Positions 1 through 64,000 of a DNA stretch of 64,000 nt are shown here, piece after piece (within the stretch, counting starts at the first letter, position 1; each line of letters starts with the position of its first letter). The notes under the pieces are model-generated. The model was given only the letters and a program-made list of their open reading frames with translations, did no database searches and was not told the DNA's origin. Source of the stretch: Microcella flavibacter (GTDB lineage: Bacteria > Actinomycetota > Actinomycetes > Actinomycetales > Microbacteriaceae); NCBI RefSeq assembly GCF_012530535.1, contig NZ_CP051299.1, positions 1,488,001 to 1,552,000 on the forward strand. The letters run 5' to 3'. Position numbers and translations under genes: made by a program.

Positions 1-605
1 GGCCCGTCGTCGTCGTGCCGAACGCGGCCGACCGGCCCGACCCGGCGCCGCAGCGCACGCGGCCCGAGGGCGGCATCGAGCTCGTCTACATGGGCTCGTT
101 CATGCCGTACAAGAATGTCGAGACGCTCGCGCGGGCGCTGCACGGGATGCCCGGCGCGCGCCTGCACCTGCTGAGCCGCATCCGTCCCGCCGACCGCGAC
201 CGCCTGCTCGCCCTCGCGCCCGCGGGCGCGATCGTCGCCCACGACGGGGTCAGCGACGAGGAGTACCGCGCGCTGCTCGACGGCGCGACGGCCCTCGTGC
301 ACGCCTCGCGCGACGAGGGCTTCGGCATCCCGCTCGTCGAGGCGATGGGGCGCGGCACGCCCGTCATCGCCAGCGACACCCCGATCTTCCGCGAGATCGG
401 CGGGGATGCGGCGCTGTACGCGCCGGCCGACGACCCGCAGGCCTTCGCCGCCGCCGTCGCAACGCTGCTCGCGCCGGGGGAGTGGGAGGCGCGCTCGCGC
501 GCCGGCATCGCCCAGGCCGCGCGCTTCGACTGGGGTCGGAGTGCGGCGCTGCTGCTCGAGCTGCTGCGCGAGCTCGCGGCGCGAGGGCGCGCGAGCGGGC
601 GCTAG
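1..605 (+). CDS. Glycosyltransferase family 4 (GT-B), 3' part
   Basis: Only the C-terminal half is in the window. The frame is open from base 3, and VVVVPN just before the first GTG (base 15) is typical of the GT4 inter-domain strand, so the gene begins upstream. Seen: the MGSFMPYKN segment that usually opens the nucleotide-sugar-binding domain, and SRDEGFGIPLVEAMGRGTPV with the E-x7-E motif of retaining GT-B enzymes. The family moves a sugar from an activated donor to a glycan or lipid acceptor at the cytoplasmic membrane face; substrate cannot be told. Its stop overlaps the stop of the opposing phosphatase gene by 3-4 bp. Confidence 0.85.
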   Translation, partial: PVVVVPNAADRPDPAPQRTRPEGGIELVYMGSFMPYKNVETLARALHGMPGARLHLLSRIRPADRDRLLALAPAGAIVAHDGVSDEEYRALLDGATALVHASRDEGFGIPLVEAMGRGTPVIASDTPIFREIGGDAALYAPADDPQAFAAAVATLLAPGEWEARSRAGIAQAARFDWGRSAALLLELLRELAARGRASGR

Positions 606-1228
606 CGCTCGCGCCCGGCCAGCGGGTTCTGCTGCTCGAAGTCCTCGGCGAACGGGAAGATCGACGCCTCATCGAGCGGGTCGTCGAAGGCCACGAGCTC
701 GAGCGCCCCGTCGGCGTGCTGGAAGGAGTGCACCGAGCCGTTCGTGATCGGCTCGCGGTGGCGACCCGGGGCGACCGATTCGAGCACGCTGCGGATGACG
801 CCGCCGTGGCAGACGACGATGATCGCCTCGCCGGGGTGCTCGGCGGCGACGCGGTGGAGGCCGGCGATGACGCGCTCGGCGACCGCCTCGCGCGATTCAC
901 GGCCGGGAACCTCCGTGCCGTCGGGGAAGCGGGCGTCGAGCTCGGCGCCCGTGCAGCCCTCCGCCTCGCCGTAGTTGCGCTCGACGAAGGCCTCGTCGAG
1001 CTCGGGGCCGGGCATCCCGACCCCCTCGGCGATGATCGCGGCGGTCTCGGCGGCGCGCGACAGCGGCGAGGCGATGATGCGGCTCCACTGCCGGCCGCGC
1101 AGCAGGGCGCCGGCCGCGGCGGCCTGCTCGCGCCCGGTGTCGTTGAGGGGGATGTCGGTCGAGCCCTGGATGCGGCGGGCGCGGTTCCAGTCGGTCTCGC
1201 CGTGGCGCACGAGCGCGAACGCGGTCAT
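602..1228 (-). CDS. Histidine phosphatase family protein (phosphoglycerate mutase-like)
   Basis: A 208-residue protein. The catalytic RHGE lies at residues 8-11 (RHGETDWNRARRIQGS), a second family element is SPLSRAAETA near residue 55, and the second catalytic histidine is in VVCHGGVI near residue 150. These enzymes hydrolyse phosphomonoesters through a phosphohistidine; members act on sugar phosphates, phosphoglycerate or cofactors such as alpha-ribazole phosphate, and the substrate is not predictable here. The open frame runs far upstream, but the ATG at 1228 is directly followed by the conserved beta-strand, so upstream codons are not expected to be used. It sits 44 bp downstream of the co-oriented sirtuin gene and may be co-transcribed. 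Confidence 0.9.
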   Translation of the reverse strand: MTAFALVRHGETDWNRARRIQGSTDIPLNDTGREQAAAAGALLRGRQWSRIIASPLSRAAETAAIIAEGVGMPGPELDEAFVERNYGEAEGCTGAELDARFPDGTEVPGRESREAVAERVIAGLHRVAAEHPGEAIIVVCHGGVIRSVLESVAPGRHREPITNGSVHSFQHADGALELVAFDDPLDEASIFPFAEDFEQQNPLAGRER

Positions 1229-1272
1229 GGTGTCCTTCCGGGTGGGGGCCGGAACGATCCTAGGGGCGCTTC

Positions 1273-2160
1273 TCAGGCGCGCAGCGCGTCGCGCAGGGCC
1301 GCGAGGGTCTCGGTCGTGCCGGCCTCGATCTTGACGGCCGCGCGCGAGTCGGCCTTCGTCGCACCGCGGTTGACGATGACGGTCGGGATGCGGCGCTTCT
1401 GCGCGAGCCCGACGAGGCGGATGCCCGAGTTGACGACGAGGGAGGAGCCGAGGATGAGCAGCGCGTCGGCGCGGGCGACGATGCCGCGGGCCTCCTCGAA
1501 CTTCACGGGCGGCACGAACTCGCCGAAGAAGACGACGTCGGGCTTGAGGGTGCCGCCGCAGACGCTGCACTCGGGGATGGCGAAGCGGCTGACGTCGTCG
1601 ACCTCGGCGTCGCCGTCGGGGTTGATGGCGTGCGGGCCCTCGGGGTCGAGCCAGGGGTTGAGCGCCTCGATGCGCTCGGCGATCGACTCGCGCGCGAAGA
1701 ACTGGCCGCAGTGCAGGCAGGTGACGCGATACATCGAGCCGTGCAGGTCGACGACGCGGCGGGAGCCGGCGCGCACGTGCAGGCCGTCGACGTTCTGCGT
1801 GATGATGCCCGCGACGACGCCCTCGGCCTCGAGCTCGGCGAGCGTGCGGTGGCCGTCGTTCGGGCGGGCCTCGGAGAAGCGCTTCCAGCCGAGGTGGCTG
1901 CCCGCCCAGTAGCGGCGGCGGTAGGTGTCGTCGGCGAGGAACTGGCTGTACGTCATGGGCGTGCGCACGGGGGCGCCGGCGCCGCGGTAGTCGGGGATGC
2001 CCGAGTCGGTGCTCACGCCCGCCCCGGTCAGCACGGCGATGCGCGCGCCCTTCAGCACGGTCGTCGCGGCCTCGAGGGCGGTGCGCGCCTCGTCGCTCAG
2101 GGCCGCAGCGCGCGCCGCAGGATCGGCCGCGCTGGCGGCCGGAGCGGCGGACGACGACAT
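1273..2160 (-). CDS. NAD-dependent protein deacetylase, SIR2 family
   Basis: A 295-residue sirtuin. Seen in order: GAGVSTDSGIPDYRG at residues 46-60 (NAD-binding), TQNVDGLH at 121-128, catalytic His140 in DLHGS, zinc cysteine pairs C148/C151 and C198/C201, and GSSLVVNSG near 240. All catalytic and zinc-binding residues are present, so it should remove acyl groups from lysines using NAD+. The first 30 residues are Ala-rich and low-complexity, so a later start is possible. It is divergent from the TrmH-like gene, with about 95 bp between starts. Confidence 0.93.
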   Translation of the reverse strand: MSSSAAPAASAADPAARAAALSDEARTALEAATTVLKGARIAVLTGAGVSTDSGIPDYRGAGAPVRTPMTYSQFLADDTYRRRYWAGSHLGWKRFSEARPNDGHRTLAELEAEGVVAGIITQNVDGLHVRAGSRRVVDLHGSMYRVTCLHCGQFFARESIAERIEALNPWLDPEGPHAINPDGDAEVDDVSRFAIPECSVCGGTLKPDVVFFGEFVPPVKFEEARGIVARADALLILGSSLVVNSGIRLVGLAQKRRIPTVIVNRGATKADSRAAVKIEAGTTETLAALRDALRA

Positions 2161-2255
2161 GCGGCTCCTCTCGAGCGGACCCCTCCAGAGTAAGCGCGCG
2201 CGGTTTCCGATATGTTTCCCCGGGCTGTACGCCCGGAGCGGAAGGCGGGCGCGGC

Positions 2256-3053
2256 ATGCGCATCGAGACCATCACGAGCGTCGACGACCCCGGACTCGCC
2301 GACTACGCGCGGCTCACCGATGTCGCGCTGCGCCGCGTCACCGAGCCCGAGGGCGGGCTGTACATCGCCGAGTCGCTCACCGTCATCGGCCGGGCCCTGC
2401 GGGCCGGCCACCGGCCGCGCTCGGTGCTGACGAGCGAGAAGTGGCTGCCCGAGCTCGAGCGCCTGCTCGAGGGCCACGACGTCACCGTGCACGTCGGCGC
2501 GGCGGGCGTGCTCGAGGAGCTCACCGGGTTCCACCTGCATCGCGGCGCGCTCGCGAGCATGCACCGGCCGCCCGCCGTCGACCCGGCGACGCTGCTGCGG
2601 GATGCCCGGCGCGTCGTCATCGTCGAGGACGTCGTCGACCACACCAACGTCGGGGCGATCTTCCGCTCGGTGGCCGGACTCGGCGCCGACGCCGTGCTCG
2701 TCACGCCGCGCTGCGCCGACCCGCTGTACCGCCGCAGCGTGCGCGTCAGCATGGGCACCGTGCTGCAGGTGCCGTGGACGCGGCTGCCGGAGTGGGACGA
2801 GGCCGCGCCGATGCTGCACGCCGCGGGCTTCACGATCGCCGCGCTCGCCCTCGCCGACGACGCCGTGAGCCTGCGGGAGTTCGCAGCCTCCGCGCCCGAG
2901 CGCGTCGCGATCCTCGTCGGCGCCGAGGGCGACGGCCTCAGCCGCCCCGCCCTCGCGGCCGCCGACGTCGTCGTGACGATCCCCATGCAGCACGGGGTCG
3001 ACTCGCTCAACGTCGCGGCCGCGAGCGCGGTCGCGCTGTACGCGCTGGGCTAG
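2256..3053 (+). CDS. TrmH/SpoU family RNA 2'-O-methyltransferase
   Basis: A 265-residue protein with an N-terminal L30e-like substrate-binding region (residues 1-100) and a C-terminal SPOUT knot domain. Motif 1 is VVIVEDVVDHTNVGAIFRS (about residues 124-142), motif 2 is LVGAEGDGLS and motif 3 is IPMQHGVDSLNVAAA near the end. The family methylates ribose 2'-OH groups of tRNA or rRNA with S-adenosylmethionine. In motif 3 Met precedes the usual polar position, which fits the general annotation rather than a particular target. The ATG at 2256 follows a short GC-rich leader. Confidence 0.92.
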   Translation: MRIETITSVDDPGLADYARLTDVALRRVTEPEGGLYIAESLTVIGRALRAGHRPRSVLTSEKWLPELERLLEGHDVTVHVGAAGVLEELTGFHLHRGALASMHRPPAVDPATLLRDARRVVIVEDVVDHTNVGAIFRSVAGLGADAVLVTPRCADPLYRRSVRVSMGTVLQVPWTRLPEWDEAAPMLHAAGFTIAALALADDAVSLREFAASAPERVAILVGAEGDGLSRPALAAADVVVTIPMQHGVDSLNVAAASAVALYALG

Positions 3054-3124
3054 GCGGGCCGCGGGGACACCGATCGCTGCAGCGACGGCGTCGTCGACCG
3101 CCTCGCCGAACTGAGGGTTCGTGT

Positions 3125-3172
3125 CGAGTTGGGGTTTCGGAAGCCGCATCTCGGCATCGAAAGCTCAACTCG
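3125..3172. terminator. Imperfect inverted repeat between convergent genes
   Basis: The arm at 3125-3139 (CGAGTTGGGGTTTCG) pairs imperfectly with 3158-3172 (CGAAAGCTCAACTCG) across an 18 nt loop. It lies between the stop of the TrmH-like gene and the stop of the opposite-strand galactosidase remnant, so a bidirectional terminator role is plausible. No U-tract is seen. The rest of 3054-3215 shows no gene. Confidence 0.4.
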
Positions 3173-3215
3173 GCGCGTCTCGACGCGCGCGGGCACCGCG
3201 GGCCCGGCGCGCCCG

Positions 3216-5401
3216 CTACGGCTGCTCGACGGCGCGGGCGTGCAGCACGAGCGCCTGCTCCGGCGCGAGCAGCGGCACGGGCAGGCCGAGCTCGGCGAGG
3301 GCCCGGCCGCTCGCCGTGATGCCGCCGGCGGCGAGCCACTGCGGGGGAGCATCCTGCACCGCGCGCGGAGCGCCCCCCAGCTCGATCGGCTCGATGCGGT
3401 AGCGGCGCTCGGGATCGAGCCCCGGGAACCGCAGCGGCGGCGGCACCGAGACGGGCGAGGCCGCGAGGGTGACGAGCGCGATGAGCGCCTCGCCGCCGTC
3501 GTGGGCGACGACCCCGTGCACGAGGCGCGCGTCGTCGGCCTCGTCGGTGCGCACCGTGCGCCCGCCGTGCAGCAGCGGCCGCAGCGCCTTCACCTGCGCC
3601 ACCCAGTTGCGCAAGGCGGCACGATCGTCGTCGGTCGCCCGCGTGACGTCCCACTCGATGCCCGCGTGGCCGAACAGCGCGGTCGCGAGACGGAAGGAGA
3701 GGTCGTGGGTGCGGCCCGTGATGTGCGCGCGCGGGGCGCCGACGTGGCCGCCGAGCAGCTCGGGCGGCAGCAGGATGCCCGTGTAGCGCTGGATGCGCTG
3801 GCGCTCGAGCGCGTCGTTGGTGTCGCTCGTCCAGAAGCGGTGCACGCGCGTGACGATGCCGAGGTCGATGCGCCCGCCGCCCGAGGCGCGGGACTCGATC
3901 GCGACGTGCGGGAACCGCGCGCGCAGCGCGTCGAGCAGGGCGTACAGCGCGCGGGTGTGGCCGCGTCGGAGGCGGCGTACAGGGTGGGCACGACGACGAG
4001 ATCGTAATCGTCGAGCGCGGCGCCGGGGCGGACGACGTCCACCGTCACGCCGAGGGCGCGCAGCGCGCGGTGGTAGCGGCGGGCTTCGGGCAGGTACCGC
4101 AGCAGCGACGTCGGCAGCGTGTCGGCCTCGGTGGCCCAGCGCTCCTGCCAGCCGACGACCATGGCGGCGCGGGCGACGACGCGGGTTCCGACGACGGGCT
4201 CGAGCCGGTCGAGGAGGGCGGAGAGCCCGACGACGTCGTCCCACGCCGGGCCGGTCGCGCCGGCGTGCGGCACGAGCGCCGAGTGGAACTGCTCGGCGCC
4301 GCGCTGGGACGCGCGCCACTGGAAGAAGCAGATGGAGTCGGCGCCGCGGGCGATGTGCCCGAGCACGGTGCGCGCGAGCTCGCCCGGCCGCTTCGCGTGG
4401 TTCACCGGCTGCCAGCTGACGGCGCTCGTGGAGGTCTCCATGAGCATCCAGGGGGCGCCGGCGGCGAGGCCGCGGGTCCAGTCGGCGCTGAAGGCGAGCT
4501 CGGCGAGCGGGTCGGGCAGGCGGTGATCGAGGTAGTGGTCGTTCGCCACGAGGTCGAGGTCGCCCGTCCATGCCCAGTAGTCCTGGGTGGAGATGTGGTC
4601 GGTGACCATGAGGTTGGTCGTGACGGGCGCGGGGGAGTGCCGGCGCAGCACGGCGGCCTCGGCGCGGTAGTGGTCGAGCAGCGCGTCGGAGGAGAAGCGG
4701 CGGTAGTCGAGCTGATGGGCGGGGTTGCCGGCCGAGAGGGTGAAGCGCGGCGGCTGGATGTCGGCCCACTCGCTGTAGCGCTGGCTCCAGAAGGCGGTGC
4801 CCCAGGCAGCGTTGAGGGCCTCGATCGTGCCGTAGCGACCGCGCAGCCAGTCCCGGAACGCGGAGGCCGAGGTGTCGCAGAAGCAGCGGGCGTTGTGGCA
4901 GCCGAGCTCGTTGGAGACGTGCCAGAGCGCCAGCGCGGGGTGCTGCCCGTAGCGCTCGGCGACCTTCTCGACGAGGGCGAGCGCCCGGGCGCGGAACTCG
5001 GGGGAGCTCGGGCACCAGGCCTGGCGGCCGCCCGGCCAGGCGGTGACGCCCTCGGCCGTGCGGGGAAGGATCTCGGGGCTGACGCGGCTGAGCCACGGCG
5101 GCGGCGAGGCGGTGCCGGTGCCGAGGTTCACCCGGATGCCCGCCTCGTGCAGCATCGCCATGATCGCGTCGAGGCCGCGGAAGTCGTACTCGCCCGGGCG
5201 GGGCTCGAGGTGGGCCCAGCCGAAGATGTTGATCGCGACGAGGTCGACGCCGAGCTCGGCCATGAGCGCGACGTCCTCGCGCCAGACGGACTCGTTCCAC
5301 TGCTCGGGGTTGTAGTCGCAGCCCAGCAGGATCGACCGCGTCGACCACCCGGGCACGAGGGAGGCCTCGGCGGGGCGGGAGAGGGCGGGGGTGCTGGTCA
5401 C
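3216..5401 (-). pseudogene. Chimeric GH42 beta-galactosidase / GH36 alpha-galactosidase remnant, frameshifted at the join
   Basis: Reading down the minus strand, residues 1-481 (5401 to about 3958) are a GH42 beta-galactosidase: CDYNPEQWNESVW near residue 28, acid/base Glu165 in HVSNELGCHN, nucleophile Glu322 in MLMETSTS, and the start of the second domain ending VVVPTLYAASDAA. At about 3958-3970 the homology jumps. In another frame the DNA then encodes the C-terminal 250 residues of a GH36 alpha-galactosidase (RALYALLDALRA, ESRASGGGRIDLGI, acid/base Asp in RFWTSDTNDALERQ, GRTHDLSFR), ending at 3216. The GH42 frame instead runs on as nonsense to 3590. The end of GH42 and the first part of GH36, including its nucleophile, are missing. 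I read this as a deletion between two neighbouring galactosidase genes (or an assembly join). The GTG at 5401 is preferred because AGGA precedes it; an ATG lies at 5434. Confidence 0.85.
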
Positions 5402-5459
5402 GGGAACGGTCCTCGCAAGATCGTCGGTCAACATCGTCGTCGCCCCGATCCCGGCCCCT

Positions 5460-5475
5460 CTGTGAGCGTGCACAG
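5460..5475. promoter_or_regulatory. LacI-family operator 1 (galactosidase side)
   Basis: CTGTGAGCGTGCACAG, a 16 bp near-palindrome with the central CG typical of LacI/GalR operators. It lies between the divergent galactosidase remnant and the LacI-type regulator gene and is almost identical to the second copy at 5507-5522. Confidence 0.8.
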
Positions 5476-5506
5476 ATTGCGCTGCGCGATCACGGGGAGG
5501 AGGTTT

Positions 5507-5522
5507 CTGTGAGCGTTCACAG
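5507..5522. promoter_or_regulatory. LacI-family operator 2 (regulator side)
   Basis: CTGTGAGCGTTCACAG, a palindrome apart from one central pair, 47 bp centre to centre from operator 1 (about 4.5 helical turns). The pairing suggests looping or joint occlusion of both divergent promoters by the adjacent LacI-family protein. Confidence 0.82.
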
Positions 5523-5584
5523 AGTAGACACGGCGCGGCCGCGGTGTCAACATCCGCCTCCCCGATCGGCGGGGGAGCCGCGAT

Positions 5585-5590
5585 TACACT
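5585..5590 (+). promoter_or_regulatory. -10 element of the lacI-type gene (leaderless)
   Basis: TACACT followed by 7 nt and then the GTG at 5598. This spacing places the transcript start at or next to the start codon and decides in favour of the GTG at 5598 rather than the upstream in-frame ATG-like codons. Confidence 0.5.
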
Positions 5591-5597
5591 GACGACC

Positions 5598-6623
5598 GTG
5601 ACCGACACCCGCCCGCGCCCGAAGCGCGCCACGATCTTCGACGTGGCCGCCGAGGCGAAGGTCTCGCGGGGCACCGTCTCGCGCGTGCTCAACGGCGAGC
5701 CGTACGTCTCCGACTCCTCGCGGGCGGCCATCGAGGCGGCGATCCGCAAGGTCGGCTACGTGCGCAACACGGCCGCGCGCAACCTCGCCACGCAGTCCTC
5801 CGGCGCGATCGCGCTCATCGTGCACGAGCCGCACTCCGTGTTCGTCGACGACCCCAACATCGGCAACATCCTGCTCGGCACCAACGCCGCCCTGAGCGAC
5901 GCCGACTACCAGCTCGTCTCCCTCGTCATCGACACCGAGCGCGACTCCGAGCGCGTCACCGGCTACCTCGGCGGCGGCTTCGTCGACGGCGCCATCATCG
6001 TCTCCGCCCGCGAGGGCGACCCGATCTCGAAGGCCATCGCCGACCTCCACCTTCCCGCGGTCATGGTCGGCCGCCCCGACAACCAGCCCCAGCTGCCCTG
6101 GATCGGCATCGACAACCGCGGCGCGGCCCGGCAGATCGTCGAGCGCCTCGTCGGCACCGGCCGCCGTCGGGTCGGGATGATCGCCGCGGGCCTCGACCGC
6201 GACTCGGGCCGCGACCGCCTCGCCGGATTCCGGGATGCGCTCGGCGACGACCTCGACCCCGCCCTCGTCAGCGAGCAGGAGCTCTACTCCTTCCGCGCCG
6301 GACTCGTCGGCATGACCGAGCTGCTCGAGCGCGCGCCCGACCTCGACGGCGTGTTCTGCGCCTCCGACGCCGTCGCCGCCGGGGCGCTCGACGCCCTGCG
6401 CTCCGCCGGCCGCCGCGTGCCCGAGGACGTCGGGGTGGTCGGCTTCGACGACAGCGCCTGGGCGCTGCGCTGCCAGCCCCTGCTGTCGACGGTGCGCCAG
6501 CCGGCCGGCGTGCTCGGCGCGCGCGCTGCCGAGCTCGTGCTCGAGCAGATCCGCTCGGGAGGCCGCGGCGCCCAGAGCGGCGTGCTGCTCGACACCCGCA
6601 TCGTCTGGCGCGACTCCGCGTGA
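5598..6623 (+). CDS. LacI family transcriptional regulator
   Basis: A 341-residue regulator. The HTH is at residues 9-30 (TIFDVAAEAKVSRGTVSRVLNG) followed by the hinge helix (RNTAARNLATQ), then a periplasmic-binding-protein-like effector domain (GIDNRGAARQIVERL, GVFCASDAVAAGALDALR, VGVVGFDDSAWA). It should bind the two TGTGAGCG-type operators directly upstream and respond to a sugar, presumably a galactoside given the divergent galactosidase remnant. The regulator is intact although its presumed target gene is broken. It overlaps the next gene by 4 bp (GTGA), so the carboxypeptidase gene may be co-transcribed. Confidence 0.93.
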   Translation: MTDTRPRPKRATIFDVAAEAKVSRGTVSRVLNGEPYVSDSSRAAIEAAIRKVGYVRNTAARNLATQSSGAIALIVHEPHSVFVDDPNIGNILLGTNAALSDADYQLVSLVIDTERDSERVTGYLGGGFVDGAIIVSAREGDPISKAIADLHLPAVMVGRPDNQPQLPWIGIDNRGAARQIVERLVGTGRRRVGMIAAGLDRDSGRDRLAGFRDALGDDLDPALVSEQELYSFRAGLVGMTELLERAPDLDGVFCASDAVAAGALDALRSAGRRVPEDVGVVGFDDSAWALRCQPLLSTVRQPAGVLGARAAELVLEQIRSGGRGAQSGVLLDTRIVWRDSA

Positions 6624-7915
6624 GCAGCGCACCCGGGTTCGGCCCCGCCTTCCGTCGCGCGCGCGGTCCGCGCCCCCGTCTGCGCGCCGGCATCGCCGCG
6701 ATCGTCGGCGCCGGCCTGCTCGCCAGCGTCACCGGCGCCTACACCGCCTACGCCCTCGCCCTGCCGCTGCCGGCGATCGCGCCCGAGGTGCAGCCTCGGG
6801 CGGCCATCAGCACGCCCGCCGCCGAGGTCGCGCTGCCCGGCTACGGCGCCGCCGCGATCGGCGAGCAGGATGCCCCCGGCACCGTCCTCGCCGGCAACGA
6901 CCTCGACTCACCCCGCTCCATCGCCTCCATCACGAAGGTCGTCACGGCGCTCGTGGTGCTCGACGCCCGCCCCATCGAGGGCGACGACCGCGGCGAGACG
7001 ATCACGCTCACCGCCGAGGACGAGCAGCGCGTCGCCGACTACCGGGCGATCGTCGGCGTCGTCGCCCCCGCGCCGGCCGGCACCGAGATCACGCAGCGCT
7101 CCGTCATCGAGCTCATGCTCGTGCACTCGGCCAACAACTACGCCGACACCCTCGCCGCCTGGGCCTTCGGCTCGGTCGACGCCTACGTCGAAGCCGCGAA
7201 CGCCTGGCTCGCCGAGAACGGGCTCGAGGGCATCACGGTCGCCGACGCCACCGGCTTCGCCACCGAGAGCGCCGGCACGCCGCGCGCCCTGCTCGACCTC
7301 GCCCGCCTCGCGCTCGCGCATCCCGTGACGGCGACCGCGGCGGGCCTGCCGGTCGTCGAGGTGCCCGGCATCGGGCGGTTCGAGAGCCGCAACCCCGTGC
7401 TCGGGCAGGACGGCATCACCGGGCTCAAGACCGGCACGACGAACGCCGCCGGCTCGTGCCTGCTGTTCTCCGCCGACGCCGAGGAGGCCGGCGAGACCGT
7501 GCCCCTCGTCGGCGTCGTGCTCGGCGGGCCGACCAGCCCGATCGTCGGCGGCGACGTGCGCGCCCTGCTCGCGAGCACCCGCGACGACTTCCGCCGCATC
7601 GACCTCGCCGCCGACGGCGAGGTCGTCGCCCGGTACGAGGCGCCGTGGGGCGGCAGCGCCGAACTGCGCGTCGCGGAGGACTCGGCGGCGGTGACGTGGG
7701 GGGCGGCGACGAGCTCGAGCCTGATCCCGGCGCCCCGGCTGCGACCGGGCGACCCGCCGGAGCCCCAGGACATGCTCGTGCAGCTCGGGGACGAGCAGCT
7801 GCGGGTGGGCCTGGAGTGGAGCGGGAGCATCCCGGCACCGGATCTCTCGTGGCGCCTCGAGCAGCCGCTGCGCCTGTGGGGCGTGCTGCCGGCGGAGGAG
7901 TCGCTCGCGCGCTGA
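6620..7915 (+). CDS. D-alanyl-D-alanine carboxypeptidase (serine-type, PBP5/6-like)
   Basis: A 431-residue secreted or membrane-anchored peptidase. A hydrophobic segment after basic residues (about 24-50, IAAIVGAGLLASVTGAY) is a signal or anchor. The penicillin-binding triad is present: SITK in SIASITKVV near residue 98, SAN in HSANNY near residue 172, KTG in GLKTGTTNAAG near residue 272. It should trim the terminal D-Ala from peptidoglycan pentapeptides outside the membrane. The C-terminal 130 residues are less conserved and may be the beta-rich stalk. The GTG start overlaps the lacI-type stop; functional linkage to sugar use is not evident. Confidence 0.9.
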   Translation: MSSAPGFGPAFRRARGPRPRLRAGIAAIVGAGLLASVTGAYTAYALALPLPAIAPEVQPRAAISTPAAEVALPGYGAAAIGEQDAPGTVLAGNDLDSPRSIASITKVVTALVVLDARPIEGDDRGETITLTAEDEQRVADYRAIVGVVAPAPAGTEITQRSVIELMLVHSANNYADTLAAWAFGSVDAYVEAANAWLAENGLEGITVADATGFATESAGTPRALLDLARLALAHPVTATAAGLPVVEVPGIGRFESRNPVLGQDGITGLKTGTTNAAGSCLLFSADAEEAGETVPLVGVVLGGPTSPIVGGDVRALLASTRDDFRRIDLAADGEVVARYEAPWGGSAELRVAEDSAAVTWGAATSSSLIPAPRLRPGDPPEPQDMLVQLGDEQLRVGLEWSGSIPAPDLSWRLEQPLRLWGVLPAEESLAR

Positions 7916-7934
7916 CCCGCGCGCGGGGTGCTCG

Positions 7935-8702
7935 TCAGACGAAGGGCCCGGGGCGCTTCGGCGTGACGGCGTCACCGGAGGACTGGTGCCGGATGCGGCG
8001 CACCACCCAGGGCACGAGGTACTCGCGCGCCCAGCCCATGTCGTCGACGCGCGCCTGCTGCCAGGTTCGGCCCGGCATCGGCTCGGGCGCGTAGGGGGCG
8101 AGATCGTGCGGCACCGCGAGGGCGTCGAGCACCGCGCGGGCGATCGTATGGTGGCCGAGCGGGGAGAAGTGCAGGCGGTCGGGCGCCCACATGCGCGGGT
8201 CCTGCAGCTCGCGCAGCGCCCACATGTCGGCGACGATCGCGTCGTGCTTGGCCGCGATGTACCGCAGGTTCTCGTTGTAGATCGCGACCTTGCCGCGCAC
8301 GCGCCGCAGCACGGGGGTCATGCCGATGTCCGGTCCGTTGAACATGACGACCGTCGCCCCGTTCGAGCGCAGCCGCTCGATCGCGGCCTCGAAGCGGGTG
8401 GCGACCTCGTCGGGGTCGGTGCCGGGGCGGATGATGTCGTTGCCGCCGCCGGAGATCGAGATGAGGTCGGGCCGCAGCTCGAGCGCCGCGGGGATCTGCT
8501 CGTCGGCGATCTGCTGCAGCAGGCGCCCGCGGATCGCGAGGTTGGCGTAGGCGAAGCCCTCGGTGCGCTCAGCGAGGTTCTCCGCCACCCGGTCGGCCCA
8601 GCCGCGGTGCCCGCCGGGGGAGTCGGGCTCGGGATCGCCGATGCCCTCCGTGAACGAGTCCCCGATCGCGACGTAGCGCGACCAGGGATGCAGGTGAGAC
8701 AT
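7935..8702 (-). CDS. SGNH/GDSL hydrolase family protein
   Basis: A 255-residue esterase-fold protein. Block I is IGDSFTEGIGDP at residues 13-24 with the nucleophile Ser, block III is ISGGGNDI (Asn of the oxyanion hole) near residue 88, and block V is DRLHFSPLGH (catalytic Asp and His) near residue 195. The family hydrolyses acyl or acetyl esters; the substrate is unknown. No signal peptide is seen, so it is probably cytoplasmic. It is convergent with the carboxypeptidase gene. Confidence 0.9.
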   Translation of the reverse strand: MSHLHPWSRYVAIGDSFTEGIGDPEPDSPGGHRGWADRVAENLAERTEGFAYANLAIRGRLLQQIADEQIPAALELRPDLISISGGGNDIIRPGTDPDEVATRFEAAIERLRSNGATVVMFNGPDIGMTPVLRRVRGKVAIYNENLRYIAAKHDAIVADMWALRELQDPRMWAPDRLHFSPLGHHTIARAVLDALAVPHDLAPYAPEPMPGRTWQQARVDDMGWAREYLVPWVVRRIRHQSSGDAVTPKRPGPFV

Positions 8703-8873
8703 GCTCCCAGCGTGGCAGAGGGTGCCGGAACCGCAAAACTGGGAACGCGCTGAATGCTTACGCGCCCCCCGTCCGGGGGTGTGCTTAGATTTTGGCCGAG
8801 CGATTCCACCGAATCGCTTGTGAGCCCCCTAAGAACCAACCGTGTTCTTGAACCACAGATAAAGGAGCACCAT
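8703..8873 (+). other. Intergenic leader of the GlsB-type gene
   Basis: Contains a possible -10 (TTAGAT at about 8783) and a clear ribosome binding site AAAGGAG at 8861-8867, 6 nt before the ATG. This is one of few genes here with a long leader and a strong Shine-Dalgarno sequence, consistent with a highly translated stress protein. Confidence 0.4.
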
Positions 8874-9137
8874 ATGGGCATCCTCGCCTTCCTCCTCCTC
8901 GGCCTCATCGCCGGCGCCATCGCCAAGCTGATCCTCCCGGGTCGTCAGGGCGGCGGCTGGCTCATCACCCTCGTCCTCGGCGTCGTCGGCGCCCTCCTGG
9001 GCGGCTTCATCGGCAGCGCCGTGTTCGGCGTCGGCATCGAGAGCTTCTTCGACATCGGCACCTGGCTCGTCGCCATCGGCGGCGCGCTCATCGTGCTCGT
9101 CATCTACGGCGCCGTGACCGGCCGCAAGCGCGCCTAG
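8874..9137 (+). CDS. GlsB/YeaQ/YmgE family stress response membrane protein
   Basis: An 87-residue protein. Seen: an N-terminal hydrophobic helix (GILAFLLLGLIAGAIAKLILPG) with the family's Gly-rich GLIAGAIAK pattern, a second helix (LITLVLGVVGALLGGFIGSAVFG) and a third (WLVAIGGALIVLVIYGAV), ending in a basic tail GRKRA. This is the usual size and layout of the transglycosylase-associated/GlsB family, linked with general stress; its mechanism is unknown. The ATG at 8874 is fixed by AAAGGAG upstream. It stands alone with a strong hairpin downstream. Confidence 0.92.
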   Translation: MGILAFLLLGLIAGAIAKLILPGRQGGGWLITLVLGVVGALLGGFIGSAVFGVGIESFFDIGTWLVAIGGALIVLVIYGAVTGRKRA

Positions 9138-9157
9138 TAGCCGCTTCCCGCACCGCC

Positions 9158-9197
9158 CGATGGGGGCGGGGCGTCCTCGGACGCTCCGCCCCCATCG
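9158..9197 (+). terminator. Strong GC-rich hairpin after the GlsB-type gene
   Basis: An 18 bp stem (9158-9175 with 9180-9197, one G-U pair) closed by the 4 nt loop CTCG, 20 bp after the stop codon. There is no U-tract, as is common in high-GC actinobacteria. Confidence 0.75.
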
Positions 9198-9198
9198 G

Positions 9199-9251
9199 CG
9201 TTCGTGCACGTCGGCGTTCGCACGCGTCGGTGGTCGGTGGTCGGTGGTCGG
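9199..9251 (+). repeat. Short tandem repeats upstream of dinB
   Basis: Two imperfect 16 bp units (9199-9214 and 9215-9230, both starting CGTTCG and ending GTCGG) are followed by three exact 7 bp units TGGTCGG (9231-9251). They lie directly in front of the dinB start and may form or vary its promoter spacing. No canonical SOS box is seen here. Confidence 0.6.
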
Positions 9252-9280
9252 TGCGAGGATGCTCGCGTGAGGGGCGGGCG

Positions 9281-10546
9281 ATGAGCAAGCAGGACGGCAC
9301 GGGTCGGCAGACGACCGAGACGCCCTCGGACGACCTCAGCGCGGGCATCCTGCACCTCGACATGGACGCCTTCTTCGCCTCGGTGGAGCTGCTCGACCGG
9401 CCCGAGCTGCGGGGGCGCCCCGTCATCGTGGGGCACCGCGGCATGCGCTCCGTCGTCACCGCCGCCACGTACGAGGCGCGGCGCTACGGCGTCAACTCGG
9501 CGATGCCCATGGCCGTCGCGCTGCGGCGCTGCCCGCAGGCCGTCGTGCTCGAGCCGCACTACGAGCAGTACCAGCGCTGGTCGCGGCACGTCATGGCGAT
9601 CCTCGGCGACATGACGCCGCTCGTCGAGCCGCTGTCGATCGACGAGGCCTTCCTCGACGTGCGCGGCGCCACCGGGCTCTTCGGGCCGCCCTGGCAGATC
9701 GGCCGGGCGCTGCGCGAGCGCATCCGCCGCGAGACGGGGCTCAACGCCTCCGTCGGCGCGGCCGCGACCAAGTTCGTCGCCAAGCTCGCCTCCGGGCGCG
9801 CGAAGCCCGACGGCCTGCTCGTCGTGCCCGAGCGCGACACCCTCTCCTTCCTGCACCCGCAGCCGATCTCCGCCCTGTGGGGCGTGGGCGCGGCGACGGA
9901 GGAGAAGCTCGTGCGCCTGGGGCTGCGCACCATCGGCGACCTCGCGGGCACGCCGGTGGATGCCCTCGCGCGCGCCATCGGCGACGCCGGCGCCGCACGG
10001 CTGCACGCCCTGTCGTGGGGCCGCGATGCGCGCGCCGTCGTCCCCGAGCACGACGAGAAGTCGATCGGCCACGAGATGACATTCGAGCGCGACGTGCTCG
10101 ACCGCGCCGCCCTCGAGCGCGAGCTGCTGCGGCTGTCGACGAAGGTCGCCGAGCGCCTGCGCCGAGGGGGCTGGGTCGCGCGCACCGTGGCGATCAAGGT
10201 GCGCTTCGGCGACTTCCGCACCATCACGCGCTCGATCACCGTTCCCGAGCCCACCGACGTCGCCGACCGCATCGCGCGGGAGGCGCGGGCGCTCTACGGG
10301 GCGGCGAACGCCGACGGCGCGGGGATCCGGCTCATCGGCGTGCGCGCCGAGAACCTGCTGCCGACGGGATCGATCGCGCGCGGGCTCTGGGACGACGACG
10401 AGACCTGGCGCGATGCCGAGACGACGATCGACGCGGTCGCCGACCGGTTCGGGCGGGGAGCGGTGCAGCGCGCATCCCTGCTCGGCCCCGCCGTCGCCCG
10501 CCGCCGCTCGGCCCTCTCGCGGCTCGACGCCCCCGACAGCGAGTAG
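9281..10546 (+). CDS. dinB: DNA polymerase IV (Y-family translesion polymerase)
   Basis: A 421-residue protein. The palm motifs are HLDMDAFFASVE (metal-binding Asp, near residue 27) and SIDEAFLDV (Asp-Glu, near residue 120). The helix-hairpin-helix region, LWGVGAATEEKLVRLGLRTIGDLA, is near residue 207, followed by the little-finger domain (SIGHEMTFERDV). It extends primers past damaged template bases with low fidelity. No clear beta-clamp peptide is visible at the C-terminus (LSRLDAPDSE). ATG 9281 is chosen because GAGGGGCGGG precedes it at a suitable distance. A helicase gene follows after 11 bp. Confidence 0.94.
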   Translation: MSKQDGTGRQTTETPSDDLSAGILHLDMDAFFASVELLDRPELRGRPVIVGHRGMRSVVTAATYEARRYGVNSAMPMAVALRRCPQAVVLEPHYEQYQRWSRHVMAILGDMTPLVEPLSIDEAFLDVRGATGLFGPPWQIGRALRERIRRETGLNASVGAAATKFVAKLASGRAKPDGLLVVPERDTLSFLHPQPISALWGVGAATEEKLVRLGLRTIGDLAGTPVDALARAIGDAGAARLHALSWGRDARAVVPEHDEKSIGHEMTFERDVLDRAALERELLRLSTKVAERLRRGGWVARTVAIKVRFGDFRTITRSITVPEPTDVADRIAREARALYGAANADGAGIRLIGVRAENLLPTGSIARGLWDDDETWRDAETTIDAVADRFGRGAVQRASLLGPAVARRRSALSRLDAPDSE

Positions 10547-10549
10547 CCT
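10544..10549 (+). promoter_or_regulatory. -10-like TAGCCT before the helicase gene
   Basis: TAGCCT overlaps the dinB stop codon and ends 8 nt before GTG 10558, the usual leaderless spacing in this window. It favours the GTG at 10558 over the ATG at 10552. Confidence 0.4.
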
Positions 10550-10557
10550 CGATGCAC

Positions 10558-12339
10558 GTGAGCCAGCCCGACCGCGCAGCACCCCATGTGGGCACCTTCG
10601 CCGCCGAGCACCTCTCCCCGTCATTCCCCGAGCGGGCCGCGCGCGGCACCGCCGGCCGCCTCCGCGCCTGGCAGGCCGAGGCCCTCGACCGCTACTTCGC
10701 CTCCGAGCCGAAGGACTTCCTCGCCGCCGCGACCCCCGGCGCCGGCAAGACGACCTTCGCGCTGCGGCTCGCCACCGAGCTGCTCGCGCGCCGCACCGTC
10801 GACCGCGTCGTCGTGGTCGCGCCGACCGAGCACCTCAAGCGGCAGTGGGCGGATGCGGCGCACCGCGTGGGCATCCGCCTCGACCCCGCCTTCCGCAACA
10901 GCCAGCGCTCGGTCGCCCGGGCCTACCACGGCGCCGCCGTCACCTACGCGCAGGTCGCCGCGAAGCCCTACGTGCACCGCATCATCACCGAGTCGGCCCG
11001 CACCCTCGTCATCCTCGACGAGGTGCACCACGGCGGCGACGCGCTCAGCTGGGGCGACGCCATCCGCGAGGCCTACGACGGGGCCGTGCGGCGCCTCTCG
11101 CTCACGGGCACGCCGTTCCGCTCCGACACCTCGCCGATCCCGTTCGTGACCTACCTGCCCGACGAGCAGGGCATCCGCATCTCGCAGACCGACTACGCCT
11201 ACGGCTACGGCCGCGCCCTTGCCGACGGCGTCGTGCGTCCCGTGCTGTTCATGTCCTACGCGGGAAAGGTGCGCTGGCGCACGACGACGGGCGACGAGAT
11301 GGAGGCGAGCCTCGGCCAGGGCGACACGCAGGACGTCACCTCGCAGGCCTGGCGCACCGCCCTCGACCCCGAGGGCCAGTGGATGCCCGGCGTGCTGCGC
11401 GCGGCCGACCGGCGTCTCACCGAGGTGCGCCACGCGATCCCCGATGCCGGGGGCCTCGTCATCGCCACCGATCAGACCGCAGCCCGCGCCTACGCGCAGC
11501 TGCTGCGGGCGATCACCGGCGAGATGCCCACCGTCGTGCTCTCGGACGAGCTCGGCGCGAGCGAGCGGATCCAGGAGTACGCCGACGCCGAGAGCCGCTG
11601 GCTCGTGGCCGTGCGCATGGTCTCGGAGGGCGTCGACGTGCCGCGCCTCGCCGTCGGGGTGTACGCCACGAGCTCGTCGACCCCGCTGTTCTTCGCCCAG
11701 GCCATCGGGCGGTTCGTGCGCGCCCGGCGCCGCGGCGAGACGGCGTCGATCTTCATCCCGAGCGTGCCGCCCATCCTCGGTCTCGCCAGCGAGCTCGAGC
11801 GCGAGCGCGATCACGCCCTCGACCGCGAGGGTGCCGGCGAGCTGCTCGCCGACGACCTGCTGCACGCGGCCGAGACGCCCGACAGCGCGAGCGACGCGCT
11901 CACCGAGACCTACACGTTCAAGGCGCTGGAGTCGGAGGCGCAGTTCGACAAGGTGCTCTACGAGGGCGCCGAGTTCGGCCAGCAGGCGGAGGTGGGCAGC
12001 CTCGAGGAGCTCGACTTCCTCGGCCTGCCGGGCATCCTCGAACCCGACCAGGTGCACGAGCTGCTGCGCTCGCGCTACCAGCGCCAGATGAGGCGCGTCG
12101 CCGAGCGCCCGCCCTCGGAGCAGCAGCCCGCGGTGCCGCTCTACCGCTCCCTCAAGGAGCAGCGCACGCTGCTCAACAGCCTCGTCGGTCTTCGCGCGAA
12201 GCTCACCGGGCAGCCGCATGGGCACGTGCACGCCGAGCTGCGCCGAATCTGCGGCGGCCCGGCGGTCGGCCACGCGAGCGTGGCGCAGCTGCAGTCGCGC
12301 ATCGACTTCCTGCGGAAGCAGATGGCGCAGGGCGGCTGA
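10558..12339 (+). CDS. DEAD/DEAH-box superfamily 2 helicase
   Basis: A 593-residue protein (595 if started at ATG 10552). Walker A is TPGAGKTTF near residue 60, motif II is ILDEVHHGGD near 154, motif III is LTGTPFRSD near 181, and motif VI is QAIGRFVRARR near 380 after DQTAARAYAQ and MVSEGVDVPRLAVG. This is the restriction-enzyme/XPB-like helicase core without an obvious nuclease domain. The C-terminal 180 residues (coiled, charged) are unassigned. It may act in DNA repair or defence; its position right behind dinB is suggestive only. Confidence 0.88.
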   Translation: MSQPDRAAPHVGTFAAEHLSPSFPERAARGTAGRLRAWQAEALDRYFASEPKDFLAAATPGAGKTTFALRLATELLARRTVDRVVVVAPTEHLKRQWADAAHRVGIRLDPAFRNSQRSVARAYHGAAVTYAQVAAKPYVHRIITESARTLVILDEVHHGGDALSWGDAIREAYDGAVRRLSLTGTPFRSDTSPIPFVTYLPDEQGIRISQTDYAYGYGRALADGVVRPVLFMSYAGKVRWRTTTGDEMEASLGQGDTQDVTSQAWRTALDPEGQWMPGVLRAADRRLTEVRHAIPDAGGLVIATDQTAARAYAQLLRAITGEMPTVVLSDELGASERIQEYADAESRWLVAVRMVSEGVDVPRLAVGVYATSSSTPLFFAQAIGRFVRARRRGETASIFIPSVPPILGLASELERERDHALDREGAGELLADDLLHAAETPDSASDALTETYTFKALESEAQFDKVLYEGAEFGQQAEVGSLEELDFLGLPGILEPDQVHELLRSRYQRQMRRVAERPPSEQQPAVPLYRSLKEQRTLLNSLVGLRAKLTGQPHGHVHAELRRICGGPAVGHASVAQLQSRIDFLRKQMAQGG

Positions 12340-12421
12340 GCGCTGGGCGACCGGGTGCGGTGCTTCTGGTCGGGAGGCCGCTGAGCACCGTGACCGGCCC
12401 GCGGCGCGGCAGGATGGGGCC

Positions 12422-13474
12422 ATGCGCGACACCCCCTTCCTCGTCGTCGACGTCGAGCTGCTCGAGCAGAACCTCGCCGGCATGGCGGCCCACGCCCGCC
12501 GGCTCGGCCTCGCCCTGCGGCCGCACGCGAAGACGCACAAGACCGTCGAGATCGCCCGCCGCCAGCTCGCGCACGGCGCGGTCGGGCTGACCGTCGCGAC
12601 GGTCGCCGAGGCCGAGATCTTCGCCGACCACGGCATCGACGACCTGTTCATCGCGTACCCGGTGTGGGCGGCGGGCCCGCGGGCCGAGCGCCTGCGCGCG
12701 CTCGCCGACCGGGTGCGGCTGCGCGTCGGGGTCGACTCGATCGAGGGGGTGCGGATGCTCGCCGCGAGCCGAGCGGTCGTGACGGTGGCCGTCGAGATCG
12801 ACAGCGGGCACGCGCGCAGCGGGGTCGCTCCGGCGGAGGCCGCCGCGGTCGCCTCGGTGGCGCTCGACGCCGGGCTCGGCGTGGACGGGGTGTTCACGTT
12901 CCCCGGGCACTCCTACGCTCCCGACCGGAGGGCGGCCGCGGCCGCCGACGAGCAGCGGGCGCTGCAGACCGCGCGCGACGGGATGCTCGCGCAGGGCATC
13001 CCGTGCCCCCTCGTCAGCGGGGGCTCGACGCCGAGCGTCGAGCACACGGCGCCGGGCCTGCTCACCGAGCTGCGCCCGGGGGTCTACCCGCTGCTCGACG
13101 CGCAGCAGTGGGAGCTCGGCTCCGCCGACCCCGGCCGCATCGCCCTCACCGCGCACGCCACGGTCGTGAGCCGGCGCGGGCGGCGCGTGATCGTCGATGC
13201 CGGCAACAAGGCGCTCGGCGCCGACCGGCTCGCCTTCGCGACCGGCTTCGGGCGCCTGCCCGACCACCCCGAGGCGCGCATCGTGGCGCTGTCGGAGCAC
13301 CACGCCACGATCGAGCTGCCCGAGACGGCGGCGGTGCCCGCGCTCGGCACGGTGCTGCGGTTGGCGCCGAACCACGTGTGCTCGGCCATGAACCTCGCCG
13401 ACCGGGTGGTGGCGGTGCACCCGGATGGGCGCGAGGAGGAGTGGGCGGTGGCGGCACGGGGCGCGAACACGTGA
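12422..13474 (+). CDS. PLP-dependent D-amino-acid deaminase/aldolase-like protein (alanine racemase fold)
   Basis: A 350-residue protein. RPHAKTHKTVEIARRQ near residue 35 carries the PLP-binding lysine in the HxKTHK pattern of D-threonine aldolase/D-serine dehydratase-like enzymes; GLTVATVAEAE follows. Near residue 200 is SGGSTPS (phosphate-binding), and ELRPGVYPLLD and NHVCSAMNLAD near the end carry the His and Cys that bind the metal in this family. It should deaminate or cleave a beta-hydroxy D-amino acid. No partner genes sit beside it. The gene is a single unit with a short leader. Confidence 0.85.
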   Translation: MRDTPFLVVDVELLEQNLAGMAAHARRLGLALRPHAKTHKTVEIARRQLAHGAVGLTVATVAEAEIFADHGIDDLFIAYPVWAAGPRAERLRALADRVRLRVGVDSIEGVRMLAASRAVVTVAVEIDSGHARSGVAPAEAAAVASVALDAGLGVDGVFTFPGHSYAPDRRAAAAADEQRALQTARDGMLAQGIPCPLVSGGSTPSVEHTAPGLLTELRPGVYPLLDAQQWELGSADPGRIALTAHATVVSRRGRRVIVDAGNKALGADRLAFATGFGRLPDHPEARIVALSEHHATIELPETAAVPALGTVLRLAPNHVCSAMNLADRVVAVHPDGREEEWAVAARGANT

Positions 13475-13565
13475 TGGCGGGCGGCGCGGAGCGCCGATGT
13501 CGGACGGCGCGAGGCTCGAGCCGCCCGGAGCGCGGTCGCCCTCGCGGCGCGCTCGGCGCGACCCG

Positions 13566-14444
13566 CTAGATGCGCGAGAGCCGCGCCCGGGCGAAGCCGT
13601 AGACGCCGTAGACGATGAGCCCGGCCCCGATGAGGCTGAGGATCACCGGGCCGAGGAACACCTCGCGCACGGCGGAGAAGGCGCCGTCGAGCCCCGTCAT
13701 GCCCTCGGCGTCGGCCTCGAGGGTCTCGACGATGATGAGGCCGGCGAGCAGCAGGAACGCGACCCCTCGGGCGACGTAGCCGATGAGCCCCGCGATGCGC
13801 ACGGCGCGGCCGCGCCGGGGCGGCAGGGGGCGCAGCTCCCACGAGAAGCGGCGCAGCACGCCCTTGACCACGAAGTAGCCGCCTGCGACGGCGACGCCGA
13901 GACCGACGAGCACGAGGACGACCGCGCCGAACGGCGTGCCGATGAGCATCGCGCTGAGCCGGCGGGCCGCGCCGCCCGACTGCAGCTCGCCGCCGAGCAG
14001 CAGGATGAGCGGCAGCACGGCGATCGCGAGGTACATGAGGCCCTGGGCCGCGCTCGACACGGCCGAGGTGGGGCGGTGCATGGGGCCCTGGTTGAGCACG
14101 GCGTCGGCGATCATCCAGACGCCGAGGCCCGCGAGCGAGATCGTGACCGCGGCGAGCAGCACGCCGCCGAGGGGCGGGGAGGCCAGGGCTTCGAAGGCGC
14201 CGACCTCGTCGGCGCGGACATCCCGATTGCCGACGGCGAGGGCGATGGCGAGCCCGCCGATGAGGAGGTGGAGCAGCCCGGTGACGGCCCAGCCGGAGCG
14301 GGCGAGGATCGTGAAGGGGCGGCTCTCGAGCGCGGTGCGCGCGGTGCCGGCCGAGCTCTCGATGGTGGGATCGAGCGGGGTGTCCGGGCCGAGCGCCTTC
14401 GCCGCGCGCGCGGCGGGGCGCAGCGGTTCGTCGGGAGCGGCCAT
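13566..14444 (-). CDS. DUF1206 domain membrane protein (copy 2)
   Basis: A 292-residue protein with six predicted transmembrane helices arranged as three two-helix repeats, each containing the pattern GLLHLLIGGLAIALA, GLMYLAIAVLPLIL or GYVARGVAFLLLAG followed by a Gly-rich helix. It ends with the conserved VYGFARARLSRI. The function of DUF1206 is unknown. It lies 27 bp downstream of a paralogue (14472-15317), with which it shares the layout and the C-terminal Y-FARARL motif, but it appears to have its own -10 box. Confidence 0.88.
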   Translation of the reverse strand: MAAPDEPLRPAARAAKALGPDTPLDPTIESSAGTARTALESRPFTILARSGWAVTGLLHLLIGGLAIALAVGNRDVRADEVGAFEALASPPLGGVLLAAVTISLAGLGVWMIADAVLNQGPMHRPTSAVSSAAQGLMYLAIAVLPLILLLGGELQSGGAARRLSAMLIGTPFGAVVLVLVGLGVAVAGGYFVVKGVLRRFSWELRPLPPRRGRAVRIAGLIGYVARGVAFLLLAGLIIVETLEADAEGMTGLDGAFSAVREVFLGPVILSLIGAGLIVYGVYGFARARLSRI

Positions 14445-14450
14445 CGGATC

Positions 14451-14456
14451 AGGCTA
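14451..14456 (-). promoter_or_regulatory. -10 element TAGCCT for the second DUF1206 gene
   Basis: On the minus strand TAGCCT is followed by 6 nt and the ATG at 14444, in the short gap between the two DUF1206 genes. It suggests independent leaderless transcription of copy 2. Confidence 0.45.
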
Positions 14457-14471
14457 CCGGCCGCGGCCGCC

Positions 14472-15317
14472 TCAGAGCCTCGCGAGGCGGGCGCGGGCGA
14501 AGCAGTAGACACCGTAGGCGATGAGGCCGCCGCCGACGATCGTGAGCAGCACGGTGCCGAACGGCAGAGCGGCGATCATGCGCAGAGCGTCATCGATGCC
14601 GCCCGCCTCGCTCGCGTCGGTGGAGATCGCGGCGGTGGCGAGCAGGCCGCCGACGGCCGCGAGGGCGACGCCCTTCGCGGTGTAGCCGGCGACGCCGAGC
14701 GCGGTGACGCCGCGGTCGAGCGGGGATCGGGGCAGGCGGATGTCGTCGAGGAACCGCCGCTTGACGCCCTTGACGACGAAGTAGCCGCCGATGCCGAGCA
14801 TGATCGCGGCGCCGGCGATGAGCACGAAGACGCCGCCGGGCGTCCGCAGCAGGAAGGCGCTGACCTCCTGCACGTCCTCGTCGGATTCGCTGGAGACGCC
14901 CATGAGCACGCTGACGACGGGGGCGCAGAGCGCGAGGTAGACGAGACCCTTGGCGAGGGTCACCCCGGTCTTGAGCCACCGCTTGTCGGGTGTCGGACGG
15001 GGTCGGTTCTCGAGGAACGCCTCGACGACGAGCCAGAGCCCCAGGGCGAGCAGGCCCACCAGCACGACGTAGAGCACGAGCACGCCGCCGGGGCTCTCGG
15101 CGATGCTGCGCAGCGCCCCGCCCTGGTCGGCGTCGTCGCCGCCGGTGGTGCCGTGCGCGATGGCGAGCGCGAGCGCGCCGATGAGGATGTGGAGCAGCCC
15201 GTTGACGGCGAAGCCGCCGCGAGCGGCGAGGCGGAACGCGGGATGCTCGTGCACCGCGGTGACGGCGTCCTCCGCGCGGTCGCTCTTGCTGGGGGATGCC
15301 GTGCCGCCGTCTGCCAT
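14472..15317 (-). CDS. DUF1206 domain membrane protein (copy 1)
   Basis: A 281-residue paralogue of the following gene: an N-terminal charged region, then GGFAVNGLLHILIGALALAIAHG, GLVYLALCAPVVSVLMG and GYTAKGVALAAVGGLL as the leading helices of three repeats, ending VYCFARARLARL. ATG 15317 is preferred over an upstream in-frame ATG because TACCGT lies 6 nt before it. Function unknown; the pair most likely arose by tandem duplication. Confidence 0.88.
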   Translation of the reverse strand: MADGGTASPSKSDRAEDAVTAVHEHPAFRLAARGGFAVNGLLHILIGALALAIAHGTTGGDDADQGGALRSIAESPGGVLVLYVVLVGLLALGLWLVVEAFLENRPRPTPDKRWLKTGVTLAKGLVYLALCAPVVSVLMGVSSESDEDVQEVSAFLLRTPGGVFVLIAGAAIMLGIGGYFVVKGVKRRFLDDIRLPRSPLDRGVTALGVAGYTAKGVALAAVGGLLATAAISTDASEAGGIDDALRMIAALPFGTVLLTIVGGGLIAYGVYCFARARLARL

Positions 15318-15323
15318 GGGCTC

Positions 15324-15329
15324 ACGGTA
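15324..15329 (-). promoter_or_regulatory. -10 element TACCGT for the first DUF1206 gene
   Basis: On the minus strand TACCGT ends 6 nt before the ATG at 15317, matching the leaderless pattern seen elsewhere in the window. Confidence 0.4.
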
Positions 15330-15419
15330 CCGCGGCACGAGGCCGCTGCGGCACGCTCATCGGGGGAGTGCCGCGTCGCGGCCGGCGCGCTCCGCGCGTC
15401 GTGGCTCACCGGTCGCGGG

Positions 15420-18400
15420 TCACCGGAAGTCCCGGCTCGGCATCGTCGCCGTGAGCGGCAGGGCCTCCACCCTGTCGGCGACGATGTTGATGACGCCCTC
15501 CGCCGAGCGCTCGAGGGTGCCGCGCACGATGAGGGCCTTCGCCTCGCGCACGACGCGGCGGTAGCGGCCCCAGAGGCCGACGCTGCAGATGACGTTGACG
15601 AGCCCGGTCTCGTCCTCGAGGTTGATGAAGGTGATGCCGCTCGCCGTGGCGGGGCGCTGCCGGTGGGTGACGACCCCGGCGACCTCGACGCGGCGGCCGG
15701 GCTCGGCGGTGCGCAGCGCGCGGGCGCTGAGCACGCCGCGCCGGCCGAGCGCCGGGCGGGCGTAGCGCACGGGGTGGTCGCCGGGGGCGATGCCCGTCGA
15801 CACGAGGTTGGCGACCATCGTCTCGCCGTCGTCGAGGTCGGTGAACAGCGGCGGCTGCACGGCGACGACGCTGCCCGGCAGGTACTCGGGGCGGGCCTGG
15901 GCCGCGGCGCCCGCGGCCCAGAGGGCTTCGCGCCGGGTGAGGCCGAGCACGTCGAAGGCGCCGGCGGTGGCGAGGGCCTCGACCTGCGCGGCGGTGAGCC
16001 CGGTGCGGTACACGAGCTCGGTGAGGTCGCGGTACGGGCCGCCGCGCTCGCGCTCGGCGACGATGCGCTCGGCGGTGGGGCGGCCGATGCCGGTCACCGC
16101 TCCGAGGCCGAGCCGCACGGCCAGGTCGCCGTCGCGGCGGTGGGCGGCGCAGTCGTCGGCGGTGCCCCCGGGGCCCGCGGCGTCGAACTCGGGCACGGGC
16201 GGCTGCCGGCGGTGGAGGCACTGCTCGCGCCCGGTCGCGGCGGCGCGCCGGGCATCCACCGGGATGGGCGCCCACGCGTCGTCGACGACGAGGTCGACCC
16301 TCTCCATGCCGGCCTCGACGCCGGAGCGCAGGATGCACGGGGTGCGCACCTCGACGCCGTGCCGCTCGGCGTCGGCGGTGAGGCTCGCGGGGGAGTAGAA
16401 GCCCATGGGCTGGGCGCGCAGCAGCGAGGCGAGGAAGATGCCGGGGTGGTGCAGCTTGATCCACGAGCTGGCGTAGACGAGCAGGCCGAAGCTGAGGGAG
16501 TGGCTCTCGGCGAAGCCGAAGTTGGCGAAGGCCTGGATGCGGCCGTAGATCTCGTCGGCGAGGCGCCCGGTGATGCCGTTGCCCGCCATGCCGGCGTAGA
16601 GGGTCTCGCGCAGCGACTCGATGCGCTCGAGGCCGCGCTTGCTGCCCATGGCGCGGCGCAGCAGGTCGGCGTCGTCGCCCGTGCAGCCGCCAACGGCCAT
16701 AGCGATCTGCATGAGCTGCTCCTGGAAGACGGGCACGCCGAGCGTGCGCTCGAGCGGCTCGACGAGTTTCGGGTGGTCGTAGACGATGGGCTCCTCGCCG
16801 AGCTTGCGGCGCACGAAGGGGTGCACGGCGCCGCCCTGGATAGGGCCGGGGCGCACGAGGGCGATCTGCACGACGAGGTCGTAGAACTTGCGCGGCTGCA
16901 GGCGCGGCAGCAGGCCCATCTGCGCCCGGCTCTCGACCTGGAACACGCCGATCGAGTCGGCGCGGCAGAGCATGTCGTAGACGGCCTGCTCCTCCTTCGG
17001 CAGGGTCGCGAGCTCCCAGTCCTCGTCGAGGTGCTCGCGCATGAGGTCGAAGGCGTACTGCAGGGCGGCGAGCATGCCGAGTCCGAGCAGGTCGAACTTG
17101 ACGAGGCCCATCCAGGCGCAGTCGTCCTTGTCCCACTGCAGAACCGTGCGCCCCTCCATGCGGGCGTGCTCGATGGGCACGATCTCGCCGACGGGCCGAT
17201 CGGTGAGCACCATGCCGCCGGAGTGGATGCCGAGGTGCCGCGGGTAGGTGAGCACCTGCTGGGCGAGGGCGACGACGGGGGCGGGGATGTCGTGGTCGTC
17301 GCTCGAGAGCACGGCGCCCCAGCGCTCGACCTGCTTCGACCAGGCGTCCTGCTGGCCCGTCGAGTGCCCGAGCGCGCGCGCCATGTCTCGGACGGCGTTC
17401 TTGGGGCGGTAGCTGATGACGTTGGCGACCTGGGCGGCGTTGCGGCGGCCGTACTTCGTAAAGACGTACTGGATGACCTCCTCGCGCCGGTCGGAGTCGA
17501 AGTCGACGTCGATGTCGGGCTCCTCGTCGCGCAGCGCGGAGAGGAACCGCTCGAAGGGCAGCTTGTAGGCGATGGAATCGACGGCGGTGATGTCGAGCAG
17601 GTAGCAGACGGCCGAGTTCGCGGCCGAGCCGCGGCCCTGGCAGAGGATGCCGCGGGAGCGGGCGAACTGCACGATGTCGTGCACGATGAGGAAGTAGCCG
17701 GGGAAGTCCTTCTGCTCGATGACGTCGAGCTCGCGGCCGATGCGGGCGCGGTCGGCCTCGGTGGCCTCGGGGTAGCGGCGCGGCACGGCCGCCCAGACGA
17801 GGTGCCGCAGCCAGCTCATCGGGGTGTGCCCCTCGGGCACCCGCTGCCTGGGCAGCGCGGGCTTCGCCTGCCGCAGCGGGAACCCGAGCTGCTGCGCGAG
17901 CTCGACGCTGCACTCGACGGCCCCGGGGTGGCGGGCGAAGCGCTCGGCCATCTCGGTGCCGCTGCGCAGGTGGGCGGTACCGGCGGGCGGCAGCCAGCCC
18001 TCCATCTCGTCGAGGCTTCGGCGGGCGCGCAGCGCGGCGAAGGCGCTCGCGAGGGGGTGCCGGGCGGGGGAGGCGTAGTGCACGGCGCCCGTGGCGACGA
18101 TCGGCAGGCCGCGCTCGCGGGCGAGGGCGGCGAGCACGTCGTTGTGCACGGTGTCGAGGGGGCGGCCGTGGTCGATGAGCTCGACGACGACGGAGTCCGC
18201 TCCGAACCGGTCGACGAGGGCGTCGAGCGCGCGGCCGGCGGCATCGCGCGCCGCCCGGGTCGGCAGCGCGGCATCGCCGAGGGCGGCGCGCACGGCGCCC
18301 TTGCGGCATCCGGTGAGGATGACCCACTCGCCCCGCCCGCTGTCGGCCAGATCGTCGAGCCGGTACACCGGGCGCCCCTTCTCGCCGCCGGCGAGCTGCC

Positions 18401-18896
18401 CCTCGGTGAGGGCGGCCGCGAGCCGGTGGTAGCCCGACTGCCCCCGGGCCAGCACGAGCAGGTGCGTGCCCTCGGGGTCGGCGACGCCCTGCTGCGGGCC
18501 GGTGAGGTCGAGGCTCAGCTCGGCGCCGAAGACGGTGGTGAGCCCGTGCGCCTCGGCCGCCTCGGCGAGCCGAACGACGCCGTAGAGGCCGTCGTGGTCG
18601 GTGAGGGCGAGCCCGGTGAGGCCGAGCCGCGCGGCCTCCTCCAAGAGCTCCTCGGGGCTCGAGGCCCCGTCGAGGAACGAGAACGAGGAGTGCGCGTGCA
18701 GCTCGGCGTAGGGGACGAGCTGATCGTCATCGGGCCGCTCGATCGCGGCGGGCTGGTAGGGCGCGCGCTTGGCCGACCAGGCGGGGGAGTCGCCGCCGTC
18801 GGCCCCGGGCGGCGGGGCCGTGCCGGGGCGGGTGCCGTCGCGCAGGGCGCGCTCGAACTCGCTCCACGGGATGGGCGGGTTGTGCCAGCCGGCCAT
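15420..18896 (-). CDS. dnaE2: Error-prone DNA polymerase III alpha subunit DnaE2 (ImuC)
   Basis: An 1158-residue C-family polymerase. The PHP domain begins at AELHAHSSFSFLDGASSP (near residue 50). The palm catalytic acids are in EEPDIDVDFDSDRREE (near residue 455). The finger region contains RPGPIQGGAVHPFVRRK, followed by QEQLMQIAMAVGG, HhH (VTGIGRPTAERI) and a C-terminal OB fold (VEVAGVVTHRQRPATASG). Size and motifs fit DnaE2, the catalytic subunit of the SOS mutasome. It is the last gene of imuA-imuB-dnaE2, 30 bp after imuB, so it should be induced by DNA damage through the LexA box at 21380. Confidence 0.95.
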   Translation of the reverse strand: MAGWHNPPIPWSEFERALRDGTRPGTAPPPGADGGDSPAWSAKRAPYQPAAIERPDDDQLVPYAELHAHSSFSFLDGASSPEELLEEAARLGLTGLALTDHDGLYGVVRLAEAAEAHGLTTVFGAELSLDLTGPQQGVADPEGTHLLVLARGQSGYHRLAAALTEGQLAGGEKGRPVYRLDDLADSGRGEWVILTGCRKGAVRAALGDAALPTRAARDAAGRALDALVDRFGADSVVVELIDHGRPLDTVHNDVLAALARERGLPIVATGAVHYASPARHPLASAFAALRARRSLDEMEGWLPPAGTAHLRSGTEMAERFARHPGAVECSVELAQQLGFPLRQAKPALPRQRVPEGHTPMSWLRHLVWAAVPRRYPEATEADRARIGRELDVIEQKDFPGYFLIVHDIVQFARSRGILCQGRGSAANSAVCYLLDITAVDSIAYKLPFERFLSALRDEEPDIDVDFDSDRREEVIQYVFTKYGRRNAAQVANVISYRPKNAVRDMARALGHSTGQQDAWSKQVERWGAVLSSDDHDIPAPVVALAQQVLTYPRHLGIHSGGMVLTDRPVGEIVPIEHARMEGRTVLQWDKDDCAWMGLVKFDLLGLGMLAALQYAFDLMREHLDEDWELATLPKEEQAVYDMLCRADSIGVFQVESRAQMGLLPRLQPRKFYDLVVQIALVRPGPIQGGAVHPFVRRKLGEEPIVYDHPKLVEPLERTLGVPVFQEQLMQIAMAVGGCTGDDADLLRRAMGSKRGLERIESLRETLYAGMAGNGITGRLADEIYGRIQAFANFGFAESHSLSFGLLVYASSWIKLHHPGIFLASLLRAQPMGFYSPASLTADAERHGVEVRTPCILRSGVEAGMERVDLVVDDAWAPIPVDARRAAATGREQCLHRRQPPVPEFDAAGPGGTADDCAAHRRDGDLAVRLGLGAVTGIGRPTAERIVAERERGGPYRDLTELVYRTGLTAAQVEALATAGAFDVLGLTRREALWAAGAAAQARPEYLPGSVVAVQPPLFTDLDDGETMVANLVSTGIAPGDHPVRYARPALGRRGVLSARALRTAEPGRRVEVAGVVTHRQRPATASGITFINLEDETGLVNVICSVGLWGRYRRVVREAKALIVRGTLERSAEGVINIVADRVEALPLTATMPSRDFR

Positions 18897-18926
18897 CAGC
18901 GCACCGCCCCGCTCGTCGCTGCGCGC

Positions 18927-20540
18927 TCAGTCATACTTCGCCTCCGCCCACCAGCTCGTGCCCTCGAGCACGAGCAGCCAGGCGATGCCGGCGGCGTCGA
19001 CGACCTGCAGCCGGTGCGCGCGGCGGGCGCGCGCCGGATCCCACCAGCGCTCGTCGAGCGGCCAGGGCCCCGCCCAGGATCCGATGGGGCGCACCGCCCC
19101 GCCGGCGCTGGGGGAGAAGCCCGCGGGCGGCGCGCTGAGCCGCAGGCGCTCGTCGACCGTGACGACCTCGCCCCGGGCATCCAGCACGGTGACGGGGTGG
19201 CGCGAGGGGTAGACGGTCGCGGGGGCGGGCTGCGGCAGCGCCCCGGGCCACGGCCGGTCGACGGGGCGGGCGAGCACGGCGCGGTCGCCCCAGGGCACGA
19301 GCACCCGCCGCTCGGCGGGGGTGCGCCCGCCCGAGCGCTGCGGGGTGAGCACGGCCTCGTGCCCGAGCAGGCTCTGCACGCGCGAGAGGGCGTGGTGCAC
19401 GCGCTCGTCGGGCCCGGAGCCCCAGAGCCCCGGCTCGTGGTGGGCGAGGGCGTCGAGGCTCTCGGGCACGATGCGTACGCGCGTGATGGGGGCGCGCAGG
19501 TCGGGCAGTCCCGGGCCCATCGCGCCGCCGCCCGGCCCCGGCGCACCGCCGCCGCCCGCACCACCGGGCCGCGCCCCGAGCACGCGCGTCGCCCCGCTGA
19601 GCTGCCAGCGCACGCGGTCGACGATCTCGCTCGGCCGGAACGAGCGCGGGTGCAGCCAGGCGCGCTCCTGCTCGCCGCCGAGCTCGTCGCGGAACCCGAT
19701 GCGGATCGCGGTGGCGACGAGCCGGTGCCCGGCGAGGGTCTCGACGACCTCGTCGGCGAGCCGGCGCACGGCGAAGGCGACCTGGTCGACCCGGTCGAGG
19801 GGAGGCTCGAACTCGATGACGCGCTCGAGGTCGAGCGGCGGGATGCGCGGCACGAGCAGGCTCGCATCGTGAGCCGAGGCGAGCGCGTGCCGGTGGGCCC
19901 CCCGCTCGCCGAACCGCGCGCGCACGGCCTCGTCGGGCAGGGCGGCGAACTCGCCGAGGGTGCGGATGCCGAGCCGGCGCAGCAGGGTGGCGAGCTCGGG
20001 GTCGTCGAGCACGGTGACGGGGTGGGCGGCGAGGAACGCCGCCGAGGCGCCGGCCGGCACGATGCGCACGGGGGCGTCGGCGGGGGCATCCCGCGCGGCG
20101 AGGTCGGCGGTGAAGGCGCCGTCGGCGATGCCGATGCGCGCGTCGGTCACCCCATCCTCGATGAGAGCGGCGCGCAGCGCGAGCGCGGCCGCCCGCTCGC
20201 CGCCGTAGTAGCGGGAGGGCCCGCGGGCGCCGATCACGACGAGCCCGGGCCGCACGACCTGCACCCCGGCGACGAGCCCCTCGAGGGCGTCCACGAGCGG
20301 GCCGAAGACCCGGTGGTCGCGGTCGTCGTCGTGCGGCACGACGGTGAGCGCCGGGGCGAGCGACTGCGCCTCGCGGCGTCGCATGCCCCGCCGCACGCCC
20401 TGCGCCCGGGCCGCGGCCGAGCAGGCAACGACGCGGTTGGCGCTCACGACGGCGAGCACGGCGCCGGGCTTCGCCTGCCCGTCGCGCACGACGGCGAGCA
20501 CCGGCCAGTCGGGCACCCAGAGGCAGAGCGCGCGCAGCAT
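18927..20540 (-). CDS. imuB: ImuB-like Y-family DNA polymerase homologue
   Basis: A 537-residue protein. The N-terminus ALCLWVPDWPVLAVV lacks the metal-binding Asp pattern of active Y-family polymerases, as expected for ImuB. Further on, ANRVVACSAAARAQGVRRGMRRREAQ is the finger region, and LRRLGIRTLGEFAALPDEAVRARFG is an HhH. An unusual Gly/Pro-rich stretch (ARPGGAGGGGAPGPGGG) interrupts the C-terminal half. ImuB is a catalytically inactive hub that links ImuA, DnaE2 and the beta clamp. Its ATG shares one base with the imuA stop (TGATG), indicating translational coupling. Confidence 0.92.
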   Translation of the reverse strand: MLRALCLWVPDWPVLAVVRDGQAKPGAVLAVVSANRVVACSAAARAQGVRRGMRRREAQSLAPALTVVPHDDDRDHRVFGPLVDALEGLVAGVQVVRPGLVVIGARGPSRYYGGERAAALALRAALIEDGVTDARIGIADGAFTADLAARDAPADAPVRIVPAGASAAFLAAHPVTVLDDPELATLLRRLGIRTLGEFAALPDEAVRARFGERGAHRHALASAHDASLLVPRIPPLDLERVIEFEPPLDRVDQVAFAVRRLADEVVETLAGHRLVATAIRIGFRDELGGEQERAWLHPRSFRPSEIVDRVRWQLSGATRVLGARPGGAGGGGAPGPGGGAMGPGLPDLRAPITRVRIVPESLDALAHHEPGLWGSGPDERVHHALSRVQSLLGHEAVLTPQRSGGRTPAERRVLVPWGDRAVLARPVDRPWPGALPQPAPATVYPSRHPVTVLDARGEVVTVDERLRLSAPPAGFSPSAGGAVRPIGSWAGPWPLDERWWDPARARRAHRLQVVDAAGIAWLLVLEGTSWWAEAKYD

Positions 20541-21369
20541 CAGCCGACCTCGCGCCAGCGCTGCTCGGCGCGGACGGCGGCGGGCCGGGTGCGCCCCGCG
20601 CCGAGCGGCGGGTCGAGCCGACGGATGCCCTGCTCGGGGTCGGGCATGAGCAGCCGCCCGCTCGCGGGCCGCCCCGAGCGCCTGCTCGTCACCGTGAGGG
20701 TCACCTCGCGACTGGTCAGGTAGCCGGAGCCCGCTCCGAGCCCCGACCACCGGCTCTCGGTGAGGCTGATCATCGCCTCGGTCTGCGGCCAGGCGCCGAG
20801 CACGAGCAGGGTCGAGCCGCGCTCGCGCAGCCGGCCGGCGAGCTTCGCCACCGCGCCGTCGCTGGCCGCCCGCCCGGGCTTGACGACGATGACGCCGAGC
20901 GCATCCGCGATGGAGGCCGTGACGGTGAGCCACTGGTCGCCGGGGTGCGGCACGAGCACGAGCCGGTCGAGGTCGATGCCCATGGCCTCGGCGGCCTCGA
21001 TGCCGAACTCGGGCATGCCGACGACGCCGCACCACGAGCCCGCGGCGGAGGGGCCGGCGAGCAGCGCCATGATGAGCGCGCTGGAGCCGCTGACAGAGTA
21101 GGCGGCGCCCTCCTTCAGCCCGCCGTCGGGCAGCAGGTCGGCGAGCGCCTCGTGCGTCGGCTTCAGCCGGGTATCGAGGGTCGTGCGCTGCAGCGAGTCG
21201 ATGCGGGCCTGCAGCGCCTGCACGGTGTCGACCGTCTGCAGCCGCGCCCCGCTCGGCGCTGCGGCGAGCGCCGCCGACCCCGAGCCCGACCCGGAACCGG
21301 AGACCGAGCCCGCACGCACCCCGGAGGCCGCGTCGAGCGACGCGGCAGGGGAGAGGGCGAGAGCCGGCA
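20540..21369 (-). CDS. imuA: ImuA-like RecA-fold mutasome protein
   Basis: A 276-residue protein in the imuA' position. An Ala/Ser/Gly-rich N-terminus with repeated SGSGSGSG is followed by a RecA-like domain: LKPTHEALADLLPDGGLKEGAAYSVSG with ALIMALLAGPSAAG, then DLDRLVLVPHPGDQWL and VIVVKPGRAA. The Walker A site is not canonical, as in actinobacterial ImuA'. ATG 21369 is chosen because -10 and -35 elements around the SOS box place the transcript start at this codon; an upstream ATG at 21418 would put the LexA box inside the coding region. Confidence 0.88.
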
Positions 21370-21375
21370 TGACTC

Positions 21376-21404
21376 CATAGTCGAACATACGTTCGAATAT
21401 GGCA
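21376..21404 (-). promoter_or_regulatory. imuA promoter: -35 TTGCCA, 17 bp spacer, -10 GACTAT
   Basis: On the minus strand TTGCCA (21404-21399) and GACTAT (21381-21376) are separated by 17 bp, and the -10 ends 6 nt before the imuA ATG. The LexA box fills the spacer, so LexA binding would block RNA polymerase. Confidence 0.6.
21380..21395. promoter_or_regulatory. LexA SOS box
   Basis: TCGAACATACGTTCGA matches the actinobacterial consensus TCGAAC-N4-GTTCGA in every fixed position. It lies 10 bp in front of imuA and should put imuA-imuB-dnaE2 under DNA-damage control. Confidence 0.92.
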
Positions 21405-21594
21405 ACTGCCACCGACATTCGACGGCGTGTCGACGATCAGGGCGGGATGCTCGGCGCGTCTCGTTCACCGCCCCGTGTCCGTCCTGCACGGCGAATCGGG
21501 CGACACGCCGAGCGACGGGTCCTCTTCCGACGCGTCCGCTAGAAGTCCGCGCGAGACGGACACCCTGCGGCGGCCGGCTCCGCGACCCCGGCCT

Positions 21595-22494
21595 CTACAG
21601 CCCGAGCTCCTCGACCCGCGCCCGCAGGAACGCCGCCCCCGCGTGATCGTGCACGAGCTCGCCGAGCACGATCACCTCGTACTCGCGCTCGAGCACGCCG
21701 TCGGCGGGCCGCACGTCGACGTGGGCGACATCCAGACCGACGGCGTGCACGTGGTCGGCCATGAGGTAGTCCGAGCGCGAGTCGCCGACCGAGTACCAGC
21801 GGCGAGCGCCGACCCCGTGCGCCGAGAACCACTGCAGGGCCCGTTCGGCCCCGCGATCCTTGTCGAGGCGCACCGACTCGATGTCGGTCGAGATGATCGT
21901 CGGATCGATGCGGAACGGCACGGCGCCCGAGGCGTCGGGCAGCGAGCGGGAGCCGTACCGGATCCCCACCCCGAGCGAGCCGAGCAGCGAGTACGCCGCC
22001 GCCTGGAACGCCGTCTGGGCGGTGCGGTACACCTCGGCCGGGGCATCCACCCGCTGCTCGAGCGAGACCATGACGCGCTTGCCCTCGTCGACGAACATCG
22101 CGTGCCCGTAGTGCTCGCGCGCGAGCTGCTCGACGGCCGACCGCGCAGCAGCAGGCAGCGCGACGCTCTCGTCGATCTCGAGCGCGCCGAGCCCCGCGGG
22201 CGTGATGGGCGCCCACACCCCGCCCTTCTCGAACACCCCGAACACCAGAGCATCGGAGCGCAGACCCGAGGTCACGAGCCGCGACACCACCTGCGAGCGC
22301 ATGAACTCGTCGCTGCGCCCGGTGATGAACGCGATCGGGATGCCGGCGTGCGCGAGCGTCAGCAGATCCTCGACGATCGAGGGGATCGCGATGGTGCGCG
22401 ACTCGGGGCTCGCGATGGGCCCGTCCACGTCGAGCAGCAGCCCGAACGGGGCGATGATGTCTGCATGACCCGACTGAGCACCCTGACCCGTCAC
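21595..22494 (-). CDS. HAD superfamily phosphatase-like protein
   Basis: A 299-residue protein. The first HAD motif is LLLDVDGPIAS near residue 18 (DxD), the second TGRSDEF near 52, and the late acidic motif VGDSRSDYLMADH near 240. The large insertion between them is a type IIB-like cap. The family hydrolyses phosphate esters, and the layout resembles sugar-phosphate phosphatases, but the substrate is not known. The GTG at 22494 is the best start seen. It overlaps the 5' end of the divergent DUF2834 gene by 30 bp, so one of the two starts may lie further in. Confidence 0.75.
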   Translation of the reverse strand: MTGQGAQSGHADIIAPFGLLLDVDGPIASPESRTIAIPSIVEDLLTLAHAGIPIAFITGRSDEFMRSQVVSRLVTSGLRSDALVFGVFEKGGVWAPITPAGLGALEIDESVALPAAARSAVEQLAREHYGHAMFVDEGKRVMVSLEQRVDAPAEVYRTAQTAFQAAAYSLLGSLGVGIRYGSRSLPDASGAVPFRIDPTIISTDIESVRLDKDRGAERALQWFSAHGVGARRWYSVGDSRSDYLMADHVHAVGLDVAHVDVRPADGVLEREYEVIVLGELVHDHAGAAFLRARVEELGL

Positions 22495-22836
22495 TGGACT
22501 CCTCGCGCCATCGTGTTCCTCGTTCTCGCGGTGATCGGCCTCGTCGGCACCTGGACGTACAACGTCATCGCCATCATCGAGCGCAACGACTTCCTGGGCG
22601 ACTGGTTCAATAATGGCCCGGCCGTCGGATCCCTCACGACCGACCTGCTGATCATGGCCGTCACGGGCTGCGCCTTCATCGTCATCGAGGGCCGGCGCCT
22701 CGGCATGAGGCACCTGTGGGCGTACATCGCCTTCTCCGGCCTGACAGCGATCGCCTTCACCTTCCCGCTGTTCCTGGCGAACCGCGAGCGGGCGATCCAG
22801 CAGCGGGCCGAGAGCATGGCACCCTCGGTGGAATGA
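22465..22836 (+). CDS. DUF2834 domain membrane protein
   Basis: A 123-residue protein with three predicted membrane helices (AIVFLVLAVIGLVGTWTYNV, DLLIMAVTGCAFIVIEGRRLGM, YIAFSGLTAIAFTFPLFLANRER). The TWTYN, SLTTDLL and EGRRLGM signatures are those of DUF2834, whose function is unknown. Its stop overlaps the next start (ATGA), so it is coupled to the Pr6Pr gene. Its start overlaps the divergent HAD gene. Confidence 0.82.
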   Translation: MTRLSTLTRHWTPRAIVFLVLAVIGLVGTWTYNVIAIIERNDFLGDWFNNGPAVGSLTTDLLIMAVTGCAFIVIEGRRLGMRHLWAYIAFSGLTAIAFTFPLFLANRERAIQQRAESMAPSVE

Positions 22837-23609
22837 GTCTCCGATCCGACGCGGCCGTCCTGGCGCGCCGTCGGATCTTCGGGGTGCTGCGCCTGCTCGC
22901 GGCCGTCACGGGCGTGATCGCCCTCGTCGCGCGCTTCGACTACGGCCTCGGCTTCAGCGCCTTCGCCTCGGCGAACTTCTTCGCGTACCTCACCGTGCAG
23001 AGCAACATGGTGGCGGTGGTCGCGAACACCGCCTGCGGCATCGTGGCCCTGCGGCGCGCATCCGACCCCTGGTGGATGCCCGGCCTGCGCCTCGCCGTCA
23101 CCAGCTTCCTCCTCGTCGCCGGCATCGTGTTCGCCATCCTCGCCGCGCAGGCCTCCGAGCGCGGCTACCGGCTCGACGTGCCGTGGAGCGACCAGATCCT
23201 GCACTACTGGCTGCCGGCGTACCTGCTGCTCGACTGGCTCTTCGCCCCGGGGGAGCGCCGGGTGAGCTGGCGCATCCTCGCCGTCGTCGTCGGCTACCCG
23301 ATCGGCTGGGGCGTCGTCACCCTCATCCGCGGGCCGCTCGTCGGCTGGTACCCGTACTTCTTCCTCGACCCGGCGCAGGTGAGCGGCTTCGGCGAGTTCG
23401 CGCTGCTCAGCCTCGCCGCGCTGGCGCTCTTCGCCCTCATCGCCTCGCTGCTCATCCTCGAGGGCCGGTTCCACCCGCTGCGGCGCCTCGAATCGGCGAT
23501 CGGGATGCTGCGCCTCAGTCGCGCAGGAACGGCTCCAGCGCCGCGACCACCGCGTCGGTGGCCTGCTCGTCGCCGAGCCCCGCGAACCGCCGGGCCTCCG
23601 CCCCGCTGA
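22833..23609 (+). CDS. Pr6Pr family membrane protein
   Basis: A 258-residue protein with six hydrophobic segments: VLRLLAAVTGVIALVAR, FFAYLTVQSNMVAVVANTACG, LRLAVTSFLLVAGIVFAILAA, ILHYWLPAYLLLDWLFAP, ILAVVVGYPIGWGVVTLI and LLSLAALALFALIASLLIL. The LTVQSN and LHYWLP-LLDW patterns identify the Pr6Pr/FAR-17a-like family of unknown function. The last 35 residues are Arg/Pro/Ala-rich and overlap the 3' end of the opposing amine oxidase gene by 95 bp, so the tail may be unselected read-through. Confidence 0.85.
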   Translation: MSLRSDAAVLARRRIFGVLRLLAAVTGVIALVARFDYGLGFSAFASANFFAYLTVQSNMVAVVANTACGIVALRRASDPWWMPGLRLAVTSFLLVAGIVFAILAAQASERGYRLDVPWSDQILHYWLPAYLLLDWLFAPGERRVSWRILAVVVGYPIGWGVVTLIRGPLVGWYPYFFLDPAQVSGFGEFALLSLAALALFALIASLLILEGRFHPLRRLESAIGMLRLSRAGTAPAPRPPRRWPARRRAPRTAGPPPR

Positions 23610-24915
23610 GCAGCCCCACGAGCACGGCGTCGCCCGTCACGGGCTGGAGGTTGACCCAGGTGCGGATGTCGGGGCCGCCGTCGGTCGGCACGAGGCTCCA
23701 GGTCTCGGCGCGCTCCGTCCAGACCGCCTCGGCGTAGCGCACCCACACGGTCTCGAGGTACCCGACCCCGAGCGCGGCGATGCCCCGGCGGTTGACGAGC
23801 GGCAGCTCGGGCTCGAAGGTGATGCCGCCCGACTGCAGCACGCCCAGCGGCACGGTCATGACGGCGCGGTCGACGGTGAGCGACTCGCCCGCCCCGAGGC
23901 GCAGGCTCAGCGAGCCCTCGTCGCGCTGCACGGTGGTGACCGCGCTCGACTGCAGCACGTCGATGCCGTCGAGCAGCGAGTCGACGTAGCGCGCGAGCCC
24001 GCCGATCGAGAGCAGCCGGTCGCCGCTCGGCAGCTCGTCGAGCGCGTAGCGGGTGGAGATGCGGCGGGCCTCTGCGCCCGTGGCGATGCCGAGCCCGTCC
24101 GTGTAGAGCCCGACGGCGGCGCGCGGGCTGGGCGCGCTCGGCGCGGGGGCCTCGTCGGGGAGCGCGCCGAGCAGGGCGATCGCGCCGCTCACGGGGAGGT
24201 CGAAGGCGACGGTCTCGGCCGTGGCGGCGACGGAGGCGTCGATCGCGACGACCGCTTCCTCCACGAGGGCCGCGTCGAGCTGCTGCTCGGCCGTGCGCAC
24301 GCTCGTGCGCCGCAGCGGCGCGGTCTCGACCCCGGCCTCCTCGAGGGCGGCGAGCAGCACGTCGTCGCGCCCCTCGCGCAGCCACAGCGCGCCGAGCTCG
24401 TCGGGCTGCTGGTCGTCGCCGTCGATCGTGCGGATGCGGCCGCCGACGCGCTCGCGCGCCTCGATGAGCAGCACCTCGAAGCCGGCGTCGCGGATGCGCC
24501 GGGCGGCGATCGCCCCGGCGAGCCCCGCGCCGACGACGGCGATGCGCTCGCCCTCCGCCGCGACGGCGAGCAGCTCCTCCGCGGCGCGCTCGCCGCTCTC
24601 GCGCGCGCCCTCGAGGCTGCTGGGGGCCGTGCGCGAGGTCGCCTCGCCGGCGAAGAAGAGGCGGTCGTCGACGGGGGCGGCGAGGTCGTCGCGCCGGTCG
24701 GGCGTCTCGCCGACGGGGATGAAGCTCGTCGCGCCCTGCGCGAAGCCGTCCCGCGTCCAGTCGCTGCGGCGGATCGAGAGCGGCCGCAGCGGATCGACGG
24801 GGGGAGGGGTGGTGGCGGTCGGCGCGGGCCGCGGCGGATCCGGCGTGCACGCGGCGAGCGCCAGCACCGAGACGCCGGCGGCACCGGCGAGGAGGCTGCG
24901 TCGCGTCACGGTCAT
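23515..24915 (-). CDS. Flavin amine oxidase-like lipoprotein, apparently circularly permuted
   Basis: A 466-residue protein. The N-terminus MTVTRRSLLAG with the lipobox LAAC (Cys23) is a Tat-type lipoprotein signal. Next, residues 50-115 resemble the end of ordinary monoamine oxidases: SDWTRDGFAQGATSF, then RLFFAGEATS (85-94) and LEGARESGERAAEE. Only then does the FAD-binding start appear: RIAVVGAGLAGAIAARR (124-140) and the Rossmann acidic end IEARERVGGRIRT. The chain finishes at VAALEPFLRD, just where normal enzymes would continue into the RW-GSY-FAGE block. All parts needed for FAD binding are present in permuted order. It probably oxidises an amine outside the membrane; the substrate is unknown. 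A -10 TAGGGT lies 8 nt before the ATG. Confidence 0.85.
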   Translation of the reverse strand: MTVTRRSLLAGAAGVSVLALAACTPDPPRPAPTATTPPPVDPLRPLSIRRSDWTRDGFAQGATSFIPVGETPDRRDDLAAPVDDRLFFAGEATSRTAPSSLEGARESGERAAEELLAVAAEGERIAVVGAGLAGAIAARRIRDAGFEVLLIEARERVGGRIRTIDGDDQQPDELGALWLREGRDDVLLAALEEAGVETAPLRRTSVRTAEQQLDAALVEEAVVAIDASVAATAETVAFDLPVSGAIALLGALPDEAPAPSAPSPRAAVGLYTDGLGIATGAEARRISTRYALDELPSGDRLLSIGGLARYVDSLLDGIDVLQSSAVTTVQRDEGSLSLRLGAGESLTVDRAVMTVPLGVLQSGGITFEPELPLVNRRGIAALGVGYLETVWVRYAEAVWTERAETWSLVPTDGGPDIRTWVNLQPVTGDAVLVGLLSGAEARRFAGLGDEQATDAVVAALEPFLRD

Positions 24916-24923
24916 CGCGCGCA

Positions 24924-24929
24924 ACCCTA
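24924..24929 (-). promoter_or_regulatory. -10 element TAGGGT for the amine oxidase gene
   Basis: On the minus strand TAGGGT ends 8 nt before ATG 24915, the leaderless spacing used repeatedly in this window; it supports the chosen start at the twin-arginine signal. Confidence 0.4.
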
Positions 24930-24994
24930 CCGGGAGCATCCCTCGCCCGGATCGTCGCGACGGACGGACGGGACGAGCACGCCCCGGAACGACC

Positions 24995-25030
24995 GAACGG
25001 CCCCGGGAGCGATGCTCACCGGGGCCGTTC
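24995..25030 (-). terminator. Hairpin downstream of tRNA-Leu
   Basis: A perfect 12 bp stem (24995-25006 with 25019-25030, GAACGGCCCCGG/CCGGGGCCGTTC) with a 12 nt loop. It lies 87 bp beyond the 3' end of the minus-strand tRNA-Leu and before the amine oxidase promoter. Confidence 0.6.
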
Positions 25031-25116
25031 ACCTGACGGATCAGGCCTGTCTCAACCAGGTCGTAAACCGGGTCTCACGGTCGAGCGGAGTCGAGCTCCA
25101 TCCGACCGGACCAGCG

Positions 25117-25201
25117 TGCGCGAGGGGGGACTTGAACCCCCACGCCCTATCCGGGCACTAGCACCTCAAGCTAGCGCGTCTGCCATTTCCGCCACCCGCG
25201 C
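25117..25201 (-). tRNA. tRNA-Leu (anticodon GAG)
   Basis: An 85 nt class II tRNA. The acceptor arm is GCGCGGG paired with CTCGCGC (one G-U) and discriminator A. The D-arm is GGCAGACGCGC-type. The anticodon stem is CTAGC/GCTAG with loop TTGAGGT, giving GAG (reads CUC/CUU). A long variable arm follows (TGCCCGGATAGGGCG), then T-loop GGTTCAAGTCC. CCA is not encoded directly after the discriminator. The variable arm, A73 and the GGTGGCGGAA-GGCAGACGC start are typical of tRNA-Leu. Confidence 0.96.
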
Positions 25202-25290
25202 TGGTCCGGCTGCTCCGCACGAGGGCGGGGCAACCGAGAGACGACATTAGCACGTCCTCGGGGCCCCCTCGCACCGCGGCGAGCGCCGGG

Positions 25291-25296
25291 TAGCGT
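25291..25296 (+). promoter_or_regulatory. -10 element TAGCGT of the M20 peptidase gene
   Basis: TAGCGT followed by 7 nt and ATG 25304; leaderless arrangement that fixes the start. Confidence 0.45.
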
Positions 25297-25303
25297 GGTC
25301 GTC

Positions 25304-26629
25304 ATGGCAGGCGACGAGCTCCACGACACCGCCCGGATCGCGCGCGATCTCATCCGCTTCGACACGAGCAACTACGGCGAGGGGCGCAGCAACGGCGAGA
25401 CCGAGGCGGCCGAGTACGTCGGCGCGCTGCTCACCGGGATGGGGCTCGAACCCGAGTTCATCGACGCCGCACCGGGGCGCACGAGCGTGATCGCCCGCGT
25501 CGACGGCTCGTACGAGCATCCCGTCGACACCGCCCGCGGCGAGCGTCCCGCGCTCGTCGTGCACGGCCACCTCGACGTCGTGCCCGCCGACCCCGCGAAC
25601 TGGTCGGTCGACCCCTTCGCCGGCGAGATCCGCGACGGGATGCTGTGGGGCCGCGGCGCCGTCGACATGAAGAACATGGACGCGATGATCCTCACCGCGC
25701 TCGGCGAGATCCTCGGCTCGGGGGCGCGGCCGAACCGCGACCTCGTCGTGGCGTTCTTCTCCGACGAGGAGAACGGCGGCGTCTACGGCTCGCACCACCT
25801 CGTGCACCACCGCCCCGAGCACTTCGCCGGTGCGACGGAGGCCATCAGCGAGGTCGGCGGCTACTCGGTCGAGATCGGCGGCAAGCGCGCCTACCTGCTG
25901 CAGACGGGCGAGAAGGCCCTCGTCTGGATCCGCCTGCGCACCCGCGGCACGGCGGCCCACGGATCGCGCGTCATCCACGACAACGCGGTCACGAAGCTCG
26001 CCGAGGCGATCGCGCTCATCGGGCGGCGCGAGTGGCCGCTGCACCTCACCGGCACGACCGAGCGGCTGCTGGGCGAGATCGCCCGGCTGCTCGGCGTCGA
26101 CCCCGAGCGCACCGGGCCCGACGAGCTCATGCTGCGCTCCGGCACCGCCGCGGGGTTCCTCACGGCGACCCTGCGCACGACGAGCAACCCGACGCTGCTG
26201 CAGGCCGGGTACAAGCACAACGTCATCCCCGACACGGCCGAGGCGCTCGTCGACATCCGCACCCTGCCTGGGGAGGAGGACGCCGTGCTCGCCGAGGTGC
26301 GGGCGATGCTGCCCGACGACGTCGAGATCGAGGTCGTCGTGCGAGATGTGGGCCTCGAGAACCCCTTCGAGGGGCCGCTCGTCGAGGCCATGGTCGCCAC
26401 CCTGCAGCGGCACGACCCCGAGGCGCAGGTGCTGCCCTACCTGCTCAGCGGCGGCACCGACAACAAGGCGCTCAGCGAGCTCGGCATCACCGGCTACGGC
26501 TTCGCCCCGCTCAAGCTCACGCCCGACCTCGACTTCCCCGCCATGTTCCACGGGGTCGACGAGCGCGTGCCGCTCTCGGCGCTCGAGTTCGGCCACGCCG
26601 CGCTCACCGACCTGCTGCGCCGCTACTAG
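25304..26629 (+). CDS. M20/M25/M40 family metallopeptidase (dipeptidase/deacylase-like)
   Basis: A 441-residue zinc hydrolase. The metal-binding motifs are VVHGHLDVVP (near residue 85), GRGAVDMKNMDA (near 116, bridging Asp), FFSDEENGG (near 150, catalytic Glu-Glu) and a final His in MFHGVDERV (near 418). The dimerisation domain lies between about 200 and 320. It should cleave a peptide or N-acyl amino acid in the cytoplasm; the substrate is not predictable. It is followed by uppP 9 bp later, whose -10 box overlaps this stop codon. Confidence 0.92.
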   Translation: MAGDELHDTARIARDLIRFDTSNYGEGRSNGETEAAEYVGALLTGMGLEPEFIDAAPGRTSVIARVDGSYEHPVDTARGERPALVVHGHLDVVPADPANWSVDPFAGEIRDGMLWGRGAVDMKNMDAMILTALGEILGSGARPNRDLVVAFFSDEENGGVYGSHHLVHHRPEHFAGATEAISEVGGYSVEIGGKRAYLLQTGEKALVWIRLRTRGTAAHGSRVIHDNAVTKLAEAIALIGRREWPLHLTGTTERLLGEIARLLGVDPERTGPDELMLRSGTAAGFLTATLRTTSNPTLLQAGYKHNVIPDTAEALVDIRTLPGEEDAVLAEVRAMLPDDVEIEVVVRDVGLENPFEGPLVEAMVATLQRHDPEAQVLPYLLSGGTDNKALSELGITGYGFAPLKLTPDLDFPAMFHGVDERVPLSALEFGHAALTDLLRRY

Positions 26630-26632
26630 AGT
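26627..26632 (+). promoter_or_regulatory. -10 element TAGAGT of uppP
   Basis: TAGAGT, whose first three bases are the stop codon of the M20 peptidase gene, is followed by 6 nt and GTG 26639. Confidence 0.4.
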
Positions 26633-26638
26633 CTGCGG

Positions 26639-27475
26639 GTGTCGTTCCTCGAAGCCCTCGTCCTCGGCCTCATCCAGGGCCTGACCGAGTTCCTGCCGAT
26701 CTCCTCCAGCGCCCACCTCCGCATCGCCGGCGAGATCCTGCCGAGCGCGCAGGATCCGGGCGCGACCTTCACCGCGATCACGCAGATCGGCACGGAGCTC
26801 GCGGTGCTGCTCTACTTCTGGAAGGACATCACGCGCATCATCGGCGCGTGGTTCCGGCACGTGCTGCGGCGCGAGCTGCCCGCGAACCACCCCGACGTGC
26901 GGATGGGCTGGCTCATCATCATCGGCACGATCCCGATCGTCGTGGTCGGCTACCTCGCGCAGGAGTACATCCGCACCGCGTTCCGCTCGCTGTGGCTCGT
27001 GGCGATCGTGCTCATCGTCTTCGGCATCATCCTCGGCCTCGCCGACCGCCTCGGCCGGCGCGACCGCGAGCTGAACGAGCTGACCTACCCGCACGGGCTC
27101 GCCTACGGCGCCGCGCAGATGCTCGCGCTCGTGCCCGGCGTCTCGCGCTCCGGCGCGACGACGACCATGGGCCTCGCCCTCGGGTACACCCGGCCGGCGG
27201 CCGCGCGCTACGCGTTCCTGCTGGCCGTGCCCGCCGTCTTCGGCAGCGGGCTCTACGAGCTCGTCACGGCCATCCGCGAGCCGGGCGCGAGCCCCTTCTC
27301 GGCGCTCGAGATCACCGCCGCGACGGTCGTCGCCTTCGGGGTCGGCCTCGCCGTCATCGCGGGGCTCATGCGGTACATCTCGAAGCGCTCGTTCCTGCCC
27401 TTCGTGATCTACCGCGTCGTGCTCGGCAGCGCGCTGCTGATCCTGCTGGCGACGGGCGTGCTCGACCCGCTGTAG
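26639..27475 (+). CDS. uppP: Undecaprenyl-diphosphatase
   Basis: A 278-residue integral membrane enzyme. The N-terminal signature LGLIQGLTEFLPISSSAHL (residues 8-26) and the second active-site motif LVPGVSRSGATTTMG (near residue 162) are both complete, with about eight hydrophobic helices. It dephosphorylates undecaprenyl pyrophosphate to recycle the lipid carrier for peptidoglycan, and confers bacitracin tolerance in many species. Length is normal. Confidence 0.96.
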   Translation: MSFLEALVLGLIQGLTEFLPISSSAHLRIAGEILPSAQDPGATFTAITQIGTELAVLLYFWKDITRIIGAWFRHVLRRELPANHPDVRMGWLIIIGTIPIVVVGYLAQEYIRTAFRSLWLVAIVLIVFGIILGLADRLGRRDRELNELTYPHGLAYGAAQMLALVPGVSRSGATTTMGLALGYTRPAAARYAFLLAVPAVFGSGLYELVTAIREPGASPFSALEITAATVVAFGVGLAVIAGLMRYISKRSFLPFVIYRVVLGSALLILLATGVLDPL

Positions 27476-27487
27476 GCGCCCGAGCGG

Positions 27488-28480
27488 TCAGGCCGCCGAG
27501 GCCGGTCCGCTGCCGGTGCCGCTGTCGCCCTCGTCGTCCGCGGGAGCGGCCGCATCCGGATCGTCCGACTCCTGGGCCTCGCCCGGCTCCTCGTCGTCCT
27601 CGTGCGTGCGCAGGTACCGCTCGAACTCCTGCGCGATCGCCTCGCCGCTCGCCTCGGGCGCCTCCACGGCATCCCGGGCCCTCTCGAGCGCGACGATGTA
27701 CGACGACATCTCCTCGTCGTCCTCGGCGAGGGAGTCGATGCCCTCCTCCCACGCGCGGGCCTCGTCGACGAGGTCGCCGCGGGGGATGGTCACGTCGACG
27801 AACTCCTCGAGCTTGTCGAGCAGGGCGAGGATGGCCTTGGGGGAGGGCGCGTTGTGCACGTAGTGGGGCACCGAGGCCCACAGCGTGACGACGGGGATGC
27901 CCACCTCCTCCGCCGCTGCCGCGATGACGCTGAGGATGCCGACGGGCCCCTCGTAGGTCGAGCGCTCGATCTCGAGCTCCTCCCGCACCTGCGCGTTCTC
28001 GCTGGAGGCGTGCACCGCGATCGGCCGCGAGTGCGGCACGTCGGCGAGCAGCGCGCCGAGCATGATGATGCCCGTGATATCGGCGGTGAGCGCCTGATCC
28101 ATCGTCTCGGTGGCGAAGGTTCGCCAGCCGCGGCTCGGCTCGGTGCCGACGAGCAGGTAGATGTTGTCGTGGTTGGTGCCGCTGACGTTGAGGGGCGCCT
28201 CGGGCACGACGTCGCGGGGGAGACCGTCGTCGTTGGCGGGGCCGAACATCGTCACCGAGGGCCAGCGCAGCACGCGCCGCCCGTCGTCGGTCGTCTCGAT
28301 CTGCGGCCGGTTCAGCTGGAAGTCGTAGTAGTCCTCGGGGTCGATGTCGGCGATCTCGACGACGTCGAGCACCTCCTTGAGGGCCTTGACCGCCCCGCTC
28401 GCCGCCTCGCCGGCGTCGTTCCAGCCCTCGAAGGCCACGACGAGCAGCCGTCCGCTGCGGAACAGATCGGTGGAGGTCAC
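27488..28480 (-). CDS. PAC2 family protein
   Basis: A 330-residue protein. The opening LLVVAFEGWNDAGEAASGAVKAL and the DPEDYYDFQLNRP block are hallmarks of the actinobacterial PAC2 (proteasome assembly chaperone-like) family. GTEPSRGWRTF, a Gly-rich middle and a very acidic tail rich in Asp/Glu (last 50 residues) follow. Its biochemical role in bacteria is unknown. In Mycobacterium tuberculosis the homologue (Rv2125) also lies near the proteasome region. Here it is divergent from the HAD-trmI genes, but no proteasome genes are present. Confidence 0.88.
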   Translation of the reverse strand: MTSTDLFRSGRLLVVAFEGWNDAGEAASGAVKALKEVLDVVEIADIDPEDYYDFQLNRPQIETTDDGRRVLRWPSVTMFGPANDDGLPRDVVPEAPLNVSGTNHDNIYLLVGTEPSRGWRTFATETMDQALTADITGIIMLGALLADVPHSRPIAVHASSENAQVREELEIERSTYEGPVGILSVIAAAAEEVGIPVVTLWASVPHYVHNAPSPKAILALLDKLEEFVDVTIPRGDLVDEARAWEEGIDSLAEDDEEMSSYIVALERARDAVEAPEASGEAIAQEFERYLRTHEDDEEPGEAQESDDPDAAAPADDEGDSGTGSGPASAA

Positions 28481-28551
28481 GCACTCGCCTTAGGGAATCG
28501 GGGGCCGTCCGCGCGGGCTCGCGCGGGGGACTCCCCAGGATAGAACGCCTC

Positions 28552-28557
28552 TAGACT
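28552..28557 (+). promoter_or_regulatory. -10 element TAGACT of the HAD-trmI operon
   Basis: TAGACT followed by 8 nt and GTG 28566; leaderless type. Confidence 0.5.
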
Positions 28558-28565
28558 CGACCGTC

Positions 28566-29261
28566 GTGACCACACCGCATCACGCCCCCGACCGGCCCGC
28601 CGCCGTGCTGTGGGACATGGACGGCACGATCGTCGACACCGAGCCGTACTGGATGTCCGCCGAGACCGCGCTCGTCGCCGAGCACGGCGGCACCTGGAGC
28701 CATGACGACGCCATGCAGCTCGTCGGCTCGGGCCTGGAGAATTCCGCCCGCATCCTGCAGCAGGCGGGTGTCTCCCTGTCGACGACGGCGATCATCGACC
28801 ACCTGACCGATCGCGTCATGGCGCAGATCGCCGAGAGCGTGCCCTGGCGCCCGGGAGCGCGCGAGCTGCTGGCGGCGCTGCGCGCGGAGGGCATCCCCGT
28901 CGCCCTCGTCACCATGTCGCTGCGGCGCATGGCGCTCGCCGTGGCCGAGGCGATCGGCGACGACGTCTTCGCGGTGGTCGTCGCCGGCGACGACGTCGAG
29001 CACGCCAAGCCCCACCCCGAGCCGTACCTGCTGGCCGCCGAGCGCCTGGGCGTGCCCATCGAGCGCTGCGCCGCCATCGAGGACAGCGAGTTCGGGCTCG
29101 TCTCGGCCATCGCCTCGGGCGCGGCCGCGATCGGCGTGCCCTGCCACGTCGAGCTGCACGAGGCCCCGACCCACGTGCTCTGGCCGACCCTCGACGGTCG
29201 CGGCGTCGACGACCTGGCGCTCGCCCTGCACCGCCACCACCATCCGGAAGGCACCTCATGA
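28566..29261 (+). CDS. HAD family hydrolase (beta-phosphoglucomutase-like)
   Basis: A 231-residue protein. Motif I is LWDMDGTIVDTEP near residue 17, motif II is LVTMSL, motif III Lys is in EHAKPHPEPYL, and motif IV is AIEDSEFGLVSA. A helical cap lies between I and II (type IA). It should hydrolyse a small phosphate ester. Its stop overlaps the trmI start (ATGA), so the two are coupled, an arrangement common in actinobacteria. Confidence 0.92.
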   Translation: MTTPHHAPDRPAAVLWDMDGTIVDTEPYWMSAETALVAEHGGTWSHDDAMQLVGSGLENSARILQQAGVSLSTTAIIDHLTDRVMAQIAESVPWRPGARELLAALRAEGIPVALVTMSLRRMALAVAEAIGDDVFAVVVAGDDVEHAKPHPEPYLLAAERLGVPIERCAAIEDSEFGLVSAIASGAAAIGVPCHVELHEAPTHVLWPTLDGRGVDDLALALHRHHHPEGTS

Positions 29262-30322
29262 CCCTGCGCCGCCAGTCCGGCCCCTTCGTCATCGGCGATC
29301 AGGTGCAGCTCACCGACCCCAAGGGCCGGATGACGACCGTGACGCTCGAACCCGGCAAGGCCCTGCACACGCACCGCGGCATCCTGCCCCACGAGCAGCT
29401 CATCGGCCTCTCCGACGGCAGCGTCGTCGAGAACTCCGCCGGCGTCGTGTACCTGGCGCTGCGGCCGCTGCTCAACGATTTCGTGATGTCGATGCCGCGC
29501 GGTGCCGCGATCGTCTACCCGAAGGACGCGGGGCAGATCGTCTCGATCGCCGACGTGTTCCCGGGCGCGACGGTCGTCGAGGCCGGCGTGGGCTCGGGGG
29601 CTCTCTCGATGTCGCTGCTGCGCGCGATCGGCCCGACCGGCCGCCTGCTGAGCTTCGAGCGCCGGGCCGAGTTCGCCGACATCGCCCGCGGCAACGCCGC
29701 CGCCTTCTTCGGCGAGGCGCCCGAGAACTGGACGATCACCCTCGGCGATCTGCAGGATGCCCTGCCCGAGACCTGCGCGCCGGCCACGGTCGACCGGGTC
29801 GTGCTCGACATGCTCGCCCCCTGGGAGTGCCTCCCCGCCGTGGCCGAGGCGCTCGCCCCCGGCGGCGTCGTGCTCTGCTACGTCGCGACCGCGACCCAGC
29901 TCTCCCGCACGGCCGAGGCCATCCGGGGCATGGAGCGCTTCACCGAGCCGCTCTCCAGCGAGACGATGGTGCGGGGCTGGAACGTCGACGGCCTCTCGGT
30001 GCGCCCCGACCACCGCATGGTCGCCCACACCGGCTTCCTCATCACCGCGCGGCTGCTCGCTTCCGGCGCGCCGCCGTTCACGAAGGCGCGCCGCGGCTCG
30101 AAGACCGAGCACAGCGAGGAGGACGTCGAGCTGTGGACGCCCGGCGCGCTGGGCGACCGGCAGGCGAGCGACAAGCGCCTGCGCAAGGTCGTGCGCGAGT
30201 CGCAGTCGCTGGCCGAGCGCTCCGCCCTCCGCAACGCCCCGCGCGAGGCGCCCGCCGCGTCCTCCGACGATGCGTCCGAGGGCCCCGCCGCGACCCCCGA
30301 TCAGCCCGAGGCCAGCCGGTAG
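29258..30322 (+). CDS. trmI: tRNA (adenine-58-N1)-methyltransferase
   Basis: A 354-residue protein. The N-terminal beta-barrel includes HRGILPHEQLIG; the Rossmann methyltransferase core has IYPKDAGQIV, VVEAGVGSGALSMSLLRAIG (SAM-binding, near residue 108), DRVVLDMLAPWE and GGVVLCYVATATQ. It makes m1A58 in the T-loop of tRNAs as a tetramer. The last 60 residues are Ala/Ser/Pro-rich and probably disordered. The next gene, an FKBP, starts 40 bp later; in M. tuberculosis the trmI homologue (Rv2118c) is instead followed by Mpa, Dop, Pup and PrcBA. Confidence 0.94.
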   Translation: MTLRRQSGPFVIGDQVQLTDPKGRMTTVTLEPGKALHTHRGILPHEQLIGLSDGSVVENSAGVVYLALRPLLNDFVMSMPRGAAIVYPKDAGQIVSIADVFPGATVVEAGVGSGALSMSLLRAIGPTGRLLSFERRAEFADIARGNAAAFFGEAPENWTITLGDLQDALPETCAPATVDRVVLDMLAPWECLPAVAEALAPGGVVLCYVATATQLSRTAEAIRGMERFTEPLSSETMVRGWNVDGLSVRPDHRMVAHTGFLITARLLASGAPPFTKARRGSKTEHSEEDVELWTPGALGDRQASDKRLRKVVRESQSLAERSALRNAPREAPAASSDDASEGPAATPDQPEASR

Positions 30323-30362
30323 AGTGGTCAGGCCCACCCCCACCGCGACAAGAAGAGGTTCC

Positions 30363-31343
30363 GTGCGCACTCCCGCTGCCGCGATCGTCCTGAGCGGCGT
30401 CCTGCTCGCCACCCTCACGGCATGCACGGTCCCTCCCGCCGACTGCGAGCCGCTCGTCGGCACCGGCCCTGGTGCCGCGACGGTCGACGCGAGCGGCGAG
30501 GTGGGGCAGACCCCCGAGGTGAGCTTCCCGACGCCCCTCATCTCCGAGGGCGCCGAGCAGTCCGTGCTCGTCGGGGGCGACGGCGCGCTCGTGCGCGAGG
30601 GCGCGATCGTCGACCTCGAGGTCAGCCTGTTCGACGCCGCGAGCGGCGAGCTCATCACCGCGACCGCGTACGACGACGAGCAGGACCCGCTGCGCACCAC
30701 CGCGGGCGAGCCGGCCGAGGGCGCGACCACGCCGCTCTTCGCCGAGGTCGTGCAGTGCGCCGAGGTCGGCTCGCGCATCGCCGCGACCGCGACGATCGCC
30801 GACGTCTTCGGCTCGGGCGCGCTCGACCCCGCGCTCGGCTTCGAGGACGACGCACCCGTCGTCGCCGTCATCGACGTGGTGCAGAGCTACCTGGGCCGCG
30901 CGACGGGCCAGCCCCAGCTCGGCGCGCGGGGCGTGCCGGCCGTCGTCACGAGCCCCGAGGGCGTGCCCGGCGTCACCATCCCCGACGAGGAGGCCCCTGC
31001 CGAACTGCGCACGCACGTGCTCGTCACGGGCGACGGCGAGGAGGTCGCCGAGGGCGACCGCGTCGTGCTGCACTACACCGGCCTGCTCTGGGACGAGAAG
31101 ACCGTGTTCGACTCGAGCTGGGAGCGCGGCGCAGCCTCCACCTTCACCGCCGCGAGCTTCGAGGACGACCCGGAGGGCGTCGTCCCCGGGCTCGCCGAGG
31201 GGCTCATCGGGCAGACCGTCGGCTCGCAGGTGATCGTCATCATCCCGCCGGAGGACGGCTACCCCGAGGGCCAGGCTCCCGCGAGCATCCCGCCGGGCTC
31301 GACGATGGTCTTCGTCGTCGACGTGCTCGGCATCGAGCAGTAG
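30363..31343 (+). CDS. FKBP-type peptidyl-prolyl cis-trans isomerase, lipoprotein
   Basis: A 326-residue exported protein. A signal peptide with lipobox LTAC (Cys at about residue 20) is followed by two FKBP-like domains. The first (about 60-180) is degenerate. The second (about 215-326) has VVLHYTGLLWDEKTVFDSSW, VPGLAEGLIGQTVGSQVIVIIPPEDGYP and STMVFVVDVLGIEQ, with most active-site positions conserved. It should help fold secreted proteins at the outer membrane face. AGAAGAGG precedes the GTG. It sits where the pupylation/proteasome block lies in related genomes. Confidence 0.9.
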   Translation: MRTPAAAIVLSGVLLATLTACTVPPADCEPLVGTGPGAATVDASGEVGQTPEVSFPTPLISEGAEQSVLVGGDGALVREGAIVDLEVSLFDAASGELITATAYDDEQDPLRTTAGEPAEGATTPLFAEVVQCAEVGSRIAATATIADVFGSGALDPALGFEDDAPVVAVIDVVQSYLGRATGQPQLGARGVPAVVTSPEGVPGVTIPDEEAPAELRTHVLVTGDGEEVAEGDRVVLHYTGLLWDEKTVFDSSWERGAASTFTAASFEDDPEGVVPGLAEGLIGQTVGSQVIVIIPPEDGYPEGQAPASIPPGSTMVFVVDVLGIEQ

Positions 31344-31351
31344 CGGGCCCC

Positions 31352-32404
31352 GTGGCCGCCCGCCGCTCCGCCGACGCGCCCGCCGCGTCCGGCGCCGTGC
31401 GCGCCCGCGTGCCGGTCGAGCGGCGCCAGTTCAACCTCGTGCTCGCGCTCGTCGCGACGACGCAGGGCCTCACGAAGCACGAGCTGCTGTCGACCGTGCA
31501 CGGCTACGCCGAGCGCTACGCCGTCGCCGCCGACCGAGACAACCTCGAGCGCCAGTTCGAGCGCGACAAGGACGACCTGCGCGACCTCGGCGTGCCGCTC
31601 GAGACGGTCGCGCCCCCGGGCGCGGAGGACGACACCAAGCAGCAGCGCTACCGCATCGCCAAGGAGCGCTACCAGCTGCCCGACGACGTCGAGTTCTCGG
31701 CCGAGGAGTACGCCCTGCTGACCCTCGCCGGCCAGGTCTGGCGCGAGGGCTCGCTCTCCGAGCACTCCCGCCGCGCCCTCGTGAAGCTGCGCTCCTTCGG
31801 CCTCTCGGTCGATGCGCAGGAGCTGGGCTTCGCCCCCTCCATCGGCACCCGCGACCCCTCCTACGATCCGCTCGCGGCCGCGATCGACCGCGGTCGGCAG
31901 GTGAGCTTCCCCTATCTCAAAGCGGGCCGCGGTGAGCCCGAGCGCCGCACGGTCTCGCCGCTCGCGCTCGTGAACCACGAGGGCCGCTGGCACCTCCAGG
32001 CCCACGACGAGGTCGCCGGCGGGCCGCGCACCTTCCTGCTGCGCCGCATCGTGGGCGCCGTGCGCATCGAGGATGCCCCCGCCCGCCCCGCGGCGCCCGA
32101 CGAGGCCGCGCGGGCCGGCGCCGAGCTGCAGCGCGTCTGGGAGCGCACCACGGCCCTCGTGCGCACGACGAGCGGGAGCGAGGCCGACGTCGTGCTGCGC
32201 AACCGCGCCGGCACCGAGGTCGAGGCGGTGCCCGACGCCGCGACGGGCGACGACGGCGAGGCCCTGCGCATCCGCACGACCGACCTCGACGTGCTCGCCG
32301 ACGAGCTCGCCGCCTTCGGCGCGGGCGTGCGCGTGCTCGAGCCCGAGAGCCTGCGCGCCGCGGTGCTCGACCGCTGGCGCGCGGTGGCGGCGGCCCATGG
32401 CTGA
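31352..32404 (+). CDS. pafB: WYL domain regulator PafB
   Basis: A 350-residue protein. The N-terminal winged HTH begins VERRQFNLVLALVATTQGLTKHELL, followed by the WYL domain (GRQVSFPYLKAGRGEPERRTVSPLALVNHEGRWHLQAHDE) and a WCX C-terminal region. With PafC it forms the PafBC activator of the LexA-independent DNA-damage response in mycobacteria. The GTG start is 9 nt after the FKBP stop, and its own stop overlaps the pafC start by 8 bp. Both halves of the pair are intact. Confidence 0.9.
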   Translation: MAARRSADAPAASGAVRARVPVERRQFNLVLALVATTQGLTKHELLSTVHGYAERYAVAADRDNLERQFERDKDDLRDLGVPLETVAPPGAEDDTKQQRYRIAKERYQLPDDVEFSAEEYALLTLAGQVWREGSLSEHSRRALVKLRSFGLSVDAQELGFAPSIGTRDPSYDPLAAAIDRGRQVSFPYLKAGRGEPERRTVSPLALVNHEGRWHLQAHDEVAGGPRTFLLRRIVGAVRIEDAPARPAAPDEAARAGAELQRVWERTTALVRTTSGSEADVVLRNRAGTEVEAVPDAATGDDGEALRIRTTDLDVLADELAAFGAGVRVLEPESLRAAVLDRWRAVAAAHG

Positions 32405-33377
32405 GCGCCGCGCCCCGCAGAAGTCCGGCGAGAAGCTCGCCTTCCTGCTCGCCCTCGTCCCGTACCTCATCGACCAGGCGCGAGTGACGGTCGCCGAGGC
32501 CGCCGAGCACTTCGGCGTCACGCCCGCCCAGATGCGCGAGTACGTCACCTACCTCACCGCCACGGGGGATCCCGGGGCGGAGGGGCTCTACCAGCACGAC
32601 GGCCTCTTCGACATCGACTGGGACGACTTCGACGAGCGCGACGTCATCCGGTTCCGCGCGGCGCCCCTGCAGCAGCGGCCGCGCTTCTCGGCGCGCGAGG
32701 CCGCGGCCCTGCTGGCCGGTCTGCAGTCGGTGGCGGCGCTGCCCGCGTTCGCCGAGCGGCCCGAGATCGGGCAGCTCATGGCGAAGCTGGCGCGCGGCTC
32801 GGCCTCGACGGTGACGCCGCTCGCCGTGCATCCCACCGCCGTCGACCCGCTGCGCACGATCGTCGCCGCCGCGGTCGCCAGCCGGGAGCGCCTGCGCATC
32901 GACTACGTCACGAGCGCGGGGGAGCGCGAGCTGCGCGAGGTCGACCCGCTGCGCCTCGAATCCATCGACGACGTCTGGTACCTGCGCGGCTGGAGCCTCA
33001 GCCGCGACGCGGAGCGCACCTTCCGCCTCGACCGCATGGCGAGCGCCGAGCCGATCGGCCCCGCGGCCGAGCACCCCGCCTCCTCGGCGCCGGGGGAGCT
33101 CTTCCGCGGCGACGCCGACGACCTGCGGGTGACGGTCGGGATGCCCGCCTCGGCCCTCGGCCTGCTGCACGACTTCCTCGGCCCCGAGGACGAGGTGGTG
33201 TACGCGGGCGACGAGGCGACCGTCACGATCCCGCTCGCGCACGAGGGCATGATCGGCCGCCTCGCGGCGCGGCTCGCGGGCGTCGGCGTCATCACGGCCC
33301 CCGAGCACGCGCGCCGGACGGCCGCGGAGTGGGCGCGGGCGGCCCTCGCGGCGGCGGGGGAGCGGCCGCCGGCGTAG
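32397..33377 (+). CDS. pafC: WYL domain regulator PafC
   Basis: A 326-residue partner of PafB. The HTH is EKLAFLLALVPYLIDQARVTVAEAAEHFGVTPAQMREYVTYL (wHTH) and the WYL domain reads ERLRIDYVTSAGERELREVDPLRLESIDDVWYLRGW, followed by WCX. PafB and PafC act as a heterodimer that redirects RNA polymerase to damage-response promoters in mycobacteria. The 8 bp overlap with pafB suggests stoichiometric translation. Confidence 0.9.
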   Translation: MAERRAPQKSGEKLAFLLALVPYLIDQARVTVAEAAEHFGVTPAQMREYVTYLTATGDPGAEGLYQHDGLFDIDWDDFDERDVIRFRAAPLQQRPRFSAREAAALLAGLQSVAALPAFAERPEIGQLMAKLARGSASTVTPLAVHPTAVDPLRTIVAAAVASRERLRIDYVTSAGERELREVDPLRLESIDDVWYLRGWSLSRDAERTFRLDRMASAEPIGPAAEHPASSAPGELFRGDADDLRVTVGMPASALGLLHDFLGPEDEVVYAGDEATVTIPLAHEGMIGRLAARLAGVGVITAPEHARRTAAEWARAALAAAGERPPA

Positions 33378-33433
33378 GGCGATCGCACGGCGTCCTCCCG
33401 GGCGGCGCCGCGGAGGGTGCGGGGAGCGGGCGC

Positions 33434-33439
33434 TAGACT
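33434..33439 (+). promoter_or_regulatory. -10 element TAGACT upstream of tatA
   Basis: TAGACT lies 40 nt before ATG 33480, giving tatA-tatC a possible own promoter with a short leader in the 102 bp gap after pafC. Confidence 0.4.
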
Positions 33440-33479
33440 GACGGCGCTTCGCACCCCGACTCAAGAGACGGACGCTGTC

Positions 33480-33752
33480 ATGCCTCAACTCTCCGGCTGG
33501 ACCGGCCTCATCCTGCTGCTGGTCATCCTGCTCCTCTTCGCCGCGCCCAAGCTGCCCCAGCTCGCCAAGAGCCTCGGCCAGTCCGCGACGATCTTCAAGA
33601 AGGAGATCAAGGCGGGCAAGGAGGAGGACGCGACCGACGCCGGCACGGCCACGAGCACCGCCGCCCCGAGCGACTCCGCCCCCGCCGCGCAGCCCTCGGC
33701 CGCTCCGGCCCCCCGCACCGGCGACGGCACCGACTCCACCGCCACGAAGTAG
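33480..33752 (+). CDS. tatA: Sec-independent protein translocase subunit TatA
   Basis: A 90-residue protein: an N-terminal membrane helix (LSGWTGLILLLVILLLFAAPKLPQLAKSLG) with the FAAPKLPQLAKSLG hinge of TatA, an amphipathic helix, and an Ala/Thr/Ser-rich acidic tail. It forms the pore of the Tat pathway for folded proteins. tatC follows after 3 bp. A Tat-type client (amine oxidase, 24915) is encoded in the same window. Confidence 0.94.
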   Translation: MPQLSGWTGLILLLVILLLFAAPKLPQLAKSLGQSATIFKKEIKAGKEEDATDAGTATSTAAPSDSAPAAQPSAAPAPRTGDGTDSTATK

Positions 33753-33755
33753 CCG

Positions 33756-34568
33756 GTGGCCGGTCGCACCGCGCGGCCCCGGAATCCCGAGGGCCGCATG
33801 ACCCTCGGCGCGCACCTCGTCGAGCTGCGCAAGCGCATCACCATCGCCGGGCTCTCGATCGTCGTCGCGGCGATCCCGGCCTGGTGGGCGGTCGATCCGA
33901 TCTGGGCGGCGCTCAGTGCGCCCGTCCTCGTGCGGGCCGAAGCAGACGAGAACGTCCAGGCGACTCTCAATTACACGACCATCGGTGAGGCCTTCGACAC
34001 GCGCCTGCTGATCATGATCGTCGTCGGCATCATCGCCTCCTCGCCGATCTGGCTCTACCAGTTGTGGGCCTTCATCGTCCCCGCGCTCCACCGCGAGGAG
34101 AAGAGATACGCCATCGGCTTCCTCGCGGCCACCGCTCCGCTCTTCGTCGGCGGCTGCCTCGCCGCGTGGTACGTCTTCCCGAACATCGTCACCCTGCTCA
34201 CGAGCTTCTCGTTCGACGAGTCGGCGACCTTTCTCAGCGCTCGCATCTACCTCGATTTCGCCATCAAGTTCATCCTCGCGATCGGCGTCGGCTTCATCTT
34301 CCCCGTCGTCCTCGTGGCCCTCAACTTCGCCCGCGTCATCACCGGGGGCAGCATCCTCAAGGCCTGGCGCTGGGCCATCCTCGGCGTCGCCACCTTCACG
34401 GCCCTCGCCACCCCCGCCGCCGACGTGCTCTCGATGGTGCTCCTCGCCATCCCCATGATCGGGCTGTACTTCCTCGCGGCGGCGGTCGCGGTGCTGCACG
34501 ACAGGCGGGTCGCCAAGAAGGATGCGGCGTTCGCGGCCGAGTACGGCATCGACACGGCCCCCGCATGA
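33756..34568 (+). CDS. tatC: Sec-independent protein translocase subunit TatC
   Basis: A 270-residue protein with six membrane helices. MTLGAHLVELRKRI (the conserved N-terminal HL-ELR motif) begins near residue 15, and the periplasmic loop and YQLWAFIVPALHREEKR motif are present. The sequence near the end, RWAILGVATFTALATPAADVLSM, matches the final helices. TatC recognises twin-arginine signal peptides. It overlaps the helicase gene by 4 bp. Confidence 0.95.
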   Translation: MAGRTARPRNPEGRMTLGAHLVELRKRITIAGLSIVVAAIPAWWAVDPIWAALSAPVLVRAEADENVQATLNYTTIGEAFDTRLLIMIVVGIIASSPIWLYQLWAFIVPALHREEKRYAIGFLAATAPLFVGGCLAAWYVFPNIVTLLTSFSFDESATFLSARIYLDFAIKFILAIGVGFIFPVVLVALNFARVITGGSILKAWRWAILGVATFTALATPAADVLSMVLLAIPMIGLYFLAAAVAVLHDRRVAKKDAAFAAEYGIDTAPA

Positions 34569-36991
34569 GCGATCCGACCCCGGCCGAGCGGTTCGCGGCC
34601 GCCGCGGCCCTGCGCAAGCATCCCCGCCTGAAGGCCTTCCGCGAGCAGGCCGCCTTCGACCTCGACCCCTTCCAGCAGACCGCCTGCGCCGCGCTCGAGG
34701 AGGGGCGCAGCGTGCTCGTCGCCGCCCCGACCGGCGCCGGCAAGACGATCGTCGCCGAGTTCGGCGTGTTCCTGGCGATGTTCGACCCGCGGGCGAAGAT
34801 CTTCTACACCGCCCCGATGAAGGCGCTCAGCAACCAGAAGTACAACGAGTTCGTCGCCACCTACGGCGCGAGCGAGGTCGGCCTGCTCACGGGCGACACC
34901 AACATCAACGCCTCCGCGCGGATCGTCGTCATGACGACCGAGGTGCTGCGCAACATGCTCTACGCCGACTCCGACCTGCTGCGCGACCTCGCCTACGTCG
35001 TCATGGACGAGGTGCACTACCTCGCCGACCGGTTCCGCGGCGCGGTGTGGGAGGAGGTCATCATCCACCTGCCCTCCCACGTGGCGCTCATCTCGCTCAG
35101 CGCGACGGTGTCGAACGCCGAGGAGTTCGGCGACTGGCTGCAGGCCGTGCGCGGCGACACCGACGTCATCGTCAGCGAGACCCGGCCCGTGCCGCTCGAG
35201 CAGCACGTCGTCGTGCGCTCCAAGATGGTCGACCTCTTCGACTCGAGCGGGCAGGCGGCGACCAACCGCGTCAACCCCGAGCTCGTGCAGCTCGCGCGCG
35301 CGGGCGGGCACACCCCGCACCGCGGGCGGCAGCACCACCCGCGCCGGTGGGAGAAGCGCGCGGACGGCGACGGCCGGGCATCCCGCGCCGACATCGTGGG
35401 GATGCTGCAGCAGCGCAACCTGCTGCCCGCCATCTTCTTCATCTTCAGCCGGGCCGGCTGCGACGGCGCCGTCACCCAGCTGCTGCGCACCGGCGTGCGG
35501 TTGACGGAGGCGCACGAGCGCGAGGAGATCCGCCAGATCGTCGAGGAGCGCTGCCGCACGCTGCGCGACGACGACCTCGCGGTGCTCGGCTACTGGGAGT
35601 GGCTCGACGGCCTGCAGCGCGGGGTCGCCGCGCACCACGCCGGAATGCTGCCCGCCTTCAAGGAGGTGGTGGAGGAGCTCTTCCAGAAGAAGCTCGTCAA
35701 GGTCGTCTTCGCCACCGAGACCCTGGCGCTCGGAATCAACATGCCCGCGCGCACGGTCGTGCTGGAGAAGCTCGAGAAGTTCAACGGCGAGGCGCGCGTG
35801 CCGATCACGCCGGGGGAGTACACGCAGCTCACCGGCCGGGCCGGGCGCCGCGGCATCGACACCCAGGGGCACTCGGTCATCCAGTGGACGGGCGGGCTCG
35901 ACCCGCAGGCCGTCGCCTCGCTCGCCTCGCGCCGCACCTACCCGCTGAACTCGAGCTTCCGGCCGACGTACAACATGGCCGTCAACCTCATCGAGCAGTT
36001 CGGGCGCCAGCGCACCCGCGAGATCCTCGAGAGCTCGTTCGCGCAGTTCCAGGCCGACCGCGCGGTCGTCGACCTCGCCCGCACGGTGCGGAAGCAGCAG
36101 GCCTCGCTCGAGGGCTACGCGCAGTCGATGCAGTGCCACCTCGGCGACTTCGGCGAGTACGCGGCGCTGCGACGCGAGCTCAGCGACCTCGAGCGCCTGC
36201 GCGCGCAGAAGGGCGAGGCCGGCGGACGGGCGGAGCGCGATCGGCGCCAGCGCCAGATCGAGGGCGTGCGCACCCGCATGCGCAAGCACCCCTGCCACGG
36301 CTGCGCCGACCGCGAGGCGCACTCGCGCTGGGCCGAGCGCTGGTGGCGCCTGAAGCGCGAGACCGACAAGGTGAGCCGCCAGATCCACGGCCGCACGGGC
36401 GCCGTCGCGCAGGTCTTCGATCGCGTCGTCGACGTGCTGCGCCGCCTCGACTACCTCGTGCCCGACGAGCACGGCCGCCTCGGCCTCTCGCACGACGGCC
36501 GGGCGCTGCGCCGCATCTACGGAGAGCGCGACCTGCTCGTCGCGGAGAGCCTGCGGACGGGCCTCTGGAACGACCTCGACGCCCCCTCGCTCGCGGCGAT
36601 GGCCTGCGCGATCGTCTTCGAGGCGCGGCGCGACGACGGCCAGGCGCCCGAGTACGCCCTGCCGCGCGGCGCCTTCCGCCCCGCGCTCGAGCGCACGCAG
36701 CTGCTCTGGGCCGAGCTCGACGACCTCGAGCAGGAGCACCAGCTTCCCGGCACCATCATGCTCGCCACGACCCTCGCCCTGCCTATGTACCAGTGGGCGA
36801 AGGGCGCCCCGCTCGAGAAGGTCCTGCGCGACGCCGGGCTCGCGGCGGGCGACTTCGTGCGCTGGTGCAAGCAGACCATCGACCTGCTCGATCAGATCTC
36901 GGTGGTCGCCGACGGGCCGGTCGGGCGCACCGCGCGCGCGGCCCTCGACGGGGTGCGGCGCGGCATCGTCGCCTACAGCTCGGTGGCGTGA
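34565..36991 (+). CDS. helY: HelY-type DEAD/DEAH RNA helicase (Ski2-like)
   Basis: An 808-residue helicase. Motif I is VAAPTGAGKTIVAEFG near residue 58, motif II VMDEVHYLAD near 143, motif III LSATVSNAEEFGDWL near 177, motif IV region AIFFIFSRAGCD, and motif VI LTGRAGRRGID near 424. The C-terminal DSHCT domain includes MACAIVFEARRDD. A Cys pair in CHGCADREAHSRW recurs in actinobacterial HelY. Its cellular role is unclear, probably RNA processing. The tatA-tatC-helY order is the same as in M. tuberculosis (Rv2094c-Rv2092c). Confidence 0.92.
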   Translation: MSDPTPAERFAAAAALRKHPRLKAFREQAAFDLDPFQQTACAALEEGRSVLVAAPTGAGKTIVAEFGVFLAMFDPRAKIFYTAPMKALSNQKYNEFVATYGASEVGLLTGDTNINASARIVVMTTEVLRNMLYADSDLLRDLAYVVMDEVHYLADRFRGAVWEEVIIHLPSHVALISLSATVSNAEEFGDWLQAVRGDTDVIVSETRPVPLEQHVVVRSKMVDLFDSSGQAATNRVNPELVQLARAGGHTPHRGRQHHPRRWEKRADGDGRASRADIVGMLQQRNLLPAIFFIFSRAGCDGAVTQLLRTGVRLTEAHEREEIRQIVEERCRTLRDDDLAVLGYWEWLDGLQRGVAAHHAGMLPAFKEVVEELFQKKLVKVVFATETLALGINMPARTVVLEKLEKFNGEARVPITPGEYTQLTGRAGRRGIDTQGHSVIQWTGGLDPQAVASLASRRTYPLNSSFRPTYNMAVNLIEQFGRQRTREILESSFAQFQADRAVVDLARTVRKQQASLEGYAQSMQCHLGDFGEYAALRRELSDLERLRAQKGEAGGRAERDRRQRQIEGVRTRMRKHPCHGCADREAHSRWAERWWRLKRETDKVSRQIHGRTGAVAQVFDRVVDVLRRLDYLVPDEHGRLGLSHDGRALRRIYGERDLLVAESLRTGLWNDLDAPSLAAMACAIVFEARRDDGQAPEYALPRGAFRPALERTQLLWAELDDLEQEHQLPGTIMLATTLALPMYQWAKGAPLEKVLRDAGLAAGDFVRWCKQTIDLLDQISVVADGPVGRTARAALDGVRRGIVAYSSVA

Positions 36992-37010
36992 GCATCCATC
37001 GTCGCGCTCG

Positions 37011-37016
37011 TAGACT
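37011..37016 (+). promoter_or_regulatory. -10 element TAGACT of lnt-ppm1
   Basis: TAGACT followed by 7 nt and GTG 37024; the spacing favours this GTG over the in-frame ATG one codon later. Confidence 0.5.
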
Positions 37017-37023
37017 CGATCGG

Positions 37024-38688
37024 GTGATGCATGCCGCGCTCGCCCCGCACCCCCGCACCCCCCTCCTCGGCCCGCCGCCGACGTCGTCGCAAGCCGATGC
37101 CGGCATGCCGATCGGGCTGGCCCTGCTCGCCGCCGCGGCCGGCGGGCTGCTGCTCGACGCCGGGTTCCCCGACCGCGGCTGGTGGCCGCTGTCGATCGGG
37201 GGCACCGCGCTCTTCCTGCTGAGCCTGCGGGGTCGCAGCCTGCGCGGGGCGCTGCTCGTCGGCGCGGTGGGGGGCTTCGTCTACTACGGTGCGCTCATCG
37301 AGTGGCTCACCGTCTACCTCGGGCCCGTGCCGTGGCTGGCGCTCACGATCGCCCAGGTGCTGTGGGTGGCGTTCGGCGCCGTACCGATCGCGCTGGCCTG
37401 GCGCTGGCTGCCGCGCGCGTTCCCCGGGCCGGCGGGCCGCCTCGTTCTGCTCCCCGTCGTGCTCGCCGCCCTGTGGATGCTCCGCGAGGGCATCGCGAAC
37501 GTGTTCCCCTGGGGCGGCTTCGCGTGGGGCCGGCTCGCGGTCACGCAGGCGGAGGGGCCGCTCGCCGGCTGGGTCGGCTGGGTCGGGATGTCGGGGCTCA
37601 GCTTCCTCGTCGCGCTCCTCGCAGCGGCGCTCGCGGCCGTCGTCGTCGAGCGCCGCACACCGGTGCTCGCCCGCGGGACGGGCGTCGTCGCCCTCGCGGC
37701 CCTCCTGCTCGTCTGGCCGGCCTTCCCGACGGTCACCTCCGGCACCGCCCGGGTGGCCGCGGTGCAGGGCGACTCCGAGGCGGGGCTGTTCGCCGGCCGC
37801 GAGCGGGGCGCCATCCTGCAGGACCACTACGACGCGACGCGACCCCTCTTCGACGCGGGGGAGGAGCTCGACCTCGTCGTCTGGCCCGAGAACTCCAGCG
37901 ACATCGATCCGCTGCGCGACCAGTACTCGGCGTCGGTGCTCGACGTCGTGACGCGCAACCTCGACGCACCCCTCATCGTCGGAACGATCACGCAGGAGGG
38001 GGACGAGACCTTCAACTCGGCCCTGCTCTGGCGCGAGGGGGAGGGCAGCGTCGACCAGTACGACAAGATCCACCCGGTGCCCTTCGCCGAGTACCTGCCC
38101 GAGCGCGACTTCTTCTACCCGCTTGCCCCCGACCTCTTCGACCTCGTGCCGCGCGACTACTCCTTCGGCCAGCGAGACACGATCCTCGACGACGCCGAGC
38201 TCGTCGCCCGCGGGGTCGTCACCGGCATCGCCATCTGCTACGACATCGTCGACGACGAGGTGCTCGCGCGCATCGTGGACGAGGGCGCGACCCTCATCGC
38301 CGCGCCGACGAACAACGCCGACTTCGGCCGCAGCGACCAGAACGTGCAGCAGCTCGCCATCGCCCGATTGCGCGCCATCGAGCGGGGCCGCAGCGTCGTG
38401 CAGGCCTCCACCGTGGGCGCGAGCGCGATCATCGGCCCCGACGGCCGCGACATCGACAGCCTGCCGCTCTACGAGGCGGGGACAATGGTCGCCGACGTGC
38501 CGCTCAGCACCGTCATCACCCCCGCGCACGCGCTCGGCCGCACCCTCGAATTCGGGCTCGGGATGCTCGGCCTCGCCTCCCTCGCCCTGGCGGCCCTGCA
38601 CCTCGGGCGCGCGGGGCGGCGCGCAGCGGACCCCCGCCGATCCGACCCGCACGGCCTCGCGCCGTCGACCCCGGAGCCGCTCGCGTGA
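37024..38688 (+). CDS. lnt: Apolipoprotein N-acyltransferase
   Basis: A 554-residue membrane protein with an N-terminal bundle of about six to seven helices (to about residue 235) and a C-terminal nitrilase domain. The catalytic triad is visible: Glu in VVWPENSSDID (near 288), Lys in QYDKIHPVPFAEYLPERDF (near 347) and Cys in GIAICYDIVDDE (near 408). It N-acylates the cysteine of mature lipoproteins. It overlaps the following synthase gene by 4 bp; in M. tuberculosis the two functions are fused in one protein (Rv2051c). Confidence 0.94.
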   Translation: MMHAALAPHPRTPLLGPPPTSSQADAGMPIGLALLAAAAGGLLLDAGFPDRGWWPLSIGGTALFLLSLRGRSLRGALLVGAVGGFVYYGALIEWLTVYLGPVPWLALTIAQVLWVAFGAVPIALAWRWLPRAFPGPAGRLVLLPVVLAALWMLREGIANVFPWGGFAWGRLAVTQAEGPLAGWVGWVGMSGLSFLVALLAAALAAVVVERRTPVLARGTGVVALAALLLVWPAFPTVTSGTARVAAVQGDSEAGLFAGRERGAILQDHYDATRPLFDAGEELDLVVWPENSSDIDPLRDQYSASVLDVVTRNLDAPLIVGTITQEGDETFNSALLWREGEGSVDQYDKIHPVPFAEYLPERDFFYPLAPDLFDLVPRDYSFGQRDTILDDAELVARGVVTGIAICYDIVDDEVLARIVDEGATLIAAPTNNADFGRSDQNVQQLAIARLRAIERGRSVVQASTVGASAIIGPDGRDIDSLPLYEAGTMVADVPLSTVITPAHALGRTLEFGLGMLGLASLALAALHLGRAGRRAADPRRSDPHGLAPSTPEPLA

Positions 38689-39446
38689 CCCGCCGCCCCG
38701 ACGCCGACGTGCTCGTCGTGCTGCCCACGTACGACGAGGCGGGCAGCATCCGCGCCGTCATCGATCGCGTGCGCATCGCTGTGCCCGCCGCCGACGTGCT
38801 CGTCGTCGACGACGCCTCGCCCGACGGCACGGGCCGCATCGTCGACGAGTTCGCCGCGGTCGACCCCGCCGTGTCCGCGCTGCACCGCGACGGCAAGCGC
38901 GGTCTCGGCTCCGCCTACCTCGCCGGTTTCGCCCGGGCGCGCGAGCAGGGCTACCGGTTCGTCGTCGAGATCGACGCCGACGGCTCGCACGATCCGGCCG
39001 AGCTGCTGGCGATGATCGCGCTCGCCGAGGCGCACGCCGCCGACCTCGTGATCGGCTCGCGCTGGATCGAGGGCGGCAGCGTCGTCAACTGGCCGTGGGT
39101 GCGACGGGCGATCTCGCGCTCGGGCAACCGCTACGCCGGGCGCCTGCTGCGCTCGGGCATCGCCGACATCACGGCGGGCTTCCGGGTCTACCGCGTCACG
39201 GCGCTCGAGGGCGTCGACGAGGCGGTCGTCTCCTCGCACGGGTACTGCTTCCAGGTGGAGACGGCGTGGATGCTCGAGCGCGCGGGCAGACGCATCCTCG
39301 AGCATCCCATCGCCTTCGTCGAGCGCGCGTCGGGCCGCTCGAAGATGCACGCGGGCATCGTCGCCGAGGCGCTCTGGCGCGTCACCGCGTGGGGCGTGCG
39401 AGACCGCCTGCGCGGCGGGGCCGACGCGGCCACGGGGCGGAGCTAG
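38685..39446 (+). CDS. ppm1: Polyprenol monophosphomannose synthase (GT2)
   Basis: A 253-residue cytoplasmic GT-A glycosyltransferase. VVLPTYDEAGSI at the N-terminus, VVDDASPDGTGRI near residue 43, and EIDADGSHDPAEL near residue 90 (DxD-like) are the DPM1-family signatures; SGIADITAGFRVYR and SGRSKMHAGI follow. It should transfer mannose from GDP-mannose to polyprenyl phosphate, the donor for lipoglycans and protein mannosylation. There are no membrane helices, consistent with its coupling to lnt. Confidence 0.93.
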   Translation: MTRRPDADVLVVLPTYDEAGSIRAVIDRVRIAVPAADVLVVDDASPDGTGRIVDEFAAVDPAVSALHRDGKRGLGSAYLAGFARAREQGYRFVVEIDADGSHDPAELLAMIALAEAHAADLVIGSRWIEGGSVVNWPWVRRAISRSGNRYAGRLLRSGIADITAGFRVYRVTALEGVDEAVVSSHGYCFQVETAWMLERAGRRILEHPIAFVERASGRSKMHAGIVAEALWRVTAWGVRDRLRGGADAATGRS

Positions 39447-39817
39447 GCCCCGAGCCTCTCGCTGCCCGCGGTGCCGCGTCGCTCGCGCAGCAGCTGCAGG
39501 CGCTCCTCGAGCAGCTCCTCGAGCTCGGCGATGCTGCGGCGCTCGAGCAGCATGTCCCAGTGGGTGCGGGCGGCCTTGACCTCGCCCTGCACGATGTCGA
39601 TCGGCGTGCCGTCGGGCGCGAGCAGCACGCCCTCCTGGCCGCTCTTCGGCGACTCCCACGTGTCGGGCAGCTCAGCGTCGGCCGAGAACACGATCTCGAA
39701 GTGCTCGCCGTCGGTCGTGCGGTACTGCGCGCGCTGGCGCGAGGCGAACTCGACGCCCTCCTCGCTCTGCAGGCTCTGCGAGCCCAAGCGCATCCCGCGC
39801 AATGTGCGATCGGCCAT
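39443..39817 (-). CDS. rbpA: RNA polymerase-binding protein RbpA
   Basis: A 124-residue protein. MADRTLRGMRLGSQSLQSEEGVEFASRQRAQYRTTDGEHFEIVFSADAELPDTWE covers the N-terminal tail, the RbpA core domain and the basic linker; the sigma-interaction domain at the end contains KAARTHWDMLLERRSIAELEELL. The Zn cysteines of some homologues are absent, as in many actinobacteria. It stabilises the RNA polymerase-principal sigma open complex. It is convergent with ppm1 (4 bp overlap), the same neighbourhood as Rv2050-Rv2051c. Confidence 0.95.
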   Translation of the reverse strand: MADRTLRGMRLGSQSLQSEEGVEFASRQRAQYRTTDGEHFEIVFSADAELPDTWESPKSGQEGVLLAPDGTPIDIVQGEVKAARTHWDMLLERRSIAELEELLEERLQLLRERRGTAGSERLGA

Positions 39818-39928
39818 GATCCACCCCCGTCTCGTGACGTCGTCCGCTCGTCGAATCTATGTATAGGTATAGACCTGGTGCCGGGGCGCCCTCGCGGAGG
39901 GAGGTCCTTTCCCAGACCATTGCCAGTG

Positions 39929-40687
39929 TCATGCCAGCGAGCGCAGCACCTCCACGGCGAGGTCGGCGCGGTCGGTCACGACGCCGTCGACGCCCCGCTC
40001 GAGCAGGGCGCGCATGGTCGTCGGGTCGTTGATCGTCCAGACGTGCACCTCGACGCCGGCGTCGTGGAAGGCGCGCAGCAGCGGGGGAGCGGTGGTCTCG
40101 ATGCCGAGCGCGCGCTCGGGGATCTGCACCGCGTCGAGGCCGGCGAGGGCGCGGCGCACGAGCGGCCGCAGCCCCACCCGGGCGGCGAGGAGCGCGGCGG
40201 CGAACCGCGGCCCGGAGGCGCTCGTGGCGACGCCCGGCGCGAGCCGCACGGCGGCCGCGCGCCGCCGCTCGCTGAAGGAGGTGAGCAGCACGCGATGCTC
40301 GGCCCGGTGCCGGCGCACGGCCTCGGCGGTCGGCGCGATGGCGGCGGCGCTCTTGACGTCGATGTTGAACCGCGCCTCGGGAAAAGCCTCGAGCGCGGCG
40401 TCGAGCGTCGGCATGCCGTGACCGCCGCCGAGGTCGAGCCGCCCGAGCGCGCGGGCGTCGAGCTCGGCGACGCCGCCGGGGCGGCCGGCCACGCGCTGAA
40501 GCTCGGCGTCGTGCGCGATCACGGCGACGCCGTCGCGGCTCGCGTGCACGTCGGTCTCGATGTGGGTGATGCCGAGGGCGAGGGCGTGCGCGAAGGCCAG
40601 CAGGGTGTTCTCGGGGGCCGCGGTCGCCAGCCCCCGGTGCGCGAGCACGCGGGGGCCGGCAGCGGCGAGGTACGGGTGCGCGGGCAC
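39929..40687 (-). CDS. Glycerophosphodiester phosphodiesterase family protein
   Basis: A 252-residue TIM-barrel enzyme. VLAHRGLATAAPENTLLAF (catalytic His and Arg, residues 14-32), HIETDVHASRDGVAVIAHDAEL (Glu-Asp metal ligands and second His, near residue 41) and the ending VHVWTINDPTTMRALLERGVDGVVTDR are present. It hydrolyses glycerophosphodiesters to glycerol-3-phosphate and an alcohol. There is no signal peptide. The GTG start abuts the stop of the SPFH gene, so it is third in the NfeD-SPFH-GDPD operon. Confidence 0.92.
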   Translation of the reverse strand: MPAHPYLAAAGPRVLAHRGLATAAPENTLLAFAHALALGITHIETDVHASRDGVAVIAHDAELQRVAGRPGGVAELDARALGRLDLGGGHGMPTLDAALEAFPEARFNIDVKSAAAIAPTAEAVRRHRAEHRVLLTSFSERRRAAAVRLAPGVATSASGPRFAAALLAARVGLRPLVRRALAGLDAVQIPERALGIETTAPPLLRAFHDAGVEVHVWTINDPTTMRALLERGVDGVVTDRADLAVEVLRSLA

Positions 40688-41656
40688 CTAGCGGGCGGGC
40701 CCGGCCGGGGGAGCGGCGTTCGGGTGGCCGGGAGCGGCGGTCGGCTGACCGGGTGCGCCGCCGCCGGGGAAGAACCCGGCGCCGATGCCCTTGAGCGCCT
40801 CGGTGAGCTCGCTCGGGATGATCCACATCTTGTTGGCGTCGCCCTCGGCGAGCTTCGGCAGCGTCTGCAGGTACTCGTAGGCGAGCAGCTTGCTGTCGGG
40901 GTTGCCGGCGTGGATGGCGCCGAAGACGATCTTGATCGACTCGGCCTCGGCCTCGGCGCGCAGCACCTGGGCCTTCGCATCGCCCTCGGCCTTGAGGATG
41001 GCCGACTGGCGGGCGCCCTCGGCCTCGAGGATCTGCGACTGCTTCGAGCCCTCCGAGGTGAGGATGACGGCGCGGCGGTCGCGCTCGGCGCGCATCTGCT
41101 TCTCCATCGAGTCCTGGATCGAGGCGGGCGGGTCGATCGCCTTGAGCTCGACGCGGTTGACGCGCAGACCCCACTTGCCGGTGGCCTCGTCGAGCACGAC
41201 GCGCAGCTGCCCGTTGATGTTGTCGCGGCTGGTCAGCGCCTCCTCGAGGTTCAGGCCGCCCACCACGTTGCGCAGGGTCGTGACGGTCAGCTGCTCGACG
41301 CCGGCGAGGTAGTTGGCGATCTCGTACGTGGCGGCGCGGGCGTCGTTGACCTGGAAGTAGATGACCGTGTCGATCGAGACGACGAGGTTGTCCTCGGTGA
41401 TGACCGGCTGCGGCGGGAACGACACGACCTGCTCGCGCATGTCGACGAGCGGCTTCAGCCGGTCGATGAAGGGAACGAGGATGTTGAGGCCCGGCTGCAA
41501 GGTCTTGTGGTAGCGCCCGAGGCGCTCGACGACGCCGTTGTAGGCCTGCGGCACGATGCGGATCGACCGGATGAGGACGACCACGACGAAGATGCCGAGG
41601 ACGACCAGCAGGGCGATGACGAACAGCTGCCCGATGAACTCGGTGGGGGTGGTCAC
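40688..41656 (-). CDS. SPFH/Band 7 domain protein (stomatin-like)
   Basis: A 322-residue protein: an N-terminal membrane helix (FIGQLFVIALLVVLGIFVVVVLI), then the SPFH domain (IVPQAYNGVVERLGRYHKTLQPGLNILVPFID), a coiled coil with repeated SEGSKQSQILEAEGARQSAILKAEGDAKAQ, and a Gly/Pro/Ala-rich tail. Stomatin-like proteins form membrane scaffolds and usually pair with NfeD partners. The GTG overlaps the nfeD stop (GTGA). Confidence 0.93.
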   Translation of the reverse strand: MTTPTEFIGQLFVIALLVVLGIFVVVVLIRSIRIVPQAYNGVVERLGRYHKTLQPGLNILVPFIDRLKPLVDMREQVVSFPPQPVITEDNLVVSIDTVIYFQVNDARAATYEIANYLAGVEQLTVTTLRNVVGGLNLEEALTSRDNINGQLRVVLDEATGKWGLRVNRVELKAIDPPASIQDSMEKQMRAERDRRAVILTSEGSKQSQILEAEGARQSAILKAEGDAKAQVLRAEAEAESIKIVFGAIHAGNPDSKLLAYEYLQTLPKLAEGDANKMWIIPSELTEALKGIGAGFFPGGGAPGQPTAAPGHPNAAPPAGPAR

Positions 41657-42141
41657 GCGGGGGCGCTCCTTTCCTCGGGGGCGACCTCGACGGTCGCTCC
41701 GTCGACGCGGACGACGATCACGCGATCGCCCTCCGTGAGGGTGGTGGTCTCGTGGGCCGGGGCGAGCCGGGCCGTCCAGGTCTCGCCGTTGGCGAGCTTC
41801 GCGAACCCCTGGCCGTGCCCGTCGAAGGGGGCGGTGACGCGAGCGCGCATCCCGGCCAGCGCGTCGACGTTCGTGTTCGAGCCGCGCACGTCGCCGCCGC
41901 GGCGCAGGGTCTTCAGCAGCAGGGGCCGGATGGTGAACAGCAGCAGGGCCGCGACGATCGCGGCGGCCGCAACCTGCCAGTACCACTCGCCGCCGAGCAG
42001 ATTGACGCCGAGGCCGCCGATGAGGCTGCCGGCGCCGATCATGAGGAAGGTGAACTCGAGCGTCAGCAGCTCGATGATGACGCAGATCAGCACGAAGACG
42101 ATCCAGACGATCCAGAGGTACTGGGTCAGATCCACGAGCAT
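41653..42141 (-). CDS. NfeD family membrane protein
   Basis: A 162-residue protein with three to four membrane helices (LWIVWIVFVLICVIIELLTLEFTFLMIGAGSLIGG, then WQVAAAAIVAALLLFTIRPLLL) and a C-terminal OB-fold domain beginning VDALAGMRARVTAPFDGHGQGFAKLANGETW. This is the short, protease-less NfeD class that works with the SPFH protein encoded next. Its overlap with that gene supports a functional pair in membrane organisation. Confidence 0.92.
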   Translation of the reverse strand: MLVDLTQYLWIVWIVFVLICVIIELLTLEFTFLMIGAGSLIGGLGVNLLGGEWYWQVAAAAIVAALLLFTIRPLLLKTLRRGGDVRGSNTNVDALAGMRARVTAPFDGHGQGFAKLANGETWTARLAPAHETTTLTEGDRVIVVRVDGATVEVAPEERSAPA

Positions 42142-42229
42142 CGGCGCCCCTTCCCGGGTCGAGTGGTGCCGACGCTATCACCGGCCTCCGACGGCCGCCC
42201 GGCTCCCTCCCCGCCCGCGGACGACGCGA

Positions 42230-42235
42230 TAGTGT
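42230..42235 (+). promoter_or_regulatory. -10 element TAGTGT of the SDR gene
   Basis: TAGTGT followed by 7 nt and GTG 42243; leaderless arrangement. Confidence 0.45.
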
Positions 42236-42242
42236 CGGCGCT

Positions 42243-43013
42243 GTGAACAGCCCTCTCCCCGCCGGCGTGCTCGCCGGAAAGACCGTCCTCGTCACCGGCT
42301 CCTCCCGCGGCATCGGCGCCGACACCGTCCGCCTCTTCGCCGAGGCCGGCGCGAACGTCGTCATCAACTACCGCTCGAAGGCGCCCCGCGCGCAGAAGCT
42401 GCTGACCGAGCTCGAGGCCGCCGGAACCGAGGGGCTCGCGATCGGCGCCGACCTCACCGATCCCGACTCGGTCGCCGCGATGATGGATGCCGTGCGCGCG
42501 CGCTTCGGATCGCTCGACGTGCTCGTGCTCAACGCCTCCGGCGGCATGGAGGCGAACATGGGCGAGGACTACGCTCTGCGCCTCAACCGCGACGCGCAGC
42601 TCAACGTGCTCGACGCCGCCCTCCCGCTGCTCGGCACCGGATCCCGCGTGGTCTTCGTCACGAGCCACCAGGCCCACTTCATCCGCACCGTGCCGACGAT
42701 GCCCGAGTACGAGCCGGTGGCGCTGTCGAAGCGCGCAGGCGAGGACGCCCTGCGCGAGCGCATCCCGCACCTCGAGGCCGCCGGCATCGGCTTCACCGTC
42801 GTCTCGGGCGACATGATCGAGGGCACCATCACCGCGACCCTGCTCGAGCGCGCGAACCCGGGCGCGATCGACGCCCGCAAGCAGGACGCGGGGCGTCTGT
42901 ACAACGTGGCCGAGTTCGCCGCCGAGGTCGCGCAGGCCGCCGTCGACCCCGTGCCCGCCGACAACACGCGCTTGGTCGGCGACACCTCCTCCTTCACCGC
43001 CGCGGGGGAGTAG
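42243..43013 (+). CDS. SDR family oxidoreductase with altered active site
   Basis: A 256-residue Rossmann protein. TVLVTGSSRGIGADTVRLF (TGxxxGIG, near residue 16) and VLVLNASGGM (NAG-like) are present. After VVFVTSHQAHF the expected YxxxK is replaced by YEPVALSKRAGEDALR, so a Tyr lies seven residues, not four, before the Lys. It may therefore be a non-classical reductase or non-catalytic. NAD(P) binding should be intact. It is followed 6 bp later by a NUDIX gene. Confidence 0.85.
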   Translation: MNSPLPAGVLAGKTVLVTGSSRGIGADTVRLFAEAGANVVINYRSKAPRAQKLLTELEAAGTEGLAIGADLTDPDSVAAMMDAVRARFGSLDVLVLNASGGMEANMGEDYALRLNRDAQLNVLDAALPLLGTGSRVVFVTSHQAHFIRTVPTMPEYEPVALSKRAGEDALRERIPHLEAAGIGFTVVSGDMIEGTITATLLERANPGAIDARKQDAGRLYNVAEFAAEVAQAAVDPVPADNTRLVGDTSSFTAAGE

Positions 43014-43019
43014 CCCTCC

Positions 43020-43487
43020 GTGGTCGCCACCCCGGGGCTGCGCCGCACCTCGCGCATCCTGCTTCTCGCCCCCGACGGCGCGGCGCTGCTGTTCATGACG
43101 GCGGCGCCCGACTCCTCGCGGTTCGCCCGCTGGATCACGCCCGGCGGCGGGGTCGACCCGGGGGAGTCGCACGCCGACGCCGCCGTGCGCGAGCTCTTCG
43201 AGGAGACGGGGCTGCGCATCGACGGCGTCGACGGGCCGGTCTTCTCCCTCGACTTCCCGGTCGCCTGGGACGAGGCCGACCACGACCGGGGCCACGCCGA
43301 GTACTACCTCGTGCGCGTGCCCGAGCGCTTCGCGCCGAGCTCCGAGAACTGGACGGACGACGAGCACGTCGACGTCACCGCCCACCGCTGGGTCACCGCC
43401 GACGAGCTCGAGGCGGGCGCGGAGCCCTTCGAACCCGCCGAGCTGCCGGCCCTGCTGCGACGCTTCGCCCCGACGGCGCCGGCATGA
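43020..43487 (+). CDS. NUDIX hydrolase
   Basis: A 155-residue protein. The Nudix box is GGGVDPGESHADAAVRELFEETGL (about residues 41-64), matching Gx5Ex7REUxEExGU. The substrate, a nucleoside diphosphate linked to another moiety, is not predictable. The GTG start lies 6 bp after the SDR stop, and the stop overlaps the next gene by 4 bp, so the three genes probably form one unit. Confidence 0.9.
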   Translation: MVATPGLRRTSRILLLAPDGAALLFMTAAPDSSRFARWITPGGGVDPGESHADAAVRELFEETGLRIDGVDGPVFSLDFPVAWDEADHDRGHAEYYLVRVPERFAPSSENWTDDEHVDVTAHRWVTADELEAGAEPFEPAELPALLRRFAPTAPA

Positions 43488-43966
43488 CCCCGACGAGGGA
43501 TGCCCGCCCCAAGCTGCTCGCCCTGCTCGAGCGCGTCCGCGCCGACGAGCGCGAGTCGCTCCTGCCGGCCTTCGCGCACGCCGACGCCGTCGACCTCGGC
43601 TCGCGCGCCCTGACGCTCGCCGTCGAACGGTCGCTCCCCGTCGCCATCCGCGTCACGCGCGGCGACCAGCTCGCCTTCCACGCGGTGACGGACGGGACGA
43701 GCGCCGACAACGACGCGTGGATCGAGCGGAAGATCCGGCTCGTGCGCAGGCTCGAGATCAGCAGCCTGCAGGCCCGCGTGCGGCACGAGCTCGACGACGG
43801 CGACCTGGGGTGGCTCGACCCGGTGCACTACGCGCTGGCCGGTGGGTGCATCCCGTTGCGGATGGCCGGGGGAGCGCTCGTCGGCACCCTCACGGTCTCG
43901 GGCCTGCCCGACGTCCAGGACCACGATCTTGCGATGGAGGCCGTGCGCGCGCACCTCGCCGGGTGA
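43484..43966 (+). CDS. DUF336/UPF0303 heme-degrading-domain protein (HbpS/GlcG-like)
   Basis: A 160-residue protein. AFHAVTDGTSADNDAWIERKIRLVRRLEISSLQ, YALAGGCIPLRM and GALVGTLTVSGLPDVQDHDLAMEAV are the conserved blocks of the UPF0303 (YBR137W-like) branch of DUF336. Related proteins bind heme or act in redox sensing; a precise role is unknown. The ATG overlaps the NUDIX stop. Confidence 0.85.
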   Translation: MTPTRDARPKLLALLERVRADERESLLPAFAHADAVDLGSRALTLAVERSLPVAIRVTRGDQLAFHAVTDGTSADNDAWIERKIRLVRRLEISSLQARVRHELDDGDLGWLDPVHYALAGGCIPLRMAGGALVGTLTVSGLPDVQDHDLAMEAVRAHLAG

Positions 43967-43997
43967 CGCTCCGAGCCGATCGTGGTTCACTGCAGCC

Positions 43998-44303
43998 ATG
44001 AATCTCACGGCGCAGGCAGCAGGGGAGTCGGCCCGGCTCGCCGCGCGCGCCCTCGTCGACGTGATCCCGGGCACGCAGTACGACCGTGCCGCGACGGTCG
44101 GGCCCTTCTTCTCCAGCTGGGTCTCGATCGTCATGATCCTGCTGGTCGTGATGTGGGGCGCGGCGTTCGCCTCGATCGCCGCCCACCGCGAGGGGATGCC
44201 CCCGCGCGCGCTCATCGGATGGATCGTGGTCGTCATGGTCGGCGGCCCGATCGGCGTCGCCCTCTGGTTCCGCATCGGCGCCCGGCACCGCGCCGCCGAC
44301 TAG
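43998..44303 (+). CDS. Small two-helix membrane protein (PLDc_N-like)
   Basis: A 101-residue protein of unknown function. Two hydrophobic helices (FSSWVSIVMILLVVMWGAAFASIAAH and ALIGWIVVVMVGGPIGVALWFRIG) are joined by a short basic loop, resembling the N-terminal membrane unit of cardiolipin synthase-like proteins. TTCACT ends 6 nt before the ATG. It shares layout with the next gene (44374), suggesting duplication. Confidence 0.7.
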   Translation: MNLTAQAAGESARLAARALVDVIPGTQYDRAATVGPFFSSWVSIVMILLVVMWGAAFASIAAHREGMPPRALIGWIVVVMVGGPIGVALWFRIGARHRAAD

Positions 44304-44373
44304 GGATCGGCACGGGGCGGCCCGCAGCGGAGGAATGCTCGCGCTCGCGCCCTCGAGGTGCTTGACTGCCGGC

Positions 44374-44661
44374 ATGCCCATCGCACTGGCAGGCTCCGCC
44401 GCCGAGACCGCGAATCCGACGCTGCCCGCCGCCTACGACCTCGCGTGGACGATCGTGCCGATCCTGATGATCGCGCTCATCGCCGTCTCGCTCGTGTCGA
44501 TCGCGCGCCACACCGACGGACTGTCGTCGATGGCGACCGCCGTCTGGTCGGCCGTCGTGATCTTCGCCACGCTCCTCGGGCCGATCGCCTGGTTCCTCAT
44601 CGGCCGCCCGGCGGCGCGGGCGGCGCAGCTCACGACGCCGACTCGCACTCAGCGGGGCTGA
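44374..44661 (+). CDS. Small two-helix membrane protein (PLDc_N-like), paralogue
   Basis: A 95-residue protein with helices DLAWTIVPILMIALIAVSLVSIARH and MATAVWSAVVIFATLLGPIAWFLIGR, ending with a polar tail. The order and the I-GP-I-WF-IG pattern match the preceding gene. ATG 44374 is chosen because TTGACT ends 6 nt before it. Function unknown. It is the last ordinary chromosomal gene before the acquired island. Confidence 0.65.
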   Translation: MPIALAGSAAETANPTLPAAYDLAWTIVPILMIALIAVSLVSIARHTDGLSSMATAVWSAVVIFATLLGPIAWFLIGRPAARAAQLTTPTRTQRG

Positions 44662-44858
44662 GCGGCGAGCGAGGCCCCGATCGACACCGTCGGCCACACT
44701 CCGATAATCATCATTATGTCAGCTCAAGTCGGGCATGAGTCCCATACGCACGATTGGTCTCCCTCCCCGATCGGACTGACGCGGTGTCCATAACACGGCC
44801 GCCATCTTGGTTTTCCTTCAGAGCGACTCGATCCATGAGTAGCGGAAAGCCCGCCGAG

Positions 44859-44877
44859 TGATGCATCTGATGCATCA
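44859..44877. repeat. 19 bp palindrome, copy 1
   Basis: TGATGCATC-T-GATGCATCA, a perfect 9+1+9 inverted repeat. A second copy lies 55 bp downstream, and both precede the integrase fragment. It could be a repressor operator or a recombinase-binding site. Confidence 0.8.
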
Positions 44878-44913
44878 CGTGAACCTCGCTCTGACCGGCA
44901 TTTTCGTCTCGGA

Positions 44914-44932
44914 TGTTGCATCTGATGCATCA
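44914..44932. repeat. 19 bp palindrome, copy 2
   Basis: TGTTGCATC-T-GATGCATCA, identical to copy 1 except at one position (one broken pair). The 55 bp centre distance is close to five helical turns, so two dimers would sit on the same face. It ends 30 bp before the integrase start codon. Confidence 0.8.
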
Positions 44933-44961
44933 TTGGTGCAGATTCTGACACGGAGGTGGTC

Positions 44962-45324
44962 ATGGAGCAGACGGGTCGGATTCGCCTGTTTCGATCGCCC
45001 GACGCCGCCATCGACGCCGAATCGCTGTGCATCGCAATGCTCGACGGATGGACTCACGCTCAGCTGTCGCAAGGGTTCCAGCAACGCACCGCAGCCAGGC
45101 GCCAGCGAACCGTTCGCAGATTCATGGACTGGTCAGGCAAATACCCGTGGCAGTGGACGCAATTGGAGGCGCACGACTTCTTCGCCGAGCTGCGAGGCAT
45201 CCAGCACCTTTCCCCGTCTACGATCCGTGCGATCCAGAACGATCTCGCGCTGTTCTTGGCCTACATCGCCGACGGTCAAGTCCCAGGTAGTGGTGTAGCG
45301 CGGTCCTTCGAAGTGATGGGTTAA
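44962..45324 (+). pseudogene. Tyrosine recombinase/integrase, N-terminal fragment
   Basis: About 105 residues (to near 45277) match the N-terminal SAM-like core-binding domain of actinobacterial phage-type integrases: IRLFRSPDAAIDAESLCIAMLDGW, then RRQRTVRRFMDWSGKYPWQWT and LSPSTIRAIQNDLALFLAYIAD. The catalytic C-terminal domain with the RHRY residues is absent; the frame ends 20 bp before the IS3-family element. The missing half is not recognised on the far side of the IS. A clear ACGGAGG precedes ATG 44962. Confidence 0.8.
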
Positions 45325-45344
45325 GCGCTGAGTTCGAGGACGGT

Positions 45345-45371
45345 GTGAATCGCCCCGGGTTTAGTGGAGGG
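45345..45371. repeat. IS3-family terminal inverted repeat (orfB end)
   Basis: Begins GTGAATCGCCCCGGGTTT and ends TGGAGGG. It contains the orfB stop region and pairs with 46651-46677. Confidence 0.88.
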
Positions 45372-46305
45372 CGGGTTCTCCCAACGTCGGCTGACGCTGG
45401 GGGTTGATCTCACGGTAGTACTGGTTCTCCATCTCGATGGGTGTGAGGTATCCGATCGATGAGTGCAGTCGGTTCTCGTTGAACCAGTGCACCCAGGAGA
45501 GGGTCGCGAGTTCGAGGTCGTCAACCCCGCGGAACGGTCCGTCGATCTTCACGCACTCGTTCTTGTAGAGCCCGACCACGCTCTCGGCGAGAGCATTGTC
45601 GTAGCTGTCGCCGACGGTGCCGATCGACGCGATCGCGCCGGCGTCGGCGAGTCTGTCGGCGTAGCGAATCGCGGTGTATTGCGCTCCCGCATCCGAATGT
45701 TGGATCACGCCGGTGACGTCTTCACCGGCGCGATCACGAACCCAGAGTGCCATCTCGAGCGCGTCCAACGGCAGCTCGGTTGGCATTCGATTCATCGTGC
45801 GCCAGCCAACGATCCGCCGGGAGAACACATCGGTGACGAACGCGGTGAACGCCATCCCGGACCATGTTGGAACATAGGTGAAGTCCACGACCCAGAGCTC
45901 GTTTGGACGGTCTGCGCGGAAGCAACGCTCGACGTGATCAGCCGGGCGGGCCGCCTTGTCGTCAGAGCGGGTCGTGACGAACTGCTTGCCCCGACGAACC
46001 CCACGCAGACCCTCTTGCCGCATGAGACGTTCGACAGTGCAGCGCGCCACCACGATGCCTTCTCGGCGCAGCAGATGCCACATCTTCCGGACCCCGCTGA
46101 TCCCGCGCCCGAGGCTCCGATCCGTGAAGACTCGGCGGAGCTCGATGACGAGCTCCGCATCGCTGGCCGCTCGCGCCGATATCGGACGGGACTTGAAGGC
46201 GTAGTAACCAGACGGGGCGATCTTGACGCCGTGCTCGGAGAGCACCCGGCAGATCGGCTCGACCCCGAACCGGTCACGATGATCGTCAATGAACTGAACT
46301 ACCAC
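45361..46305 (-). CDS. IS3-family transposase OrfB (DDE integrase)
   Basis: A 314-residue rve-type catalytic part. HTH_21 lies in the N-terminal third (YYAFKSRPISARAASDAELVIELRRVF). The DDE residues are the first Asp in LWVVDFTYVPTW, the second in VIQHSDAGAQYTAIRY and Glu in YDNALAESVVGLYKNE. It is probably made as an OrfAB fusion by -1 frameshifting near the orfA stop. All catalytic residues are intact, so the element may be active. Confidence 0.95.
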   Translation of the reverse strand: MVVQFIDDHRDRFGVEPICRVLSEHGVKIAPSGYYAFKSRPISARAASDAELVIELRRVFTDRSLGRGISGVRKMWHLLRREGIVVARCTVERLMRQEGLRGVRRGKQFVTTRSDDKAARPADHVERCFRADRPNELWVVDFTYVPTWSGMAFTAFVTDVFSRRIVGWRTMNRMPTELPLDALEMALWVRDRAGEDVTGVIQHSDAGAQYTAIRYADRLADAGAIASIGTVGDSYDNALAESVVGLYKNECVKIDGPFRGVDDLELATLSWVHWFNENRLHSSIGYLTPIEMENQYYREINPQRQPTLGEPALH

Positions 46306-46625
46306 GGCAGTCGCGGGTCGAGCTCCCGCGCGAAGAACGAGGAGGCCGCCAACAGAATCTCGTTGGCACGCTTCAGCTCGCGGTTCTCCGCCTCGAGCTG
46401 CTTGATCCGAGCCGCATCGCCGGTCGTGGTCCCGGGCCGCTCACCGGCATCGATAGCGGCCTGCTTGCACCACCCACGCAACGTGTCGGCATTCACCCCC
46501 GTCCGCTGCCCGATCCGGACCACCGCCGCGTTCAGCGACAGCTCCGAATCCTCCTTACGCGCCTCTTGCACGAGCCGAATAGCCCGCTCCCGCAATTCCT
46601 GCGGATACTTCCTCAGTGCTGGCAT
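46299..46625 (-). CDS. IS3-family transposase OrfA
   Basis: A 108-residue protein: an HTH of the transposase_8 type (KYPQELRERAIRLVQEAR, then VRIGQRTGVNADTLRGWCKQA) and a leucine-zipper-like coiled coil (RIKQLEAENRELKRANEILLAAS). It binds the IS ends and overlaps orfB by 7 bp. ATG 46625 gives the normal OrfA length; an in-frame ATG upstream lies inside the terminal repeat. Confidence 0.93.
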   Translation of the reverse strand: MPALRKYPQELRERAIRLVQEARKEDSELSLNAAVVRIGQRTGVNADTLRGWCKQAAIDAGERPGTTTGDAARIKQLEAENRELKRANEILLAASSFFARELDPRLPW

Positions 46626-46650
46626 GATCCGATCCTCTCGGGGAATCAGA

Positions 46651-46677
46651 CCCTCCATCAAACCCGGGGCGATTCAC
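46651..46677. repeat. IS3-family terminal inverted repeat (orfA end)
   Basis: Ends ...AAACCCGGGGCGATTCAC; complementary to 45345-45371 with two mismatched positions. Confidence 0.88.
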
Positions 46678-46988
46678 CGATCGCTTCGCTTGCTGGTCAC
46701 TTCAACCTCATTTCGGCCCCGCCCCGCTCGTGCTCAACAGGTACCTCTTTGCGTCGCGGTCGTTCCGCGTCTGGCTGAGCGTCGGACTGCTGAGGGTTTG
46801 GGTGACTCCTGACCTGCGGCGACGAAGGTCGCTGCTGGAAAGTTCACGCCCTGATCGACGACTCTGTTCGTGAAGTTCACCTCAATTATTCTAGGTCTTT
46901 TGTCAAGGGCTCGGTGGTTCTCGGCGGGTCAGAGGTTCCGGCTGCATGTCCACCAAGAGGGAGCGGTGGCAATGAGAGCGAATTCTGA
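46678..46988. other. Gene-free spacer between the IS and the resolvase
   Basis: No supported coding frame and no recognisable continuation of the integrase. It contains the small palindrome GTGAAGTTCAC near 46870 and an A/T-rich stretch (ATTATTCTAGG, about 46886-46897), unusual for this genome. The origin of this DNA is unknown. Confidence 0.5.
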
Positions 46989-47561
46989 TCAGCTCACTCG
47001 GGAGGCGCGTTCCACGGCGCGGTAGACAGTCGCACGGGCAACACCGAATAACTCCGCGAGCTCGCCGGAAGTGTGTGCGCCCGCGCGATGAAGGCTGACG
47101 AGGTGCGCCTCCTGAGTCGGGGAGAGCTTCGGCTTCTTGCCGCGCAGACGGCCCTTTGCTCGGGCTATCGCCATGCCCTCGCGGGTGCGAGCCCGGATGA
47201 GATCTGCCTCGAACTCGGCGACCATGCCGAGCACGTTGAACAACAACCGACCAACGGGGTCTGTCGGGTCGTAGAGGCTTCCGCCGAGGCTCAGACGCAC
47301 GCCCTTCGCAGCGAGCTCGTCGGCGATGTCGCGGGCGTCCGGCAGGGAGCGTGCGAGCCGGTCGAGCTTCGACACCACGAGGGTGTCGCCTTCGCGACAC
47401 GCGGCTAGGGCCTCGCGCAGGCCCGGCCGAGCACGGTTCGTGCCGGTCAGTCCGTGGTCGACGTGGATGTTCCGTTCCTCGACTCCGAGAGCCATCAGTG
47501 CATCCTGTTGGACGGTCAGATCCTGCTCGATGGTGGAGACGCGCGCATACCCGATCAGCAT
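46989..47561 (-). CDS. Serine recombinase (resolvase/invertase family)
   Basis: A 190-residue small serine recombinase. The N-terminal catalytic domain starts MLIGYARVSTIEQD (nucleophile Ser9). The Arg cluster is in LVVSKLDRLARSLPDA, and the E-helix contains GMVAEFEADLIRARTREGM. The C-terminal HTH (SGELAELFGVARATVYRAVER) binds the crossover site. Size and layout match Tn3-type resolvases, so the cadmium module may once have been part of a Tn3-like transposon, although no transposase of that type is seen. Confidence 0.93.
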   Translation of the reverse strand: MLIGYARVSTIEQDLTVQQDALMALGVEERNIHVDHGLTGTNRARPGLREALAACREGDTLVVSKLDRLARSLPDARDIADELAAKGVRLSLGGSLYDPTDPVGRLLFNVLGMVAEFEADLIRARTREGMAIARAKGRLRGKKPKLSPTQEAHLVSLHRAGAHTSGELAELFGVARATVYRAVERASRVS

Positions 47562-47667
47562 GCGACGACGGTAGCCTTTGACGCCCCCTCATCGGGCATA
47601 TTTGCGGGCGGGTCCAACGGGAATGTCCAGATCGAGCATCCAGCCCGATCTCGATCGGCGCCGCTGT

Positions 47668-47679
47668 CACTTCGAAGTG
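47668..47679. repeat. Palindrome between resolvase and cmtR
   Basis: CACTTCGAAGTG is a perfect 12 bp inverted repeat in the 203 bp gap between the divergent resolvase and regulator genes. It may be a resolvase-site arm or operator; no further copies were found. Confidence 0.35.
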
Positions 47680-47752
47680 TCCCGGTGAGGGTTCCCCTTA
47701 CGGGCATGCGATCTGGGCTGACGCCTGTGACCGAGTGTTCAGTGCGCGCTGT

Positions 47753-47775
47753 ATAGTTCAGTCCATGCTGACTAT
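47753..47775. promoter_or_regulatory. Candidate CmtR operator
   Basis: An imperfect inverted repeat ATAGTTCAG-N6-CTGACTAT that overlaps the cmtR start codon (ATG 47765). ArsR/SmtB sensors often bind such AT-rich dyads at their own promoter. Confidence 0.5.
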
Positions 47776-48124
47776 TGCTTCGCGTCTCGACGTGATGAAC
47801 CGCCTGGGTCGTGCACTGGCCGACCCCACTCGATCCCGGATCATCTTGACCCTGCTCGACCATCCCGCTTACCCGGCGGAACTGGCCCGAGATCTGGACC
47901 TGACACGCCCGAACGTGTCCAACCACCTGGCATGCCTGCGCGATTGCGGGATCGTCGTCTCCGAGCCCGAGGGTCGTCGGACACGATATGAGATCGCCGA
48001 TTCGCACCTGGCGCAGGCGCTGACGGCACTGGTCGATGCCACCCTGGCAGTGGACGAAGACGCCCCGTGCATCGATCCCGCCTGCTCGCTTCCCGGATGC
48101 GACGCAGCTGGGGAGGGCGCATGA
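47765..48124 (+). CDS. cmtR: Cd(II)/Pb(II)-sensing ArsR/SmtB regulator CmtR
   Basis: A 119-residue winged-HTH repressor. The recognition helix is in TRPNVSNHLACLRDCGIV. Cys57, Cys61 and Cys102 fall exactly at the residue numbers that bind Cd/Pb in mycobacterial CmtR, with additional Cys107 and Cys112 in the tail (CIDPACSLPGC). It should release the operator when Cd or Pb binds. The stop overlaps cadD by 4 bp, forming a two-gene operon. Confidence 0.92.
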   Translation: MLTIASRLDVMNRLGRALADPTRSRIILTLLDHPAYPAELARDLDLTRPNVSNHLACLRDCGIVVSEPEGRRTRYEIADSHLAQALTALVDATLAVDEDAPCIDPACSLPGCDAAGEGA

Positions 48125-48723
48125 TCCTCACCTCGGTCTTGCAGGCGATGGGCCTGTTCGCAGCGACCAACATCGACGACATCATCGTGCTCTCCCTCTT
48201 CTTCGCGCGAGGGGCAGGCCAGCGCGGCACTACCGCCCGCATTCTGGCCGGCCAGTACCTCGGATTCGCCGGCATCCTCGGTGCCGCGGTCCTGGTGACC
48301 ATCGGTGCCGGAGCATTCCTGCCCTCGGCAGCCATCCCGTACTTCGGTCTCATCCCTCTGGGCCTCGGCCTCTGGGCCGCATGGCAGGCCTGGCGCGGAG
48401 ACGATGACGACGATGACGACGAGGCCAAGGTTGCCGGCAAGAAGGTCGGCGTGTGGACAGTCGCAGGCGTCACCCTTGCCAACGGCGGCGACAACATCGG
48501 CGTCTACACCCCTGTCTTCCTCAGCGTGGAACCTCTCGCAGTAGTCGCCTACTGCATCGTCTTCCTCGCGCTCGTCGCGGTCCTGGTGGCCCTGGCAAAG
48601 TTCGTCGCCACCCGCCCCCCGATCGCCGAAGTGCTCGAACGCTGGGAGCACATCCTCTTCCCCATCGTTCTCATCGGCCTCGGCATCGTGATCCTCGTCA
48701 GCGGCGGAGCCTTCGGACTCTGA
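48121..48723 (+). CDS. cadD: CadD family cadmium resistance transporter
   Basis: A 200-residue membrane protein with five to six helices, opening ILTSVLQAMGLFAATNIDDIIVLSLFFARG with the NIDD motif of the CadD/LysE-like family; TLANGGDNIGVYTPVF carries the second conserved Asp/Asn site. A seven-residue Asp run (near residue 96) sits in the central cytoplasmic loop and may bind metal. It should export or sequester Cd2+. Translational coupling to cmtR supports this role. Confidence 0.9.
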   Translation: MILTSVLQAMGLFAATNIDDIIVLSLFFARGAGQRGTTARILAGQYLGFAGILGAAVLVTIGAGAFLPSAAIPYFGLIPLGLGLWAAWQAWRGDDDDDDDEAKVAGKKVGVWTVAGVTLANGGDNIGVYTPVFLSVEPLAVVAYCIVFLALVAVLVALAKFVATRPPIAEVLERWEHILFPIVLIGLGIVILVSGGAFGL

Positions 48724-49001
48724 TGTAGCGGCAGCGATCCAAACGGCCCCGACCGGGCGCACCCCTCTCGGTTCAGACCGCGACACCTACCTGCAGCCAG
48801 CCCTGCGTGATCGCGGCAACAAGACCGCCACGGAGCGCTGCAAAAACCCCGCCACCAAGCGAACGAAGCCACAGTCAGACACTCTCGGTCGGTACGGCTG
48901 CCAACAGCGACCTCACGACCTACGGCGATATCTCTTAGATCCAGTCGCGCAGAAGCTCCTATCCTGAGTCCCGCCCCAGTCCTCGCGGAGCGGTCTACGC
49001 G
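48724..49001. other. Gene-free right edge of the island
   Basis: No supported gene or recognisable repeat; base composition returns to the genomic level toward the DUF7882 gene. No attachment site could be identified. Confidence 0.4.
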
Positions 49002-49331
49002 TCAACGCCCGCCGGCACCCACTTCGGGCACCTCGGGCGGCTCGGGCACGACCCGCAGACCCGCGGGAGTGTTGCTGAGCCGGACGAGCTCCTCGACCCA
49101 GGCGCGGTTGAGCCGCGGCTCGCGACTGCCGTCGAAGTCGAACTGCAGCGGGATAGTCGGGTTGATCCAGATCGAGCTGTGCCCGCTGCCGGAGGCGACC
49201 GAGTACTCCCACGAGAAGGTGAAGCTCTCGCCGCGCCGCACCTTCGACAGGATGACGATCTTGAGGTGCGCGAGCACCCGGTCGTCGAACTCGACGGTGA
49301 TCGACGGGGTTCCGTAGATGAATCGGCCCAC
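49002..49331 (-). CDS. DUF7882 family protein
   Basis: A 109-residue protein. FIYGTPSITVEFDDRVLAHLKIVILSKVRRGESFTFSWE, then SSIWINPTIPLQFDFDGSREPRLNRAWVEELVRLSNTPAGLRVVPEPPE are the characteristic blocks of a small actinobacterial family formerly annotated as ATP-dependent DNA ligase without evidence; it lacks ligase motifs. It is likely cytoplasmic, of unknown function. It lies directly downstream of the 118-residue hypothetical gene (2 bp gap) and just right of the acquired island. Confidence 0.82.
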   Translation of the reverse strand: MGRFIYGTPSITVEFDDRVLAHLKIVILSKVRRGESFTFSWEYSVASGSGHSSIWINPTIPLQFDFDGSREPRLNRAWVEELVRLSNTPAGLRVVPEPPEVPEVGAGGR

Positions 49332-49333
49332 GA

Positions 49334-49690
49334 TTACCGCCCCAGCCCGTCGTCGATGTCGGCCATCATGGCGTCGATGTCCTCGGCCGTCCGCTCCGCC
49401 TGCGGGTCGGTCTCGATGGTCGCGACGAGCCCGATGATGGGCAGCTCCGGAACGGGGAACCGCAACGCCTCGTGGTCGACGTGCAGGTCGTCCCCGGCCG
49501 ACACCTCGATCTGCGTGTCGGCGCCGACCACGAAGGTGCTGACCGAGGTCTGCCCGTCGTCACCGAGCACCGGGATGTCGACCGAGACGCTGCCCTCGGT
49601 GGCGGGCACCGAGGTGATGTACTCCACGAGCGCGGCCGCGACCGCGTCGCCCGTGACGACCTCGCCGCTGCCGAACCGAATGCGCTTCAT
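49334..49690 (-). CDS. Hypothetical protein, DUF7882-linked
   Basis: A 118-residue acidic protein, not recognised. MKRIRFGSGEVVTGDAVAAALVEYITSVP suggests a small alpha/beta domain at the N-terminus; the middle (VSVDIPVLGDDG) and the end (AEDIDAMMADIDDGLG) are acidic. No membrane helix or signal. Two bases separate its stop from the DUF7882 start, so the two form an operon and probably act together. Confidence 0.75.
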   Translation of the reverse strand: MKRIRFGSGEVVTGDAVAAALVEYITSVPATEGSVSVDIPVLGDDGQTSVSTFVVGADTQIEVSAGDDLHVDHEALRFPVPELPIIGLVATIETDPQAERTAEDIDAMMADIDDGLGR

Positions 49691-49721
49691 GGGCTGAGCG
49701 TATCCCGCGGAACGGCGCGCG

Positions 49722-50498
49722 TTAACCGCCGGCTTCCGCGAGGTGCTGCCCCAGGTGCTCGAGCACCGAGACGTGCCCCTCGCCGTCGTGGATCGCGAGT
49801 CGGGCATCCCGCAGCCGACCGCCGAGCAGCGCGGCGTGGGCGACGGGGATGATGCGGTCCTGCGTGCCGTGCACGACCGTCACCGGGGCGCCGACCGCGG
49901 CGAGCGGGAACCCCCAGTCGGTGACGAAGGCGACGTCGTCATCGACCGCTCCCCCGTCCATGAGCTCGTCCGAGGCGCCGGCGTCCTCGCCGAGAACGCC
50001 CCACTCCCCCTCGAGCGCCGCGTAGTCGCGAGCCGTGAACGACCGGGGCTCCCAGACCTCGGGATGCCCGTCGCGCGCCGCGATGCCCTCGACCGCCGCG
50101 CGCAGCGCACCCGGGTCGACCATGCCGGCGAACCACTCGTCGCCTCCCGAGTACGGGGCGGGGCATCCCGCGACGACGACCGCCCGGATGCGCGTCGGTT
50201 CGGCGGCCGCGAGGGCGAGCGCGTGCGGCCCGCCGCCCGAGTACCCCGCGACGTGCACGTCGTGCAGGTCGTGCTGCCGCAGCAGGAGGGCGGTGTCGGC
50301 CGCGCCCTCGGCGACGCTGCGGCCCCGGTGCCGGGGCGCACCGCCGTAACCGGGCCGCGCGACGCAGACCAGCTCTCGGTCGAGCGCTCGGGCGAGGGCG
50401 AGCACGGGCGCGAGCAGTCGGCCGGTGTGCGGAGTGCCGCCGTGCCAGAGCAGCACGCGCGACGCGGGGGTCAGGGTCGCGGACGCGTGGACGATCAT
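49722..50498 (-). CDS. Alpha/beta hydrolase
   Basis: A 258-residue protein. The oxyanion region is LLWHGGTPHTGRLLAP near residue 17, the nucleophile elbow GYSGGGPHALALA near residue 85 (GxSxG), a late Asp in HGTQDRIIPVAH and the catalytic His in HDGEGHVSVLEHL near residue 245. A small cap lies between. The substrate is unknown. Its start overlaps the stop of the HTH gene (50495) by 4 bp. Confidence 0.9.
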   Translation of the reverse strand: MIVHASATLTPASRVLLWHGGTPHTGRLLAPVLALARALDRELVCVARPGYGGAPRHRGRSVAEGAADTALLLRQHDLHDVHVAGYSGGGPHALALAAAEPTRIRAVVVAGCPAPYSGGDEWFAGMVDPGALRAAVEGIAARDGHPEVWEPRSFTARDYAALEGEWGVLGEDAGASDELMDGGAVDDDVAFVTDWGFPLAAVGAPVTVVHGTQDRIIPVAHAALLGGRLRDARLAIHDGEGHVSVLEHLGQHLAEAGG

Positions 50499-50776
50499 CG
50501 TGCGCTCGATCCGGCGGCGAGGTCGCGGCCGGGCGACGACTCCGCGGGATCGTCGCCCGCGACGCCTTCCCCCTCCGGCTGCCAGCGCAGCAGGTCGCCC
50601 GGCTGGCAGTCGAGCGCCGCGCAGAGCGCGTCGAGCGTCGTGAAGCGCACCGCCTTGGCGCGCCCGTTCTTGAGCACGGCGAGGTTGGCGGGCGTGATGC
50701 CGACGAGCTCGGCGAGCGTGCCGACCGCCATCGAGCGCCGCGCGAGCATGGCGTCGATGTCGACGACGATCGGCAT
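50495..50776 (-). CDS. YozG-type XRE/HTH transcriptional regulator
   Basis: A 93-residue protein. The helix-turn-helix spans about residues 19-60 (VGTLAELVGITPANLAVLKNGRAKAVRFTTLDALCAALDCQPGDLL), followed by an acidic tail. A perfect ribosome binding site AGGAGGTGATC precedes ATG 50776, inside the end of the DUF2975 gene (TGATG overlap). YozG-DUF2975 pairs are common; the regulator presumably works with the membrane protein, perhaps on the 51290 palindrome. Confidence 0.88.
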   Translation of the reverse strand: MPIVVDIDAMLARRSMAVGTLAELVGITPANLAVLKNGRAKAVRFTTLDALCAALDCQPGDLLRWQPEGEGVAGDDPAESSPGRDLAAGSSAR

Positions 50777-51282
50777 CAGATCACCTCCTGCAGCTCGGAG
50801 CGCAGCGCGCGCGCCTCGGTCTCGCGCTCGACGGCCTGCGCGAGCAGCACGCGCATGACGACCATGAGCAGCGCGACGCCGCCGATGACGAGGGCCGCGC
50901 CCCCGATGAGGCCGACGACGCCCGGGGCCACTCCCCCGGGAACGAGCAGCAGGCCGAGCCCGGCCATGAGGGCCGCGGCGACGAGGATCGCCCCGATGAT
51001 GACGTCGACGTACCGGAACGCCGCGCGGCTGAACACCGAGCCGCGCCGCACCATCGTCAGCAGGCGCCAGATGCAGACGGCGCTGACCTGCAGGGTGACG
51101 ACGCCGGCGCCGATGAGCAGCACGAAGAGGGTGCGCGACAGCTCGGGCGCCCCGGCGAGGTCCTCCCAGACGAGCGGCAGGATCATGCCCTGCACGAGCA
51201 GCGAGCCGAGCAGGCTGAGCGCGATGACGACGCGCAGCGCCATCACCAGGCCGGCGGTGAAGAACGATGTCGAGGAGGTCAT
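50776..51282 (-). CDS. DUF2975 membrane protein
   Basis: A 168-residue protein with four predicted helices: GLVMALRVVIALSLLGSLLVQGMILPLVW, LFVLLIGAGVVTLQVSAVCIWRLL, VDVIIGAILVAAALMAGLGLLLVP and GVVGLIGGAALVIGGVALLMVVMRVLLAQA. VRRGSVFSRAAFRYVD is the conserved DUF2975 loop. Function unknown. It is encoded first in an operon with a YozG-type regulator and an alpha/beta hydrolase; ATG 51282 follows GAGGAGGTC. Confidence 0.88.
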   Translation of the reverse strand: MTSSTSFFTAGLVMALRVVIALSLLGSLLVQGMILPLVWEDLAGAPELSRTLFVLLIGAGVVTLQVSAVCIWRLLTMVRRGSVFSRAAFRYVDVIIGAILVAAALMAGLGLLLVPGGVAPGVVGLIGGAALVIGGVALLMVVMRVLLAQAVERETEARALRSELQEVI

Positions 51283-51289
51283 GACGGAA

Positions 51290-51310
51290 ATCTATCGATA
51301 GTCGATAGAT
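51290..51310. promoter_or_regulatory. 21 bp palindromic operator between DUF2975 and UvrA-like genes
   Basis: ATCTATCGA-TAG-TCGATAGAT, a perfect 9+3+9 inverted repeat, in the 72 bp gap between divergent genes. It lies 8 bp before the DUF2975 start and 33 bp upstream of the UvrA-like -10 box, a position suited to controlling both. Confidence 0.8.
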
Positions 51311-51342
51311 TCCGCAACGCTGACCGCGCCGCCCCTCCCCCG

Positions 51343-51348
51343 TATCCT
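51343..51348 (+). promoter_or_regulatory. -10 element TATCCT of the UvrA-like gene
   Basis: TATCCT ends 6 nt before ATG 51355; leaderless type. Confidence 0.45.
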
Positions 51349-51354
51349 GACCGC

Positions 51355-53760
<2,406 letters not shown>

Positions 53761-53765
53761 TCGCC

Positions 53766-54743
53766 GTGGCGCGCGTCCTCGTCCTCGGCGGCACGGCCTG
53801 GCTCGGCCGGCTCATCGCGGCGAGCCTCGTCGCCCGCGGCGACGACGTCACGTGCCTCGCGCGCGGAGCATCCGGGGATGCGTCCGCCGGCGCCGCGCTC
53901 ATCACCCGCGACCGGCGCGAGCCCGGGGCGTACGACGTGGTGGGCGGCTCGCACTGGGACGCCGTGATCGAGCTCGCCTCCGAGCCGTCGCTCGTCACGG
54001 GAGCGCTGGAGGCGCTGGCCCCGGCGGCCGAGCACTGGACGCTCGTCTCCTCCGTCTCGGTGTACGCCGCGAACGACGAGCCCGGCGCCGACGAGACGGC
54101 GGCCCTCGTCGAGCCCACCGACCTCACCGACTACGCGCACGCGAAGGTCGCGGCCGAGCAGGCGACGGCCGACCGGGTCGGCGACCGGCTGCTGATCGCG
54201 CGGCCCGGCCTCATCGTCGGCCCGGGCGACGGCAGCGACCGCTTCGGCTACTGGGCGGGCCGCTTCGCGCTCGCGGGCGCGGAGCCCGTGCTCGTGCCGG
54301 GACGCGCGCGGCAGACGGCGCAGGTCATCGACGCCCGCGACCTCGCCGACTGGATCGCCGACGCCGCCCGCTCGCGCGTGACCGGCGTCGTCAACGCCGT
54401 CGGCGACCCGCTGCCGCTCGAGGAGATGCTCGCGCTCGCCGCCGACGTCGCCGGCGCGACGGCCCCGCTCGTCAGCGCCGACGACGAGGCGCTCGTCGCG
54501 CACGGCGTCGCCCCATGGGCGGGCCCGCGCTCGCTGCCGCTCTGGTTGCCCGCGGGGTACGAGGGCTTCGCGCGCCGCTCGGGCGAGCGGTACCGCGCGG
54601 CGGGCGGGCGCACCCGGCCGCTGCGCAGCACCCTCGTCGACGTGCTCGCCGACGAGCGCGCGCGGGGGCTCGACCGCCCTCGCCGCGCGGGGCTCACCCG
54701 CGCCGAGGAGCTCGAGGTCATCGCGGCGCTCGCCGACGGGTGA
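53766..54743 (+). CDS. NAD-dependent epimerase/dehydratase-like protein
   Basis: A 325-residue extended-SDR protein. RVLVLGGTAWLGRLIAASL (GGTxxxG) at the N-terminus, LVSSVSVYAANDE near residue 95, and DYAHAKVAAEQ with YxxxK near 122 are seen; the C-terminus contains VIDARDLADWIADAA. It should bind NAD(P) and may act on a nucleotide sugar, but no sugar genes are nearby. The GTG start follows the UvrA-like stop by 5 bp. Confidence 0.88.
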   Translation: MARVLVLGGTAWLGRLIAASLVARGDDVTCLARGASGDASAGAALITRDRREPGAYDVVGGSHWDAVIELASEPSLVTGALEALAPAAEHWTLVSSVSVYAANDEPGADETAALVEPTDLTDYAHAKVAAEQATADRVGDRLLIARPGLIVGPGDGSDRFGYWAGRFALAGAEPVLVPGRARQTAQVIDARDLADWIADAARSRVTGVVNAVGDPLPLEEMLALAADVAGATAPLVSADDEALVAHGVAPWAGPRSLPLWLPAGYEGFARRSGERYRAAGGRTRPLRSTLVDVLADERARGLDRPRRAGLTRAEELEVIAALADG

Positions 54744-54756
54744 CGTCGCAGTGCGC

Positions 54757-55353
54757 TCAGCCGGCGAAGGCCTCCTCGTACAGCGCGCGCAGCTCGGGGC
54801 TCTCCGGCCCCGTCAACCCGCACGACGCCGCTGCGCCATCGGTGACGGCGACGAGGTAGTCGCCGCCGGCGACGAACTCGCCCGTCGAGTACTCGAGATT
54901 CGGATCGGTGCCCTGCGCGACGATGACCTCGTCGGTCACCTCCCCGCGGAAGCGCTCGGTCACCGCCAGCGCGACCTCGTCGCCGTCGACGCTCGTGACG
55001 GTCGCCGCGAAGGCGACCTCGTTCATCGCGAGCCCCTCGGCGGTGAGCACGGCGCAGGACGTGGCGGGGCCGACGGCCTCCGGCGCGACGAACCGCGTCG
55101 GCGAGGCGCCGCCGCCCGTGCCGATGACGACGGCGGCGGCGATCGCCGCGGCGGCGCCGGTCAGCGCGACCGGCAGGATCCACCGGGGCCGTCGGGCGTC
55201 CCCCTCGGTGCCGGCGGGGGCGGGGGTGCGGATGCTGCTGCTCATGATCGTCTCCGTGATCTGCTCGAGCCGCCGGGCGGCGGCAGGGTCGGCCTCGGCA
55301 GCCGGATCCGCGCGGCGCAGTCGGCGCCGCAGCACCTCGTCCTCGTCGCCCAT
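54757..55353 (-). CDS. Single-pass membrane protein, probable partner of the sigma factor
   Basis: A 198-residue protein of unknown family. A charged N-terminal cytoplasmic part (RRRLRRADPAAEADPAAARRLEQI) is followed by one membrane helix near residue 70 (WILPVALTGAAAAIAAAVVIG) and an extracytoplasmic domain with two Cys (SCAVLTAEG and SCGLTGPE) that may form a disulfide. The start shares one base with the sigma factor stop (TGATG), the usual layout of a sigma/anti-sigma pair, but no ZAS/HxxxCxxC motif is visible. Confidence 0.75.
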   Translation of the reverse strand: MGDEDEVLRRRLRRADPAAEADPAAARRLEQITETIMSSSIRTPAPAGTEGDARRPRWILPVALTGAAAAIAAAVVIGTGGGASPTRFVAPEAVGPATSCAVLTAEGLAMNEVAFAATVTSVDGDEVALAVTERFRGEVTDEVIVAQGTDPNLEYSTGEFVAGGDYLVAVTDGAAASCGLTGPESPELRALYEEAFAG

Positions 55354-55961
55354 CACCGGCTCCCTCCGTCATCCCCGACATGTCCGGCATCGAGCCCGAC
55401 CTTTCCGAACCCGGGCTGTTCCGTCCCGATCGGCGCGGCACCGGCCCGCTCGAGCTCGGCCCGCAGCGCCTTCTTCGCCCGGTGCAGCCGGATCGACACG
55501 GCGTTCGCGCTGATGCCGAGCACGACCGCGATCCGCCCGGGCGCGAGCTCCTCCCAGGCCCAGAGGCGCAGCACCTCGGCCTCGGCCGGGCGCAGGCGCC
55601 GGAGGGCGGCGTGCAGCTCGGCGTCCGCCGCGGCGGCGCCGCCCGTGCGCGCTCTCTCGGCGGCGGAGGGCGCCGGCTGCGGCGGATCGACGACGCGGAT
55701 GCGCTGCACCAGCCGCTCGCGGCGACGAGCGGCCCGGCGGGCGTTGGCGAGGCAGTTGCTCGCGACGACGTAGACCCAGGGCAGAGCATCCACCGGGATC
55801 TCATCGAGCCGCCGCCAGCACACCAGCAGAACCTCGCTCAGCACGTCGTCCGCGGTGTCGGGGTCGGTGCGGCGGCGCAGGTAGCGCTGCAGGGGCTCGC
55901 CGCACTCGGCGACGAGCGCGGCGAAACGCGCACGGCGGGCGGAGTCGACGGCGGTCGTCAC
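55353..55961 (-). CDS. ECF-type sigma-70 family RNA polymerase sigma factor
   Basis: A 202-residue protein. Region 2 spans RFAALVAECGEPLQRYLRRRTDPDTADDVLSEVLLVCWRRLDEIP, ending PWVYVVASNCLANARRA; region 4 is LRPAEAEVLRLWAWEELAPGRIAVVLGISANAVSIRLHRAKKAL. It directs RNA polymerase to an alternative promoter set. The GTG at 55961 is the best start seen. It is coupled to the membrane protein gene, which may sequester it. Confidence 0.9.
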   Translation of the reverse strand: MTTAVDSARRARFAALVAECGEPLQRYLRRRTDPDTADDVLSEVLLVCWRRLDEIPVDALPWVYVVASNCLANARRAARRRERLVQRIRVVDPPQPAPSAAERARTGGAAAADAELHAALRRLRPAEAEVLRLWAWEELAPGRIAVVLGISANAVSIRLHRAKKALRAELERAGAAPIGTEQPGFGKVGLDAGHVGDDGGSR

Positions 55962-56033
55962 ATGAGGGTCATGTCCGCACCGCGCGCGATCTTTCCGCGG
56001 GACGGCCGGCGGCGCTCGCCGCCCCGGCTCCCC

Positions 56034-56039
56034 TAGCCT
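56034..56039 (+). promoter_or_regulatory. -10 element TAGCCT of ychJ
   Basis: TAGCCT followed by 7 nt and ATG 56047; leaderless type. Confidence 0.45.
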
Positions 56040-56046
56040 GAAGCGC

Positions 56047-56412
56047 ATGCGCTGCCCCTGCCTGAGCGGACTCCCCCTCGCCGAGTGCTGCGCGCCCCTC
56101 CACGCCGGCGCCCCCGCGCCCACGGCCGAGCGCCTCATGCGCTCGCGCTTCTCCGCCTTCGCCCTCGGTGACGCCGCGTACCTGCTCGCGAGCCACCACG
56201 CCTCGACCCGCCCGGCACCGCTCACGCTCGACGCGGAGCTGCGCTGGTACCGCCTCGACATCCTGCGCACCGAGCGCGGCGGCCCGCTCGACCGTGAGGG
56301 GCGCGTCGAGTTCGAGGCCTTCTTCCGCTCCCCCGAGGGCGGCGGCTCGCAGCACGAGACGAGCCGCTTCGTGCGCGAGGGCGGCCACTGGTTCTACGTC
56401 GACGGGGTCTAG
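56047..56412 (+). CDS. YchJ family metal-binding protein (UPF0225)
   Basis: A 121-residue protein. The SEC-C zinc motif CPCLSGLPLAECCAPLHAG is at the N-terminus (residues 3-21), followed by the NTF2-like YchJ domain: APTAERLMRSRFSAFALGDAAYLLASHH and WYRLDILRTERGG. Function is unknown; in many genomes it is a stand-alone protein linked with protein targeting or metal binding. Confidence 0.92.
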   Translation: MRCPCLSGLPLAECCAPLHAGAPAPTAERLMRSRFSAFALGDAAYLLASHHASTRPAPLTLDAELRWYRLDILRTERGGPLDREGRVEFEAFFRSPEGGGSQHETSRFVREGGHWFYVDGV

Positions 56413-56429
56413 CGGCACCGGGCGGCGCG

Positions 56430-56463
56430 CTTCAGCGCCGCTTCAGGCCCCCGCCTCCACACT
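56430..56463 (+). promoter_or_regulatory. Response-regulator promoter: CTTCAG direct repeats and -10 CACACT
   Basis: CTTCAG at 56430-56435 and 56441-56446 (11 bp apart) is followed after 11 nt by CACACT (56458-56463) and 6 nt later by ATG 56470. The PepSY gene promoter repeats exactly this arrangement. Confidence 0.65.
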
Positions 56464-56469
56464 GTGGGG

Positions 56470-57147
56470 ATGCGCGTGCTCATCGTCGACGACGAGGTCC
56501 GGCTCGCCGACGGAATCCGTCGCGGCCTCGAGGCCGAGGGCTTCGCCGTCGACGTCGCCGGCAACGGGGTCGACGGGCTCTGGTACGCGCAGGAGCACCG
56601 GTACGACGCCATCCTGCTCGACATCATGATGCCGGGCATGAGCGGGTACCGCGTCTGCCGCACCCTCCGGGAGAGCGGCGACTGGACTCCCGTGCTGATG
56701 CTGACGGCGAAGGACGGCGAGTGGGACGAGGTCGAGGGGCTCGATACCGGGGCCGACGACTACGTGGTGAAGCCCGTGCACTTCGCCGTGCTCGTCGCCC
56801 GCATCCGCGCGCTCGTGCGGCGCGGCGCGCGCGAGCGGCCCGTCACGATCGAGCTCGGCGACCTGCGGGTCGATCCGGCGGCGCGGACGGTGCATCGCGG
56901 CGCCCAGCACATCCCGCTGACCGCCCGCGAGTTCGCCGTGCTCGCGTACCTCGCCCGCCACGCGGGCATCGTCGTCAGCAAGCGCGACGTGATCGACGGC
57001 GTGTGGGACGCCGACTTCGAGGGCGACCAGAACATCGTCGAGGTGTACATAGGCCACCTGCGCGCGAAGATCGATCGACCCTTCGGGCGATCGGCCATCA
57101 CGACCCTGCGCGGAGCGGGCTACCGGTTGGCGCCCGACGGTGGCTGA
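56470..57147 (+). CDS. OmpR/PhoB-family response regulator
   Basis: A 225-residue regulator. The receiver has VLIVDDEVRLADG at the N-terminus (acidic pocket), phospho-acceptor Asp in AILLDIMMPGM near residue 51, Thr in LMLTAKDG and Lys in DDYVVKPVHF. The winged-HTH DNA-binding domain has LTAREFAVLAYLARHAG and VYIGHLRAKID. It is expected to bind the CTTCAG repeats upstream of its own gene and of the PepSY gene. It overlaps the kinase gene by 8 bp. Confidence 0.94.
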   Translation: MRVLIVDDEVRLADGIRRGLEAEGFAVDVAGNGVDGLWYAQEHRYDAILLDIMMPGMSGYRVCRTLRESGDWTPVLMLTAKDGEWDEVEGLDTGADDYVVKPVHFAVLVARIRALVRRGARERPVTIELGDLRVDPAARTVHRGAQHIPLTAREFAVLAYLARHAGIVVSKRDVIDGVWDADFEGDQNIVEVYIGHLRAKIDRPFGRSAITTLRGAGYRLAPDGG

Positions 57148-58513
57148 ACCGCGGCCGAGCTCCGCCCGAGCGCAGCGAAGGCCGAGGGGCATGCGCGGGC
57201 GGATCACGGCGGTGACCGCGGCCGCCGTCGCGGCGGGCCTCGCGATCATCGGCCTCGCCTTCGTGGGGGTTCTCGGCACCACCCTGACCGCCAGCGAGGC
57301 GACCACCGCCGAGCAGCTCGCCGAGCAGCTCGCCGACCGACTCGAGGCGACGGGCGGCACCCGGCTCGACGACGTCGAGGACGGCGTCGCCCAGGTGCAG
57401 CGCGACGGCGTCGTGCTCGCCACCTCCGACGACGACGTCGCGCAGCCGCTGCCGCTCGAGGGGCTCGCGCGCACCGACGAGGGCGAGGTCGTCACCTCCA
57501 GCACCGACGCCGAGATCGGCGGAGCGGAGCTCGACGTCGTCGTGGCGCGCGATCTCGAGCAGGTCGCGGCGGCGACGACCACGGTCGGTGCCCTGCTCGC
57601 CCTGCTGCTGCCCCTCCTCACCGCGGCGATCGCGCTCACGGTGTGGGTCGTCGTCGGCCGAGCGCTCCGGCCCGTCGATCGCATCCGTCGCGACGTCGAC
57701 GCCATCGGCTCCGCGCAGCTCGACCGGCGCGTCGACGTGCCGCCGACGCGGGACGAGGTCGCGACGCTCGCCCGCACGATGAATCGCATGCTCGACCGGC
57801 TCGAGCAGGCGCAGCTCGCGCAGCGGCGGTTCCTCTCCGACGCCTCGCACGAGCTCCGCTCCCCGGTCGCCTCGCTCGCGCAGCACGCGCAGCTCGCGCA
57901 GCAGCACCCGGGCGCCACCGACCTGGCGACGCTCGCCGAGGTCGTCGACGCCGAGAGCACCCGCCTCACCGAGCTCGTGGAATCGATGCTCGCCCTGACC
58001 CGCGCCGAGGAGGGGGCCCTGCGGCGGGAGGCGGTCGACCTCGACGACCTCGCCCTCGCCGAGGCGGCGCGGCTGCGCGCCGAGACGGGTCTCTCGATCA
58101 GCACCGCGGGCGTGTCCGCCGTCCAGCTGATCGCCGACCCCGCCGCCCTGCGGCGCGCCCTGCGCAACCTCGGCGACAACGCGCGTCGGCACGCGGCGAC
58201 GAGCGTGAGCATCGCGACGTCGCGGGAGGGCGGCACCGCGGTGATCGCCGTCGAGGATGACGGACCGGGCGTGCCCGAGCACGAACGGCAGCGGGTTCTG
58301 GAGCGCTTCCACCGTCTCGACGACGCACGGTCGCGCGACGCTGGCGGCTCCGGTCTCGGGCTCGCCATCGTCGCGGGCACGGCCGCCGCGCACGGCGGCG
58401 AGGTGCGCATCCTCGCGTCGGCGCTCGGCGGCGCTCGCGCGGAGATCCGGCTGCCTCTGGGCCTCGATGCATCGATCTCCCCCGGCGACGACAGCGGGCC
58501 GCGCCCTTCCTGA
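57140..58513 (+). CDS. Sensor histidine kinase
   Basis: A 457-residue kinase. Two membrane helices (about 24-45 and 150-175) enclose a periplasmic sensor of about 100 residues; HAMP follows (VVGRALRPVDRIRRDVDAI). The H-box is RFLSDASHELRSPVASLAQHAQ near residue 235, the N-box LRNLGDNARRHA, and the G-boxes DDGPGVPEHER and SGLGLAIVAG. It should phosphorylate the co-encoded response regulator. The signal is unknown, perhaps an envelope state given the PepSY target. Confidence 0.93.
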   Translation: MAEPRPSSARAQRRPRGMRGRITAVTAAAVAAGLAIIGLAFVGVLGTTLTASEATTAEQLAEQLADRLEATGGTRLDDVEDGVAQVQRDGVVLATSDDDVAQPLPLEGLARTDEGEVVTSSTDAEIGGAELDVVVARDLEQVAAATTTVGALLALLLPLLTAAIALTVWVVVGRALRPVDRIRRDVDAIGSAQLDRRVDVPPTRDEVATLARTMNRMLDRLEQAQLAQRRFLSDASHELRSPVASLAQHAQLAQQHPGATDLATLAEVVDAESTRLTELVESMLALTRAEEGALRREAVDLDDLALAEAARLRAETGLSISTAGVSAVQLIADPAALRRALRNLGDNARRHAATSVSIATSREGGTAVIAVEDDGPGVPEHERQRVLERFHRLDDARSRDAGGSGLGLAIVAGTAAAHGGEVRILASALGGARAEIRLPLGLDASISPGDDSGPRPS

Positions 58514-58519
58514 AATCCG

Positions 58520-58563
58520 CTTCAGGTCGCTTCAGCGGCGCTTCAGTGCTCGTCTTCCACAGT
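58520..58563 (+). promoter_or_regulatory. PepSY promoter: three CTTCAG direct repeats and -10 CACAGT
   Basis: CTTCAG at 58520-58525, 58530-58535 and 58541-58546 (10-11 bp phasing) is followed after 11 nt by CACAGT (58558-58563) and 6 nt later by ATG 58570. Spacing is identical to the response-regulator promoter. Confidence 0.68.
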
Positions 58564-58569
58564 GGACCC

Positions 58570-59292
58570 ATGACCGACCGCACCGACTCCCCCTCCTCCC
58601 CGCCCCCCGCCCCCGCGTCGCCGACTGCACCGGCCTCGACGCCCGCTCCGGAGCGCTCGTCGCGCCGCACCCGCCTCGGGCTCGGCATCGCCGCCGCCGC
58701 ACTCGGCGTCATCGCTCTCACCGCCGGCGTCACCGCCGTCGCCGTCGACGCCTTCGACGACGACGACGATGACGACCGCTCCTCCCTCGTGGCCGACTCC
58801 TCCGGCGACCGGGGTGTCGGCGCGGACGGTAGCGGCGCGTCCGAGCGCGGCGACGACGACGCGAGCACGTCGGCGAGCACGGCGAGCGGCGGCAGCACCG
58901 CCGACGTCGAGCAGTTCGAGAGCGCGCGCGACGCCGCCCTCGACGCGGCCGACGGCGAGCAGCTGCTCGAGCTCGAGCGCACGCGCGACGGCTGGAGCGC
59001 GGAGGTGCTGCGCGCCGATGGCACGGATGTCGACGTCGCCCTCACCGAGGCGCTCGAGGCCACCGTCGGCACCCCCGACACCGACGACGATCGGCGCGAG
59101 CAGGGCTCCTTCGCCGACGACGGCATCGCCCGCGCCATCGAGGCCGCGCTCGCCGAGACCGGCGGCGGCGAGGCGCACGAGATCGCCCTCACCGACGACG
59201 ACGGCGCCTACGAGATCTCGGTGCGCGGCGAGGTGCGCGCGGAAATCACGCTCGACGCCTCCTACGCCGTCGTCGAGGTCGACCTCGACTGA
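58570..59292 (+). CDS. PepSY domain membrane/secreted protein
   Basis: A 240-residue protein. A Pro/Ala/Ser-rich cytoplasmic start is followed by one membrane helix (LGLGIAAAALGVIALTAGVTAVAV, about residues 37-60), then a seven-Asp run, a Ser/Gly/Asp linker and two PepSY-like repeats: AALDAADGEQLLELERTRDGWSAEVLRADG and HEIALTDDDGAYEISVRGEVRAEITLDA. PepSY domains often inhibit proteases or modulate envelope sensors. As the gene carries the same regulatory repeats as the response regulator, it is a likely target or feedback partner of the two-component system. Confidence 0.88.
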   Translation: MTDRTDSPSSPPPAPASPTAPASTPAPERSSRRTRLGLGIAAAALGVIALTAGVTAVAVDAFDDDDDDDRSSLVADSSGDRGVGADGSGASERGDDDASTSASTASGGSTADVEQFESARDAALDAADGEQLLELERTRDGWSAEVLRADGTDVDVALTEALEATVGTPDTDDDRREQGSFADDGIARAIEAALAETGGGEAHEIALTDDDGAYEISVRGEVRAEITLDASYAVVEVDLD

Positions 59293-59320
59293 TCCCGCCG
59301 CGATCGGATCGAGCGCGCGC

Positions 59321-60493
59321 TCAGCTCCGGCCGAGCGCGCGCTCGAGGTCCCGCCACAGGTCCTCGACGCCCTCGAGCCCGATCGACAGCCGCAGGATCC
59401 CCGCCCCCGGCCGCGCGTCCGGGGCGATCGGCCGGTGCGTGAGCGAGGCGGGATGCTGCACCAGCGAGTCCACGCCCCCGAGCGACACGGCGTGGGTGAA
59501 CAGCCCGAGCGCCCCGACGACGGCCGAGGCGGCGGGGTACCCGCCCGCGAGGTCGAGGGTCAGCATCGCTCCGGCCCCCCGCATCTGGCGCCCGACGAGA
59601 CCCGTCGGATCGCCGCCGCCGAGCCCCGGGTAGTGCACCGCTGCGACGGCCTCGTGCTGCGCCAGGCGCTCGGCGAGCATCCCGGCCGTCGCCTGCTGCG
59701 CGCGCACCCGCAGCGCGAGCGTCGGCAGCCCGCGGTGCAGCAGGTACGCGCCGAGCGGGTGCAGCAGGGCGCCCGTGATGGCGCGGACCGGCCGCAGCGC
59801 CTCGGCCCACTGGGTCGAGCAGGCGATGACGCCGCCCATGGCGTCGCCGTGCCCGCCGAGGTACTTGGTGGCGCTGTGCAGCACGAGGGCGGCACCGAGC
59901 GCGGCCGGGTTCTGCAGCACGGGGGTGGCGAAGGTGTTGTCGACGAGCACGGGCGCGTCCCCCGCCGCCGCGACGACGGCCGCGATGTCGACGAGCTCGA
60001 GCGTCGGGTTCGCGGGCGTCTCGAGCACGACGAGGCAGGTGTCGGGACGCATCGCGGCGGCGACGCCGGCCGCATCGACGTAGGTGGTCTCGACGCTCAG
60101 CAGCCCCGAGGCGAGCAGGTGGTCGGTGCCGCCGTACATCGGCCGCACGGCGACGACGTGGCGCCCCCTCCCCCGGCTCGCGGCGGCGAGCACGGCGGCG
60201 GTGAAGGCCGCCATGCCGGTCGAGAACGCGACGGCCTCCTCGGTGCGCTCCAGCACCGCGAGCGCCTCCTCGAACCGCGCGACCGTCGGGTTCCACAGGC
60301 GGGCGTAGACCGCTCCGCCCTCGGTGGGCCGGTGGCCGGTCGCGATCGATTCGTAGGATGCCCCGCCGCTCTCGATCCCGGGCAGAGGGTTCGTCGTCGA
60401 CAGGTCGAGGGGCAGCGCGTGCACGCCCAGCCCGGCGAGGTCCGCCCGTCCGGCGTGCACGGCGAGGGTCTCGAAGGCGGCGTCATCGTCCAT
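59321..60493 (-). CDS. Trans-sulfuration-type PLP enzyme (cystathionine/methionine gamma-lyase family)
   Basis: A 390-residue fold-type I PLP protein. LPLDLSTTNPLPG at the N-terminus, YARLWNPTVARFEEALAVLE near residue 70, the GMAAFTAA loop and MYGGTDHLL are present, and the PLP lysine is in LHSATKYLGGHGDAMGG near residue 205. It should cleave or form C-S bonds in methionine/cysteine metabolism; which member it is cannot be fixed. It is divergent from an Lrp-type regulator that probably controls it. Confidence 0.9.
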   Translation of the reverse strand: MDDDAAFETLAVHAGRADLAGLGVHALPLDLSTTNPLPGIESGGASYESIATGHRPTEGGAVYARLWNPTVARFEEALAVLERTEEAVAFSTGMAAFTAAVLAAASRGRGRHVVAVRPMYGGTDHLLASGLLSVETTYVDAAGVAAAMRPDTCLVVLETPANPTLELVDIAAVVAAAGDAPVLVDNTFATPVLQNPAALGAALVLHSATKYLGGHGDAMGGVIACSTQWAEALRPVRAITGALLHPLGAYLLHRGLPTLALRVRAQQATAGMLAERLAQHEAVAAVHYPGLGGGDPTGLVGRQMRGAGAMLTLDLAGGYPAASAVVGALGLFTHAVSLGGVDSLVQHPASLTHRPIAPDARPGAGILRLSIGLEGVEDLWRDLERALGRS

Positions 60494-60553
60494 CCCGCGA
60501 GGCTGGCGCGCCCTGCGGCAAAGCGCAAGATGCTCCGCAGTACGCGCGACATG

Positions 60554-60582
60554 CTGCATGATCGGCGCGCATCCTGCATGAT
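60554..60582. promoter_or_regulatory. Lrp-type operator repeats between divergent genes
   Basis: CTGCATGAT occurs at 60554-60562 and 60574-60582, 20 bp apart (two helical turns). The second copy overlaps a possible -10 (CATGAT, 6 nt before the lrp-type ATG). Binding here would allow autoregulation and control of the PLP enzyme. Confidence 0.55.
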
Positions 60583-60588
60583 GGCCCG

Positions 60589-61098
60589 ATGACGGATGCC
60601 CCGCCGCCGCAGATCGCGCGCCCCACCCCCCTCGATGCCGTCGACATGGTGCTGCTCGCCGAGCTCGAGTCGAACGCCCGCCTCACGAACGCGGCGCTCG
60701 CCGCCCGGGCGGGCATCGCCGAGTCGACCTGCACGCAGCGGCTGCGGGCGCTCCGGGCCGGAGGCGCCATCCGACGCTTCCGCGCCGACGTCGACCCCGC
60801 CGCCCTCGGCCTCACCATGCAAGCCGTCATCAAGGTGCGGCTCGCGAGCCACAGCCGCGATCAGGTGCACGCCTTCCGCGAGCTGCTGCCGAGCATCCCG
60901 AACGTGCTGACGATCTTCCACCTCGCCGGGGCCGACGATTACCTGCTGCACGTCGCCGTCGACTCGGCCGTCGCGCTGCGCGACCTCGTGCTCGAGCACA
61001 TCACCGTGCACCCGGGCGTGCGGCACACCGAGACGCAGCTGGTGTTCGAGGTCATCGACGGGGCGGGGCTGCTGCCCCGGCCGCGCGAGCAGCGCTAG
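60589..61098 (+). CDS. Lrp/AsnC family transcriptional regulator
   Basis: A 169-residue protein. The HTH is DMVLLAELESNARLTNAALAARAGIAESTCTQRLRALRAGGAI, and the C-terminal RAM domain includes VIKVRLASHSRDQVHAFRELLPSIPNVLTIFHLAGADDYLLHV. It should sense an amino acid, probably a sulfur amino acid or relative, and regulate the divergent trans-sulfuration enzyme. Its stop overlaps the opposing DUF2945 stop by 4 bp. Confidence 0.93.
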   Translation: MTDAPPPQIARPTPLDAVDMVLLAELESNARLTNAALAARAGIAESTCTQRLRALRAGGAIRRFRADVDPAALGLTMQAVIKVRLASHSRDQVHAFRELLPSIPNVLTIFHLAGADDYLLHVAVDSAVALRDLVLEHITVHPGVRHTETQLVFEVIDGAGLLPRPREQR

Positions 61099-61307
61099 GA
61101 GCGCCGGCGCAGCGCCTCGGGCTTGTGCACGGCCTCGCCGCCGCTCTTCTCGCTGCGCACGAGGTACTGCGGCTCGTCCTCCGAGGCGCGCACCGTGCGG
61201 CCGCCCGCCTCGGTGTCGCTCGTGATCTTCCGCACGACCTCGCCGACGGCCTCGTCGCCGTGCGAATCCCATGCCACCTTGTCGCCCTTACGGAAGCTCG
61301 TCGTCAT
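61095..61307 (-). CDS. DUF2945 protein (hypervirulence-associated TUDOR-like)
   Basis: A 70-residue protein. FRKGDKVAWDSHGDEAVGEVVRKITSDTE and YLVRSEKSGGEAVHKPEALRR are the two conserved halves of DUF2945. It is a small beta-barrel, nucleic acid or protein binding by analogy; the function is unknown. ATG 61307 gives the full domain. Confidence 0.88.
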   Translation of the reverse strand: MTTSFRKGDKVAWDSHGDEAVGEVVRKITSDTEAGGRTVRASEDEPQYLVRSEKSGGEAVHKPEALRRRS

Positions 61308-61430
61308 GCGCCGACGGTAACCCGGGCCGCCGAGGGTCGGAAGCGCGCTCTCGGCCGGCGTCCAGCCCCCCGCTGGGAGGCGGCCGGGAGCGGGCTCGAC
61401 CCCGCCGCGCCGGGCGAGCACCCTGGAGGC

Positions 61431-61760
61431 ATGAGCGACGACGACGACACGACGACCGAGACCGAGTTCCGCGAGGTCGTGACCATGGCCCCCGCCGAGC
61501 TCGAGCGCTGGCTCGACACCGAGGAGTCCCGCTCCGTCGGGCAGTCCGACGGCGGCGAGTCGACCGGGCATCGCAGCGGCCGGCGCATCGTCGAGATCCT
61601 GCGCACCAAGAAGGCCGACCTCACCGAGGCCGACCGCGCCCACATGCGGAAGGTCGTCGGCTACGTCCGCCGGCACCTCGCCCAGCGCCCCCAGGGCGAC
61701 GTCAGCGAGACGCGGTGGCGGTACTCGCTCATGAACTGCGGCCACGATCCGCTCGACTGA
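61431..61760 (+). CDS. DUF3140 protein
   Basis: A 109-residue protein. FREVVTMAPAELERWLDTEESRSVG, GRRIVEILRTKKADLTEADRAHMRKVVGYVRRH and ETRWRYSLMNCGHDPL are the conserved DUF3140 blocks, seen also in fungal homologues. It is small, charged and probably DNA- or RNA-interacting; its role is unknown. CTGGAGG precedes the ATG. The gene lies next to DUF2945, a frequent neighbour. Confidence 0.9.
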   Translation: MSDDDDTTTETEFREVVTMAPAELERWLDTEESRSVGQSDGGESTGHRSGRRIVEILRTKKADLTEADRAHMRKVVGYVRRHLAQRPQGDVSETRWRYSLMNCGHDPLD

Positions 61761-61796
61761 GCGGCCGCGCGCCGTCGATGACCGGCGAAGGGATGC

Positions 61797-62852
61797 TCAG
61801 CGCTGGGTGGCCGCGGCCCACGCCGCAAGCTTCCCGGCCGCGGCGCCCGAGTCGATCGACTCGGCCGCGACCGCCATCTGCTCGCGCAGGCGCTCGACGA
61901 GCGGCCGCGAGACCTGCGCCGGATCCTGCGCGAGCCGCCACGACACCAGCCCCGCCGCCGCGTTGAGCAGCACGATGTCGCGCACGGCGCCGGGCTCCCC
62001 CACCAGCACCCGGCGCGCGATCGCGGCGTTGTGCTCCGGCCCCTCGCCGAGGATGTCGGCGATGCTGCTGTAGGCGATGCCGAGATCGCGCGGGTCGATG
62101 TCGTGCTCGGTCACGGCGCCGCGCGACACCTCCCACACGTGGCTGTGCCCCGTCGTGGTGAGCTTGTCGATGCCGTCGTCCCCGCGGTAGACGAGCGCCG
62201 TCGCCCCGCGCGTGCGGAACACGCCGACGATGAGCGGCACCCGCTCGAGGCTCGCGACACCGACCGCGCTGGCCTCGGGCCGCGCCGGGTTGACGAGCGG
62301 GCCGAGCACGTTGAACAGGGTCGAGACGCCGAGCTCGCGCCGCGCCGCGCCGGCATGCCGGAACCCGGGGTGCAGCACGGCCGCGTTGAGGTACGTGAGC
62401 CCGACCTCGTCGAAGACGCGTGCCAGCCGATCCGGCTCGAGGTCGAGGGCGATGCCGAGAGCGCCCAGCACGTCGGAGGCGCCCGAGGCGCTGCTCGCTG
62501 CGCGGTTGCCGTGCTTGGCCACCGGTACGCCGGCGGCCGCCGCGACGATCGACGCCACCGAGGAGACGTTGACCACGGCGCCGTAGGGGTCGCCGCCGGT
62601 TCCGACGATGTCGAGCACCATGGCCGGGATGCCCACCGGCAGCGCGTGCGCGAGAGCAGCATCCCGGAACCCGACGATCTCATCGATCGTCTCGCCCTTG
62701 GCCCGCAGCGCCACCAGGAACCCCGCCAGCTGAACCGGTGTCGCCTCCCCCGCCATGACCTGCTCCATGGCCCAGCTGGACTCGGCGATCGACAGATCCT
62801 GCCGCTCCAGCAATCGGGTGAGCAGCGCGGGCCAGGTCGGGGTGGCGGACAT
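61797..62852 (-). CDS. trpD: Anthranilate phosphoribosyltransferase
   Basis: A 351-residue protein. The PRPP-binding loop is [17 protein letters not shown] near residue 80, followed by [25 protein letters not shown] near 108 and [19 protein letters not shown] near 160. It transfers phosphoribose to anthranilate in tryptophan synthesis. It stands apart from other trp genes, divergent from ctaE; the same trpD-ctaE-qcrC order occurs in M. tuberculosis (Rv2192c-Rv2194). Confidence 0.96.
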
Positions 62853-62918
62853 GTGAGAAGGCTAGCCAATCACCGCGAGAAGGCATGTCGTCGGGCAAGA
62901 ACTTCCAGGATCATCGGT

Positions 62919-62924
62919 CATAAT
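62919..62924 (+). promoter_or_regulatory. -10 element CATAAT of ctaE
   Basis: CATAAT ends 6 nt before GTG 62931; leaderless type in the 78 bp gap to divergent trpD. Confidence 0.5.
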
Positions 62925-62930
62925 GGACGA

Positions 62931-63560
62931 GTGACCAGCACCTCTCTCTCGAGCTCGCTCAGCGCTCCCACGATCAACCGCCCGAATACCGTCGCGGTCG
63001 GCACGATCGTGTGGCTGGGCAGCGAAGTCATGTTCTTCGCCGGCCTCTTCGCGATCTACTTCACCCTGCGATCCACCTCGCCGGAGCTGTGGGAGGCGGG
63101 CACGGAGTTGTTCAACGTCCCCTTCGCGGCGGTGAACACCACCATCCTCGTGCTCTCCTCGGTCACCGCCCAGTTCGGCGTGTTCGCCGCCGAGCGCTTG
63201 CAGCCGCGGCGCACGGGCTGGAAGCCGACGCAGTGGGGCATGGTCGAGTGGTTCTTCCTGACGTTCGCGATGGGCGCGGTCTTCGTCGTCGGCCAGGTCT
63301 ACGAATACGCGATCCTCGTCAGTGAATCCGTCACGCTCACCTCGGACGCCTTCGGCTCGTCCTTCTACCTCACCACGGGCTTCCACGGCCTGCATGTGAC
63401 CGGCGGTCTCATCGCCTTCCTCCTCGTCATCGGCCGCGCGTACGCCGTCAAGGTGTTCACCCACCGCGACGCCATGAGCGCGATCGTCGTGTCGTACTAC
63501 TGGCACTTCGTCGACGTGGTCTGGATCGGTCTCTTCATCGTCATCTACGTCCTCCAGTAA
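62931..63560 (+). CDS. ctaE: Cytochrome c oxidase subunit III
   Basis: A 209-residue membrane protein with five helices, as usual for the short actinobacterial form. [22 protein letters not shown] begins near residue 25, and [26 protein letters not shown] and [22 protein letters not shown] (the conserved HGxHV and YWHFVDxVW motifs) follow. It is part of the aa3 oxidase of the bcc-aa3 supercomplex. qcrC follows after 25 bp. Confidence 0.96.
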
Positions 63561-63585
63561 GCAACGGAAACGAGACGCACTCCCC

Positions 63586-64000
63586 ATGGCACCCTCCTCT
63601 TCCTCCTCCTCCGCGGCGGCGCCGACACGACGCACCGGTCGACGGCATCCGCTCGTGGCCGCAGCCCTGCTCGTCATCGGCCTGCTTGCGACCGGCGGCG
63701 CCTACGCGGTCGCGACGACGACTGCAACCGCCGAGTCGACCACCGCGAGCACCAAGATGGTCGATGAGGGCGGCAAGCTGTTCGCCGCCAACTGCGCCAG
63801 CTGCCACGGTCTGCAGGGCCAGGGCGCCGAGACCGGCCCGAGCCTCGTGGGCGTGGGCGCTCTCGCCGTGGACTTCCAGGTCGGAACCGGCCGCATGCCC
63901 ATGGCAGCCTCCGGCCCCCAGGCCGAGGTCAAACCCGTCCAGTTCACGCAGGATCAGATCGACGCCATGGGCGCCTGGGTCGCCCAGCTCGGCCCGGGCC
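63586..64000 (+). CDS. qcrC: Cytochrome bc1 complex diheme cytochrome c subunit, 5' part
   Basis: The first 138 residues are present; the gene continues past the window end. A Ser/Ala-rich start and one membrane helix (HPLVAAALLVIGLLATGGAYAVA, about residues 25-45) precede the first cytochrome c domain with heme motif CASCH (in FAANCASCHGLQGQGAETGPSL, near residue 70) and the Met ligand region GRMPMA. It carries electrons from bc1 to the oxidase in actinobacteria, replacing a soluble cytochrome c. Confidence 0.95.
   Translation, partial: MAPSSSSSSAAAPTRRTGRRHPLVAAALLVIGLLATGGAYAVATTTATAESTTASTKMVDEGGKLFAANCASCHGLQGQGAETGPSLVGVGALAVDFQVGTGRMPMAASGPQAEVKPVQFTQDQIDAMGAWVAQLGPG

Follow-up and report, generated by a model that had tools for sequence, protein, structure and literature searches.

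Flavin-containing amine oxidoreductases of the family PF01593 usually carry three conserved blocks in the order N-M-C. How, then, is a protein to be understood in which the C block comes first? The question is raised by one gene in the window, as the 64,000-nucleotide stretch of DNA analysed here is called. Its 466-residue product has the order signal, linker, C block, N block and M block (C-N-M). A preliminary description had read it as a natural circular permutation of a flavin amine oxidase, with the FAGEAT block ahead of the FAD-binding start and the chain ending where that block would usually begin. The gene and its parts are as follows.

23515..24915, minus strand: whole gene of a permuted flavin amine-oxidase-like lipoprotein, 466 aa, with its stop at 23515-23517
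24850..24915, minus strand: predicted Tat-type lipoprotein signal peptide, residues 1-22 (TRRSLL...LALAA), from the sequence and the invariant residues in the alignment
24847..24849, minus strand: lipobox cysteine Cys23, invariant in 26 aligned permuted proteins
24784..24846, minus strand: Pro/Thr-rich linker, residues 24-44, from the alignment; the structure model starts here with lower confidence
24562..24783, minus strand: transposed C block, residues 45-118 (W53, G61, FAGEAT at 88-93, GARESGERAAEE), the family's usual C-terminus
24547..24561, minus strand: residues 119-123, the new junction at which the former C-terminus meets the former N-terminus, from the alignment and loci read by eye
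24301..24546, minus strand: N block, the FAD-binding Rossmann start GAGLAG...EARERVGGR, residues 124-205 (PF13450, 2.9e-12)
24025..24300, minus strand: variable middle region, residues 206-297, poorly conserved in the 26-protein alignment
23518..24024, minus strand: M block, residues 298-466, ending where the C block usually starts, from Pfam and LSD2 matches

Evidence for the exchanged order is provided by comparison with the family profile and with human LSD2. The window protein scores 167.1 bits against PF01593, far above the curated cut-off of 19.8, and the match is split into three stretches. A normal-order homologue from the same genus (L014) matches the same profile in a single stretch, from position 1 to 443 of 443. 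Against LSD2 (4gu0; phmmer on PDB sequences) there are again three stretches: residues 119-161 match LSD2 333-375, residues 297-462 match 523-693, and residues 51-116 match 709-774, which is the C-terminal end of the 776-residue chain. When the protein is rotated (124-466 followed by 43-123), the Pfam score rises to 181.5 bits in two stretches and the LSD2 score from 90.5 to 100.8 bits. The M and C parts then match LSD2 as a single stretch of 79.1 bits, compared with 39.1 and 26.1 bits before, and the N part is still matched separately, with Pfam as with LSD2. The preliminary description had proposed a rotation of this kind as a check on its reading, and had named a second FAGEAT block near residue 460 as evidence against it. 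The 3' end of the gene contains no second C block, since the stop follows directly after ...ALEPFLRD, and no tandem repeats occur in window positions 22500-26000.

Both segments thus come from one parent family, each is present once, and their order is exchanged. On sequence grounds the window protein is confirmed as a flavin-containing amine oxidoreductase homologue whose chain has been circularly permuted in nature. It shares its blocks and FAD motifs with the known members of the family (LSD1 and LSD2, maize polyamine oxidase 1b37, MAO-A and MAO-B, putrescine oxidase), but differs from them in having its C block, of about 74 residues, at the N-terminus and in bearing a putative exported-lipoprotein signal. 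Such permutants are hidden by profile annotation, because they appear there simply as split amine-oxidase matches.

The preliminary description also held that the permutation keeps the parts of the FAD domain together in space. Structure prediction bears on this. An AlphaFold2 model built with an alignment has a pLDDT of 92 and a pTM of 0.90 (a single-sequence model reaches a pLDDT of 36.9), and the C block is confidently placed within it, at pLDDT 88-98. The permuted chain is therefore predicted to form one confident fold. In-order structure alignment gives TM-scores of 0.69 with LSD2 and 0.63 with 1b37, and the model resembles the family fold over residues 99-444. Foldseek and VIA align in chain order and, as seen with VIA, barely test the parts outside model 98-444; the position given to the C block depends on the confidence of the model. 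Alternatively, the chain might not be self-contained, its N-terminal C block completing the site of a second chain in a domain swap. This is very improbable given the pTM of the monomer model and the gap of 5 residues in it between the last helix of the block (model 79-96) and the strand that follows (102-106).

The same order can be found in many genomes. Of 60 genomes, its own included, 12 have a match that spans the protein fully or almost fully, the one in G008 being cut at residue 399. In a scan of genome contigs, 15 of the best 80 of 87 loci are permuted. These belong to Cryobacterium, Microbacterium, Frigoribacterium, a Microbacteriaceae bacterium and one Acidimicrobiia MAG (L047); the rest of the 80 have the normal order wherever N and C blocks were found on one frame. 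A profile of 26 permuted proteins (A1) matches at E <= 3.2e-88 in 134 of 398 genomes of the window's family, which is taken from the named relatives to be Microbacteriaceae. The match starts at model position 1-3 in 133 of them and at 83 in G405. Among the matches listed, the weaker ones start at 109-130, at E 8.3e-68 and above. The genome search suggested in the preliminary description has thus recovered C-N-M order in these 134 genomes and in other Actinomycetota.

Outside Microbacteriaceae, a phylum sample of 396 genomes yielded permuted genes in G524, G621, G751, G576, G595 and G775, the last a short or broken frame, and an order sample of 297 genomes yielded them in G986, G912, G845 and G911. 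Further permuted genes were found among 247 genomes from the class of G524 (G1224; G1234, with one TAG; G1231, truncated where its contig starts; G1267; G1265) and among 66 from the class of G595 (G1389). With E cut-offs of 1e-40 or 1e-45, the phylum, order and class searches may have missed permuted genes that match more weakly. Permuted genes were seen only in Actinomycetota, where they are rarer outside Microbacteriaceae; their absence from other phyla is weakly tested, because these were covered by a contig scan with short peptide seeds and a plasmid search. In that search, 7 of 72,556 plasmid records gave a match, and in no case did it span 80% of the query.

Because the same order occurs in many genomes, chance or assembly error is very unlikely. 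Could the gene nevertheless reflect a misassembly, a frameshift, or two adjacent amine-oxidase genes in a decaying fusion? Permutation by duplication would go through a stage of that kind. One locus from a Dongia MAG (L103:1906-4462) has two normal-order amine-oxidase genes directly head to tail, and two permuted genes look broken: L194 (from G405) appears frameshifted and L168 (from G1234) has a single internal stop, TAG. The probability of such an artefact is negligible, however. The order, the break and the type of signal are alike across many genomes assembled separately, the frame is open in the one-contig genome of the window, and purifying selection is strongest on the block that moved. 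Compared with an 80%-identical relative (L003), the window gene has a dN/dS of 0.39 overall, 0.08 in the moved C block and 0.23 in the N block. The M block, where the synonymous rate is unusually low, has 0.75, and the 23-codon signal, where changes are few, has 1.9. With the frame open, the order conserved across genomes and the moved block under selection, an assembly error or pseudogene is ruled out. The synonymous rate itself drops to 0.14 in the M block (23518-24024, minus strand), compared with 0.87 in the region before it.

The chain is broken in the loop that connects the last helix of the M block with the strand running up to the invariant Trp. At the junction of old C-terminus and old N-terminus, 3-10 residues separate the block edges in 22 permuted loci. 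A block scan of open reading frames at 202 loci gave 81 with C-N-M, 2 with C-N-M-M, 2 with C-N and 101 with N-M-C, some loci repeating one gene. No intermediate with a C block at both ends was found among them, nor could a C-block remnant be seen by eye past the stop of L147. An arrangement like the head-to-tail pair in L103 could give rise to a permutant.

Did the permutation happen once or several times? Trees were built on rotated sequences, after dropping open reading frames with short blocks and over-long rows, which left 71 permuted and 93 normal-order rows. The permuted label changes 7 times in a FastTree of these 164 rows and 6 times in a more careful tree of 73 of them (5-7 in 200 bootstrap trees). 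A tree of 55 rows, which lacks nine permuted rows of the 73 (including the long-branched L170 and L182) and eleven normal-order rows but adds L168 and L169, needs 5 changes (4-5 in 200 bootstrap trees). In neither data set do the permuted rows form one clade in any bootstrap tree. Forcing them into one gives p 0.044 with 31 rows and p 0.016 with 24 rows, and joining the core clade with L047 and L167 gives p 0.0496; these and the other p values given here are weakened by the test groups having been named after the first tree was seen. Sequence similarity in the N-M part, scored for up to two rows per lineage, gives a mixed picture. With normal-order L171, L168 scores 270 bits and L169 259 bits, whereas their best scores with another permuted lineage are 237 and 213; L182 likewise scores higher with a normal-order row (142 versus 111). 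For L144 and L145 the better scores come from permuted Microbacteriaceae rows (249 and 218 versus 189 and 188), and in the remaining lineages the two kinds of score differ by 18 bits or less, either way.

The competing account is a single ancient permutation that spread by descent and transfer, its scattered places in the trees being due to error. It is credited with slightly less than an even chance. The break falls in the same loop in all lineages read by eye, and this shared break point argues against several origins. Strongly supported branches alone force only 1 change in each tree, and joining the core clade with single lineages is mostly not rejected (p 0.17 with L183-L186, 0.18 with L168 and L169, 0.09 with L147 and L157); L047, L167, L168 and L169 taken together give p 0.063. 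The constraint on all permuted rows, the case of L047 and L167, the bootstrap trees and the affinity of L168 and L169 to L171 speak against it. More than one origin is the better reading of these sequences. The tree tests lean that way, short of proof.

A further part of the preliminary description concerned the N-terminus, for which it proposed a Tat-type lipoprotein signal with Cys23 as the lipidated residue. The signal, MTVTRRSLLAGAAGVSVLALAAC, has the twin arginine, the hydrophobic stretch and the lipobox cysteine. Judged by eye, it fits what we take to be the Tat lipoprotein motif, and R5, R6, G11 and C23 are invariant in the 26 aligned permuted proteins. The protein is thus a probable Tat lipoprotein. 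Less can be said for the idea attached to this signal, that the chain was permuted in order to free its N-terminus for membrane anchoring. In a scripted search, 66 of 74 distinct permuted frames do show an RR-lipobox signal, compared with 14 of 101 normal-order frames, although these counts are not independent, since most of the 66 descend from one clade. The spacing from the cysteine to the C block is also narrow, at 14-31 residues in 64 of the 66 (8 and 39 in the other two). Among the eight permuted frames outside the 66, L047 shows RR and TMAC on inspection, L169 is truncated by the start of its contig, L194 is without an in-frame N-terminus, and the other five are L182-L186. L168, which is not part of the count of 74, has RR but no Cys by eye.

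Normal-order proteins, however, can carry the same kind of signal. Five genomes of the same genus encode normal-order Tat lipoproteins (L014-L018), as judged by the same scripted test, and further examples are L048, L110, L151-L153, L172, L174, L178 and L201. Conversely, neither the script nor inspection by eye found a recognisable signal in permuted L182-L186. An anchoring advantage is therefore not needed to account for the order, the claim of the preliminary description is not supported on this point, and such an adaptation is unlikely. L014-L018 resemble the window protein in their Tat signal and lipobox and, for L014, in the PF01593 match. They differ in having N-M-C order, in being only 32-34% identical to it over the best stretch, and in lacking a Pr6Pr match within their loci. 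In 25 other genomes of the genus, 8 have the permuted gene, 5 the normal-order lipoprotein gene and none both; mutual exclusion of the two is not significant, at about 0.12 by a rough hand estimate.

The permuted set also includes forms of other kinds. L183-L186 are permuted oxidases from two other families of the order and, having no recognisable signal, are probably cytoplasmic. In L182:862-2901, the permuted frame carries an N-terminal GNAT acetyltransferase domain (Acetyltransf_1, 2.6e-08, residues 74-182).

What the protein does may be approached through its active site and its neighbours. The sequence motifs for FAD binding are retained. GxGxxG, the acidic residue after beta2 and RxGGR are present in the window protein, and the tested FAD-binding positions are kept in all 54 proteins of the main Microbacteriaceae clade. 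The FAGEAT-type block is present too, with its G and E in 54 of 54 and its T in 43. Two other sites are altered in this clade, compared with the known members of the family. They are presumably the position of the catalytic lysine, near flavin N5, of polyamine oxidase and LSD1 and that of Tyr398 of the aromatic cage in MAO-B. The window protein has Asn at the lysine position, where His occurs 31 times, Asn 8 times, Gln 5 times and Lys 4 times among the 54 proteins of the clade. At the Tyr398 position the window protein has Thr, and Tyr is found in 4 of 54; the other permuted rows have Tyr (13 of 13) or, in L183-L186, Trp (4 of 4). The permutation would thus have come without loss of the aromatic residue, which was presumably lost later, in the main clade.

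The neighbourhood of the gene contains the following features.

22833..23609, plus strand: convergent gene for a Pr6Pr family membrane protein (NF038065, 5.7e-34)
25116-25201, minus strand: tRNA-Leu (gag), present in 8 of 8 permuted loci of the genus that were scanned
25295-26629, plus strand: M20 peptidase gene, adjoining the permuted gene in loci of the genus

In the window, the Pr6Pr frame and the 3' end of the oxidase gene share 95 bases. A convergent Pr6Pr gene lies downstream in 53 of the 54 distinct permuted loci of the main clade, and the contig of the 54th ends 2 bases on. Measured from the oxidase stop, the Pr6Pr match ends at -2 to 283 bases in 45 loci and at 714-755 in 8. Within flanks of about 1-3 kb, Pr6Pr was found at none of 93 normal-order loci and at none of 17 permuted loci outside the main clade, including L187-L190 from the same family. 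The M20 peptidase and HAD-like neighbours of the window stand beside the permuted gene only in loci of its own genus. The permuted oxidase of the main clade is thus probably linked in function to the adjoining membrane protein. No Pfam family matches the Pr6Pr protein above its cut-off, and a full-text literature search returned no paper containing the word Pr6Pr.

Since the positions of the lysine and of Tyr398 have both changed in the main clade, altered catalysis or a non-amine role is possible. In a stronger form of this idea, the main-clade protein would no longer be an amine oxidase but a catalytically changed flavoprotein, serving as a redox carrier or binding protein that works with Pr6Pr. 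Tyr is missing at the one position and Lys at the other in 50 of 54 proteins each, and the Pr6Pr neighbour is nearly constant. On the other hand, the FAD-binding positions are kept throughout, and normal-order relatives sometimes lack the lysine as well (21 of 35 in an actinobacterial set). The stronger form is conceivable, with the balance somewhat against it.

The explanation preferred as a whole, and held to be highly probable, is that of a permutant fold which arose by tandem duplication and now serves as a Tat-exported, lipidated flavin redox protein on the outer face of the membrane, with a probable link to Pr6Pr. Its history would start from a normal-order gene, probably a Tat lipoprotein already. 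Tandem duplication of this gene, followed by fusion and trimming, would have turned the surface loop ahead of the ..RW.. strand into the new chain end. The protein would fold around FAD in the cytoplasm, be exported folded by Tat and be lipidated at Cys23, with the Pro/Thr-rich linker as its tether on the outside of the membrane. There it would carry out the redox chemistry of a flavin oxidase or dehydrogenase, coupled to Pr6Pr in the main Microbacteriaceae clade, and its substrate may not be a classical amine. A bolder version can be put forward as a rather unlikely conjecture: that permutation of the fold happened repeatedly in Actinomycetota, with the cut always in one and the same surface loop, and that the Microbacteriaceae form was recruited to a conserved two-gene extracytoplasmic redox module with Pr6Pr, in which its chemistry is not that of classical amine oxidation.

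Natural circular permutants occur in other folds, for instance in swaposin, concanavalin A (which is permuted after translation) and DNA methyltransferases. There too, two segments are exchanged and the fold is kept, but to our knowledge none of these is a flavin amine oxidase. The titles and abstract openings returned by a literature search revealed no natural circular permutant of this family. A much-studied fold (MAO, LSD1, polyamine oxidase) appears to tolerate, and naturally to use, another chain order, and protein engineers who wish to place new termini close to the FAD site are thereby given a scaffold. If the permutation did recur, this would mark the loop as a place where evolution preferentially cuts the chain. 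A first handle on the Pr6Pr family of membrane proteins is provided by its conserved pairing with the oxidase.

Further along the window, positions 13425-20723 on the plus strand hold an open frame of 2432 codons, which a long frame on the opposite strand (18927-21035) partly overlaps; it is taken for a putative by-product of high G+C. Just upstream of the Pr6Pr gene, a match to DUF2834 (1.1e-20) is found at 22513-22791 on the plus strand, within an open reading frame at 21427-22836.
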